Shown: piece after piece, positions 1 to 41,229 of the stretch | Layout: every line of letters begins with the position of its first letter | Position numbering within the stretch: position 1 is the stretch's first letter | Origin: Rhodobacterales bacterium 56_14_T64 | GTDB lineage: Bacteria > Pseudomonadota > Alphaproteobacteria > Rhodobacterales > Rhodobacteraceae | Direction: 5' to 3' | NCBI GenBank assembly: GCA_002162795.1 | Contig: MAAY01000081.1 | Coordinates: 1-41,229, forward strand | DNA: 41,229 nt | Position numbers and translations under genes: made by a program | The notes under the pieces: generated by a model | The model's input: only the letters and a program-made list of their open reading frames with translations | What the model was told of the DNA's origin: nothing | The model's database searches: none

Positions 1-216
1 ATCCTACACATCCAACCCGGGAAGCCTCAACAGAACGCTTATATCGAGCGCTACAACCGGACGGTTCGCCATGAGTGGCTGGATCAATTCATCATCGGAA
101 GCATAGAGGAGGCGCAAGATCACGCCACGCAATGGCTATGGACTTACAACAACGACCGCCCGAACATGGGCATCGGCGGCATCACACCCGCCATGAAACT
201 CAAAATGGCTGCTTAA
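1..216 (+). CDS. IS3-family transposase OrfB, C-terminal part
   Basis: The frame is open from base 1 to the TAA at 214-216 and encodes 71 residues of the integrase-like catalytic domain. The stretch NAYIERYNRTVRHEWL holds the final Glu of the DDE triad, followed by the usual IS3 ending with YNNDRPN and a TPAMKL-type tail. The enzyme performs cut-and-join of the IS ends. The start and the orfA frame lie outside the window, so it is partial by position rather than by mutation. The closest IS3 subgroup is probably IS407-like, an inference from the OrfB tail and from the MKKT orfA start at the other window end. Confidence 0.9.
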   Translation: MLHIQPGKPQQNAYIERYNRTVRHEWLDQFIIGSIEEAQDHATQWLWTYNNDRPNMGIGGITPAMKLKMAA

Positions 217-255
217 GTTCTACAACCCCATCCCATTAAAAATGGGGGGATTACC
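1..255 (+). mobile_element. Right end of an IS3-family insertion sequence (partial)
   Basis: The window opens inside an IS. It contains the last 71 codons of the transposase and ends at a terminal repeat, GGGGGGATTACC at 244-255. The reverse complement of this 12-mer is present at 41146-41157, where another IS of the same type begins. The element is cut by the window edge, so its length and target-site duplication cannot be read. Confidence 0.85.
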
Positions 256-496
256 CTTCCTGCCTGTACGACGCCTGCGCGTAACTGCCCAGCGAAGGAT
301 CGATCAGGTGCCATATTGGCAGGCGTATCTGAAAATACGGTGATCTGGGCGAACGCCCTAGTAACACAAAGATCAGTCTTGTCCCGTGTCGCCCGATGCA
401 GTGTCAGACGTTCTGGCGCAGCACATCACACGGAACCTGTGGTGTCGCTAAACTGGCCGCTTGAACCGGCAGGCCTGTGCAGGTACGGATGCCATC

Positions 497-1429
497 ATGC
501 GCACCATCCGAGACTATCAGTTTGTAGAACCCCAAGACCGCGGCGCCAGCGTCGCGATTGGCAATTTTGACGGCGTCCATCTGGGCCATCAGTCAGTGAT
601 CGATCTGGCCCGCCAAGCGGCACCCGACGCGCCGCTGGGGGTGATGTCGTTTGAGCCGCATCCGCGCGAATATTTCGCGCCAGATGCGCCACCATTCCGG
701 TTGATGTCGCCCGAGGCCCGTGCCTCGCGATTGGAGAAGCTGGGGGTGGAGCGCCTGTATCAGCTGAACTTCAACGCTGCCCTATCTGGTTTGACACCCG
801 AAGAGTTTGCCCGCGATGTAATCGCCGAGGGGCTGGGGCTGTCTCATGTGGTGGTTGGCGCGGATTTCTGCTTTGGCAAGGGCCGCAGTGGCTCGCCACA
901 GGATCTACAGCGCTTTGGCAACAAGTTCGGATTTGGCGTCACCATCGCACCATTGATGGAATACTCGGAACACACAGTGTCCTCGACCGCAATCCGCCAG
1001 GCACTGAGCGATGCGCGCCCGCGAGATGCAGCAGCAATGCTGGGGCACTGGCACCGAATTGAGGGCCTGGTAATTGGCGGCGAACAACGCGGACGAGAGC
1101 TGGGCTTTCCCACCGCCAATATGTCAATCGACGGGCTGCACCCCCCAGCCTTTGGTGTTTATGCGGTGCTGGTGGACGTGTTGGATGGTCCGCATGCGGG
1201 GTCTTATCACGGGGCTGCTTCGATGGGAGTGCGGCCGATGTTTGATGGCGACCACCCCAATCTGGAAACTTTCATCTTTGACTTCTCGGGCGATCTGTAT
1301 GGGTCAACCCTGTCGGTTGGGCTGGTGGAGTTTCTACGACCTGAATTGAAATTTGATGGGCTGGAGCCATTGATCAGCCAGATGGATGCTGACTGTGCCC
1401 AGGCCCGCGAGATACTGGCTAAGACATGA
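497..1429 (+). CDS. ribF: Bifunctional riboflavin kinase / FAD synthetase
   Basis: Makes FMN from riboflavin and ATP, then FAD from FMN, in the cytosol. The 310-residue protein has an N-terminal FAD synthetase domain with the nucleotidyltransferase motif GNFDGVHLGH at about residues 22-31. The C-terminal riboflavin kinase domain carries RGRELGFPTAN at about 198-208. The length is normal for the family. An ATG at 461 is also in frame, but the family N-terminus (MRTIRDYQFV) begins at 497, so that start was chosen; the Shine-Dalgarno sequence is weak. The stop overlaps the next gene by 4 bp, which suggests translational coupling. I see no FMN riboswitch fold upstream. Confidence 0.95.
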   Translation: MRTIRDYQFVEPQDRGASVAIGNFDGVHLGHQSVIDLARQAAPDAPLGVMSFEPHPREYFAPDAPPFRLMSPEARASRLEKLGVERLYQLNFNAALSGLTPEEFARDVIAEGLGLSHVVVGADFCFGKGRSGSPQDLQRFGNKFGFGVTIAPLMEYSEHTVSSTAIRQALSDARPRDAAAMLGHWHRIEGLVIGGEQRGRELGFPTANMSIDGLHPPAFGVYAVLVDVLDGPHAGSYHGAASMGVRPMFDGDHPNLETFIFDFSGDLYGSTLSVGLVEFLRPELKFDGLEPLISQMDADCAQAREILAKT

Positions 1430-1896
1430 CTGATCTGATTGACCGCTCCGGGTTGGCCGCCCGGTTCTGGGAGAAAAAGCCGCTCAGCAAGATGAACACC
1501 AAGGAGTGGGAAGCGCTGTGTGATGGCTGTGGCAAATGTTGCCTGAACAAGCTGGAAGACGAAGACACCGGCGAAGTGGAACTGACATGCGTGGCCTGTC
1601 GCCTGCTGGATGATGCCACAGGTCTGTGCTCGCAATATGAAATCCGCCATAATTTTGTGCCCGAGTGCATCGTTCTGAAGCCGGGGAATCTGGACACCCA
1701 CGCCTATTGGATGCCGCAAACCTGCGCCTATCGGCTGCTATGGGAGGGAAAGCCTCTGCCAGATTGGCATCCGCTACTGACCGGAACGCCAGATTCGGTG
1801 CACGCGGCCGGAGTCTCGGTCAAAGGCTGGACAGTATCCGAATTCGACACCCCGGAAGAAGACTGGGAAGATCACATTATCGAGGAACCTATCTGA
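1426..1896 (+). CDS. UPF0260 family (YcgN-like) Cys-cluster protein
   Basis: A 156-residue cytosolic protein of the UPF0260/YkgJ-type family, thought to bind zinc or iron through clustered cysteines; its biochemical role is not established. Visible cysteines include a CxxCxxCC cluster at residues 32-39, CVAC at 55-58, C68 and C81. The start ATG lies in the ATGA overlap with ribF, and its own stop overlaps the following ATG by one base (TGATG), so the three genes form one translationally coupled operon. Pairing with ribF hints at a flavin or redox-metal link, but this is inference. Confidence 0.85.
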   Translation: MTDLIDRSGLAARFWEKKPLSKMNTKEWEALCDGCGKCCLNKLEDEDTGEVELTCVACRLLDDATGLCSQYEIRHNFVPECIVLKPGNLDTHAYWMPQTCAYRLLWEGKPLPDWHPLLTGTPDSVHAAGVSVKGWTVSEFDTPEEDWEDHIIEEPI

Positions 1897-2930
1897 TGTT
1901 TTTTGCCTCTGACAATTCTGGCCCTGTTCACCCAAAAGTGCTGCAGGCGCTGACCGAGGCCAATTCCGGTTACGCCATGGGATATGGCGCGGACAGCCAG
2001 ATGGACGCTTTACGTGACACTTTGCGCGCGCTGTTTGAAGCCCCCGAGGCCGCCGTGCATCTGGTTGCCACTGGAACCGCTGCCAATGCGCTGGCGCTGG
2101 CGACGCTGACCCAACCCTATCAGACGGTGTTTTGTTCAGATGTGGCGCATATCCACGAAGATGAGTGCAACGCGCCCGAGTTCTATTCTGGTGGGGCCAA
2201 GCTGACGCTGGTGCCTTGCGGCGACAAGATGACCCCGCAGGCGTTGCGCACGGCCATTGCGGGCGAAGAAACCCGTGGCGTACATGGACCACAGCGCGGA
2301 CCTGTCGCGATCAGCCAGGTGACCGAACGTGGATCGGTTTATTCTCTGGACGAGTTGCAAGCCCTGACCACAGTGGCCAAAGAGTTTGATCTGCCGGTGC
2401 ATCTGGACGGAGCACGCTTTGCCAATGCCATGGTGGCGCTGGACTGCACCCCAGCCGAGATGAGCTGGAAAGCCGGGGTTGATGCGGTCAGTTTTGGCGG
2501 CACCAAGAATGGCTGCATGGGGGTCGAGGCGGTCATATTCTTTGATCCCAAGCACGCCTGGGAGTTCGAGCTGCGACGCAAACGCGGTGCGCATCTGTTT
2601 TCCAAGAACCGCTATCTGGCGGCTCAGATGCTGGGCTATCTGAAGGACGGATTGTGGTTGGAGAATGCGGCGAAGGCTAATGCCAATAGCGCCTATCTGG
2701 CCGAAGGGCTGCGCAAGGCTGGGGCTGAATTCCTGCACAGGCCCGATGCAAACATGATCTTTGCCTCCCTGCCCCGAGCAGCCCACCAGCGGGCCTTTGC
2801 GGCTGGCGCGTCTTATCATCTGTGGGATGGGCCGCTGGAGGGACCAGAAGATGAGATGGTTGGTGCGCGGTTTGTTTGCGATTGGTCGATCAGCACCACA
2901 CAAATTGATCAGTTTCTGGCACTGCTCTAA
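1896..2930 (+). CDS. ltaE: Low-specificity L-threonine aldolase
   Basis: A PLP-dependent fold-type I enzyme that cleaves L-threonine or allo-threonine to glycine and acetaldehyde. The 344-residue protein begins with MFFASDNSG, typical of the family. It has the glycine-rich region ATGTAANAL, HLDGARFANA for cofactor binding, and the Schiff-base lysine K204 in SFGGTKNG. A longer open frame extends upstream to 1665, but that part only overlaps the preceding gene out of frame. The ATG at 1896 shares one base with the previous stop, so it was chosen. It is last in the ribF operon. The next gene is convergent, 3 bp away. Confidence 0.9.
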   Translation: MFFASDNSGPVHPKVLQALTEANSGYAMGYGADSQMDALRDTLRALFEAPEAAVHLVATGTAANALALATLTQPYQTVFCSDVAHIHEDECNAPEFYSGGAKLTLVPCGDKMTPQALRTAIAGEETRGVHGPQRGPVAISQVTERGSVYSLDELQALTTVAKEFDLPVHLDGARFANAMVALDCTPAEMSWKAGVDAVSFGGTKNGCMGVEAVIFFDPKHAWEFELRRKRGAHLFSKNRYLAAQMLGYLKDGLWLENAAKANANSAYLAEGLRKAGAEFLHRPDANMIFASLPRAAHQRAFAAGASYHLWDGPLEGPEDEMVGARFVCDWSISTTQIDQFLALL

Positions 2931-2933
2931 CCG

Positions 2934-3758
2934 CTAGAGCTGTTCACCCTTGATCTGGAAGGCCTTGGCGATGCTGGCGGCAAACTGGTTTTTTCGATAG
3001 CCAACACCCACGCCACGCGCGACAGGGTCTTCGCCGTCAAGGGGACGAACCACAACCGATGGGTGGCGCTTGGCGTGGCCGAACGGCACAAAGGCAATGC
3101 CCAGCCCTGCCGCAACCAAATCCAACAGCTGCGCGTCGTGCACGGCCTCGGCCACAACCGACAGACCGTTGTCGCTGAAACTTAGCAATTGATCCGCAGA
3201 GGGGCAGTATGGGCGCCCAATAATGGCACGCCCCTGCAGATCCTCCAGTCGCAAACTGTTGGCCAGCGCCAACCCATCGTCACATGACAGGGCAACGCCA
3301 TAATGTTCCGTCCAAAGGCGGTGAAACCCGCACCCGCGTGGCAGGCAGTCTTCGCTGCAAAACAAAAGATCCGCCAGATCGATATCATCGGTGAATCGAA
3401 ACTGCAGATCGACATTTTCCTGCTGCAGAGCCTTTAGCCCCGTTTGAAATGATCCGATGAATGTATCGGACTGACAATAGACACGCAGAACCACAGGCAC
3501 ACGGCCGGTCAGCCGGGTCTCAATCTGCCTGATCTGCGACAGCACAGGCCCGGACTGCTGGTACAATTCATGCCCAAGCGCGGTGGGCACCAGACCATCC
3601 CGCCTGCGATGAAACAATGCCCCATCCAAATGCGCTTCTAGCCGCGCAATTGCGGCGGACACAGATGGCTGGCTAACCTCGTTCAGCCTGGCAGATGCGC
3701 TGAATGTACCGGTCTCGTAAGCCGCTTGAAAATATTTGAGTGGGGTAAGCTCCAACAT
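2934..3758 (-). CDS. LysR-family transcriptional regulator
   Basis: A 274-residue DNA-binding regulator, slightly short for LysR proteins (usually 290-310). The N-terminal winged helix-turn-helix is clear: FSASARLNEVSQPSVSAAIARLE at about residues 19-41. The ligand-binding half follows, with the family region GLGIAFVPFG near residues 217-226. It is transcribed away from the small NTF2-like gene at 3865, and the 106-bp gap between them is where it would bind. The likely target is that divergent gene and its own promoter, but the effector cannot be told. Confidence 0.88.
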   Translation of the reverse strand: MLELTPLKYFQAAYETGTFSASARLNEVSQPSVSAAIARLEAHLDGALFHRRRDGLVPTALGHELYQQSGPVLSQIRQIETRLTGRVPVVLRVYCQSDTFIGSFQTGLKALQQENVDLQFRFTDDIDLADLLFCSEDCLPRGCGFHRLWTEHYGVALSCDDGLALANSLRLEDLQGRAIIGRPYCPSADQLLSFSDNGLSVVAEAVHDAQLLDLVAAGLGIAFVPFGHAKRHPSVVVRPLDGEDPVARGVGVGYRKNQFAASIAKAFQIKGEQL

Positions 3759-3864
3759 AGCTAAAGCCTATATCAGCGATAGATCTCATAGCAATGTCCT
3801 TTGGCCAAAGATCAAGACCATAGTGCAGTGCAGCATCCCGCATAACTCTTAGAAGGACAAAGAT

Positions 3865-4275
3865 ATGCCACTCGACGTAAACGCGCCTGAATCCACCCCG
3901 GTGATTAATCATGTTTTGCATCTGTTTGAGGCCGGTAGCCCAGAGATTATGGCCCATGTCGCGCCCGACATTGATTTTCGGATCGATCACTATCGTGATG
4001 AAACCGATGTGTCCTGGCAATCTGCCAAAGACATCGAAGGTTTTGGCGCTGTTTTGACCAGACTGGCCACCGATGTCTTTCCGTCGGGGACAAAAGTTTT
4101 AGGCCTGGAAACCCAATCGCTGGGAAATAACTGGTTTTCAACCCGGTTTGAACAAAGGTTTTTCTATGCCCAACGCAGCAGAATGGTCGAAAGCGTCACC
4201 CATATCACAACCCATGAAACGGATGGGAAAATGGATTTCTTTCGCGAGATTGTGACCACAATAACGGATATCTAG
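3865..4275 (+). CDS. SnoaL/NTF2-like small protein
   Basis: A 136-residue protein with the look of the NTF2-like superfamily: an N-terminal helix, DIDFRIDHYRDE, and a C-terminal beta-rich half ending in MDFFREIVTTITDI. Members include polyketide cyclases, ketosteroid isomerase-like enzymes and many of unknown function, so no substrate is assigned. An AAGGAC ribosome site lies 6-7 bases before the ATG. It is divergent from the LysR gene, suggesting control by it. A 9-bp hairpin at 4285-4314 follows the stop. Confidence 0.65.
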   Translation: MPLDVNAPESTPVINHVLHLFEAGSPEIMAHVAPDIDFRIDHYRDETDVSWQSAKDIEGFGAVLTRLATDVFPSGTKVLGLETQSLGNNWFSTRFEQRFFYAQRSRMVESVTHITTHETDGKMDFFREIVTTITDI

Positions 4276-4284
4276 ACAGATCAG

Positions 4285-4314
4285 GACCTGCCAAGGACGC
4301 CGCCCTGGCAGGTC
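4285..4314. terminator. Hairpin between convergent genes
   Basis: GACCTGCCA (4285-4293) pairs perfectly with TGGCAGGTC (4306-4314). It sits between the NTF2-like gene (+) and the alpha/beta hydrolase gene (-). There is no good T-run on either strand, so termination by it is a guess. Confidence 0.45.
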
Positions 4315-4322
4315 AAGTTACG

Positions 4323-5123
4323 TTACCACAGTGCGCGCAAGCAGGCCGCGACTTCGGCTGGATGTGAGATTGGCACCATATGACCTGCACCCTGGACCAC
4401 AGTTGAGCAAGCATTGGGTAGGCGCTGGTGCAGCCCATCATTGACCGCCCCGATAACTGGATTGGTGTCACTTCCGCGCAGCAAGAGCACCGGCATGGCA
4501 AGGCAATCCATGCCTCCCTTTGCCAATAGTCCTGCGCGATCCTTCAGAATCGCCTGATCACAGGCCGGGACAATTGTAATGGCGCGCGCCATTGCCGCGC
4601 GGGTTGCTTCCGGAAGATCCGGCCACTTGGGCGCGCCCGAGCTCCACATCCGGTTGAACAGCCGTGCGGCCAGTGCCAAATCCCCCGCGCTCAGCGCTTC
4701 GCGAAAGGGTTGGTTTTGCAGTTCAAGCCCCTGCAGAAGATCTGGATCTTCGACAGCCACAAAGAATACAGGTTCAATCAAAGTCAGGCTGCGCACCAGT
4801 TCCGGGCGCTGAACGGCCATCTGCAACGCCACGGTGGCGCCAAAGGAATGGCCGATCAAATCCATCGGCTGTGCCAGCAGCGACAGGCCCGCCTCAACGT
4901 TGCGCAGTTGAAAATCACCCTGCTGATCCCAATCCGGGCTGCGACCATGGGTTAGCATGTCAAAAGCTGTCAGGGTCACCTCGTCCTCTAGCGCGGTGGC
5001 AACACCGCGCCATGTGCCGGAATGGGCCAGGGAACAATGCACTGCCAGCACTTGCCGGGGTCCTGATCCGAAACTTCGGCTGAACACAGGTTGCGGCAGT
5101 GCCTTGGTGTGATCCTTCGTCAT
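4323..5123 (-). CDS. Alpha/beta hydrolase
   Basis: A 266-residue alpha/beta-hydrolase-fold protein. The nucleophile elbow GHSFGA holds S93, the acid is probably D219 in LLLRGSDTNP, and the histidine is H248 in GAGHMVP, giving a complete triad. Substrate is unknown; the family covers esterases, haloperoxidase-like enzymes and C-C bond hydrolases. It overlaps the upstream isomerase-like gene by 4 bp (ATGA), so the two are co-translated and may act on the same compound. Confidence 0.85.
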   Translation of the reverse strand: MTKDHTKALPQPVFSRSFGSGPRQVLAVHCSLAHSGTWRGVATALEDEVTLTAFDMLTHGRSPDWDQQGDFQLRNVEAGLSLLAQPMDLIGHSFGATVALQMAVQRPELVRSLTLIEPVFFVAVEDPDLLQGLELQNQPFREALSAGDLALAARLFNRMWSSGAPKWPDLPEATRAAMARAITIVPACDQAILKDRAGLLAKGGMDCLAMPVLLLRGSDTNPVIGAVNDGLHQRLPNACSTVVQGAGHMVPISHPAEVAACLRALW

Positions 5124-5719
5124 ACAAGTTCCGACAGGTGCTGATCCAGATCATCCAGACGGTCTTGGCCCCAGAATTTGGCGCCATCACTGGTGATATA
5201 GAATGGCGCGCCAAAGACCCCGGCGTTCACTGCATCCTCGAGGTTTTGCGCATAGGTTTCGGCGCCGGTCAGAAGACCGCTATCGGCCAGCGCAGGGTCG
5301 AAACCGGCGCTTTCGAGACAGGCGCGGATCACATCATCTTCGGCAATGTTCTTTTCCTCGGCCCAGACTGCACGGGTCAGGGCGTGGTACAGTTCGCCCA
5401 AGTCACCGCCGCCCGCATTTTGCGCTGCAATGAAAGCGTAAGAAGATGGGGCTGGGTTGGTCGGCCAAAAGGCTGGTTTCAGGTTTAGCGGCAGGTTTGC
5501 CTTCTTTGCCTGACGTTCCATTTCGATCAGACGGTATTGCTGACGCGAGGGATGGCGATCCTTTGGGGGTTGCCCACCGGTGCGGCCGAACATGCCGATG
5601 ATATCAAGCGGCTTATAGACAATTTCAGCGCCGTGCCGGGCTGCGATGTCTTCCAGCCGGGTGCCGGCAAGGTAGGTATAGGGGGATAAGGTGGAAAAAT
5701 AGAAGGTGATCTGGGTCAT
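5120..5719 (-). CDS. 2-hydroxychromene-2-carboxylate isomerase-like (DsbA-fold, kappa GST)
   Basis: A 199-residue DsbA-superfamily protein of the HCCA isomerase / kappa-class glutathione transferase type. It has the N-terminal STLSPYTYLAGT segment that holds the glutathione-binding Ser, the KPLDIIGMF region, and a cis-Pro loop GVFGAPFYI near residue 167. Characterised members isomerise an intermediate of naphthalene degradation, but many proteobacterial homologues have no proven substrate. The in-frame ATG at 5764 was rejected because GGAGAAAG lies correctly spaced before 5719. The first gene of a two-gene unit with the hydrolase. Confidence 0.82.
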   Translation of the reverse strand: MTQITFYFSTLSPYTYLAGTRLEDIAARHGAEIVYKPLDIIGMFGRTGGQPPKDRHPSRQQYRLIEMERQAKKANLPLNLKPAFWPTNPAPSSYAFIAAQNAGGGDLGELYHALTRAVWAEEKNIAEDDVIRACLESAGFDPALADSGLLTGAETYAQNLEDAVNAGVFGAPFYITSDGAKFWGQDRLDDLDQHLSELV

Positions 5720-5827
5720 ATTGGCTTTCTCCTGCCTAAGAACTTTGCGCGACGGTACGCCCATGCTAAGCGGTGTTCAACATCACGAATCTGTCACATT
5801 GCTTAGCTGCCTGGGGATATTCAGCTC

Positions 5828-6850
5828 ATGCCGACACTAAACGAACCCAAACTCATATCTGGGAACGCAAACCCACCGCTTGCCGAGGCGATCAGTCGCC
5901 GAATGAGCCTGCATCGCGGTGTCGATCAGGGTCTGGTTGATGCCCGCGTCGAGCGGTTCAACGACGGTGAAATCTTTGTCGAGGTGTTCGAAAACGTCCG
6001 CGGCGAGGACATGTTCATCATTCAGCCGACATCAAACCCGGCCAATGACAACCTGATGGAGCTGCTGATCATCTCGGACGCGCTGCGCCGGTCATCCGCC
6101 CAGCGGATTACGGCTGTGATCCCCTACTTTGGCTATGCCCGTCAGGATCGCCGCACCAAGGCCCGCACGCCGATCACCGCCAAACTGGTTGCCAATATGC
6201 TGGTCGAGGCTGGCATCGAACGGGTGCTGACCATGGATCTGCACGCCGCGCAGATTCAGGGCTTTTTCGACATTCCCGTCGACAACCTGTACGCCAGCCC
6301 GATCTTTGCACTAGACGTCAAGAACCAGTTCAAAGACCGGATGGGTGAGCTGATGGTGGTGTCGCCAGACGTGGGCGGTGTTGCCCGTGCACGCGAGCTG
6401 GCCAAACGCATCAACGCGCCGCTGTCGATCGTTGACAAACGTCGCGGCAAACCGGGCGAAGTGGCCGAGATGACTGTCATTGGCGACGTCAAAGACAAGA
6501 CCTGCCTGATCATCGACGACATGTGCGACACCGCTGGCACTCTGTGTAAGGCGGCGCAGGTGCTGCTGGACGAAGGCGCCAAGGAAGTGCATGCCTATAT
6601 CACCCACGGCGTGATGAGCGGCCCCGCAGTGGAACGCGTGACCAACTCGGTGATGAAGTCTCTGGTGCTGACGGATTCGATCCAACCCACCGAGGCGGTC
6701 CGGAACACACCCAACATTCGCATCTTGCCGACCGCACCACTATTCACGCAGGCGATCCTGAACATCTGGCACGGCACCTCTGTATCGTCATTGTTTGACG
6801 ACAAGACGCTGATCCCGATCTACGAGTCTCTGTATTCCAACAATACCTGA
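5828..6850 (+). CDS. prs: Ribose-phosphate pyrophosphokinase
   Basis: Makes PRPP from ribose 5-phosphate and ATP, feeding purine, pyrimidine, histidine, tryptophan and NAD synthesis. The 340-residue protein has two phosphoribosyltransferase-like halves. Visible motifs are the flexible catalytic loop [10 protein letters not shown], the metal/PRPP region [12 protein letters not shown], and the PRPP-binding loop [13 protein letters not shown]. It is about 25 residues longer than the Escherichia coli enzyme. It is monocistronic and ends before a strong terminator at 6876-6902. Confidence 0.96.
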
Positions 6851-6875
6851 TCTGGACCACAGTCCATTCAACGCC

Positions 6876-6902
6876 CCCGTGCAGGAAACTGCGCGGGTTT
6901 TT
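6876..6902 (+). terminator. Rho-independent terminator of prs
   Basis: CCCGTGCAG pairs with CTGCGCGGG around a GAAA loop (9 bp including one G-T pair). It is followed directly by TTTTT and then GTTTTG. It lies 26 bases after the prs stop. Confidence 0.9.
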
Positions 6903-7091
6903 GTTTTGTGGTGCATTAAACTTCAAGTTTCATTGCTGCTGTACGCCCAGATAATTCCGCGTTATCGGGCAGGAACACGACTGTTCGCAATTGGCTAAGC
7001 TCAGTCCTGGTTCATAATTCGAGCCCGCCTTGTAGCGAAGCTGTCAATGAATGTGGGGCTGCACTCAAACCCTGAACACGCGCGAAAATGT

Positions 7092-8057
7092 TCAGCGGAA
7101 AAGCAGCTTTAAGTAAGGTGGCTGGCGTTTCTTTGATCGCCCTTGCACCAAAATCCACAGTTCCGACAAAAAACGGCTCATCAGAATATTGTCCACAAAA
7201 CTTTGATCACTACCGACAATATCTCTGAACTTCTTGCTTGTTGTTTTCTCATAGAAAACGGTTGTCCCCAAGATCTTCTTTTTCTTCATTGCACCTGACA
7301 ACTCTATCCAATTCGCCAACACGTAGACTAAGAAGTGCTTGCCCAAGATGCGGCGTCGAGCAAAAATCGACATGCCCAACCATTCTGCACGGGCTTCCTC
7401 AACCGACACATGGCTAAATCCCTTGAGTTTGGCGCGTCCCCTCTTGTTGATCATGTCGGCGTAGTCGTCGATGATTATGTATCCGCCAGGGACAAGATTG
7501 TCGAAAAAGTAGCCAAGATCTCGGTCAATGAGACCATCCGCGTCGATGGCCAGAATGTCCGCCTGCAGATCCGGGTCCAAGTCCACTTCGTCTGTGCGGC
7601 ACGGATAGGTTTGGATGGTCCCGTCGACACCGTAGTCGTTCACGTGATTTAGAAAGACCTCTGTATTTGCCAGGCGGCAACCCTCAGGGAAATCCTTAGT
7701 GCAATACCTGTGCGGACCATCTTTCACCTGCTCAAATTGATCGATCACATGCACAATGTTGGTACGCTGTGAGTGGACAATGCCCAAGGCAAAAGCGATG
7801 GAGCTTGGCCCCTGCCCGACCCCAATATCAATGATGTCATTGTGGCTGTGCGCAAGAGACTGTTGGTACATTTCCCGGTAGATATTGGCAGGCAGCATAC
7901 CATTCGTCGTCTTTTTCAGCTCAGCGAAGAAACGATCGCCTGACGCATCCTCCACATCGATTTTTTGTCGCGTTTTCACCATGGCGTGTTTTACTACCAA
8001 CAGACAGTCCCTAAGTGACTGTCTGGATGCAACTAAAGCGATCACCGTGGATGGCAA
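7092..8057 (-). CDS. Class I SAM-dependent methyltransferase (Methyltransf_24-like)
   Basis: A 321-residue protein with a Rossmann SAM-binding motif, DIIDIGVGQGPSSIAFALG near residues 74-92, and the later strands ADILAIDADGLID and GGYIIIDDYAD, as in methyltransferases of polysaccharide or secondary-metabolite loci. A second in-frame ATG at 7982 (25 codons in) could be the real start; neither has a strong ribosome site. The C-terminus is Lys/Arg-rich. Base composition is more AT-rich than the flanking prs and atp genes. The acceptor is unknown and no pathway neighbours are present. Confidence 0.75.
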   Translation of the reverse strand: MPSTVIALVASRQSLRDCLLVVKHAMVKTRQKIDVEDASGDRFFAELKKTTNGMLPANIYREMYQQSLAHSHNDIIDIGVGQGPSSIAFALGIVHSQRTNIVHVIDQFEQVKDGPHRYCTKDFPEGCRLANTEVFLNHVNDYGVDGTIQTYPCRTDEVDLDPDLQADILAIDADGLIDRDLGYFFDNLVPGGYIIIDDYADMINKRGRAKLKGFSHVSVEEARAEWLGMSIFARRRILGKHFLVYVLANWIELSGAMKKKKILGTTVFYEKTTSKKFRDIVGSDQSFVDNILMSRFLSELWILVQGRSKKRQPPYLKLLFR

Positions 8058-8136
8058 CCCTAACCTCTACCACGGATACCCGGCGATTCAGTGGGCAAAG
8101 TTGATGATATAGGCAAGCAGAGCGATGGGGAGAGGT

Positions 8137-8487
8137 TTAATCCACATCCCAATCATCGCCAAAGGGCAGCTCTCCTATCGCTGTCCAGGACGCCCTGAGC
8201 CGCGCTATACGGCTGTCAGCCCAGGTGCGGAATACGACCTCAAAACCCTTGGAGGTGATATTCTCGGCCACCAGTTCGGCACGGATTGCTGCTGTGGTGT
8301 CCATATCCCAGAGCGAGATGGCAAGTTGCACACATGGAGGCGAACCAAAAGGTTCGTCGAAACGTATCTTTTTACGCCGCTCACGTTCGCCGGAGCCCGT
8401 CCACATCGCGCCGCCGTTTTCAAAGTCAGCAAAGACCATCACATCGCCCTGACTTATCCCAGTGCGTGGGTTTCTTAGTCGCTTCAT
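8137..8487 (-). CDS. H-type lectin domain protein
   Basis: A 116-residue protein that is almost entirely one H-type lectin domain. The pattern FDEPFGSPPCVQLAISLWDMD, then ITSKGFEVVFRTWADSRIARLRASWTAIGE matches the family, which in eukaryotes binds GalNAc. No signal peptide is visible, so it may be cytosolic or leave the cell by another route. It lies downstream of the beta-barrel gene but past that gene's terminator, so it probably has its own promoter. Ligand and role are unknown. Confidence 0.75.
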   Translation of the reverse strand: MKRLRNPRTGISQGDVMVFADFENGGAMWTGSGERERRKKIRFDEPFGSPPCVQLAISLWDMDTTAAIRAELVAENITSKGFEVVFRTWADSRIARLRASWTAIGELPFGDDWDVD

Positions 8488-8551
8488 GTCATGTCAGATC
8501 CGTTTCCCCCGTTTGAACCATAGGGAATAAATTGGGCAAGAATAGGACAAA

Positions 8552-8579
8552 AAACCCGACCCTAGATTGGGTCGGGTTT
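8552..8579 (-). terminator. Rho-independent terminator of the beta-barrel gene
   Basis: AAACCCGACCC and GGGTCGGGTTT pair around TAGATT. Read on the - strand the stem is followed by a T-run (the A-run at 8549-8554). It lies about 55 bp past the stop of the outer-membrane protein gene. Confidence 0.88.
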
Positions 8580-8632
8580 GAAACGTGTAACAAGAGATAC
8601 TGCTTTTACAGATCGATCTGCGCGCCTCTGAC

Positions 8633-9265
8633 CTACTTGCGACCAAAGATCAGCGTGTAATTCAGAGAAATTGCCTTGTACTCTGGGGAGTAAACGCTCG
8701 GGTGATCGACGGGTTTTGTCCTAGCGGATGACAGGTCATCGTAAATCAGTTCGATCCGATGGATGTTTTTGCCAACCTGCTTTTGCAGACCCACACCTAC
8801 AGTTAATCCAACGTTCACAGCGGGATCTTGTGTTGTCGGGTTGTCTGCCGCATCACCGCTTATCGCAGCCAGTCCAAGGGTACCAAAGAGCTCCAAATCT
8901 TTGCCAACTTCGGTCCCAACCAGACCACGAAGGCGTAATGTGCCAGTCTGCGAACAATAATACGGGCCGTTGGCCGATGTCTTGCAGGACATGCCAGTAA
9001 CATCGTCGTCAAAGTCAGCCCCTAAGCCAAAATCCAGGTTTGCTTCGGTCCCCCAAAAATGCCCGCCTTTATCCCAGCGGTATCCCAAGGTTCCGCCAAG
9101 CGTACCAAAGGTCGCACCGGATGTATTGGTCGTAAACAATATCGGATCTGATTCAGCGTCACTGACCCCAATCCCAACCCCATAGTAGATTCCGTCTGCC
9201 GATGCAGATGTTGTAAGCATTCCAATAGAAATTGACGCTGCGAAAGCGGTTCGAATGAAAGACAT
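8633..9265 (-). CDS. Outer-membrane beta-barrel protein
   Basis: A 210-residue exported protein. The start at 9265 gives a clean signal peptide (MSFIRTAFAASISIGMLTTSASA, cleavage after about residue 23), and GGAGAG precedes it by 6 bases. An in-frame ATG at 9316 would place a charged stretch before the signal and was rejected. The rest alternates polar and hydrophobic residues with many Gly and aromatic residues, as in small 8- to 10-stranded barrels, and ends with LNYTLIFGRK. Two Cys (about 115 and 124) could form a loop disulfide. No specific function can be assigned. Confidence 0.78.
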   Translation of the reverse strand: MSFIRTAFAASISIGMLTTSASADGIYYGVGIGVSDAESDPILFTTNTSGATFGTLGGTLGYRWDKGGHFWGTEANLDFGLGADFDDDVTGMSCKTSANGPYYCSQTGTLRLRGLVGTEVGKDLELFGTLGLAAISGDAADNPTTQDPAVNVGLTVGVGLQKQVGKNIHRIELIYDDLSSARTKPVDHPSVYSPEYKAISLNYTLIFGRK

Positions 9266-9491
9266 TCTTCTCTCCAGATAGTCCCTGCCGCGGGCACCGG
9301 CGGCGAAATAAACCATTTAAATACAATTTATTACCGACTGAATTCACTTGAATTTCACTCAAGTTATCAACGCAGTTTCTATGCACTCATAACTGAAAGT
9401 TACTAATGATGTTCGAACGTCACACTCCCGCCTGCGCGATAGGTTTCACCTAGCGGAAACAAGCTGTAAAGGGCGGCATTCTGGCAACAAA

Positions 9492-9517
9492 AAACCGGCC
9501 CACGATGGGGCCGGTTT
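9492..9517 (-). terminator. Rho-independent terminator of the atp operon
   Basis: AAACCGGCCC pairs with GGGCCGGTTT around a 6-base loop. On the - strand it is followed by TTTTTT (the A-run at 9489-9494). It lies just past the atpC stop. Confidence 0.9.
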
Positions 9518-9545
9518 CTATTTTCAGGTACAAGAACACCGTCCC

Positions 9546-9962
9546 TTACAGGTTGATGTGCTCGCCCAGTGCTTCCATGTCCGCCAGCAATTTGGTGGCG
9601 TCATCGACCAGGCTGTGATGCTCGGTCTTGTTCTCATGTGCCGCTGCATGAGCTGCACGCGCGGCTTCGATCAGTTCGTCCAGGTGATCCCGGGTCATCT
9701 CGGTCACCGGAATGGCTTTTTCAGCCAGCACCGACAAACCTTCAGAACCGATTTCAGCAAAACCGCCCGACACAACATAGTCCGAGTTTCCCTCGGGGCT
9801 TTCGACCCGCAGCAAACCTGGACGCAGGGTGGTGATGGTTGGCGCATGTGCGGGCATTGCCGTCATGTCGCCATCCGCACCCGGAATTTGAACCGCGGTC
9901 ACCTGAAGCGAAGCTAGGCTTCGCTCCGGGCTTACGAGATCGAATTGCATGGTATCAGCCAT
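9546..9962 (-). CDS. atpC: F1F0 ATP synthase subunit epsilon
   Basis: The epsilon subunit sits on the central stalk and couples rotation to catalysis, and it inhibits reverse hydrolysis. The 138-residue protein has the N-terminal beta-sandwich ([30 protein letters not shown]) and a C-terminal helical hairpin rich in Ala and Glu. GGAGGATCG precedes the ATG. It is last in the atpHAGDC operon, 11 bp after atpD, and is followed by a strong terminator. Confidence 0.95.
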
Positions 9963-9973
9963 TACGATCCTCC

Positions 9974-12294
<2,321 letters not shown>

Positions 12295-12309
12295 TGCCGC
12301 GTCCCCTCC

Positions 12310-13848
12310 TTAAGCGAAATCAGCGGCGAATTCGTCCAACGCAGCTTTGATCTTGGTCTCGGCGTCGCCCTTGATTTTGGGGTCAGTCTCGGTGATCCAA
12401 TCCAGCAGATCCTGGTGCTTGGAGCGCAAGTGAGCCAACATGCCAGCCTCGTAACGGCCAACCGCCTTAACGTCGACCTTGTCCAGGTACCCTTTGGTAC
12501 CGGCAAAGATGACGCAGACGATTTCAGCGTTGGTCAGCGGAGAATACTGCGGCTGTTTCATCAGCTCGGTCAGACGCGCACCCCGGTTCAGCAGCTGCTG
12601 AGTGGAGGCGTCCAGATCGGAACCGAACTGCGCAAAGGCAGCCATTTCACGATACTGAGCCAATTCCAGTTTAACCGGACCAGCAACCGACTTCATGGCG
12701 TTGGTCTGAGCGGACGAACCCACACGAGACACCGACAGACCGGTGTTCACAGCAGGACGGATGCCCTGATAGAACAATTCGGTTTCCAGGAAGATCTGAC
12801 CATCGGTGATCGAAATCACGTTGGTTGGAATAAACGCCGAAACGTCGCCACCCTGGGTTTCGATGATCGGCAGCGCAGTCAGCGAGCCATTGCCGTGGTC
12901 GTCGCCCAATTTGGCCGAACGCTCAAGCAATCTGGAGTGAAGATAGAACACGTCACCTGGGTACGCTTCACGTCCGGGTGGACGACGCAGCAGCAGCGAC
13001 ATCTGACGGTAGGACACAGCTTGCTTGGACAGATCATCATAAACGATCAGTGCGTGGCGGCCGTTGTCCCGGAAGAACTCAGCCATGGCTGTCGCGGCGT
13101 AAGGTGCCAGGAACTGCATTGGGGCCGGATCAGATGCGGTCGCAGCCACCACGATGGAATATTCCATCGCGCCGGACTCTTCCAGCTTCTTCACCAGCTG
13201 AGCAACAGTCGAACGCTTCTGGCCGATGGCTACGTATACGCAGTACAGCTTTTTGCCTTCGTCGTCGCCGGCGGCTTCGTTGTAGGATTTTTGGTTCAGG
13301 ATCGTGTCCAGAGCAACGGCAGTTTTGCCGGTCTGACGGTCACCAATGATCAGCTCACGCTGGCCACGACCAATTGGGATCATCGCATCAACCGACTTCA
13401 GGCCAGTTGCCATCGGCTCGTGAACCGATTTACGCGGGATAATGCCCGGAGCTTTGACGTCAGCAATGCCGCGCTCGGTGGACTCAATCGGACCCTTGCC
13501 GTCGATCGGGTTACCCAAACCGTCAACAACGCGACCCAGCAGACCGTTACCAATTGGAACGTCCACGATCGAGTTGGTGCGCTTGACTGTGTCGCCTTCT
13601 TTGATGTCCCGGTCGGACCCAAAGATAACGATACCGACGTTGTCGCTTTCCAAGTTCAGCGCCATGCCCATGATGCCGCCGGGGAATTCGACCATTTCAC
13701 CAGCCTGGACATTGTCCAGACCGTAAACGCGGGCGATACCATCGCCAACGCTCAGCACGCGACCGATTTCAGCCACTTCGGCTTCTTGACCAAAGTTCTT
13801 GATCTGGTCTTTCAGGATTGCAGAAATCTCTGCAGCTTGGATACCCAT
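12310..13848 (-). CDS. atpA: F1F0 ATP synthase subunit alpha
   Basis: The non-catalytic nucleotide-binding subunit alternating with beta in F1. The 512-residue protein has the P-loop GDRQTGKT at residues 169-176 and the later segment [17 protein letters not shown] that includes the arginine finger. Its ATG follows the atpH stop with no gap (TAA then ATG), so translation is probably coupled. Length is standard. Confidence 0.98.
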
Positions 13849-14415
13849 TTATCCGACCTCTTTCATTACATTCTGGAGGGAGTCGAGCTTGGAGCGGATC
13901 GAGCTATCGATCATCTTCGAGCCCACTTTGACGACGAGACCGCCGATAATATCCTTATCGACGGTTGCATTGATGGTAACTTTTTTGCCTACACGATCGC
14001 TGAGCGTCTTAGCCAGCTTATCGCTTTGGGTCTTGGTCAGCGCCTTGGCCGAGGTCACATCAGCTGTGACTTCGCCACGGGCCTCTGCCAATTGGCTACG
14101 CAGCGCGGTGATCAGCGCTGGAAGAACAAACAGACGGCGGTTTTCAGCCATCAGCGCCAGTGCGTTGCTCATCATGGGATCAAGCCCCATTTTGGCAGCA
14201 ATCGCAGTGATCGCGCCGCCCTGCTCTTCGCGCGACACAAGCGGCGAAGTGATCAGGTTGCGCAGATCAGCGCTGTCATCCAGCGCGGTTTGCAAAGCAC
14301 TGATGCTGGTTTCAAGGCCATCGAGGGCCTTGTTGTCATCTGCAATCTCAAAGATCGCAGTGGCATAGCGCGCGGCGATGCCTGCGGAAATCGAAGCTGG
14401 TTCGGACACGTCCAC
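13849..14415 (-). CDS. atpH: F1F0 ATP synthase subunit delta
   Basis: The peripheral-stalk subunit that ties the top of F1 to the b subunits. The 188-residue protein starts MDVSEPASISAGIAARYATAIF and ends SKLDSLQNVMKEVG, both typical of the Rhodobacteraceae protein. The start codon is GTG. GGAAGG directly abuts the GTG at 14415 but lies 6 bases before a second in-frame GTG at 14409, so translation may really begin two codons later. First gene of atpHAGDC. The F0 genes (atpB, E, F) are not in the window, as expected in this class. Confidence 0.95.
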   Translation of the reverse strand: MDVSEPASISAGIAARYATAIFEIADDNKALDGLETSISALQTALDDSADLRNLITSPLVSREEQGGAITAIAAKMGLDPMMSNALALMAENRRLFVLPALITALRSQLAEARGEVTADVTSAKALTKTQSDKLAKTLSDRVGKKVTINATVDKDIIGGLVVKVGSKMIDSSIRSKLDSLQNVMKEVG

Positions 14416-14786
14416 CCTTCCGATACTGGCCCCGGTACCATGCCTGTTGGCGGCGTCCGGGGGCGTGAGTCAGCCCTCCCATCACGGAAGGACGATAAAA
14501 TCAGCGTCGATGTAACAGAGCGCCAGCAACCTAGCAACATACTATAGCGGTAACGGCAAAAGTGCTTAACGTAGGCATTTCAACACTTTAGCCAAAGTGC
14601 GACCCTTTGAACCGCTTGAAAGAACAGAAAAAGGTAACGCTTTTGCAAGTTTTTCCGATTCCAAGCGGTGCCAAATGCAAAATCGCGCTGTGGATAAACC
14701 CCTGTCCGGGGGCATTTCACGGCCAAAAAGGCGTTTTTAGCGCGGGCGATGACGTATATAGGGAATCAACCTCTTACCGACCCAAA
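14416..14786. other. 371-bp intergenic region upstream of atpH
   Basis: No credible gene. On the - strand it must hold the atp operon promoter; TATAGT at about 14539-14544 (- strand) could be a -10 box, but no convincing -35 box is at the right distance. The part near 14690-14740 has short inverted repeats that may end the methyltransferase transcript, without a clean T-run. Confidence 0.4.
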
Positions 14787-15533
14787 TCACGCAGGTTCCG
14801 GCATCGGGTTAGATAGACCTTCCAGCACCCGAATGCGGCTGCGGGCTTTCACCTTTGTCGCCAACCCACGCGGCTGATGGACCTGCTTGCTGACCTCGAC
14901 CAAGAACACGCCGCCTGCCAGCATTGCCGGAAGGTGCCGCCCCGCCTTTTCAAACAGTGGCCCAGATTTCAGCCAGAACCGCCGCATCGACGGCAATTGG
15001 TACAGCGCCGCGGCGTGACGCTCGGTCGTGAACTGATGCGCCCTCAGCTGGCTCTCCAACTGCCCCAGAGTATAAGGACGGCCATAGCCAAACGGCGTCT
15101 TGTCCGAGCGCGACCACAGCCCAGCCCGGTTTGGCACCACAAAAATCGCACGCCCCCCCGGCCCCAGCACGCGCCAGCACTCCTCCAGCAGTTTGGCCGG
15201 ATGGTCCGAGGTCTCTAACCCGTGCATCACCACCAGCCGATCTACACGCCCAGTGTCCAGCGGCCAGCTGGTCTCTTCGCACAGGACTGACACATTGGGC
15301 ATCCCGGCGGGCCATTGCATCACCCCCTGCGGCCCCGGCATCAGTGCAATCACTCGGCGTGCCTCGGGTAGATAGGGGCGCATCAGCGGCGCGGCAAAGC
15401 CGAACCCCGCCATGGTTTGCCCTGTCGCCTCGGGCCACATTTGCAGCAGCCGGGCCCGGATCGAGGCCTGCGCCGCACGCCCCAGAGTGCTGCGATAATA
15501 GAAGTTTCTCAAATCTTGCACATCAAGATGCAT
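14787..15533 (-). CDS. Class I SAM-dependent methyltransferase
   Basis: A 248-residue protein with the Methyltransf_11-type order: a region [40 protein letters not shown] (split here only for description; about residues 97-136) matching motifs II-III. The usual glycine-rich motif I is weak ([11 protein letters not shown]), so cofactor binding is less certain than the fold. It is divergent from gloB with 62 bp between starts, an arrangement I believe is common in Roseobacters. Substrate unknown. Confidence 0.78.
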
Positions 15534-15595
15534 TGCGGGCGCCCGTCGCTTCAGTCAGTCTGGCTTACAGTTTAACCATGACAAGGCGAATGACC

Positions 15596-16363
15596 ATGCC
15601 TCTTGAGATCATAACCATCCCGTGCCTTGCAGATAACTATGCCTTTCTAATGCATGACCCTGACAGTGGCGTGACAGGGCTGGTCGACGCGCCTGAAGCG
15701 GCACCGATCAAGGCTGAGCTGGACAGGCGCGGATGGGGATTGGATTTTGTGCTGCTGACCCATCACCACTGGGATCACATCGATGCCCTCGACGAATTGC
15801 GCCAGATCTATAAGCCAAGCGTCGTCGGTGCCGAGGCCGACGCCCACCGATTGCCGCCGCTGGAAGTGGCAGTGAAAGAGGGCACTGCATTCTCTTTCGC
15901 GGAAGAGGACGTACAGATCATTGAGGTGCCAGGTCATACGGTCGGCCACATCGCCTTCTACCTGCCCGAATCGCGCGCCGTGTTTACCGCCGACAGTTTG
16001 ATGGCTTTGGGATGCGGGCGCTTGTTCGAGGGCAGCCCGGCACAGATGTGGCACAGCCTCAACAAACTGGCAGCGCTGCCATCAGACATCATGGTTTATT
16101 CCGGTCATGAATACACCCAATCCAACGCTGACTTTGCGTTAACCATCGAACCCGACAACCCCGCGTTGCAGGCCCGAGTCGCAGGCATCAAAAAAGCACG
16201 TAACGCGGGCGTCGCCACTGTGCCTTCACCCCTTTCTTTGGAATTGTCGACAAATCCTTTCCTGCGTGCAGGTGTGGCTGAAGTTAAGCAGGCCATGGGA
16301 ATGCAAGGTCATGATTCAGAACAGGTATTTACTGAAATTCGCAAACGAAAAGACAACTTTTGA
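15596..16363 (+). CDS. gloB: Hydroxyacylglutathione hydrolase (glyoxalase II)
   Basis: Hydrolyses S-lactoylglutathione to lactate and glutathione, completing methylglyoxal detoxification. The 255-residue metallo-beta-lactamase-fold protein has the metal motif THHHWDH (55-61), the third-ligand segment VPGHTVGH, the bridging Asp in FTADSLMALGCGRLFEG, and YSGHEYT. The C-terminal substrate-binding half is present (NPFLRAG). Two other in-frame ATGs (15578, 15590) exist; 15596 gives the normal family N-terminus MPLEIITIPCLADNY, with AAGG about 10 bases upstream. Confidence 0.95.
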   Translation: MPLEIITIPCLADNYAFLMHDPDSGVTGLVDAPEAAPIKAELDRRGWGLDFVLLTHHHWDHIDALDELRQIYKPSVVGAEADAHRLPPLEVAVKEGTAFSFAEEDVQIIEVPGHTVGHIAFYLPESRAVFTADSLMALGCGRLFEGSPAQMWHSLNKLAALPSDIMVYSGHEYTQSNADFALTIEPDNPALQARVAGIKKARNAGVATVPSPLSLELSTNPFLRAGVAEVKQAMGMQGHDSEQVFTEIRKRKDNF

Positions 16364-16392
16364 CAGCTCACGGCACTGGGAAAAAAACCACG

Positions 16393-16420
16393 GTCACAGG
16401 GAATGTGACTACTATTTTTA
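16393..16420 (+). terminator. Possible gloB terminator
   Basis: GTCACA pairs with TGTGAC around GGGAA (16393-16409), and ATTTTTA follows after a few bases. The stem is short, so this is a weak call. It lies about 30 bp after gloB. Confidence 0.4.
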
Positions 16421-16543
16421 AGAAAAGCCTTGAAGCTGCGGCTCTATCAACCAAAATCTAACACTATGAGGACATGGTTGGTTCAAGGGGAAGATTGGTA
16501 AACACATGGTCTCTCCACCGACCCAAGACAGAGGAGCACGCCC

Positions 16544-18865
16544 GTGCCTTCATTCTCGAGCACACTAGAAACAGCCATCCATGCCGCGCTTGCGCTGGCA
16601 AATGAACGGCGACACGAATTCGCCACCCTTGAACACCTGCTGCTGTCCTTGCTGGACGAGCCTGAGGCCGCTCGCGTGATGCAAGCCTGCAGCGTTGATC
16701 TGGTTGAGTTGCGCAAAACGCTGGTGGAATTTGTCGACGAAGATCTGGCCAATCTGGTCACTGACATCGACGGTTCCGAAGCAGTGCCAACAGCCGCGTT
16801 CCAGCGGGTGATCCAGCGCGCCGCGATCCACGTTCAAAGTTCCGGCCGCACCGAAGTGACCGGCGCCAACGTACTGGTGGCGATCTTTGCCGAACGCGAA
16901 AGCGATGCGGCCTATTTCCTGCAGGATCAGGAAATGACACGTTATGATGCGGTGAACTACATCGCCCATGGTGTAGCCAAGGATCCCGCCTTTGGTGATC
17001 CACGCCCGGTCACCGGTGCGCATGACCCAGAAGATGAAATCCAGACCGTCACCGATGAGGACAAAAAGGAAAGCGCGCTTGATAAATACTGCGTTGATCT
17101 GAATGCCAAATCACGTGAGGGCGAAATTGACCCGCTGATTGGCCGCGACCAAGAGGTCGAGCGCTGCATCCAGGTGCTGTGCCGCCGCCGCAAGAACAAC
17201 CCGCTGCTGGTGGGCGATCCCGGTGTGGGCAAAACCGCCATCGCCGAGGGTCTTGCGCGCAAAATCGTGGCTGGTGAAATCCCGGAGGTTCTGTCGAAAA
17301 CCACCATATTCTCGCTCGACATGGGCGCGCTGCTGGCCGGCACCCGCTATCGCGGCGATTTTGAGGAACGCCTGAAAGCCGTGGTGACCGAGCTGGAAGA
17401 CCACCCGGATGGGGTGCTGTTCATCGACGAGATCCACACAGTGATTGGGGCCGGTGCCACGTCTGGCGGCGCAATGGATGCCTCTAACCTGCTGAAACCT
17501 GCCCTGCAGGGCGGCAAACTGCGCACCATGGGATCCACCACTTACAAAGAATTCCGTCAGCACTTTGAAAAGGACCGGGCGCTGGCGCGTCGGTTCCAGA
17601 AAATCGACGTCGCCGAACCCTCGGTCGACGATTCGGTGAAGATCCTGAGGGGGCTCAAACCCTACTTTGAAGAACACCACGGTACCAAATACACCGTTGA
17701 GGCGATCAAAACCGCCGTGGAACTGGCTGCACGTTATATCAACGACCGTAAACTGCCCGACAGCGCGATTGACGTGATCGATGAAGCTGGCGCTGCTCAG
17801 CATCTGATCATCGAAAGCAAGCGGCGCAAAACAATCGGTGTCAAAGAGATCGAGGCTGTGGTCGCTAAAATCGCCCGCATTCCTCCCAAGACTGTCTCGA
17901 AAGACGACACCACCGTGCTGAAAGACCTGGAAAAGTCGCTCAAACGGGTGGTGTTTGGTCAGGACAAGGCCATTGGCGCGCTATCTTCAGCGATCAAGCT
18001 GGCCCGCGCAGGTCTGCGTGAACCTGAAAAGCCAATTGGCAACTACCTGTTCACCGGCCCTACGGGTGTCGGCAAAACCGAGGTGGCCAAACAGCTGTCC
18101 GATATGCTGGGGCTGGAACTGCTGCGCTTTGACATGTCCGAATACATGGAGAAACACGCAGTCTCACGTCTGATTGGCGCGCCTCCGGGCTATGTCGGAT
18201 TTGATCAGGGCGGGTTGCTGACTGATGGTGTTGATCAGCACCCGCATTGCGTACTGTTGCTGGACGAGATCGAAAAGGCGCACCCGGATGTGTTCAATAT
18301 CCTGCTGCAGGTGATGGACCACGGTGAGCTGACTGACCACAATGGTCGCACGGTGAACTTCCGCAATGTGATCCTGATCATGACCTCTAATGCTGGCGCG
18401 TCGGAAATGGCAAAATCCGCCATTGGCTTTGGCCGCGACCGTCGCGAGGGCGAGGACACAGCCGCAGTTGAACGCACCTTTACGCCGGAATTCCGCAACC
18501 GTCTGGACGCGGTGATCTCCTTTGCGCCTCTGCCCAAAGAAGTCATCATGCAGGTGGTCGAGAAATTCGTACTGCAGCTCGAGGCGCAATTGCTGGATCG
18601 CAATGTATCGATTGAGCTGACCCGTCCGGCTGCTGAATGGATTTCCAACAAGGGCTATGATGACAAGATGGGCGCACGACCACTGGCACGTGTGATCCAA
18701 GAGTACATCAAAAAACCTCTGGCCGAAGAACTCCTGTTTGGCAAACTCGCCAAAGGTGGGCTGGTCAAAGTGGGCATCAAGGATGGTGCTCTTGATCTGC
18801 GCGTCGAAGGTCCGGCCAAGCCGCGGATTACGGGTGATAAGCCACCCCTGTTGACCGCCGACTGA
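16544..18865 (+). CDS. clpA: ATP-dependent Clp protease ATP-binding subunit ClpA
   Basis: A AAA+ unfoldase that feeds substrates to ClpP. The 773-residue protein has the double Clp_N domain (about 1-145) and two AAA modules. P-loops are GDPGVGKT (224-231) and GPTGVGKT (505-512), with Walker B sequences LFIDEIH and LLLDEIEKA. The ClpP-docking loop IGF is present in [10 protein letters not shown] near 624. The start is GTG, with GAGGAG 7 bases before it. The adaptor gene clpS, often next to clpA, is not seen here. The M23 peptidase gene follows after 2 bp. Confidence 0.97.
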
Positions 18866-18867
18866 GG

Positions 18868-19821
18868 ATGCGCAGGGCTGCCCTCCTGGCCCTGTCTCTC
18901 ACGCTCGCCCCCCCTGTGGTGGCGAGCGATTTTTTGTTGGGCCTGCCGATTGACTGCGCACTGGGGCAGACCTGTTTCATCCAGAATTTTGTGGATCGAG
19001 ATCCCGGTCCCGCTGTGCGCGATTATCAATGCGGCGGGCTGAGTTATGACGGCCACAAGGGCACTGACTTCCGGCTGCCAACGCTGGCGGACATGGCGCG
19101 CGGTGTAAATGTACTGGCCGCCGCTCCTGGTGTTGTGCGCGGAATGCGCGACGGTGTCCCAGACGTAGGTCCAACCGCAGCCACCGCAGGCAAGGAATGC
19201 GGCAACGGCGTGGTTCTGCGCCATGAGGATGGTTGGGAAACCCAATATTGCCATCTGAAATCCGGCTCAATACGGGTGCAAACCGGTCAACGGGTCACGG
19301 CCGGTACGATCCTGGGCCAAATTGGGCTTAGCGGAAAATCCGAATTTCCACATCTGCACCTCAGCTTGCGCCAGAACGGCGAGGTGGTTGATCCCTTTGA
19401 CCTGTCCACCGCCGCAAGCTGCGGTGAGAACGGCGGCTCCCTGTGGCAAGATGCGTTCGCCTATCATGCCGGCGGTCTGTTGGGCAGCGGCTTTAACGCT
19501 GCGGTGCCGGACTACTCTGAGATAAAGGCAGGTACTGCGGAGCAAAGCCCACTGCGGACCACTGCGCCTGCGCTGGTGTTCTGGGCGCATGCCTTTGGCG
19601 GCCAAAAGGGGGATGTCCTGACACTGACCGTGGACGGCCCCGAGGGACGCCTGGTAAATCATCGCGCCACTCTATCCAAGGATCAGGCAGAGTTTTTTCG
19701 TGCGGCAGGCAAACGTTTATCAACGGACGGATGGTCACTAGGGGCCTATACCGGCACTGCTACGTTGATCCGCAATGGCACCGAGATCAGCCAGTTCACC
19801 TCTCCGATGACGATTCAGTAA
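18868..19821 (+). CDS. Secreted M23-family peptidoglycan endopeptidase
   Basis: A 317-residue exported protein with a signal peptide (MRRAALLALSLTLAPPVVA, about 1-19) and a LytM/M23 domain. Metal-binding elements seen are the DGHKGTDFRL segment (HxxxD) and HLHLSLR (HxH) further on. This predicts a zinc metallopeptidase cutting peptidoglycan cross-links or glycine-containing peptides in the periplasm. Several cysteines (CALGQTC, C in GKECGNG) suggest disulfides. The C-terminal third has no assigned domain. It begins 2 bp after clpA, so it is probably co-transcribed despite acting in another compartment. Confidence 0.88.
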   Translation: MRRAALLALSLTLAPPVVASDFLLGLPIDCALGQTCFIQNFVDRDPGPAVRDYQCGGLSYDGHKGTDFRLPTLADMARGVNVLAAAPGVVRGMRDGVPDVGPTAATAGKECGNGVVLRHEDGWETQYCHLKSGSIRVQTGQRVTAGTILGQIGLSGKSEFPHLHLSLRQNGEVVDPFDLSTAASCGENGGSLWQDAFAYHAGGLLGSGFNAAVPDYSEIKAGTAEQSPLRTTAPALVFWAHAFGGQKGDVLTLTVDGPEGRLVNHRATLSKDQAEFFRAAGKRLSTDGWSLGAYTGTATLIRNGTEISQFTSPMTIQ

Positions 19822-19850
19822 AACCGATATCCCTATGCAGCAATGCAGCC

Positions 19851-19893
19851 CGGAATTTTCGAAAATTCCGAACCGGAAAATTCGAATTTCCGG
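19851..19893. repeat. Pair of AT-rich palindromes between convergent genes
   Basis: CGGAATTTTCGAAAATTCCG (19851-19870) is a perfect 20-bp palindrome. It is followed by CCGGAAA and TTTCCGG arms (19873-19893) flanking ATTCGAA. They lie between the M23 peptidase (+) and the OmpA-like gene (-). They could act as a bidirectional terminator or belong to a dispersed palindromic repeat family. Confidence 0.75.
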
Positions 19894-19908
19894 AGACCCA
19901 CCGCATAG

Positions 19909-22326
19909 CTATTTCTCAGTAAATTTCAGCTCGATACGGCGGTTCTGAGAGCGAGCCTCCACGGTATCGTCAGTGTTGACAGGCTGGTACTCGCCAAACC
20001 CATTGGCCGATAGCCGCCCCGGCGGGATGCCTAGAACCTCGACCAGGAATCGCACCACAGACAGCGCCCGGCCCTGACTGAGTTCCCAGTTGTCGGCATA
20101 TTTGAAATGACCCACCAGCGGTGTGTTGTCAGTATGCCCGTCAACCCGGATCACCCAATCAATACTGGGTGGAATATCACCCGCTACGCTGCGCAGGATG
20201 TTGGCCACCTTGGCAATCTCGACTTCACCCTCAGGCGACAAATCGGCACCACCCGGCGGGAACAGCACCTCAGACGAGAAGACAAAGCGGTCGCCTTCGA
20301 TGCGCACGCCTTCCTGATTGCCCAACACGTCGCGCAGGCGGCCAAAGAATTCCGACCGGTAACGTTCCAGATCTTCGGCCTTGGTCTCCAGATCTGTGGC
20401 CCGGTTGGCCAGCTCTATCGCCTCGGCCTCCAGCCGCTTGCGTTCGGCCTCTTCCAGCAGGCGACGTTTGCGCTCTTCCGAAGCGGCACGCGCCAGCGCA
20501 GTGTTCAAATTCTTACCGAGGTTTTGCAACTGCACCTGCTGCGCCACGTCATGAGCCTGACCGTCATCCAGCAAGGTTTGCAAACTGCCAAGCTGGGCTC
20601 TCAGCGCCGACACCTGCTGGTTCAACAAGGCCGTCTGGCGTTGGGCCTCGGCTGAAATGTCCTGCTCCCCTGCCAGCGCGGTGCGGGCCTGCGCCAAAAG
20701 TGCGGCACGTTGTTCGGCCAATGACATCTGCGTGGCAGCGCGGCCTTCCGCATCAGATTGCTGCTCAAGCGCCGCCAACAGACGGCTTTGCAGCACCTCC
20801 TGATCCGAGGCGGCGACCTGCGCCTTCTCCAAGGCTTCCAAAGCTGCCAACAAGCGGCTCTCGACTGCGGCACGCTCTTCCTGGGTTGAACTTGCCGCCG
20901 ACCGTGCAGCAGCCAGATCAGCACGGGACTGCTCCAATTGCGAAACAAGCCCAGCCTCGGTGCTGGCGGCTTCGGCCTGCACCTGTGCCAGGCGTTCCTG
21001 CAAGCCACGCTGTTCGGCGTCAGACGTGGCTTGCAACGCCGCAATCTGCGTTTCCAACTTGGCGCGAGCAGCCGCGTGTTCAGTCTGCAAGCGCTGCAAT
21101 TCGGTTTGATATTCGGTTTCGGACTGCACGTTATCCGCCCGCTGGCTGGCAAGTTCTGCCGCCAAAGCATCCCGCGTTTGCGCGGCCTCACTGCGTGCCA
21201 AAGCCAAGTCCGCAGTCAACTGCTCGCGGGTTGCAGTGCTGTCGCTGCGGATGCGGCCAAGTTCGGACTCGAGTGCGCTGACACGCGCCTCGGCGGCGGA
21301 TTGGGTCACCTGCATCTGAGCCAGAACACGGGTCAGACGTTCAGCTAACTCGTCGCGCTCGCGGGTCTGCGCCTTTGCGGCCTCGATCGCAGACAGAGCC
21401 TCGGCCAGCTGGGTATCCAGTGTCTGTTTCGCAACATTCGCTGCAGCGAGCAGCGTCAGAGTGTCTTCGGCGTCTTGCCGCTGCGCCTCCAGCGCCAGGG
21501 TCATCGCGGTCAACTCGCTATCTGCATTGGCCAGCTTTTGGCGCAACGCCTCGGCAGCAGCGGCTTCGACCAGACGCGCCGCCTCTTCATCGCTCAACTG
21601 TTGACGCGCCTCGGTCAGTGCGGCGGCACGATCCTCGCTGAGTTGCTGTACTACGGCCAATGCGTCAGCGCTGGCCTCCCCCTGTTGTTCCAGCCCGGCA
21701 ATCAGCGCCTCTAGCGCCTCGCGTTTGGCGGCAGCCAGCCGCGCCGTTTCGACCTGTACGTCGATCTCAGTGCGGCTTTGCGCCAGAGCTAAATTCAGAG
21801 CCTCGCGCTCGGACAATAAGTCGGCACGGGCCTGCTCCAGCGTTTCCTGATCAGCCTGCAAAGACGCGATACTGGCATTGGCTTGGTCCCGACCTGCCAA
21901 AAGCGTCGCCACCTGAGCCTCAAACGAGGTGATCTGCGCCGAGGCATCGGCTAAGTCCGCGGCCTGCCTGTCGCGTTCATTGGTCAGTGAGGCAAGCAAA
22001 GTCGCCTGCTGACCCAACTGCGTCTGGGTTCGTTCCAGATCGCTTTGGGCATCATTCAGGGTTGAATTCAGCGCCCCCAGCCGGGCGTTCAGCTGGCTGT
22101 TAGAGCGTTCCTCCAGCCCCAGAGCATTTGCCAGCGCACCAATCTCCGAGGACAGCACGTCCAGTTCGTTTTCCTTTTCGGAAATAGTGTCACTCAGCAC
22201 AAAGTGAACGATCATAAAGATCGTCAGCAGGAACATCAGCACCAGCAGCAGCCCGGTCATCGCATCGACAAAACCAGGCCAGATCGAGGCCTGGAATCTT
22301 TGCCCGGTGCGCCGTGACAGAGCCAT
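19909..22326 (-). CDS. MotB/OmpA-like protein with very long coiled coil
   Basis: An 805-residue inner-membrane protein. A short cytoplasmic N-terminus is followed by one membrane segment (about 22-46) whose start FVDAMTGLLLVLMFL holds D21, placed like the proton-binding Asp of MotB/ExbD. About 600 residues of Ala/Gln/Glu/Leu-rich heptad-like sequence follow. The last 140 residues form an OmpA-type peptidoglycan-binding domain (VDGHTDNTP, ELSQGRALSV, SQNRRIELKF). It is 3 bp from its ExbB/MotA-like partner. The pair should form a proton-driven stator-type complex anchored to the wall. Its task is unknown; cell-envelope function is most likely. Confidence 0.88.
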   Translation of the reverse strand: MALSRRTGQRFQASIWPGFVDAMTGLLLVLMFLLTIFMIVHFVLSDTISEKENELDVLSSEIGALANALGLEERSNSQLNARLGALNSTLNDAQSDLERTQTQLGQQATLLASLTNERDRQAADLADASAQITSFEAQVATLLAGRDQANASIASLQADQETLEQARADLLSEREALNLALAQSRTEIDVQVETARLAAAKREALEALIAGLEQQGEASADALAVVQQLSEDRAAALTEARQQLSDEEAARLVEAAAAEALRQKLANADSELTAMTLALEAQRQDAEDTLTLLAAANVAKQTLDTQLAEALSAIEAAKAQTRERDELAERLTRVLAQMQVTQSAAEARVSALESELGRIRSDSTATREQLTADLALARSEAAQTRDALAAELASQRADNVQSETEYQTELQRLQTEHAAARAKLETQIAALQATSDAEQRGLQERLAQVQAEAASTEAGLVSQLEQSRADLAAARSAASSTQEERAAVESRLLAALEALEKAQVAASDQEVLQSRLLAALEQQSDAEGRAATQMSLAEQRAALLAQARTALAGEQDISAEAQRQTALLNQQVSALRAQLGSLQTLLDDGQAHDVAQQVQLQNLGKNLNTALARAASEERKRRLLEEAERKRLEAEAIELANRATDLETKAEDLERYRSEFFGRLRDVLGNQEGVRIEGDRFVFSSEVLFPPGGADLSPEGEVEIAKVANILRSVAGDIPPSIDWVIRVDGHTDNTPLVGHFKYADNWELSQGRALSVVRFLVEVLGIPPGRLSANGFGEYQPVNTDDTVEARSQNRRIELKFTEK

Positions 22327-22329
22327 AGC

Positions 22330-23520
22330 TCAGACCTCTCCGCTGTCGGGGTCCACTGCCGCAGGGGCGCGGCCACGCGGGCGCGCAAAGGTCCGCACCA
22401 GCATGTCGATATCGCGACGCAGCACCGCCAGGCTTTCTTGGCGACCGGCCGAGATCTCCTCAAGGATGCGCAGCATCTGCACGTCGATCGAGCGCAGCCG
22501 CATGCGACTTTCGGCATCGATACCGGCGTCACTGCCATAGGCCCGCATCACCTCGGTCAGCGCCTCTTGACCCACGGCGACCCGCTCTAACGAGGAGGCA
22601 ATGGTGTCACTTTGATCCTGACGTTCATTCATCGCCGAAATACTGTCGACCAATGTCGACAGTTTGTGGTTGACCATATCGCGGCCTTCGGCGGATTGCA
22701 CAAACAACGCCTGCAGCGCATCCATCTGCTCGGCCATGGTGTCCAGCACCTGCGTCACCACTCCAGTGTCGCCGCCGCCCTCCTCGCCCGAGGAAAAACT
22801 GACCCGGGTAAAGGTAGACAACCATTCTTCCATCTCGCGGTAGAACCGGTTCTGGCCATGGCCAGCAAACAGTTCCAGCAACCCGACGATTAGTGAGCCC
22901 GCCAGCCCCAGCAACGACGAGGCGAAAGCCGTGCCCATGCCACCAAGTTGCGATTCAAGTCCGGTCATCAAGCGCTTGAACACCGCCAGACTTTCTTCGC
23001 CTTCTTTGGGGGACAGGCTGCGGATGGTTTCCACCACCGCTGGCACCGTTGTGGCCAAGCCATAGAAGGTCCCCAACAGGCCCAGAAAGATCAGCAGGTT
23101 GACGATATAGCGCGTAATCTCACGCTCTTCGTCGATCCGGTTGGCAATCGTATCCAGGATCGAACGAGTAGAGGACGAGCCCAACTGCATGCGCGCCGCG
23201 CGCGAGCGCAGCATGGTGGCCAATGGTGCCAGCAGCGACGGCGGTCGATCCTCGTCATGGGTTTCGCCAGCAGCAAAGCGTTCGATCCAGCGGACCGAGC
23301 CGATCAGCTGGATTACCTGCCAGAAACAGGCCAGCACCCCAAACACAAACACCAGCAGGATAAATCCGTTCAGCCAGGGATTGGACTGAAACACCGGCAG
23401 CACCCGTGGCAGGGCCACAAAGGCGCCAAACCCAGACAGGCCTAGCGCACTCAACATCATCATGATTTGGCGGACCGGTTGCGAAAATTGCACGCGGGTC
23501 TCGCTAGGTGGCTGCGCCAT
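22330..23520 (-). CDS. MotA/TolQ/ExbB-family proton channel protein
   Basis: A 396-residue membrane protein with about four membrane segments (near 17-40, 50-74, 138-160 and 196-220). The TolQ/ExbB signature is clear: LGLLGTFYGLATTVP in the third and GGMGTAFASSLLGLAGSLIVG in the fourth. A cytoplasmic helical tail of about 175 residues follows. The start at 23520 was chosen over 23559 because AGGAAT sits upstream and MAQPPSETR is a plausible N-terminus. First gene of the two-gene operon with the MotB/OmpA-like protein. It resembles ZorA of Zorya in organisation, but no Zorya effector genes are nearby. Confidence 0.85.
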   Translation of the reverse strand: MAQPPSETRVQFSQPVRQIMMMLSALGLSGFGAFVALPRVLPVFQSNPWLNGFILLVFVFGVLACFWQVIQLIGSVRWIERFAAGETHDEDRPPSLLAPLATMLRSRAARMQLGSSSTRSILDTIANRIDEEREITRYIVNLLIFLGLLGTFYGLATTVPAVVETIRSLSPKEGEESLAVFKRLMTGLESQLGGMGTAFASSLLGLAGSLIVGLLELFAGHGQNRFYREMEEWLSTFTRVSFSSGEEGGGDTGVVTQVLDTMAEQMDALQALFVQSAEGRDMVNHKLSTLVDSISAMNERQDQSDTIASSLERVAVGQEALTEVMRAYGSDAGIDAESRMRLRSIDVQMLRILEEISAGRQESLAVLRRDIDMLVRTFARPRGRAPAAVDPDSGEV

Positions 23521-23593
23521 TCGTGGGTATTCCTGAAATCTACTCTGCTCTTGGTCCAAAGCCTACAGGCTATTATTCCAAAGCGCCAAGGCT

Positions 23594-24124
23594 TTATGCA
23601 GTAAGGGACTGCACACGGTTCGTCAGCCAGTCGAGATCCCCATCTCTCAGCCCAATTTCCGCCAGATGCGCCGCCGTATTGTACAGATACTCTGGGTTTG
23701 GCCCCCGTCCGCCCACTGCAACGGCGATGATTTGCGCCTGCTCTTCCAGGCTCAGGTCACCGCAATACTGCACATGATGCGGATCGATAACATAGGTGAC
23801 AGCGGTGACCGTTTCGCCGCTGACCAGATCCACCTGCAGGTCACGCTCGACATAGGCCGAGGAAATCAGCTCGCGGGCGCGCAACTCGGTCAGGGTTTCT
23901 TCCTCGTGCCCAGCCTCGACCGCCAACGCCAGCCCGGTGCAGTGAGTGCCGTGGATTTCATCCAGCGCCAGCACCAGCCCGGGTGTCTCTTCGCTGCCGC
24001 GGTGGTGGATCGAGCTCATGCAGAACGACCGCGCATAGCCTTGCAGGGTCGCGACCTGCTGCTGCGCCACCGGAAATCCGGGGTTCCATAGTAAAGATCC
24101 GTATCCAAACACCCACATCGTCAT
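23594..24124 (-). CDS. Gamma-glutamylcyclotransferase (ChaC-like)
   Basis: A 176-residue cytosolic protein of the ChaC/GGCT-like fold, which releases 5-oxoproline from gamma-glutamyl compounds, in ChaC mainly glutathione. The N-terminal substrate loop FGYGSLLWNPGF is present, as is the conserved region GRGPNPEYLYNTAAHL near the C-terminus. The start at 24124 is preceded by GAGAGG; an in-frame ATG at 24178 gives a non-family extension. It is divergent from the DUF2125 gene, with 66 bp between starts. Confidence 0.87.
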   Translation of the reverse strand: MTMWVFGYGSLLWNPGFPVAQQQVATLQGYARSFCMSSIHHRGSEETPGLVLALDEIHGTHCTGLALAVEAGHEEETLTELRARELISSAYVERDLQVDLVSGETVTAVTYVIDPHHVQYCGDLSLEEQAQIIAVAVGGRGPNPEYLYNTAAHLAEIGLRDGDLDWLTNRVQSLTA

Positions 24125-24190
24125 AACACTGGCCCTCTCTGGTTTCGGGCCTATAAACAACAAAACCCGTTTGGACAAAAGAGGCTGTTG

Positions 24191-25192
24191 ATGCTGCGAT
24201 TGATGAAACTGCTGTTGGCGGTGGCCTTACTGTGGTCTTTGTACTGGATGGCGGCGGGCTGGGGTCTGCGCAATGGCATCAGCGCTTGGTTTGCCGAGCA
24301 ACAGCGCCAGGGCTGGCAGGCCGAATATTCAGCGCTGAGCAGCGGCGGCTATCCCAGCTCTCATATCACCCGGATCAGCCACCCGACACTCGCGGACCCC
24401 GGCACCGGCACCGCCTGGCGGGCTGATTGGCTAGAGGTAAGCAGTCCCGCAATCTGGCCCGGTCGCCAAACCCTGAGCTTTGCACCTTCACCCCAGCGCC
24501 TGTCCTATTTCGATCAGACTGCCGTGATCGAGGCGCAGGACCTGCAGGCACAGTTACATTTGGCTCCGGGGCTAGCGCTGACACTCGAAGACTTGGCCTT
24601 GACTGGCGGCGCCTGGCGTATCAGCGATGGCGAAAACACTCTGATGAATGCGGGGTCATTGCAGTTGGGGATGCACCAGATGGGGCGGCCTGAACGCTAC
24701 CAGATGTTGGTGTCCGCCACAGATTTCGCCCCAGGCATCTCTCTGCGCCACCTGATGGCGGCCAACGAGACGCTACCCGATTCATTTGAGACACTGATGC
24801 TCGACATGGAAGTGACATTCGACACCGCCTGGGACCGCACAGCGCTCGAGTTGCGCCGCCCACAGCCCCGCCATATTGAGGTGAAACTGGTTGATGCCCA
24901 CTGGGGTGAGCTCCGCCTCAAGGCCGCTGGCACGTTAGAGGTTGACGAAACCGGCCTCCCCACCGGTGAAATCGCGCTGAAAGTTGAAAACTGGCACCAG
25001 ATGCTGGTGATGGCCGAAGGCGCCGGTGTGCTTCCCGCCAAAGCGCGCGACGGGCTTGAGAGGGTGCTGAGCCTGTTTGCCGGTCTGGGCGGTAATCCAC
25101 GCGATCTGGACACCCAGTTAAACTTCCGCAACGGCCATGTTGCTCTCGGCCCGATCCCGCTGGGACCGGCTCCAAAGTTCATTCTGCGATAA
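24191..25192 (+). CDS. DUF2125 domain protein
   Basis: A 333-residue protein with an N-terminal hydrophobic segment (about residues 4-23, LMKLLLAVALLWSLYWMAAG), acting as signal anchor or uncleaved signal, followed by beta-rich sequence typical of DUF2125, a family found in alphaproteobacteria and of unknown function. A conserved-looking feature is GWQAEYSALSSGGYPSS. It is probably a periplasmic, membrane-tethered protein. A TTG directly before the ATG extends the frame by one codon; ATG 24191 was preferred. GAGG lies upstream. Confidence 0.82.
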   Translation: MLRLMKLLLAVALLWSLYWMAAGWGLRNGISAWFAEQQRQGWQAEYSALSSGGYPSSHITRISHPTLADPGTGTAWRADWLEVSSPAIWPGRQTLSFAPSPQRLSYFDQTAVIEAQDLQAQLHLAPGLALTLEDLALTGGAWRISDGENTLMNAGSLQLGMHQMGRPERYQMLVSATDFAPGISLRHLMAANETLPDSFETLMLDMEVTFDTAWDRTALELRRPQPRHIEVKLVDAHWGELRLKAAGTLEVDETGLPTGEIALKVENWHQMLVMAEGAGVLPAKARDGLERVLSLFAGLGGNPRDLDTQLNFRNGHVALGPIPLGPAPKFILR

Positions 25193-25526
25193 CAATGTCT
25201 CCCGCCCGTCGTCCGGTATCTGCGATACCCTCCTCCCGTTGGGCCTGGCGCCGCTGGCGCGGCGCTTCCCCGCCCATCGCGAGTCAATGATGGCCGCAGG
25301 CCACCGCGCCTTGGCGCGGGTGCAGCTCGTTGACGCGCGATGGGGGTGCAATAGACTGGAACAAGCGTCTTGAGAGGCAGACCTGCCCCTCAAGCGCTTC
25401 TCAGCAGATCTTTCTTTTTCTCTTTTGTTGTTTGCGCCGCGCCTTGCGCGGCGCCACGCCCAAGACCGTAAGGGGATCGGCAACGCCGATCACCCGCAGG
25501 GGCGCGGGAGACCATCTTTACGGCAG
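25193..25526. other. 334-bp intergenic region with five strong hairpins
   Basis: No credible gene. Between the convergent DUF2125 and extensin genes lie hairpins at 25248-25265 (GCGCCGC / GCGGCGC), 25302-25322 (CACC-GCGCC / GGCGC-GG-GTG), 25363-25399, 25434-25454 (GCGCCGCGC / GCGCGGCGC) and 25472-25495 (GGGGATCGGC / GCCGATC-CCC). A pyrimidine-rich stretch follows the third. The second and fourth are perfect or nearly so. Confidence 0.7.
25363..25399 (+). terminator. Long hairpin, possible terminator of the DUF2125 gene
   Basis: AAGCG, CTTGAG and GGCA pair with TGCC, CTCAAG and CGCTT, leaving one unpaired T and one A-C mismatch (15 bp in all). A T-rich tract (TTTCTTTTTCTCTTTT) follows after 11 bases, which is further away than in a standard intrinsic terminator. 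Confidence 0.5.
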
Positions 25527-26354
25527 CTACCGACAGTAGGGACCGCTGCGATGACTGGCAGTATCAAAATGGAAATGATCGCGGTGATGGCGATCAGCTT
25601 CGGGACCCAGAACTGTACCAAAAGGACCGCAGGCCGCTGACCAGGCCTTGCGCAATCGTTTGCCATATGCCTTATCCCGCCAGCCCTGGACGACGGTAAC
25701 GACCTCGCCACTGGCCAGTGTAAATCCGGAAATATCAATCGCTTTGCCTCTGCCGTGCTCAGAAATTCGGGCACCGGGGCGATTGTTGCGGGTGCGGCAG
25801 GCGTAATGTGCTGCAACGCGTAGGCTCACCACCTTGTTGCGGCGCTTAAAGGCAGGTTGCAGCCCCTTGTCGACCCAGGTGTTCAGCGCCTGCGCCGTCT
25901 CACAGGTCATCACCGACGGCTGACTGAGACTGACCCCAGCCACCGAGCGCACCCGAACGGCATCGCTGGCGCCACAGCCGTTCAGTTTGGCAGGAACGGT
26001 TCCAACTTTTTCACCCTGAATATCGATGTCACCGCAGACCGAGCCCTTGCGAAGTCGGCGGCGCTTGAAGAGAGCCTGTTCCACCACGCTGTCTGGTCGC
26101 AATGTGGGGCGTAGGGACTGATCCGGGCTCAGAGATTGTAGCCCCGATGGACGGGCAGCTGCGAGTATAATCTGATCCGACACTGGACGGATCACTGGCC
26201 GCAATTGCGAGTTCAGCGGCGCTGGAACAATCAAAGCGGCCAATTGAACCTCAGCCATCGGGCGCGGCGCCGGGCGCAGGGAGGTTTCAGGTGCAGCGCC
26301 AAAGGCGGGTACAGCCGTCAGAATCAGTCCACATATCCCTGCACGTACCATCAT
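25527..26354 (-). CDS. Extensin-like family protein
   Basis: A 275-residue exported protein with a signal peptide (about 1-19) and a Pro/Arg-rich linker with repeated LRPxxRP motifs (about 25-88). The C-terminal extensin-like domain of bacterial type has metal-site-like elements SEHGRGKAIDISG and HRDHFHFD, resembling the DD-/LD-peptidase fold of MepA and related proteins. Conserved Cys residues (about 107, 127, 151, 186, 242, 274) would form disulfides in the periplasm. A cell-wall role is likely but untested. Its ATG overlaps the tyrC stop by 4 bp. Confidence 0.85.
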   Translation of the reverse strand: MMVRAGICGLILTAVPAFGAAPETSLRPAPRPMAEVQLAALIVPAPLNSQLRPVIRPVSDQIILAAARPSGLQSLSPDQSLRPTLRPDSVVEQALFKRRRLRKGSVCGDIDIQGEKVGTVPAKLNGCGASDAVRVRSVAGVSLSQPSVMTCETAQALNTWVDKGLQPAFKRRNKVVSLRVAAHYACRTRNNRPGARISEHGRGKAIDISGFTLASGEVVTVVQGWRDKAYGKRLRKAWSAACGPFGTVLGPEADRHHRDHFHFDTASHRSGPYCR

Positions 26355-27295
26355 TTGTCCTGCCCTCCCGTTGAGCTGCTTGCCTGACCACGGCCAAAAT
26401 CTGGCGCGTCGGTATCTTGCCCGGCCTCAATGATGCCACGCCGAATGGCACGGGTATGGGTGAAATACTCGTGCAGATGTTCACCATCGCCGGTGCGGAT
26501 CGCACGTTGCAGAGCAAATAGCTCTTCGGTGAACCGGCCAAGGATTTCCAGCGTGGCTTCTTTGTTGGTCAAAAAGACATCGCGCCACATGGTTGGGTCC
26601 GACGCGGCAATTCGGGTGAAGTCACGGAAACCCGCCGCTGAATACTTGATCACTTCGCTGTCGGTCACCCGGCGCAGATCGTCAGCGACCCCGACCATGG
26701 TATAGGCAATCAGGTGCGGCGTATGACTGGTGACGGCCAGCACCAAATCGTGGTGATCAGCCTCCATTTCGTCGACATTTGACCCCATGCCTTCCCACAG
26801 CGCCCGCAATCTGGCGACAGCGTCTGGGTCTGATCCTTCGACCGGCACCAGCAGGCACCAGCGGTTGTCGTATAGCTCGGCAAAACCGGACTCGGGGCCG
26901 GAATGCTCGGTCCCGGCAAGCGGGTGGGCGGGCACGAAATGCACGCCTTCGGGGATAAGCGGCTGCACCACGTCGATCACATGGCGCTTGACCGAGCCCA
27001 CATCCGAGACAGTTGCCCCCGGCATCAGTGATCCGGCGATCTCCTGCATCACCGGCCCCATGGCCCCAATCGGCACACAGAGCACCACAAGATCCGCACC
27101 CTCGACGGCCTCAACAGCACTGTCACAAACTCGGTCACACAGACCAATCTCACGCGCCTTGTCCCGGGTTTGAGCCGAGCGGGCATAGCCGGTCACTTCC
27201 CCAGCCAGCCCAGAGCGTTTGATAGCCCAAAACATGGATGAAGCAATCAGCCCCAGCCCGATCAGGGCGACGCGGTTATAAATTGGCTGGCTCAT
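26351..27295 (-). CDS. tyrC: Prephenate/arogenate dehydrogenase
   Basis: Oxidative decarboxylation of prephenate or arogenate in tyrosine synthesis. The 314-residue protein has an N-terminal dinucleotide fold ([13 protein letters not shown]; the usual third Gly is Ala), then GSVKRHVID and the catalytic-His region [13 protein letters not shown]. The C-terminal helical domain has [13 protein letters not shown] and GFRDFTRIA. It is the middle gene of hisC-tyrC-extensin, with 4-bp overlaps on both sides. Whether it prefers prephenate or arogenate cannot be read by eye. Confidence 0.92.
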
Positions 27296-28377
27296 ACCGC
27301 ACCATTCTTGAAATCTTTTACGGCCTGCGCCAGATGACGGCAGGACGTCTCGTCGCCGATGGTGATGCGCAGCGCTTCGGGCAGGTTATACCCCGCCACC
27401 CGGCGCACGATCAGTCCTTGTTTTTGGAGATACAAGTCGCAGGCCTCGGCCTCACCCTGACTTGCAAAGCGCGCCAGAATGAAATTGGTGCACGAGATAT
27501 CCGAGACCACGCCAACCTCGGCCAGCGCCTCGGCCAGCCAACCGCGCCATTTGGCATTCTCGCTCCGACAAGTCACAACGTAGTCCACATCCCGCACCGA
27601 GGCCTCGGCCCCTGCCAGAGCTGTGGACGACACATTAAACGGTCCGCGCACCCGATTCAGCACGTCGATCACGGCAGCCGGGCCATAGCCCCAGCCAATC
27701 CGCGCGCCGCCCAACCCATAGATTTTAGAAAACGTCCGGGTCATCACAACGTTGTCGCGCGCATTGACCAGCGCAGCACCTGCGTCAAAGCCTTCGACAT
27801 ATTCGGCGTAAGCGCCGTCCAACACCAGCAATGCGCCCTCGGGGAGGCCATCCGCCAACCGAGCAACCTCGGCTTCGGAAATCATGGTGCCGGTTGGGTT
27901 GTTGGGATTGGCGATGAAGACCAGCTTAGTCCGCTCAGTACATCCCGCCAACAGCGCATCCACATCCGCAACGCGTTCACGCTCTTTGACCTCGACCGGG
28001 GTTGCCCCGGCGGCCAGCGCGCTGATGCGGTACATGGAAAATCCGTGTTCTGTATACAGAACCTCATCCCCTGCCCCGGCATAACACTGGCACAAAAAGG
28101 CGATGATCTCGTCACTGCCGGCACCGCAAATGATCAGCTCGGGATTCAACCCGTGCACGTCGCCAATGGCCTGACGCAGGGACGCGTGATCCGAACTGGG
28201 ATAACGGTGCATCTGCGCCGCCGCCGTCTGCATCGCCTCAACCGCGCGTGGGTTGGGACCAAGTGGGTTTTCGTTCGACGACATTTTCACCACATTGCTG
28301 ACCCCGGCCACATGGGACGCGCCACTCTGATAGAGTGTGATATCCAGAATACCGGGCTGCGGCGTGATCTTATTCAT
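27292..28377 (-). CDS. hisC: Histidinol-phosphate aminotransferase
   Basis: A PLP aminotransferase of fold type I converting imidazole acetol phosphate to histidinol phosphate; homologues of this type also transaminate aromatic keto acids, which fits its pairing with tyrC. The 361-residue protein has [29 protein letters not shown] and the PLP lysine K218 in [22 protein letters not shown] precedes the ATG by about 8 bases. First gene of the three-gene operon. Confidence 0.93.
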
Positions 28378-28484
28378 AATACGGGCTCCTTATCGGAAAC
28401 CCTAATAGCCGCCCGCGCCAATTTGGGGAAGCGGCAAGATCACAGCACTGGGGAAAACGCGAAATCAGCGCGTCCCACAATGGG

Positions 28485-29909
28485 TCAAGCAGCGCGCGCC
28501 TTAAACCGGGCGGTTCTTTGATCCACCAAATACTGCGCCGCCATGTCTTCGGCACTGCGCGACAGCTCATTGACACTGTCGATGATATATTGCGCGGTTT
28601 CATCGCTCATCAGATACGAGAAGTTCAGCCGCACCCAGCCCGGTTTACGCATCTCCTTGCCCGCCTGCAGATCGGCAAACAGCGAGTCCGAGGCGTCCTG
28701 ATCAATTCCCAGCAAATGGTGCGCATAGGGTCCGGCGCAGGCACACCCGCCCCGTGCCTGAATGCCGTAGATGTCACTGAGCATGCGGGTGAACAGCTGC
28801 TGATGCACCGGATCGCCTGACGCACCCGTGACCAGAAACGAGAAGATTGGCAACCGCTCCGCAGTCGCGTGGCCCAGCAATGTCAGATAGGGATTGTCCG
28901 CCCAGCCCGCACGCGCCATGGCGGTGAAATGCGCTTCTCTGGCGGCTATCTCTGCCTCACCCACCGCCTCTTTGACCAGAAACACCAACGCTGCGCGGAT
29001 GTCACCGATCACATTGGGCGTACCGGCCTCTTCGCGCGCGGCCAGATCATCGCTGTACTCATGCGCCCAGGGCGACACAAAGCTGACAGTGCCGCCGCCG
29101 GGCCAAGATGGGCAACGGCTGCGCACCGCCTTGGTATTGACGATCAGCACGCCCGAAGAGCCCGGTCCACCAGGGAATTTATGCGGTGAGACCACCACCG
29201 CGTCTTTGCGTTCAGCCCCATTGCCGCCCATGTCGATGGGCAAATAGGGCGCACCGCCGGCATAGTCCCAGATTGCCAAGGCGTCATGCGCATGCAGCAG
29301 GCGACTGATCGGATCCGGGTCCGTCAAAATCCCCGTGACATTCGAGGCCGCAGAGAAGCTGCCGATCTTCAGATCGCTGTCGGCATGGTCAGTGAGCGCT
29401 TGATGCAAGACCTCCATGTCCACACCTCCGTCAGGGCCCTCTGGGATTTCCACCACTTTGGCCTTGCTCTCGCGCCAGGGCAGAATGTTCGAGTGATGCT
29501 CGTATGGGCCTAGAAAAACAACCGGCTGGTCCGCGTCTTCGATCCCCAAAAGACTGACCAGCCGATTCAGCCCGGCGGTGGCGCCCGATCCGGCGAATAT
29601 AACCGTATCGTCTTCCAAAGCACCAGTGACGCGGGCGATCTCGGCACGAGCCTGGCGGCGCATCCGGGTCACATATGCCCCACAATACGACGCTTCGGTG
29701 TGCGAGTTGGCATAAAAGGGCAGCACCTGAGTTGTGATGAACTCTTCGACCTGACGCAGGGCCCGACCCGAGGCAACGTAGTCGGCATAGACCAGCGGCA
29801 CGTTCCCATTCAGGCCCGGTATCATCACCCCATCGCCAATCACCCCAGCCTGTAGGCTACCGTCACGGGCTGCGGTCTGGATGGATGTTTTGAAATCTGC
29901 GAGGGTCAT
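28485..29909 (-). CDS. Class V aminotransferase-fold PLP enzyme (NifS/SufS-like)
   Basis: A 474-residue PLP enzyme of the class V aminotransferase family. Conserved parts are SHTEASYCG, the PLP-binding AGSGATAGLNRL, WDYAGGAPYLPID, and the Schiff-base lysine K244 in SPHKFPGGPGSSG. A Cys-rich stretch, RGGCACAGPYAH near the end, recalls cysteine desulfurases, but the placement differs from the mobile SufS/NifS catalytic loop and no suf or isc genes are near. AGGAGAG precedes the ATG. It is divergent from an Lrp-type regulator that probably controls it; an amino-acid substrate is likely. Confidence 0.82.
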   Translation of the reverse strand: MTLADFKTSIQTAARDGSLQAGVIGDGVMIPGLNGNVPLVYADYVASGRALRQVEEFITTQVLPFYANSHTEASYCGAYVTRMRRQARAEIARVTGALEDDTVIFAGSGATAGLNRLVSLLGIEDADQPVVFLGPYEHHSNILPWRESKAKVVEIPEGPDGGVDMEVLHQALTDHADSDLKIGSFSAASNVTGILTDPDPISRLLHAHDALAIWDYAGGAPYLPIDMGGNGAERKDAVVVSPHKFPGGPGSSGVLIVNTKAVRSRCPSWPGGGTVSFVSPWAHEYSDDLAAREEAGTPNVIGDIRAALVFLVKEAVGEAEIAAREAHFTAMARAGWADNPYLTLLGHATAERLPIFSFLVTGASGDPVHQQLFTRMLSDIYGIQARGGCACAGPYAHHLLGIDQDASDSLFADLQAGKEMRKPGWVRLNFSYLMSDETAQYIIDSVNELSRSAEDMAAQYLVDQRTARFKARAA

Positions 29910-29996
29910 CGGGCTCTCCTATGTGTTAGGTATAGGATGATCGAATTTTGCCGCGAAAACTTCACTGATTTCCAAGTGGATTTACCAAATCATGTG

Positions 29997-30014
29997 TCAT
30001 ATGATTGCATATGA
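29997..30014. promoter_or_regulatory. Inverted repeat over the lrp-type start codon
   Basis: TCATATG and CATATGA flank ATTG, forming an 18-bp inverted repeat that covers the ATG at 30011. It lies in the 101-bp gap between the divergent aminotransferase and regulator genes. It is a candidate operator for autoregulation, not proven. Confidence 0.5.
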
Positions 30015-30472
30015 GCAAAGATGTAGATCAAATTGACCGCGCCATTCTGCGGGCGCTGCAACGAGACGGCGGATTGTCTCAGCGTGACTTGGCCGAGACT
30101 GTCGGACTGTCCCAGAATGCTTGTTGGCGCCGCTTGAAGGTGCTGAATGAACGCGGGTTGTTGATGGGATCAACCGCGCGCGTCGATCGCAAGCAGTTGG
30201 GGCTGGATCTGGTGGTGTTTGTGATGCTGCGCACCCGGCATCATTCAGCCGATTGGCTGCAGCATTTCCGACGCCATGTGCTGACCATCCCCGAGGTGGT
30301 GGATTTTCACCGCATCGGCGGCGATTACGACTATCAGCTGAAAGTGGTGACCGAGGACATGGCCAGCTATGACCGGGTGTATCAGCGGCTGATTGACGGG
30401 ATCGAGCTGGACAGTGTCACGTCGTATTTTGCCATGGAGGCGATTGCAGAGGGGCGGCCGCTGCCTCTTTAG
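30011..30472 (+). CDS. Lrp/AsnC-family transcriptional regulator
   Basis: A 153-residue regulator with an N-terminal helix-turn-helix (LSQRDLAETVGLSQNACWRRLKVL, about 24-47) and a C-terminal RAM ligand-binding domain with the GDYDYQLKVV core and ending AMEAIAEGRPLPL. Such proteins sense amino acids as octamers. A TTG two codons upstream is in frame, but ATG 30011 gives the usual N-terminus. Position suggests it controls the divergent class V aminotransferase. Confidence 0.9.
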   Translation: MSKDVDQIDRAILRALQRDGGLSQRDLAETVGLSQNACWRRLKVLNERGLLMGSTARVDRKQLGLDLVVFVMLRTRHHSADWLQHFRRHVLTIPEVVDFHRIGGDYDYQLKVVTEDMASYDRVYQRLIDGIELDSVTSYFAMEAIAEGRPLPL

Positions 30473-30490
30473 GCAGCGACAATACCGTTT

Positions 30491-31063
30491 TTACCGGCCA
30501 AACGCAGAGTTTGGCATCCATGTTACGCGCTGACCTTTGCGCCCACTCCGCATGTGCAGACACGATGTTTGCATGCGTTGAAAGTAAAGAATTTTGACCG
30601 GATACCAACCCGCCTTTGGGACTTCGACTTCTACAGCAATAGTTTCCTGACAGGTCTGGCGACCGTCGAATTTCCCGACTAACTGGCCTCCAACAACCGC
30701 ATACAGACCATCGTTGGTCAGAAAATCGATCGTATAGATACCAGGCGCATCAAACCGCACATAGCCTGTGATGTCGGCCACAACGCGCTCTGATCGTTTC
30801 GCGGTCAGAGGCTTCTCCCCAGCATTGGTATCCCGATAGTCCAGCCCTGACAGCGGCGGCCCAGCTTCGACCCGAAATTTGAGCGCGCTGCGCGCCTGCG
30901 CAAGGTTCTTCACATCATTTGGGTAAGCATATCGGACATTGAGACCAGCCTTAACCCCAGACGGTTGCGGATTTGCTGGCGTAAGTTTTACTGGTGCTGC
31001 TGACAGGACCGTGCCCGCCACCATGGCCACAACTGCAATTGCAGATGCAATGACTCTCTTCAT
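30491..31063 (-). CDS. Secreted PA14-like domain protein
   Basis: A 190-residue exported protein with a signal peptide (MKRVIASAIAVVAMVAGTVLSA, about 1-22). The rest resembles a PA14 beta-barrel: GLNVRYAYPND, SGLDYRDTN, VRFDAPGIYTIDFLTNDGLYAVVGGQLVG and EVPKAGWYPVKILYFQR. PA14 domains often bind carbohydrate. Two Cys (about 146 and 176) may pair. The start at 31063 has GGGAG 7 bases upstream and was chosen over 31126. It lies between the lrp-type gene and rpsD and seems monocistronic. Confidence 0.72.
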   Translation of the reverse strand: MKRVIASAIAVVAMVAGTVLSAAPVKLTPANPQPSGVKAGLNVRYAYPNDVKNLAQARSALKFRVEAGPPLSGLDYRDTNAGEKPLTAKRSERVVADITGYVRFDAPGIYTIDFLTNDGLYAVVGGQLVGKFDGRQTCQETIAVEVEVPKAGWYPVKILYFQRMQTSCLHMRSGRKGQRVTWMPNSAFGR

Positions 31064-31219
31064 ATCGTACTCCCTAAACAAAATGGAACTGTAACCGGCA
31101 CGTGTCGAAGCCACGGTATTGGCCAAGCCCCCTGTTTGACAAATTGTTTTCTAAGAAATCAATGACTGCGTAGTACTCTAGCCCGCATCATACAAAAAGT
31201 TCACCCCAGCGAAAAGCAA

Positions 31220-31245
31220 AAAGGGCCGCCAAATGGCAGCCCTTT
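31220..31245 (-). terminator. Rho-independent terminator of rpsD
   Basis: AAAGGGC and GCCCTTT pair, with an inner GCC/GGC and one C-A mismatch; the loop is AAAT. On the - strand the stem is followed by TTTTTGCTTTTC. It lies about 25 bp past the rpsD stop. Confidence 0.85.
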
Positions 31246-31271
31246 CACCTGTACCCAGTTGGGCATCAGAT

Positions 31272-31892
31272 TTAGTTTTTGGCGTAGAATTCCACCACCA
31301 GGTTTGGCTCCATGACGACCGGGTATGGTACGTCGCCCAAGGTTGGTGTGCGCACGAAAGTGGCAGTGAACTTCGAGTGGTCGGTGTCGAGATAGTCCGG
31401 AACGTCACGCTCGGGCAGCTGTGTAGCTTCCAGCAGAGCGGCCATTTGCTTGGACTTCTCGCGCACTTCGATCACGTCGCCTTCTTTGACACGGTACGAA
31501 GGAATGTTGACGCGCTTGCCGTTCACCAGGACGTGGCCGTGGTTGACGAACTGACGTGCAGCAAAAACAGTCGCAACGAACTTGGCGCGGTAAACAACCG
31601 CGTCCAAGCGACGCTCCAGCAGACCAATCAGGTTCTCACCAGTATCGCCTTTAACACGCTCAGCTTCGCCATAGATGCGACGGAACTGCTTTTCGGTCAG
31701 GTCGCCGTAGTAGCCCTTGAGCTTCTGCTTGGCGCGCAGCTGGATACCGAAGTCGGAAATTTTACCCTTACGGCGCTGACCGTGCTGGCCGGGGCCATAT
31801 TCACGGCGATTTACTGGGGACTTAGGACGACCCCAGATGTTTTCGCCCATGCGGCGGTCAATTTTGTATTTGGCAGCTGTACGTTTAGTCAC
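31272..31892 (-). CDS. rpsD: 30S ribosomal protein S4
   Basis: A primary 16S rRNA-binding protein needed for early 30S assembly. The 206-residue protein begins [22 protein letters not shown] (GTG start), has the Lys/Arg-rich segment [15 protein letters not shown], and the S4 RNA-binding domain around [12 protein letters not shown] to [21 protein letters not shown]. It lacks the N-terminal Cys cluster of zinc-type S4. AAGGAG lies 6-7 bases before the GTG. It stands alone, not in the alpha operon with rpsM/rpoA, as is usual in alphaproteobacteria. Confidence 0.97.
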
Positions 31893-32109
31893 GGCTGTTC
31901 TCCTTCGTTAAGATCGCGGCCCGGATGGACCGCTATGAAGGGCGTTGTCCTCTTGCCCGAAATCCATGAGATCGCGAACATGACAGGGTTCCCCTTGCGG
32001 GGTCCACCAACACCAATAGAGCGGCGCTTATATGTGGCTGGGGGGCAGAGTCAACACATGTCAACGCTGCCCCCTGCCTTTTTCCCGAGGCAGGGAGGAA
32101 TTCTAAAAC

Positions 32110-33171
32110 TTAAGCCGCTTCATGCGCCAAAATGGCAGCTTCCGGGGTGCTGAGATTACGACGGGCGTAGCCACCATAAGACAGTGGATCGCGTTCAAGA
32201 CCCGGCAACAGCTGCAACAACCGCAGACGGTCACTGTCATCCAGAGCCGAGAGCGCGGCGTTGGCGGGATGGAAGCTTTCGGTCTCGACGCCGTTCGCCC
32301 AAAGAATCTGATGATTGCTGAGCAGCAGATGCACATAAGTGACTTCGCGCACGGCCATATCGGTGATGATGGTCGATCCATTGACCAGATCACGGGCAGC
32401 GACCAGAACCTCGGACGTATTGAACAGGGCGCGCGCAGTGTCACCGCGCACCAGCATCCGATGTTCAGGCGAAACCAGCAGCTCTTCTTCGGGGCGGTCG
32501 ATGCCCAGGGCACCTGCCTTGATTCGCACCGGCCGCAGCTTGGGCATCACGAACAGACGCGCACCTGACATCCGCCGCGCACCGATCCACAGCACCTCTT
32601 GCGCACCATTGTCGCGGGTCTGCACCCAGTCGCCTTCGCGCAGGGTTTCTACCAGACGCGGGCCTTCGGGAGTGGCAATCCGGGTGCCGGGGGTAAAACA
32701 GATGACCCCGCCATCAGACGGCTGATCAGGTGCAGTAATAGACCCCAACGAGTGATGCACCACCCAAAGATCGGTGTTTCGTGGTGGTAACTCGTCGACA
32801 AACATCAACAGCGGCCGCTGCCCTGGTCCGACCTCGATCAAGGTGACCGTGTAACTTTGCACACCATTGGTGACCACAAAGCTGCTGTCCATCAGCGGCT
32901 CGTCCACCTCGACCGCGTCAACGTCGGTCCTGTGCTGCACCGCAGCCCCAACCAAACGCCGCACAGATCGTGCCGCGCGACGCCTAAGGTCTGCCTCACC
33001 CTTTGCCATATCCAGTCGCAACAGTTGCGATGGCCCATCAACGCGCACAGCTTCGCCATGCCAGGACCATGCCGCCCCCACATCGAGGGCGTCTAAAGGA
33101 GCGGTCGAAAGACCGTCTACATCTGTTTGTGACCAGGAGATGACAAACGTGCCTTTAAAGCCCGTTTTCAT
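32110..33171 (-). CDS. Hint (Hedgehog/intein) domain protein
   Basis: A 353-residue protein. The first 155 residues are of unknown fold; the rest is a Hint_2-type domain. The nucleophile position is C158 in VICFTPGTRIAT, followed by the REGDWVQTRDNG strand, LLVSPEHRML (H237), and a late block YVHLLLSNHQILWANGVETESFHP. In Hedgehog and intein proteins such a Cys starts autoprocessing. There is no obvious extein after it beyond about 50 residues, so C-terminal splicing is unlikely. No signal peptide is seen. This domain type is frequent in Rhodobacteraceae; its job there is not known. Confidence 0.85.
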   Translation of the reverse strand: MKTGFKGTFVISWSQTDVDGLSTAPLDALDVGAAWSWHGEAVRVDGPSQLLRLDMAKGEADLRRRAARSVRRLVGAAVQHRTDVDAVEVDEPLMDSSFVVTNGVQSYTVTLIEVGPGQRPLLMFVDELPPRNTDLWVVHHSLGSITAPDQPSDGGVICFTPGTRIATPEGPRLVETLREGDWVQTRDNGAQEVLWIGARRMSGARLFVMPKLRPVRIKAGALGIDRPEEELLVSPEHRMLVRGDTARALFNTSEVLVAARDLVNGSTIITDMAVREVTYVHLLLSNHQILWANGVETESFHPANAALSALDDSDRLRLLQLLPGLERDPLSYGGYARRNLSTPEAAILAHEAA

Positions 33172-33271
33172 ATGCCTGTATGCCTGCTCTTTTTTATATT
33201 ATTAAAAAATCGTTAACACAGGCCGTCACATCAGCAAACATTAAAAGTTAACAAGCTATTGCAGCGTGTTC

Positions 33272-34276
33272 TTAAAACCTCAATTTCAGTCGGAGTGAGC
33301 CGGTCACCTGACCTTCGTCTTGTCCGGAAAATTCCTTACCCAAATAAGTAAGGCCATAAAAAGCTGAGGCATTTTCGCCCTGCCAGTGCAAACCGACGCG
33401 TGCGCGGTCGCGGCGGCTGGTCAGCTCATAGCCACGATCCTCGGGCAGGTAGACCGAGTCCGCGACATAGGCAATATCACCGCCGATGGTGAGGCTATAG
33501 CCCGGCACCGAATCGTAAACCGCCCGATACCGCTGTCCGGTCACAGATTCGCGCACCAGCAATTCGCCGCGACCAATGGTGCCAAAATTAAAGTCCGCGC
33601 CAATCCGCACCAGAGTCTCATCACCCGCCCGCGCCTCGGCAAAGGGGCGCAGGGATACGGTGTTGCCCAAATCAATGGTCTGACCTGCCTCGGCCACCAG
33701 CGTGGGGCGGATTTTGTTGGGGATCTGCAACGCCAGCACGGCATCTGATGGCCGTGGCGCCCCTAGCAGATCGTGCAGAGCATCCTGAAGACTGTCCAAG
33801 TGTGTCTGCGGGCCGATGACCACCAGGTCCGCCCCGAGCGCATACTCGGCCTTGCCCCGTTGCATGTGGCTGTGCAGTCCGAAAGACAGCGCCCCCGCCC
33901 AGGGTCGGTCACTGGCATCAACCGTTGTCAGACTTTGCGGCGCGATAATTTGCCCCTGCATGCGGAATTCGATCAGCTCTCCGAACCGCGCGGGCACAGT
34001 CCCGTTCCAGCCATAGCCGTAAATGCGCGAGGTGGTGATCGAACCGGTGCGCCAGCGATCCTCGCCGTCGCCGATCAGATCGTTGGTGGTCAGCCGACCA
34101 TAGCCAATACGGTGGCGCTTGCTGGTCGCAAAAGGCGACGGCACATCCGAATACTCGGTGTCCACCTGCGATCCACTGGCGTCCGCGCCTTCCTGCGCCA
34201 GCACGGCCCACGGAACCAAAAGCACACTGGCCAAAGCCAACACAAATTTGCAAAACATAGTATTTTTCCTGCTCAA
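33272..34276 (-). CDS. LpxR-family lipid A deacylase-like outer-membrane protein
   Basis: A 334-residue exported protein with a signal peptide ending near AVLAQ (about residue 28) and a beta-barrel-like sequence ending in Phe (SLRLKLRF), as expected for outer-membrane insertion. The LpxR/DUF2219 pattern shows in RIGYGRLTTNDLIGDGEDRWRTGS and DRPWAGALSFGLHSH. Characterised LpxR removes the 3'-acyloxyacyl group from lipid A using calcium. An in-frame ATG at 34258 has the better-spaced ribosome site (AGGAA), so the true start may be six codons later. Whether the catalytic residues are intact needs alignment. Confidence 0.82.
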   Translation of the reverse strand: MSRKNTMFCKFVLALASVLLVPWAVLAQEGADASGSQVDTEYSDVPSPFATSKRHRIGYGRLTTNDLIGDGEDRWRTGSITTSRIYGYGWNGTVPARFGELIEFRMQGQIIAPQSLTTVDASDRPWAGALSFGLHSHMQRGKAEYALGADLVVIGPQTHLDSLQDALHDLLGAPRPSDAVLALQIPNKIRPTLVAEAGQTIDLGNTVSLRPFAEARAGDETLVRIGADFNFGTIGRGELLVRESVTGQRYRAVYDSVPGYSLTIGGDIAYVADSVYLPEDRGYELTSRRDRARVGLHWQGENASAFYGLTYLGKEFSGQDEGQVTGSLRLKLRF

Positions 34277-34425
34277 TGCCCTCTGGGGCTTGATTAACCT
34301 TGGTAAACATCACGTCTCGGCAGGGCTAGTGCAGCAAAGCCACAACCCATAGGAATGCACAGCATCGTAAACTCGGTTTTACCCCGGTTTTGCCACAGTC
34401 TCGCCCGAGTTCCGGAGACTTGAAT

Positions 34426-35361
34426 CTATAGGTCAGACATTCGGCTGCTCTGCCAAATATTTCCCACCAATGTCAGGATTGCGGCGATGGTGGGGGTATC
34501 CTTGCGGGCGTCCAGCGTTGCAAAGCTCAGGCAGGCTGGAACTGACACTTGGGCGGCCATCGCCAACCCAAAGGATTGTTGCTGGTGCAAGGCAATCGAA
34601 TCCCGGCACAGGCTAAGCCCCATACCAGAGCGGACCATCTCCAGCATCGACGCCTCTTGGTCCACCAGAGCCACCACATTCTGCTTGCAGCCCAATGGGT
34701 CGAATATCCGCGTAAGTAAACGCTGATGCACCGAATCCGCGGGGGTCCCGATCCAGGGCAAAGCAGCAAGTTCACCCCAGTCCTTGCCGTCAATGCGCCC
34801 CTGCCATCCCGCCGGAGCAATGACGCGGTAGCAAAGATCGGCAAGGTGGACAAAGTGCACGCTGCTGTCAGCATCACCCTGCTGTTCCTGATCGGGTCTG
34901 GGCCCACTGAGATAGAACCCCGCATCAATCTGATTGTGCTGCAGCCGGGTCAACACGTCGCCACTCATCCCATGCATCAGCTCGGTCTCGACATTGGGAT
35001 ACCTGTCGCGCAACTGGATCAGCAACTGGCCAAGCCGGATGAACTCGGGGTCAACAATAGTCCCGATCCGCAGCGCGCCGCCAATCTGCCCGGTACGACG
35101 ATCCGCACTGCGCCGAAATTCCGCCATAGCATCAAGCACTTGCTCGGCCTTCACCAGCAGCGCCTCGCCGTCGCGGGTCAGCAACACCCCCTTTGCGGTA
35201 CGTCGAAACAGGGTCACTCCGGTGTCTTCGCTGAGCCGCTTGATTTGGTGGCTGATCGCGGGCTGGGTCAGGTTCAACACCTGTGCCGCGCGCGACACGC
35301 TGCCCTCGTGCGCCACTGTGATAAAGGCTAACAGCGTGTTTATGTTCAAAAATCTATCCAT
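34426..35361 (-). CDS. LysR-family transcriptional regulator
   Basis: A 311-residue LysR protein. The helix-turn-helix is typical (GSVSRAAQVLNLTQPAISHQIKRLSEDTGVTLFRR, in parts about 20-54). The effector domain contains IGTIVDPEF and the late segment MVRSGMGLSLCRDS. Start 35361 (MDRFLNINTLLAF) was preferred to 35391. It is divergent from the GMC oxidoreductase at 35469 with a 107-bp gap, so that gene is the likely target. The inducer is not known. Confidence 0.9.
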   Translation of the reverse strand: MDRFLNINTLLAFITVAHEGSVSRAAQVLNLTQPAISHQIKRLSEDTGVTLFRRTAKGVLLTRDGEALLVKAEQVLDAMAEFRRSADRRTGQIGGALRIGTIVDPEFIRLGQLLIQLRDRYPNVETELMHGMSGDVLTRLQHNQIDAGFYLSGPRPDQEQQGDADSSVHFVHLADLCYRVIAPAGWQGRIDGKDWGELAALPWIGTPADSVHQRLLTRIFDPLGCKQNVVALVDQEASMLEMVRSGMGLSLCRDSIALHQQQSFGLAMAAQVSVPACLSFATLDARKDTPTIAAILTLVGNIWQSSRMSDL

Positions 35362-35468
35362 ATAAATATTTCTAATATAACTCTGTGCCATTCGTCATTA
35401 GGTTTTTCCAACCACCGTTTGTATGCAAGTGTGAACACCTATTGCAAAAGACACCTTTAGGAGGACCC

Positions 35469-37145
35469 ATGGTAGCTGCGGGCGGATCTGACTTGGACTT
35501 TGATTACATTGTCATCGGTGGCGGTTCGGCCGGCTGTCTGATGGCCAATCGGCTAAGCCGCAATCCGGCCCATAGGGTCTTGCTGCTCGAGGCAGGCAAA
35601 GCTGACACCTACCCATGGATCCACATCCCTGTTGGCTACCTTTACTGCATCGGCAATCCGCGCACCGATTGGCTCTACCACACTGAGCCCGAGAAAGGCC
35701 TGAACGGTCGCAGCCTGCTGTATCCTCGCGGCAAAACTCTGGGGGGCTGCTCGTCGATCAACGGCATGATCTATATGCGCGGCCAAGCGCGGGATTATAA
35801 CAACTGGGCCAAGCTGACCGGTGAAGAGGACTGGGCCTGGGAAAACGCCCTCGCCGATTTCAAGGCACATGAAGATCACTACAAGCTTGACGATGGCAAT
35901 GATCCAGTGACCGGAAACAACAGCCGGCTTTCCGACATGCACGGTTCGGGAGGCGAATGGAGGATTGAAAAGCAGCGACTGCGCTGGGACGTGCTCGACA
36001 GTTTTGCCGAGGCTGCGGTGGAAAACGGCATCGCAAAAACAGACGACTTCAACACCGGCGACAATGCCGGGGTTGGCTATTTCGACGTGAACCAGAAATC
36101 TGGCTGGCGCTGGAATACCTCCAAGGCGTTTCTAAGACCCGCCAAGACCCGCCCCAACCTGACCATCTGGACCGAGGCCCAGGTCGAGCGCCTGACCTTT
36201 GCAACCAACGACACTGACCAGCCACGCTGCAGCGGCGTTTTGGTGCATCACCAGGGTCGCTCGGTCACAGTCACAGCAGGCAAAGAAGTGGTGCTGTCCG
36301 CTGGCGCGATTGGTTCGCCGCAGATCCTGCAATTGTCCGGGATCGGATCGGCAGATCTGCTGGCCTCTCACGGTATTGATCTGGTGCTGGATGCCCCGGC
36401 AGTTGGTGAAAACCTGCAGGACCACCTGCAGATCCGCGCCGTGTTCAAGGTCAACGGCACCCGCACCCTAAACACCCTCGCCAACTCGTTGTTGGGTAAG
36501 GCCGCAATCGGCTTGGAATACCTGTTCAAACGGTCCGGACCAATGAGCATGTCCCCCAGCCAGTTGGGCGCCTTTACCCGGTCAGACCCCAGCCGCAAAC
36601 ATGCCAATCTGGAATATCACGTCCAGCCGCTCAGCCTCGAGGCCTTTGGCGAGGATCTGCATGACTTCCCGGCGATGACGGTCAGCGTGTGCAACCTGAA
36701 CCCCACCAGCCGCGGACATGTGCGCATTCAATCCGCCGATTACAAACAAGCTCCCAGTATCTCCCCCAACTATCTGGATACCGAGGAAGACCGCAAAGTA
36801 GCGGCGGATAGCCTGCGCCAGGTGCGCGCCATCATGGCAAAACCGGCGATGCAGGGCTACGCCCCGGAGGAATTCAAACCGGGCACGCAATATCAATCAG
36901 ACGAGGAACTGGCCAGACTGGCCGGGGATATCGCCAGTACGATTTTCCACCCTGTCGGCACCGTGAAAATGGGTCGTTCTGATGACCCGACAGCGGTGCT
37001 CGACCCGCATCTACGGCTCAAGGGTGTCACTGGCCTGCGGGTCGTGGACGCCAGCGTGATGCCTGAAATCACCAGCGGCAACACCAACTCACCCATTCTG
37101 ATGATCGCCGAGAAAGCTGCCAAGTGGATTTTGGCCGGTCAGTAA
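35469..37145 (+). CDS. GMC-family FAD-dependent oxidoreductase
   Basis: A 558-residue flavoprotein of the glucose-methanol-choline family (choline dehydrogenase-like). FAD-binding motif DYIVIGGGSAGCLMANRLS is near the N-terminus, with GMC signature parts YPRGKTLGGCSSINGMIYMRG and LSAGAIGSPQILQLSGIG. The catalytic His is probably in STIFHPVGTVKMG, and the C-terminal SGNTNSPILMIAEKAA is typical. The substrate is an alcohol or similar, not resolvable by eye; no betaine genes are adjacent. AGGAGG lies 4 bases before the ATG. Upstream in-frame codons are not supported by homology. Confidence 0.9.
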   Translation: MVAAGGSDLDFDYIVIGGGSAGCLMANRLSRNPAHRVLLLEAGKADTYPWIHIPVGYLYCIGNPRTDWLYHTEPEKGLNGRSLLYPRGKTLGGCSSINGMIYMRGQARDYNNWAKLTGEEDWAWENALADFKAHEDHYKLDDGNDPVTGNNSRLSDMHGSGGEWRIEKQRLRWDVLDSFAEAAVENGIAKTDDFNTGDNAGVGYFDVNQKSGWRWNTSKAFLRPAKTRPNLTIWTEAQVERLTFATNDTDQPRCSGVLVHHQGRSVTVTAGKEVVLSAGAIGSPQILQLSGIGSADLLASHGIDLVLDAPAVGENLQDHLQIRAVFKVNGTRTLNTLANSLLGKAAIGLEYLFKRSGPMSMSPSQLGAFTRSDPSRKHANLEYHVQPLSLEAFGEDLHDFPAMTVSVCNLNPTSRGHVRIQSADYKQAPSISPNYLDTEEDRKVAADSLRQVRAIMAKPAMQGYAPEEFKPGTQYQSDEELARLAGDIASTIFHPVGTVKMGRSDDPTAVLDPHLRLKGVTGLRVVDASVMPEITSGNTNSPILMIAEKAAKWILAGQ

Positions 37146-37487
37146 TGAACAGCCCAGAAATACCCCCGCCTGGTCTTGTTACGCTTGCGTTCCGGCCACT
37201 CAACTCATTTAGACATCATATTGCGGTTACACACCGCCCGCGATCCCGGCCTCGGGGGCATAGAGGTAGTTCTTCTAATGCAGCTTGGCGTGCGCTCGCC
37301 AGATTTTGGCGCTTTCATCGAAGAGCGCGACGACGCTCTCGCGTTTCATCTCATGTTAAATCTCGAACGTTACGATCTCAGTGATCATCGGTGATCCTCC
37401 CTCTCTCGGGAAAAGATGACTTGCGCCTTGGTAAATTGCCCGCCACGGGGCGATGCTAATGTCTGGTCTGGTGGGGCGCCGTCCGCT
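37146..37487. other. 342-bp region without a recognised gene
   Basis: A + strand frame at 37176-37394 (72 codons, ending ERYDLSDHR) is open but I recognise no family in it and see no good ribosome site. It may be a decayed gene fragment at the edge of the mobile region. No clear terminator of the GMC gene is visible. Confidence 0.35.
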
Positions 37488-38414
37488 CTATTTGCTAGCT
37501 CCATTAAAATACACAGATCGCTGACTTTTTTTTATGTAAGTCCAAGCTATAAAACGACTTGTTTTTTGCCCCTGTGCCATTTCGACGACTTTAAAATCAG
37601 CAACTTTAGCCTTTCCCAAAATTCTGTAGAGTGGCTGGAGGTTATCTTTCTTCGACACCAACGAGCTAAACCACAGGCACTGGTCGGCGAACTCCATGCT
37701 TTGTTCAACCATGCTAGCGATAAACTTTATCTCGCCACCCGGACACCAAAGTTCAGCGTTTTGACCGCCAAAATTGAGTTTTTTTGAATGCCCCTTACCA
37801 AGGTTGCCCCACTTACGCTGGGTGCCTTTAGTCGCTTGTTCGATGGAAGCATGGAAAGGCGGGTTGCACAGAGTGATGTGAAAAGCATCGTGGGGTTTGA
37901 TCACTCCTCTAAAGATATTCTCAGGTTTATTTTGTCGTCTGAGGGTGATTTTCAGCTTGTTGAATTGGCAAATCTGCTCTGCCGATATGATAGCGGCAGG
38001 GTCTATATCGACGCCAGTGAAGTGCCAGCCGTATTCACTCTGGCCAGTAAGGGGGTACACCAAGCTAGCACCGGTGCCTATGTCTAACGCTTTGACATTA
38101 CGCCCAAGAGGGATTTCTTGATTGTTGCTGCAGGCAAGCAAGTCCGCCAGATAGTGGATGTAGTCGACACGACCGGGGATCGGAGGGCATAGATAGTTGG
38201 CTGGGATATCCCAAAAATCAACGTTGTAATAAGTCTTTAGCAACGCCCGATTAAGCATGCGGACCGCCGACACATCTTGAAAATTAATCGTCGTCTGACC
38301 GGCTGGGTTGCTGAACGTGAATGCTTCAAGCTCAGGTAAATCCGCCATTAGACGCACAAAGTCGTAACCTTCTCTGTGTTGATTACGGGGATGCAGCATA
38401 GTTTTGGTGGCCAT
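37488..38414 (-). CDS. rlmF: 23S rRNA (adenine-1618-N6)-methyltransferase
   Basis: Methylates A1618 of 23S rRNA. The 308-residue protein begins with the family motif LHPRNQHREGYDF and has SAM motif I DIGTGAS (111-117). The N6-adenine methyltransferase motif NPPF is at 184-187, and the C-terminal blocks LNFGGQNAELWCPGGE, CLWFSSLVSKKDNL and VEMAQGQKTSRFIAWT follow. RlmF is best known from gammaproteobacteria and Bacteroidetes. Here the gene is more AT-rich than the rest of the window and sits beside stacked IS elements, so horizontal transfer is likely. The gene looks intact. Confidence 0.92.
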   Translation of the reverse strand: MATKTMLHPRNQHREGYDFVRLMADLPELEAFTFSNPAGQTTINFQDVSAVRMLNRALLKTYYNVDFWDIPANYLCPPIPGRVDYIHYLADLLACSNNQEIPLGRNVKALDIGTGASLVYPLTGQSEYGWHFTGVDIDPAAIISAEQICQFNKLKITLRRQNKPENIFRGVIKPHDAFHITLCNPPFHASIEQATKGTQRKWGNLGKGHSKKLNFGGQNAELWCPGGEIKFIASMVEQSMEFADQCLWFSSLVSKKDNLQPLYRILGKAKVADFKVVEMAQGQKTSRFIAWTYIKKSQRSVYFNGASK

Positions 38415-38913
38415 GGGGAAGCCTTCATTATAGTTGGTGGAAGTAACTAGCCAAACCGTTCATTGATCCTAAACCTCATGCACAAATAGCAGGTTCAATA
38501 GGATGTTACATAGGAATGATGGATTGGGAGCACCCGAAACACTGTGTATGAGGCTTAGCCCACGCGGTTTCAATGGATCATTTATTGACCCGTTCAGAGC
38601 ATAGGGTACCAATACAATTTCGGGCGGCAAGCCATTCTCTGACGCAGCGGCCTGACCATTCATTCTGGGTGCAGTATACGTCATTTGGGGCTCGAAGCAG
38701 ACTTTCGCTGCAGGAAGCGCCAATGTCTGCAATGGGCGGTGGGTTCAACTGATCGACGCAACACACTCAGCAAACTGAGCTACTCGCCAATAATTGGACA
38801 GTTTCTGGCGTAAATTAAGCTCCTCTTTGCACATGCTGATCGGGGTTGGTTGGACCTGTCACGGCTTGATGCCGCTCCTTTGATAGCATTTATTGGCCCA
38901 AAGGAGATGAACT
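38415..38913. other. 499-bp region without a recognised gene, left flank of the IS pile-up
   Basis: No credible CDS. A - strand frame at 38469-38732 has no recognisable family. The stretch 38620-38770 looks like the degenerate dispersed intergenic sequence common in this group, an impression only. The last 130 bp or so should include the left end of the IS3-type element whose orfA starts near 38914, but no terminal repeat could be identified. Confidence 0.3.
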
Positions 38914-38977
38914 CTGGGACTGAAACGAACGGAGGAATTCCGCAAGGATGCGGTGCGTATCGCACTGACCAGTGGGC

Positions 38978-39997
38978 TTACGCGCAAGCAGGTAGTGGAT
39001 GATCTCGACGTTCACTGCCCGGCAGGCGATTGCGCAGCAATCTGCCGAGTATCCGTCTTGAGCAACCCTGATTTTCGCTCCACATCCGTTGATCGCGCAA
39101 TAGTGCGTTTGCAAGGACAAGCAGCTTTCGCATGACCGCCGTGATGGCGACTTTTTTCTCTTTCCCAGCGGCGACGAGCTGATCGTATTTAGCTTTCAAG
39201 TCCGCATTAAACCGGATTGCGACCAGCGCGGGCATGAAGATGGCATGTCGAAGATTTGGGCGCCCGCCCTGTATTCGCGCCTTTCCCTGCCATTTCCCAG
39301 AACTCTGTGACATCGGGGCGTGTCCGGCAAGGCTGGCGACCTGTTTACCATCCAGTTCGCCGATTTCCGGCATATCCACGAGGATTATAAGCGCTGTTGT
39401 TACCCCAACTCCAGGAATGCTGGACAGAATATCCAACCTTTCAGTCATGCGCAGGTCCTGGCGGGCCATCTCCAGCATCGCGGCATCAATCTTAGCGATA
39501 TCGCATTTAATCTGGCGTAGTCGCTTTTCGAGCTGCCGCTTTACGAGAGCGTGCGTCACTGTAGCGTTGCGGGCCTTAGCTGCCGTGCGATCTTTGATAA
39601 GCGCCCGTCGAGCGGCCAGTAAATCTCTCAGATCATACAGGTTTTCTGCGCTGATCGGCTTTGGCATCAGTTGTAAGGCTGCGCCCATCTTTGCCAACAT
39701 CTCGCAATCAACACGATCTGTCTTTGCCAATTTCCCACTGGCTTGGGCAAATCTACGCGCTTGCTTTGGGTTCACTTTGACGAACGGGATGCCTTTGACA
39801 CAAAGCGCCTGTTCTAATTGTCGATGATATGGCCCGGTAGCTTCAAAAATGATCAGCGCTGTTGGGTGCGGTTCAATCCATCTGAACAGCTCCGCAAATC
39901 CTCTTATTCCATTGAGAACTTGCATGTGTTGTCCATCAGCTAAGCGATGAACATCAAGTGTATCTTTGGAAATGTCGATGCCGATGATATAGTTCAT
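38978..39997 (-). CDS. IS110-family transposase (DEDD recombinase)
   Basis: A 339-residue serine/DEDD recombinase. The N-terminal RuvC-like domain shows D8 (GIDISKD), E52 (FEATGPY), D94 and D97 (AKTDRVD), so the DEDD set is complete. The C-terminal Transposase_20 domain has LSSIPGVGVTTA and the catalytic Ser, probably S233, in SQSSGKWQGKARIQGGRP. The start at 39997 (MNYIIGIDISK) was chosen over an open extension to 40237 into the non-coding region. The last 11 codons and the stop lie beyond the element end, in antisense IS3 sequence, so the stop is supplied by the target. Confidence 0.9.
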   Translation of the reverse strand: MNYIIGIDISKDTLDVHRLADGQHMQVLNGIRGFAELFRWIEPHPTALIIFEATGPYHRQLEQALCVKGIPFVKVNPKQARRFAQASGKLAKTDRVDCEMLAKMGAALQLMPKPISAENLYDLRDLLAARRALIKDRTAAKARNATVTHALVKRQLEKRLRQIKCDIAKIDAAMLEMARQDLRMTERLDILSSIPGVGVTTALIILVDMPEIGELDGKQVASLAGHAPMSQSSGKWQGKARIQGGRPNLRHAIFMPALVAIRFNADLKAKYDQLVAAGKEKKVAITAVMRKLLVLANALLRDQRMWSENQGCSRRILGRLLRNRLPGSERRDHPLPACA

Positions 39998-40208
39998 TTG
40001 TCTTTTCCTCACCTTGTCTTGTCGTGCGGGCCCGAAGCCCAAGTATCCGTTCAGGTCATAAGAAAAGACGGGGGCGACCACACTCGGGAACGGTCCACGA
40101 TGACCAAGAGGGGAACGGTCCGACCCCCGCCACTGCCCGTCATAAATGACGGGCCGGGCAGTGGCTCCCTTTTGTCTCAGGAGCCACCAAAAGTCATAAG
40201 ACAAGAGG
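39013..40208 (-). mobile_element. IS110-family insertion sequence, about 1.2 kb
   Basis: The boundaries follow from the interrupted orfA: codon GTT ends at 39012 and codon GGG resumes at 40209, giving about 1196 bp. No inverted terminal repeat or target duplication is visible, as is typical for IS110. The transposase is on the - strand, with a long structured non-coding region upstream of it (39998-40208) and almost none downstream. The end at 39013 starts CACTGCCCGGCAG and is followed by a hairpin (CGGCAG ... CTGCCG). Confidence 0.85.
39998..40208 (-). ncRNA. Candidate bridge RNA of the IS110-family element
   Basis: This is the non-coding segment between the element end and the transposase start, where IS110-group elements such as IS621 encode their bridge RNA. 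It contains an outer stem CGGGGG/CCCCCG (40069-40074 with 40124-40129) enclosing two hairpins with the same GACC/GGTC stem (40076-40095 and 40102-40120). Next come CCACTGCC/GGCAGTGG (40130-40164), GTGGCTCC/GGAGCCAC (40161-40187, exclusive with the previous) and a small GGGC/GCCC (40028-40040). Loop bases 40105-40113 repeat CAAGAGGGG of the element's own end (40202-40210), and 40154-40163 is complementary to the other end (39013-39022). Folding was by eye. Confidence 0.5.
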
Positions 40209-40245
40209 GGGATGTCGACGCTAAACAAGTGGATCACGGCACATC

Positions 40246-40282
40246 CACTGCCCGGCAGTGCATGTTTACATGCATGAGAGGG
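40246..40282. repeat. 37-bp palindromic insertion in the IS3 orfA
   Basis: Compared with the orfA reading frame (GCA CAT C-GA GAT ACT), 37 bases are inserted between C40245 and G40283. The insert starts with CACTGCCCGGCAG, identical to the first 13 bases of the IS110 element end at 39013. It contains two palindromes, CACTGC-CCG-GCAGTG and TGCATG-TTTA-CATGCA, and ends in GAGAGGG, similar to the element's other end. Confidence 0.7.
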
Positions 40283-40422
40283 GAGATACTGACGTGGTGT
40301 CGAAAGAGAATTTAGGCCTCGCCCAAGAGAATAAGCGGGTTCGTCGTGAGAACCGCATTCTCAAGGAGGAGCGGGAAATCCTAAAAAACAATCCCGGGTT
40401 TTGGCCCGCCTGTGCGTGGTAG

Positions 40423-40622
40423 AAACAGCTTGTGTTATGCTACCGCCGTGGAGGGTAGCGGCCGCTTGCTTATTGGTGGCATCGCACCCCGTTAAAAAAC
40501 GTGGTCCATGGGCTCATGCGTACTTGAGAGTGGTGACGCCGTTTCTCTGTGATCCCGATTAGGAAGATGACGATTTGGCATAGCTCAGACCCTTCTGTTG
40601 GCATTTGCCCGGAGGTATTATC
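40423..40622 (+). other. 200-bp non-coding leader of the second IS110-type gene
   Basis: No coding capacity. It joins the decayed IS3 orfA to the second IS110 transposase start. Hairpins seen are GCTACC/GGTAGC around 40440-40460 and GGTG/CACC around 40471-40484. It may contain this element's own left end and guide RNA, but the element boundary could not be placed. Confidence 0.35.
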
Positions 40623-41145
40623 ATGGCCAGAAAGATGACATTCCCACAGCCAACGCTCAAACCGATGAACGGCAATGCGGCAGCGCTCGATATCGGATCA
40701 ACCATGCATATGGCGGCTGTGAACCCTGAGCACAGCGATGAGCCAATCCGGACGTTTGGAACTTTCACCCATGATTTGCACGATTTGGCGGATTGGTTTG
40801 CCAGTTGCGAAGTCACCACTGTGGCGAAGGAAACCACCGGGGTTTATGGATCCCTGCCTATGAAATTCTGGAGCAGCATGGGTTTGAGGTCATTCTGGTA
40901 AATGCACGTTACGCCAAGAACGTGCCGGGGCGCAAAGCCGATGTGAGCGACGCCGCTTGGTTACAGCAGCCTCATTCCCACGGATTATTGCGCGGGAGCC
41001 TTCAGCCTGATGCCGAGATTGCTACGTTGCGGGCCTATCTGCGCCAGCGCGAGCGGTTGGTGGAATACGCAGCGGCTCACATCCAGCATATGCAAAAAAC
41101 CATGATGGAGATGGACCTGCAATTGCACCATGTGGTCTCAGACAT
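40623..41145 (+). pseudogene. Second IS110-family transposase, frameshifted and truncated
   Basis: Start ATG 40623 follows GGAGG by 7 bases. The frame reads MARKMTFPQPTLKPMNG, then ALDIGSTMHMAAV (first Asp) and KETTGVY (Glu), and then shifts near 40848. Restoring one T (GTTTATTGG for GTTTATGG) continues the protein as WIPAYEILEQHGFEVILVNA, then KADVSDAAWLQQ with the last two Asp residues. It runs to HHVVSD, where the IS3-family element cuts it at about 41146. The C-terminal domain with the catalytic Ser is missing. It is a different subgroup from the intact copy at 38978. Not functional. Confidence 0.88.
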
Positions 41146-41229
41146 GGTAATCCCCCCCGGAACTAAGGGGATGCGAAAGTAGAATTTTCTCGGCAAGAAT
41201 GACTGAGGAGATTTTGATGAAGAAGACGA
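41146..41229 (+). mobile_element. Left end of an IS3-family insertion sequence (partial)
   Basis: GGTAATCCCCCC at 41146-41157 is the reverse complement of the IS end at 244-255. It interrupts the second IS110 transposase gene. About 60 bp of leader follow, then TGAGGAG and the start of an open frame at 41217. The rest lies beyond the window. Confidence 0.85.
41217..41229 (+). CDS. IS3-family OrfA, first codons only
   Basis: ATG AAG AAG ACG, encoding MKKT, 6 bases after TGAGGAG. The MKKTR start is usual for OrfA of IS3 elements of the IS407-like type, which fits the OrfB tail at the other end of the window. Only four full codons are inside, so the call depends on the terminal repeat next to it. 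Confidence 0.65.

What the first reader, a model, noticed from the sequence alone, without database searches (positions are those of the whole stretch)
39998..40208. Candidate bridge RNA with guide segments matching both ends of its own IS110 element
The non-coding leader of the IS110 transposase is unusually structured (tandem GACC/GGTC hairpins inside a CGGGGG/CCCCCG stem, plus two strong stems). One loop carries CAAGAGGGG (40105-40113), a repeat of the element end at 40202-40210. Another segment (40154-40163) is the reverse complement of CACTGCCCGG at the opposite end (39013-39022). Read on the transposase strand, one match is identical to the element's top strand and the other complementary to it, so they would pair with opposite DNA strands, as donor guides in known bridge RNAs do. 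This appears to be a bridge RNA of a subgroup whose guide layout I do not recognise. I could not find the target guides.
Basis: partly seen in the sequence, partly recalled or inferred. Interest (0 to 1): 0.78.

Follow-up and report, generated by a model that had tools for sequence, protein, structure and literature searches.

The report
IS110 bridge RNA targeting repeat hairpins
A small jumping gene in a bacterial genome carries a guide RNA of the recently discovered bridge-RNA kind, with all four guide segments readable; they point it at a short hairpin repeat that is scattered through the genome, often inside other jumping genes.

Summary
The element is 39050-40205 (- strand, 1156 bp, core CT). 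Its empty site, seen elsewhere in the same genome, shows that CACTGCCCGG and the AGGGG of CAAGAGGGG belong to the target, a ~40 bp hairpin repeat. The loop with CCCCUCU is the target loop: left target guide 40107-40115, right target guide 40083-40090. The donor guides lie in the 3' loop: left 40042-40050, right 40013-40023. This is the published IS621 layout. In 33 aligned leaders the stems covary. A scan of all columns put the best match to the left flank at the LTG and to the right flank at the RTG; own pairings beat all 20,000 permutations. Donor guide and element end change together in distant relatives. Closest solved protein: IS621. Verdict: a new member of a known kind. Side interest: among 30 sampled hairpins scanned, 16 lie by transposase-type domains and 2 by other known domains; related elements carry right guides fitting different hairpin variants. 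No RNA was measured.

The parts
39050..40205 (-). IS110-group element including one CT core (1156 bp); left end at 40205, right end at 39050
   Evidence: Flanks abut in the empty site on own-genome contig C67 (L002), with CT the shared dinucleotide
40204..40205 (-). left-end core dinucleotide CT
39048..39049 (-). right-end core dinucleotide CT
38981..39997 (-). DEDD transposase, 339 aa; the ORF runs through the right end into the target because the stop seen in relatives is absent here
   Evidence: PF01548 2.2e-20, PF02371 1e-17; IS621 8wt6 1.3e-31; right ends compared
40000..40203 (-). bridge RNA region (span of the folded leader; RNA ends not measured)
   Evidence: 33-leader alignment and covariation
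40130..40164 (-).
   Evidence: 9 of 9 pairs counted show two-sided changes, 93.2% of cells paired; arm does not follow the flanks
40070..40128 (-). target-binding loop
40107..40115 (-). left target guide UUCCCCU + core CU
   Evidence: 6 of 7 non-core matches to own left flank; top columns of the scan
40083..40090 (-). right target guide UUCCCG + core AG
   Evidence: 4 of 6 non-core matches to own right flank; top column of the scan
40000..40069 (-). donor-binding loop
   Evidence: closing helix weaker (66.0% of cells paired)
40042..40050 (-). left donor guide ACGGAUA + core CU
   Evidence: identical to right end ACGGATACT (39048-39056); matched with other sequences in distant relatives
40013..40023 (-). 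right donor guide GACAAGACAAG, complementary to left end CTTGTCTT
   Evidence: GACAAG in 33 of 33 leaders, but leaders were picked with a pattern that asks for GA[C/T/A]AAG there
39009..39056 (+). target hairpin repeat (model R1 match), split by the element; its last 7 bases are element sequence, and the AGAGGGG tail lies at 40204-40210

Best explanation
The leader encodes an IS621-type bridge RNA. Inferred mechanism: the excised circle joins right end to left end; the transposase binds the RNA; the donor loop pairs with GACGGATA-CT-TGTCTTATG at the circle junction; the target loop pairs with CCCCT-CT-CGG at the end of the genomic hairpin repeat; recombination across the CT core inserts the element. 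Shown here: anatomy, empty site, covarying stems, guide-target and guide-donor matches. Inferred: transcription, binding and recombination.
For: Empty site and CT core. IS110 domains and IS621 as nearest solved relative. In 33 leaders, 86.6% of cells in the named structure pair, 23 of 35 pairs have two-sided changes, 0 of 500 shuffles reach the covariation score. Left guide versus own flank 4.77 of 7 against 2.55 for other elements' guides (31 elements); right guide 4.38 of 6 against 2.20 (26 elements); 0 of 20,000 permutations each; with one element per guide, 23 and 15 elements, still 0 of 20,000. Over the columns of the RNA the top hits for left and right flank are these two places. The left donor guide shares a word of 8 or more with the right end in relatives with other ends: ACAGTCGC (L082, L084, L086), ACAGTTGC (L068, L072, L073), besides ACGGATAC (L051, L055, L060 and the near clade). 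In L051, which is not among the 33, left end TCTC for TGTC goes with right donor guide GAGA for GACA (by eye). The joined right and left ends make a -35/-10-like pair 17 bases apart in one register in 23 of 27 elements.
Against: No RNA or activity data. The window's right guide matches only 4 of 6 non-core bases of its present site. The own guide is among the best guides for its target in only 19 of 31 (left) and 18 of 26 (right); related elements share targets and guides. For part of the leaders the left guide needs a one-base shift that I saw in the data first; the same freedom was given to the controls (with the wrong shift gave a weaker result of the same sign). Leaders were picked by patterns for the left end, left donor guide and right donor guide, so the constancy of these three is partly by selection. 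In 9 of 19 loci looked at for donor covariation (L059, L064, L066, L070, L071, L075, L076, L083, L096) no word of 8 linked donor guide and right end, in one (L088) the right end was unclear; by eye L064, L071, L075 and L076 share 7 letters, and L066 and L096 look cut before the right end. This copy has a weak junction -35 and has lost the transposase stop, so it may be inactive.
Confidence: 0.95

Rival explanations
1. One reading: a bridge RNA whose donor guides are 40105-40113 and 40154-40163.
For: Both matches exist; the complementary one is reached by only 2 of 1000 shuffles.
Against: The matched words are largely target sequence, present in the empty site. 40154-40163 is a stem arm with two-sided changes in all 9 pairs counted. 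Arm versus own flanks in 23 elements: 7.00 against 6.78 for others' arms, 567 of 5000 permutations as good.
Confidence: 0.02
2. Structured leader that only regulates transposase expression, as is reported for the ISPpu9 leader.
For: It lies directly upstream of the start codon and is strongly structured; ISPpu9: title and start of abstract seen.
Against: Regulation alone does not predict that two loop segments follow the flanking target sequence of each copy.
Confidence: 0.03
3. The RNA is of the bridge kind but this copy is a dead relic. This is compatible with the best explanation, so its odds overlap with it.
For: One full copy found in the draft genome; stop lost and weak junction -35.
Against: Transposase otherwise open over 339 aa with both domains. 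Repeated copies may be collapsed in a 111-contig draft.
Confidence: 0.45

Closest known systems
IS621 bridge RNA (IS110 group; Durrant et al. 2024, PMC11208160, passages seen)
   Same: Left-end location, target loop and donor loop, four guides with the same strand rules, CT core included in the guides, promoter across the joined ends, insertion into REP-type palindromes; protein relative at 1.3e-31
   Different: Other guide, donor and stem sequences; right target guide often matches beyond the four bases used for IS621 (the paper notes longer ones in some orthologues); the target is another repeat
seekRNA of IS1111/IS110 (Siddiquee et al. 2024, PMC11187229, passages seen)
   Same: Upstream non-coding region as in the IS110 type; short matches to both target strands
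   Different: IS1111 type has the region mostly downstream and subterminal inverted repeats; the region here is upstream
REP-targeting IS110 members such as ISRm19, ISPpu9, ISPpu10, ISPa11 (Tobes and Pareja 2006, PMC1525189, passages seen)
   Same: Target is a repeated palindrome
   Different: Here the palindrome is another hairpin, often found in transposase genes, and the guide pairing is read out; kinship with ISRm19 was not tested

Membership tests
IS110-group bridge RNA element | DEDD transposase with Transposase_20 domain | tested here: met
IS110-group bridge RNA element | Long non-coding left end upstream of the transposase, short right end | tested here: met
   208 bases upstream (39998-40205); the ORF covers the right end
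IS110-group bridge RNA element | Two internal-loop stems supported by covariation | tested here: met
   the donor-loop closing helix is weaker (66.0% of cells)
IS110-group bridge RNA element | LTG and RTG match left bottom and right top target strands with the core | tested here: met
   window copy 6 of 7 and 4 of 6 outside the core
IS110-group bridge RNA element | LDG and RDG match the donor (joined ends) | tested here: met
   near-constant in the 33 leaders, which were partly picked for it
IS110-group bridge RNA element | Shared core dinucleotide, no longer target duplication | tested here: met
   empty site L002
IS110-group bridge RNA element | Promoter formed across the circle junction | tested here: inconclusive
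   23 of 27 elements share the 17-base register, but the window copy scores 7 of 12; integrated ends score 6-7 in 45 of 51
IS110-group bridge RNA element | RNA expressed and bound by the transposase | not testable with these tools
   no RNA data
IS1111 group | Non-coding region downstream of the transposase | tested here: not met
   region is upstream; the ORF covers the right end
IS1111 group | Long subterminal inverted repeats | not tested
   no search for them was run
REP element moved by a RAYT (target hairpin) | A Y1 transposase gene flanked by the repeat | tested here: inconclusive
   4 Y1_Tnp fragment matches in the genome; no hairpin head found in those four loci of 1.7-1.8 kb

The most novel reading that the evidence does not exclude
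In this genus a guide-RNA transposon co-evolves with a mobile hairpin repeat that mainly invades transposase genes: right target guides diversify to follow hairpin variants, and the hairpin in turn inserts into the IS110 leader and gene, sometimes costing it the target loop.
Probability: 0.3. Interest if true: 0.6.

Novelty: new member of a known kind. Interest (0 to 1): 0.36.

Why it matters
It adds a clade of bridge-RNA elements, mainly alphaproteobacterial in the searches made, with four guides readable from sequence and what looks like natural retargeting among close relatives, useful for learning guide rules. The target, a hairpin repeat often found in transposase genes, is a possible safe landing site and an unexplained repeat in its own right.

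Tried and rejected
Rfam at gathering thresholds found nothing in the window. IS1111 grouping was rejected by the place of the non-coding region. A RAYT as mover of the hairpin: only Y1 fragments, no hairpin head in those loci. The first guide test with a wrong one-base register was redone. Folding of 24 joined target sites as evidence that the whole clade prefers palindromes is only suggestive: 7 of 24 at z <= -2 (mean -0.97) against 6 of 59 control stretches (mean -0.32). The hairpin model R1 got only 3 base pairs, so it is mostly a sequence model; 150 candidates per genome were scored, so its counts are lower bounds. A literature search for palindromic repeats and transposases in Rhodobacteraceae (listing with starts of abstracts only) showed nothing to the point. 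A tblastn of plasmids gave 92 records at E <= 1e-50, all under 60% identity; their leaders were not used.

Full report
What is there. The transposase gene runs on the - strand from 39997 and carries DEDD_Tnp_IS110 and Transposase_20 domains. The two matches among solved structures are IS621 (8wt6, E 1.3e-31) and ISCro4 (9t56, E 2.7e-31). The same genome holds an uninterrupted copy of the insertion site on contig C67 (L002). In the transposase direction it reads CCCCT-CT-CGGCAG; the window reads CCCCCT-CT-TGTCTTATG at the left end and GACGGATA-CT-CGGCAG at the right end. The element is therefore 39050-40205 with a CT core. CACTGCCCGG (39013-39022) lies outside the element, and of CAAGAGGGG (40202-40210) only CA and the core AG are element sequence.

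The target. The site is a ~40 bp hairpin repeat, CACTGCCCGGCAG-variable stem-loop-CTGCCGAGAGGGG (26 copies from this and other genomes aligned). It lies in what I read, by recall and without a domain search, as an IS3-type orfA remnant. A model of the repeat gave at least 61 matches in the own genome, 108 and 90 in two same-genus genomes, and 0, 1, 1, 5 and 16 in the other five. The guide-matched word CCCCTCTCGG occurs 24 times in the own genome against 2 for the reversed control word.

The guides. On the RNA, the first internal-loop stem (40070-40128) has CCCCU-CU on its 5' side and CCCG-AG on its 3' side: left and right target guides. The second (40000-40069) has ACGGAUA-CU and GACAAGACAAG: left and right donor guides. 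These strand rules and the inclusion of the core are those described for IS621 (PMC11208160, passages).

Relatives. Transposase relatives came from genome contigs (18 loci), from 33 of 394 family genomes at E <= 1e-40, from 8 of 385 class genomes at E <= 1e-60, own genome counted in both, and from the genus (matches in 4 of 8 genomes). A pattern search in the fetched loci (right donor guide-like and left donor guide-like words, then a left end at the expected distance) gave 41 matches; 7 were dropped for lacking such a left end and 1 as a near-duplicate, leaving 33. The constancy of left end, left donor guide and right donor guide in these 33 is therefore partly by selection; stems and target guides were not selected for. 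RNAalifold found 36 pairs, 21 with two-sided changes; six of the 36 join the left end to the right donor guide and reflect guide-donor complementarity rather than a helix. On a structure named from the window, 86.6% of cells pair against 76.5% in shuffles, and slid versions reach 43.6-55.6%. Naming it from one sequence favours it on cells paired; the two-sided changes (131 cells against 47.5 in shuffles) are the stronger point. One shuffle of 500 reached the number of further pair types.

Guide test. For each leader I compared the left guide with the own left flank (31 of 33; two lack the flank) and the right guide with the own right flank (26 of 33; six have no right end in the locus, one too little flank). 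Own pairings average 4.77 of 7 and 4.38 of 6; other elements' guides 2.55 and 2.20; 0 of 20,000 permutations reached the own value, also with one element per guide (23 and 15 elements). Sliding along the alignment columns, the excess of own over other matches for the left flank is highest at columns 102 and 101 (1.57, 1.52; then 0.93 at 103 and 0.57), for the right flank at column 138 (2.18; next 0.57). Donor guides are nearly constant in the near clade, but in distant relatives right end and left donor guide have changed together: ACAGTCGC in L082, L084 and L086, ACAGTTGC in L068, L072 and L073. Of the 19 loci looked at there, 9 showed a linking word of 8 or more, 9 did not, and L088 was unclear; four of the 9 without share 7 letters by eye.

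Retargeting. Close relatives share the left guide CCCCU-CU or nearly so but differ in the right guide, and this tends to follow the site occupied: CTCGGCAG in L077 (6 of 6 non-core bases), CTCGGGA in L032 (5 of 6), CTCAGGCA in L050 (6 of 6), window only 4 of 6. By eye, window, L032, L050, L077 and L078 sit in the hairpin at the same place, while L098 sits in another palindrome (the automatic hairpin flag in that script had a faulty pattern and marked none). L205, L207 and L208 also have hairpin right flanks, L206 does not.

Where the hairpins lie. I drew 40 loci at random from the listed matches of two genomes (20 of 62 and 20 of 35 listed) and scanned the longest adjacent open frame of 30 of them (the other 10 were not scanned). 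Sixteen gave transposase-type domains: 11 with transposase or integrase names, 5 with only HTH_21 or HTH_38-type helix-turn-helix domains, which I recall as transposase-linked. Two gave other genes (OEP, Peripla_BP_3); 12 gave nothing, which may mean a wrong frame. Some loci overlap or are neighbours, so they are not independent.

State of this copy. Joining right and left ends in a script gives a -35/-10-like pair, mostly TTGACC or TTGATC and TATGNN, 17 bases apart in one register in 23 of 27 elements. In L031 and L033 the -35 overlaps the in-frame transposase stop. The window copy departs there: best score 7 of 12, and its reading frame runs on into the target. Integrated ends score 6-7 in 45 of 51 cases, so this copy may not make a good junction promoter. 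A covariance model of the leader finds two further, partial or divergent leaders in the own genome (C13, C60).

Judgement. It works like, and by the features testable here is, an IS110-group bridge RNA. What could not be tested is expression, binding and recombination. Beyond the family description stand the guide sets of this clade, the apparent switching among hairpin variants, and the hairpin's frequent place in transposase genes; the last two are observations from modest samples.

Noticed in passing
window 40605-41182 +: Fragments of a second, decayed IS110-type transposase: PF01548 on the frame 40793-41182, no domain on 40605-40901.
   Followed up: partly
window 40242-40285 +: A second hairpin repeat of the same family close to the element.
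   Followed up: yes
L107, L109, L112; wider stretches L207, L208, L209: In same-genus genomes the hairpin repeat is inserted in the bridge-RNA leader between target loop and donor loop, at the same place in three loci.
   Followed up: partly
L205 (G777:C1:1589000-1593500) and L206 (G777:C1:357500-362500): Two leaders lack the target loop, apparently by deletion between the CACTGCCCGGCA of the 5' stem and of the inserted hairpin; their transposase frames look broken.
   Followed up: partly
L096 1728-1770: A hairpin of the family sits inside an IS110 transposase gene related to the window's (79% identity over 1-228).
   Followed up: partly
L011, L013, L016: Hairpins occur at what looks like the same codons of IS3-type orfB genes (reading from recall); insertions seem to replace 3-4 bases rather than duplicate a target (by eye).
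   Followed up: no
L033 978-1507: Two bridge-RNA leaders back to back, left ends 95 bases apart; the transposase of the second was not checked.
   Followed up: no
bridge-RNA 5' stem, window 40130-40164: The stem arm equals the hairpin-repeat head (CACTGCCCGG) in the window and in L050 and L098; chance, common origin or exchange is unresolved.
   Followed up: partly
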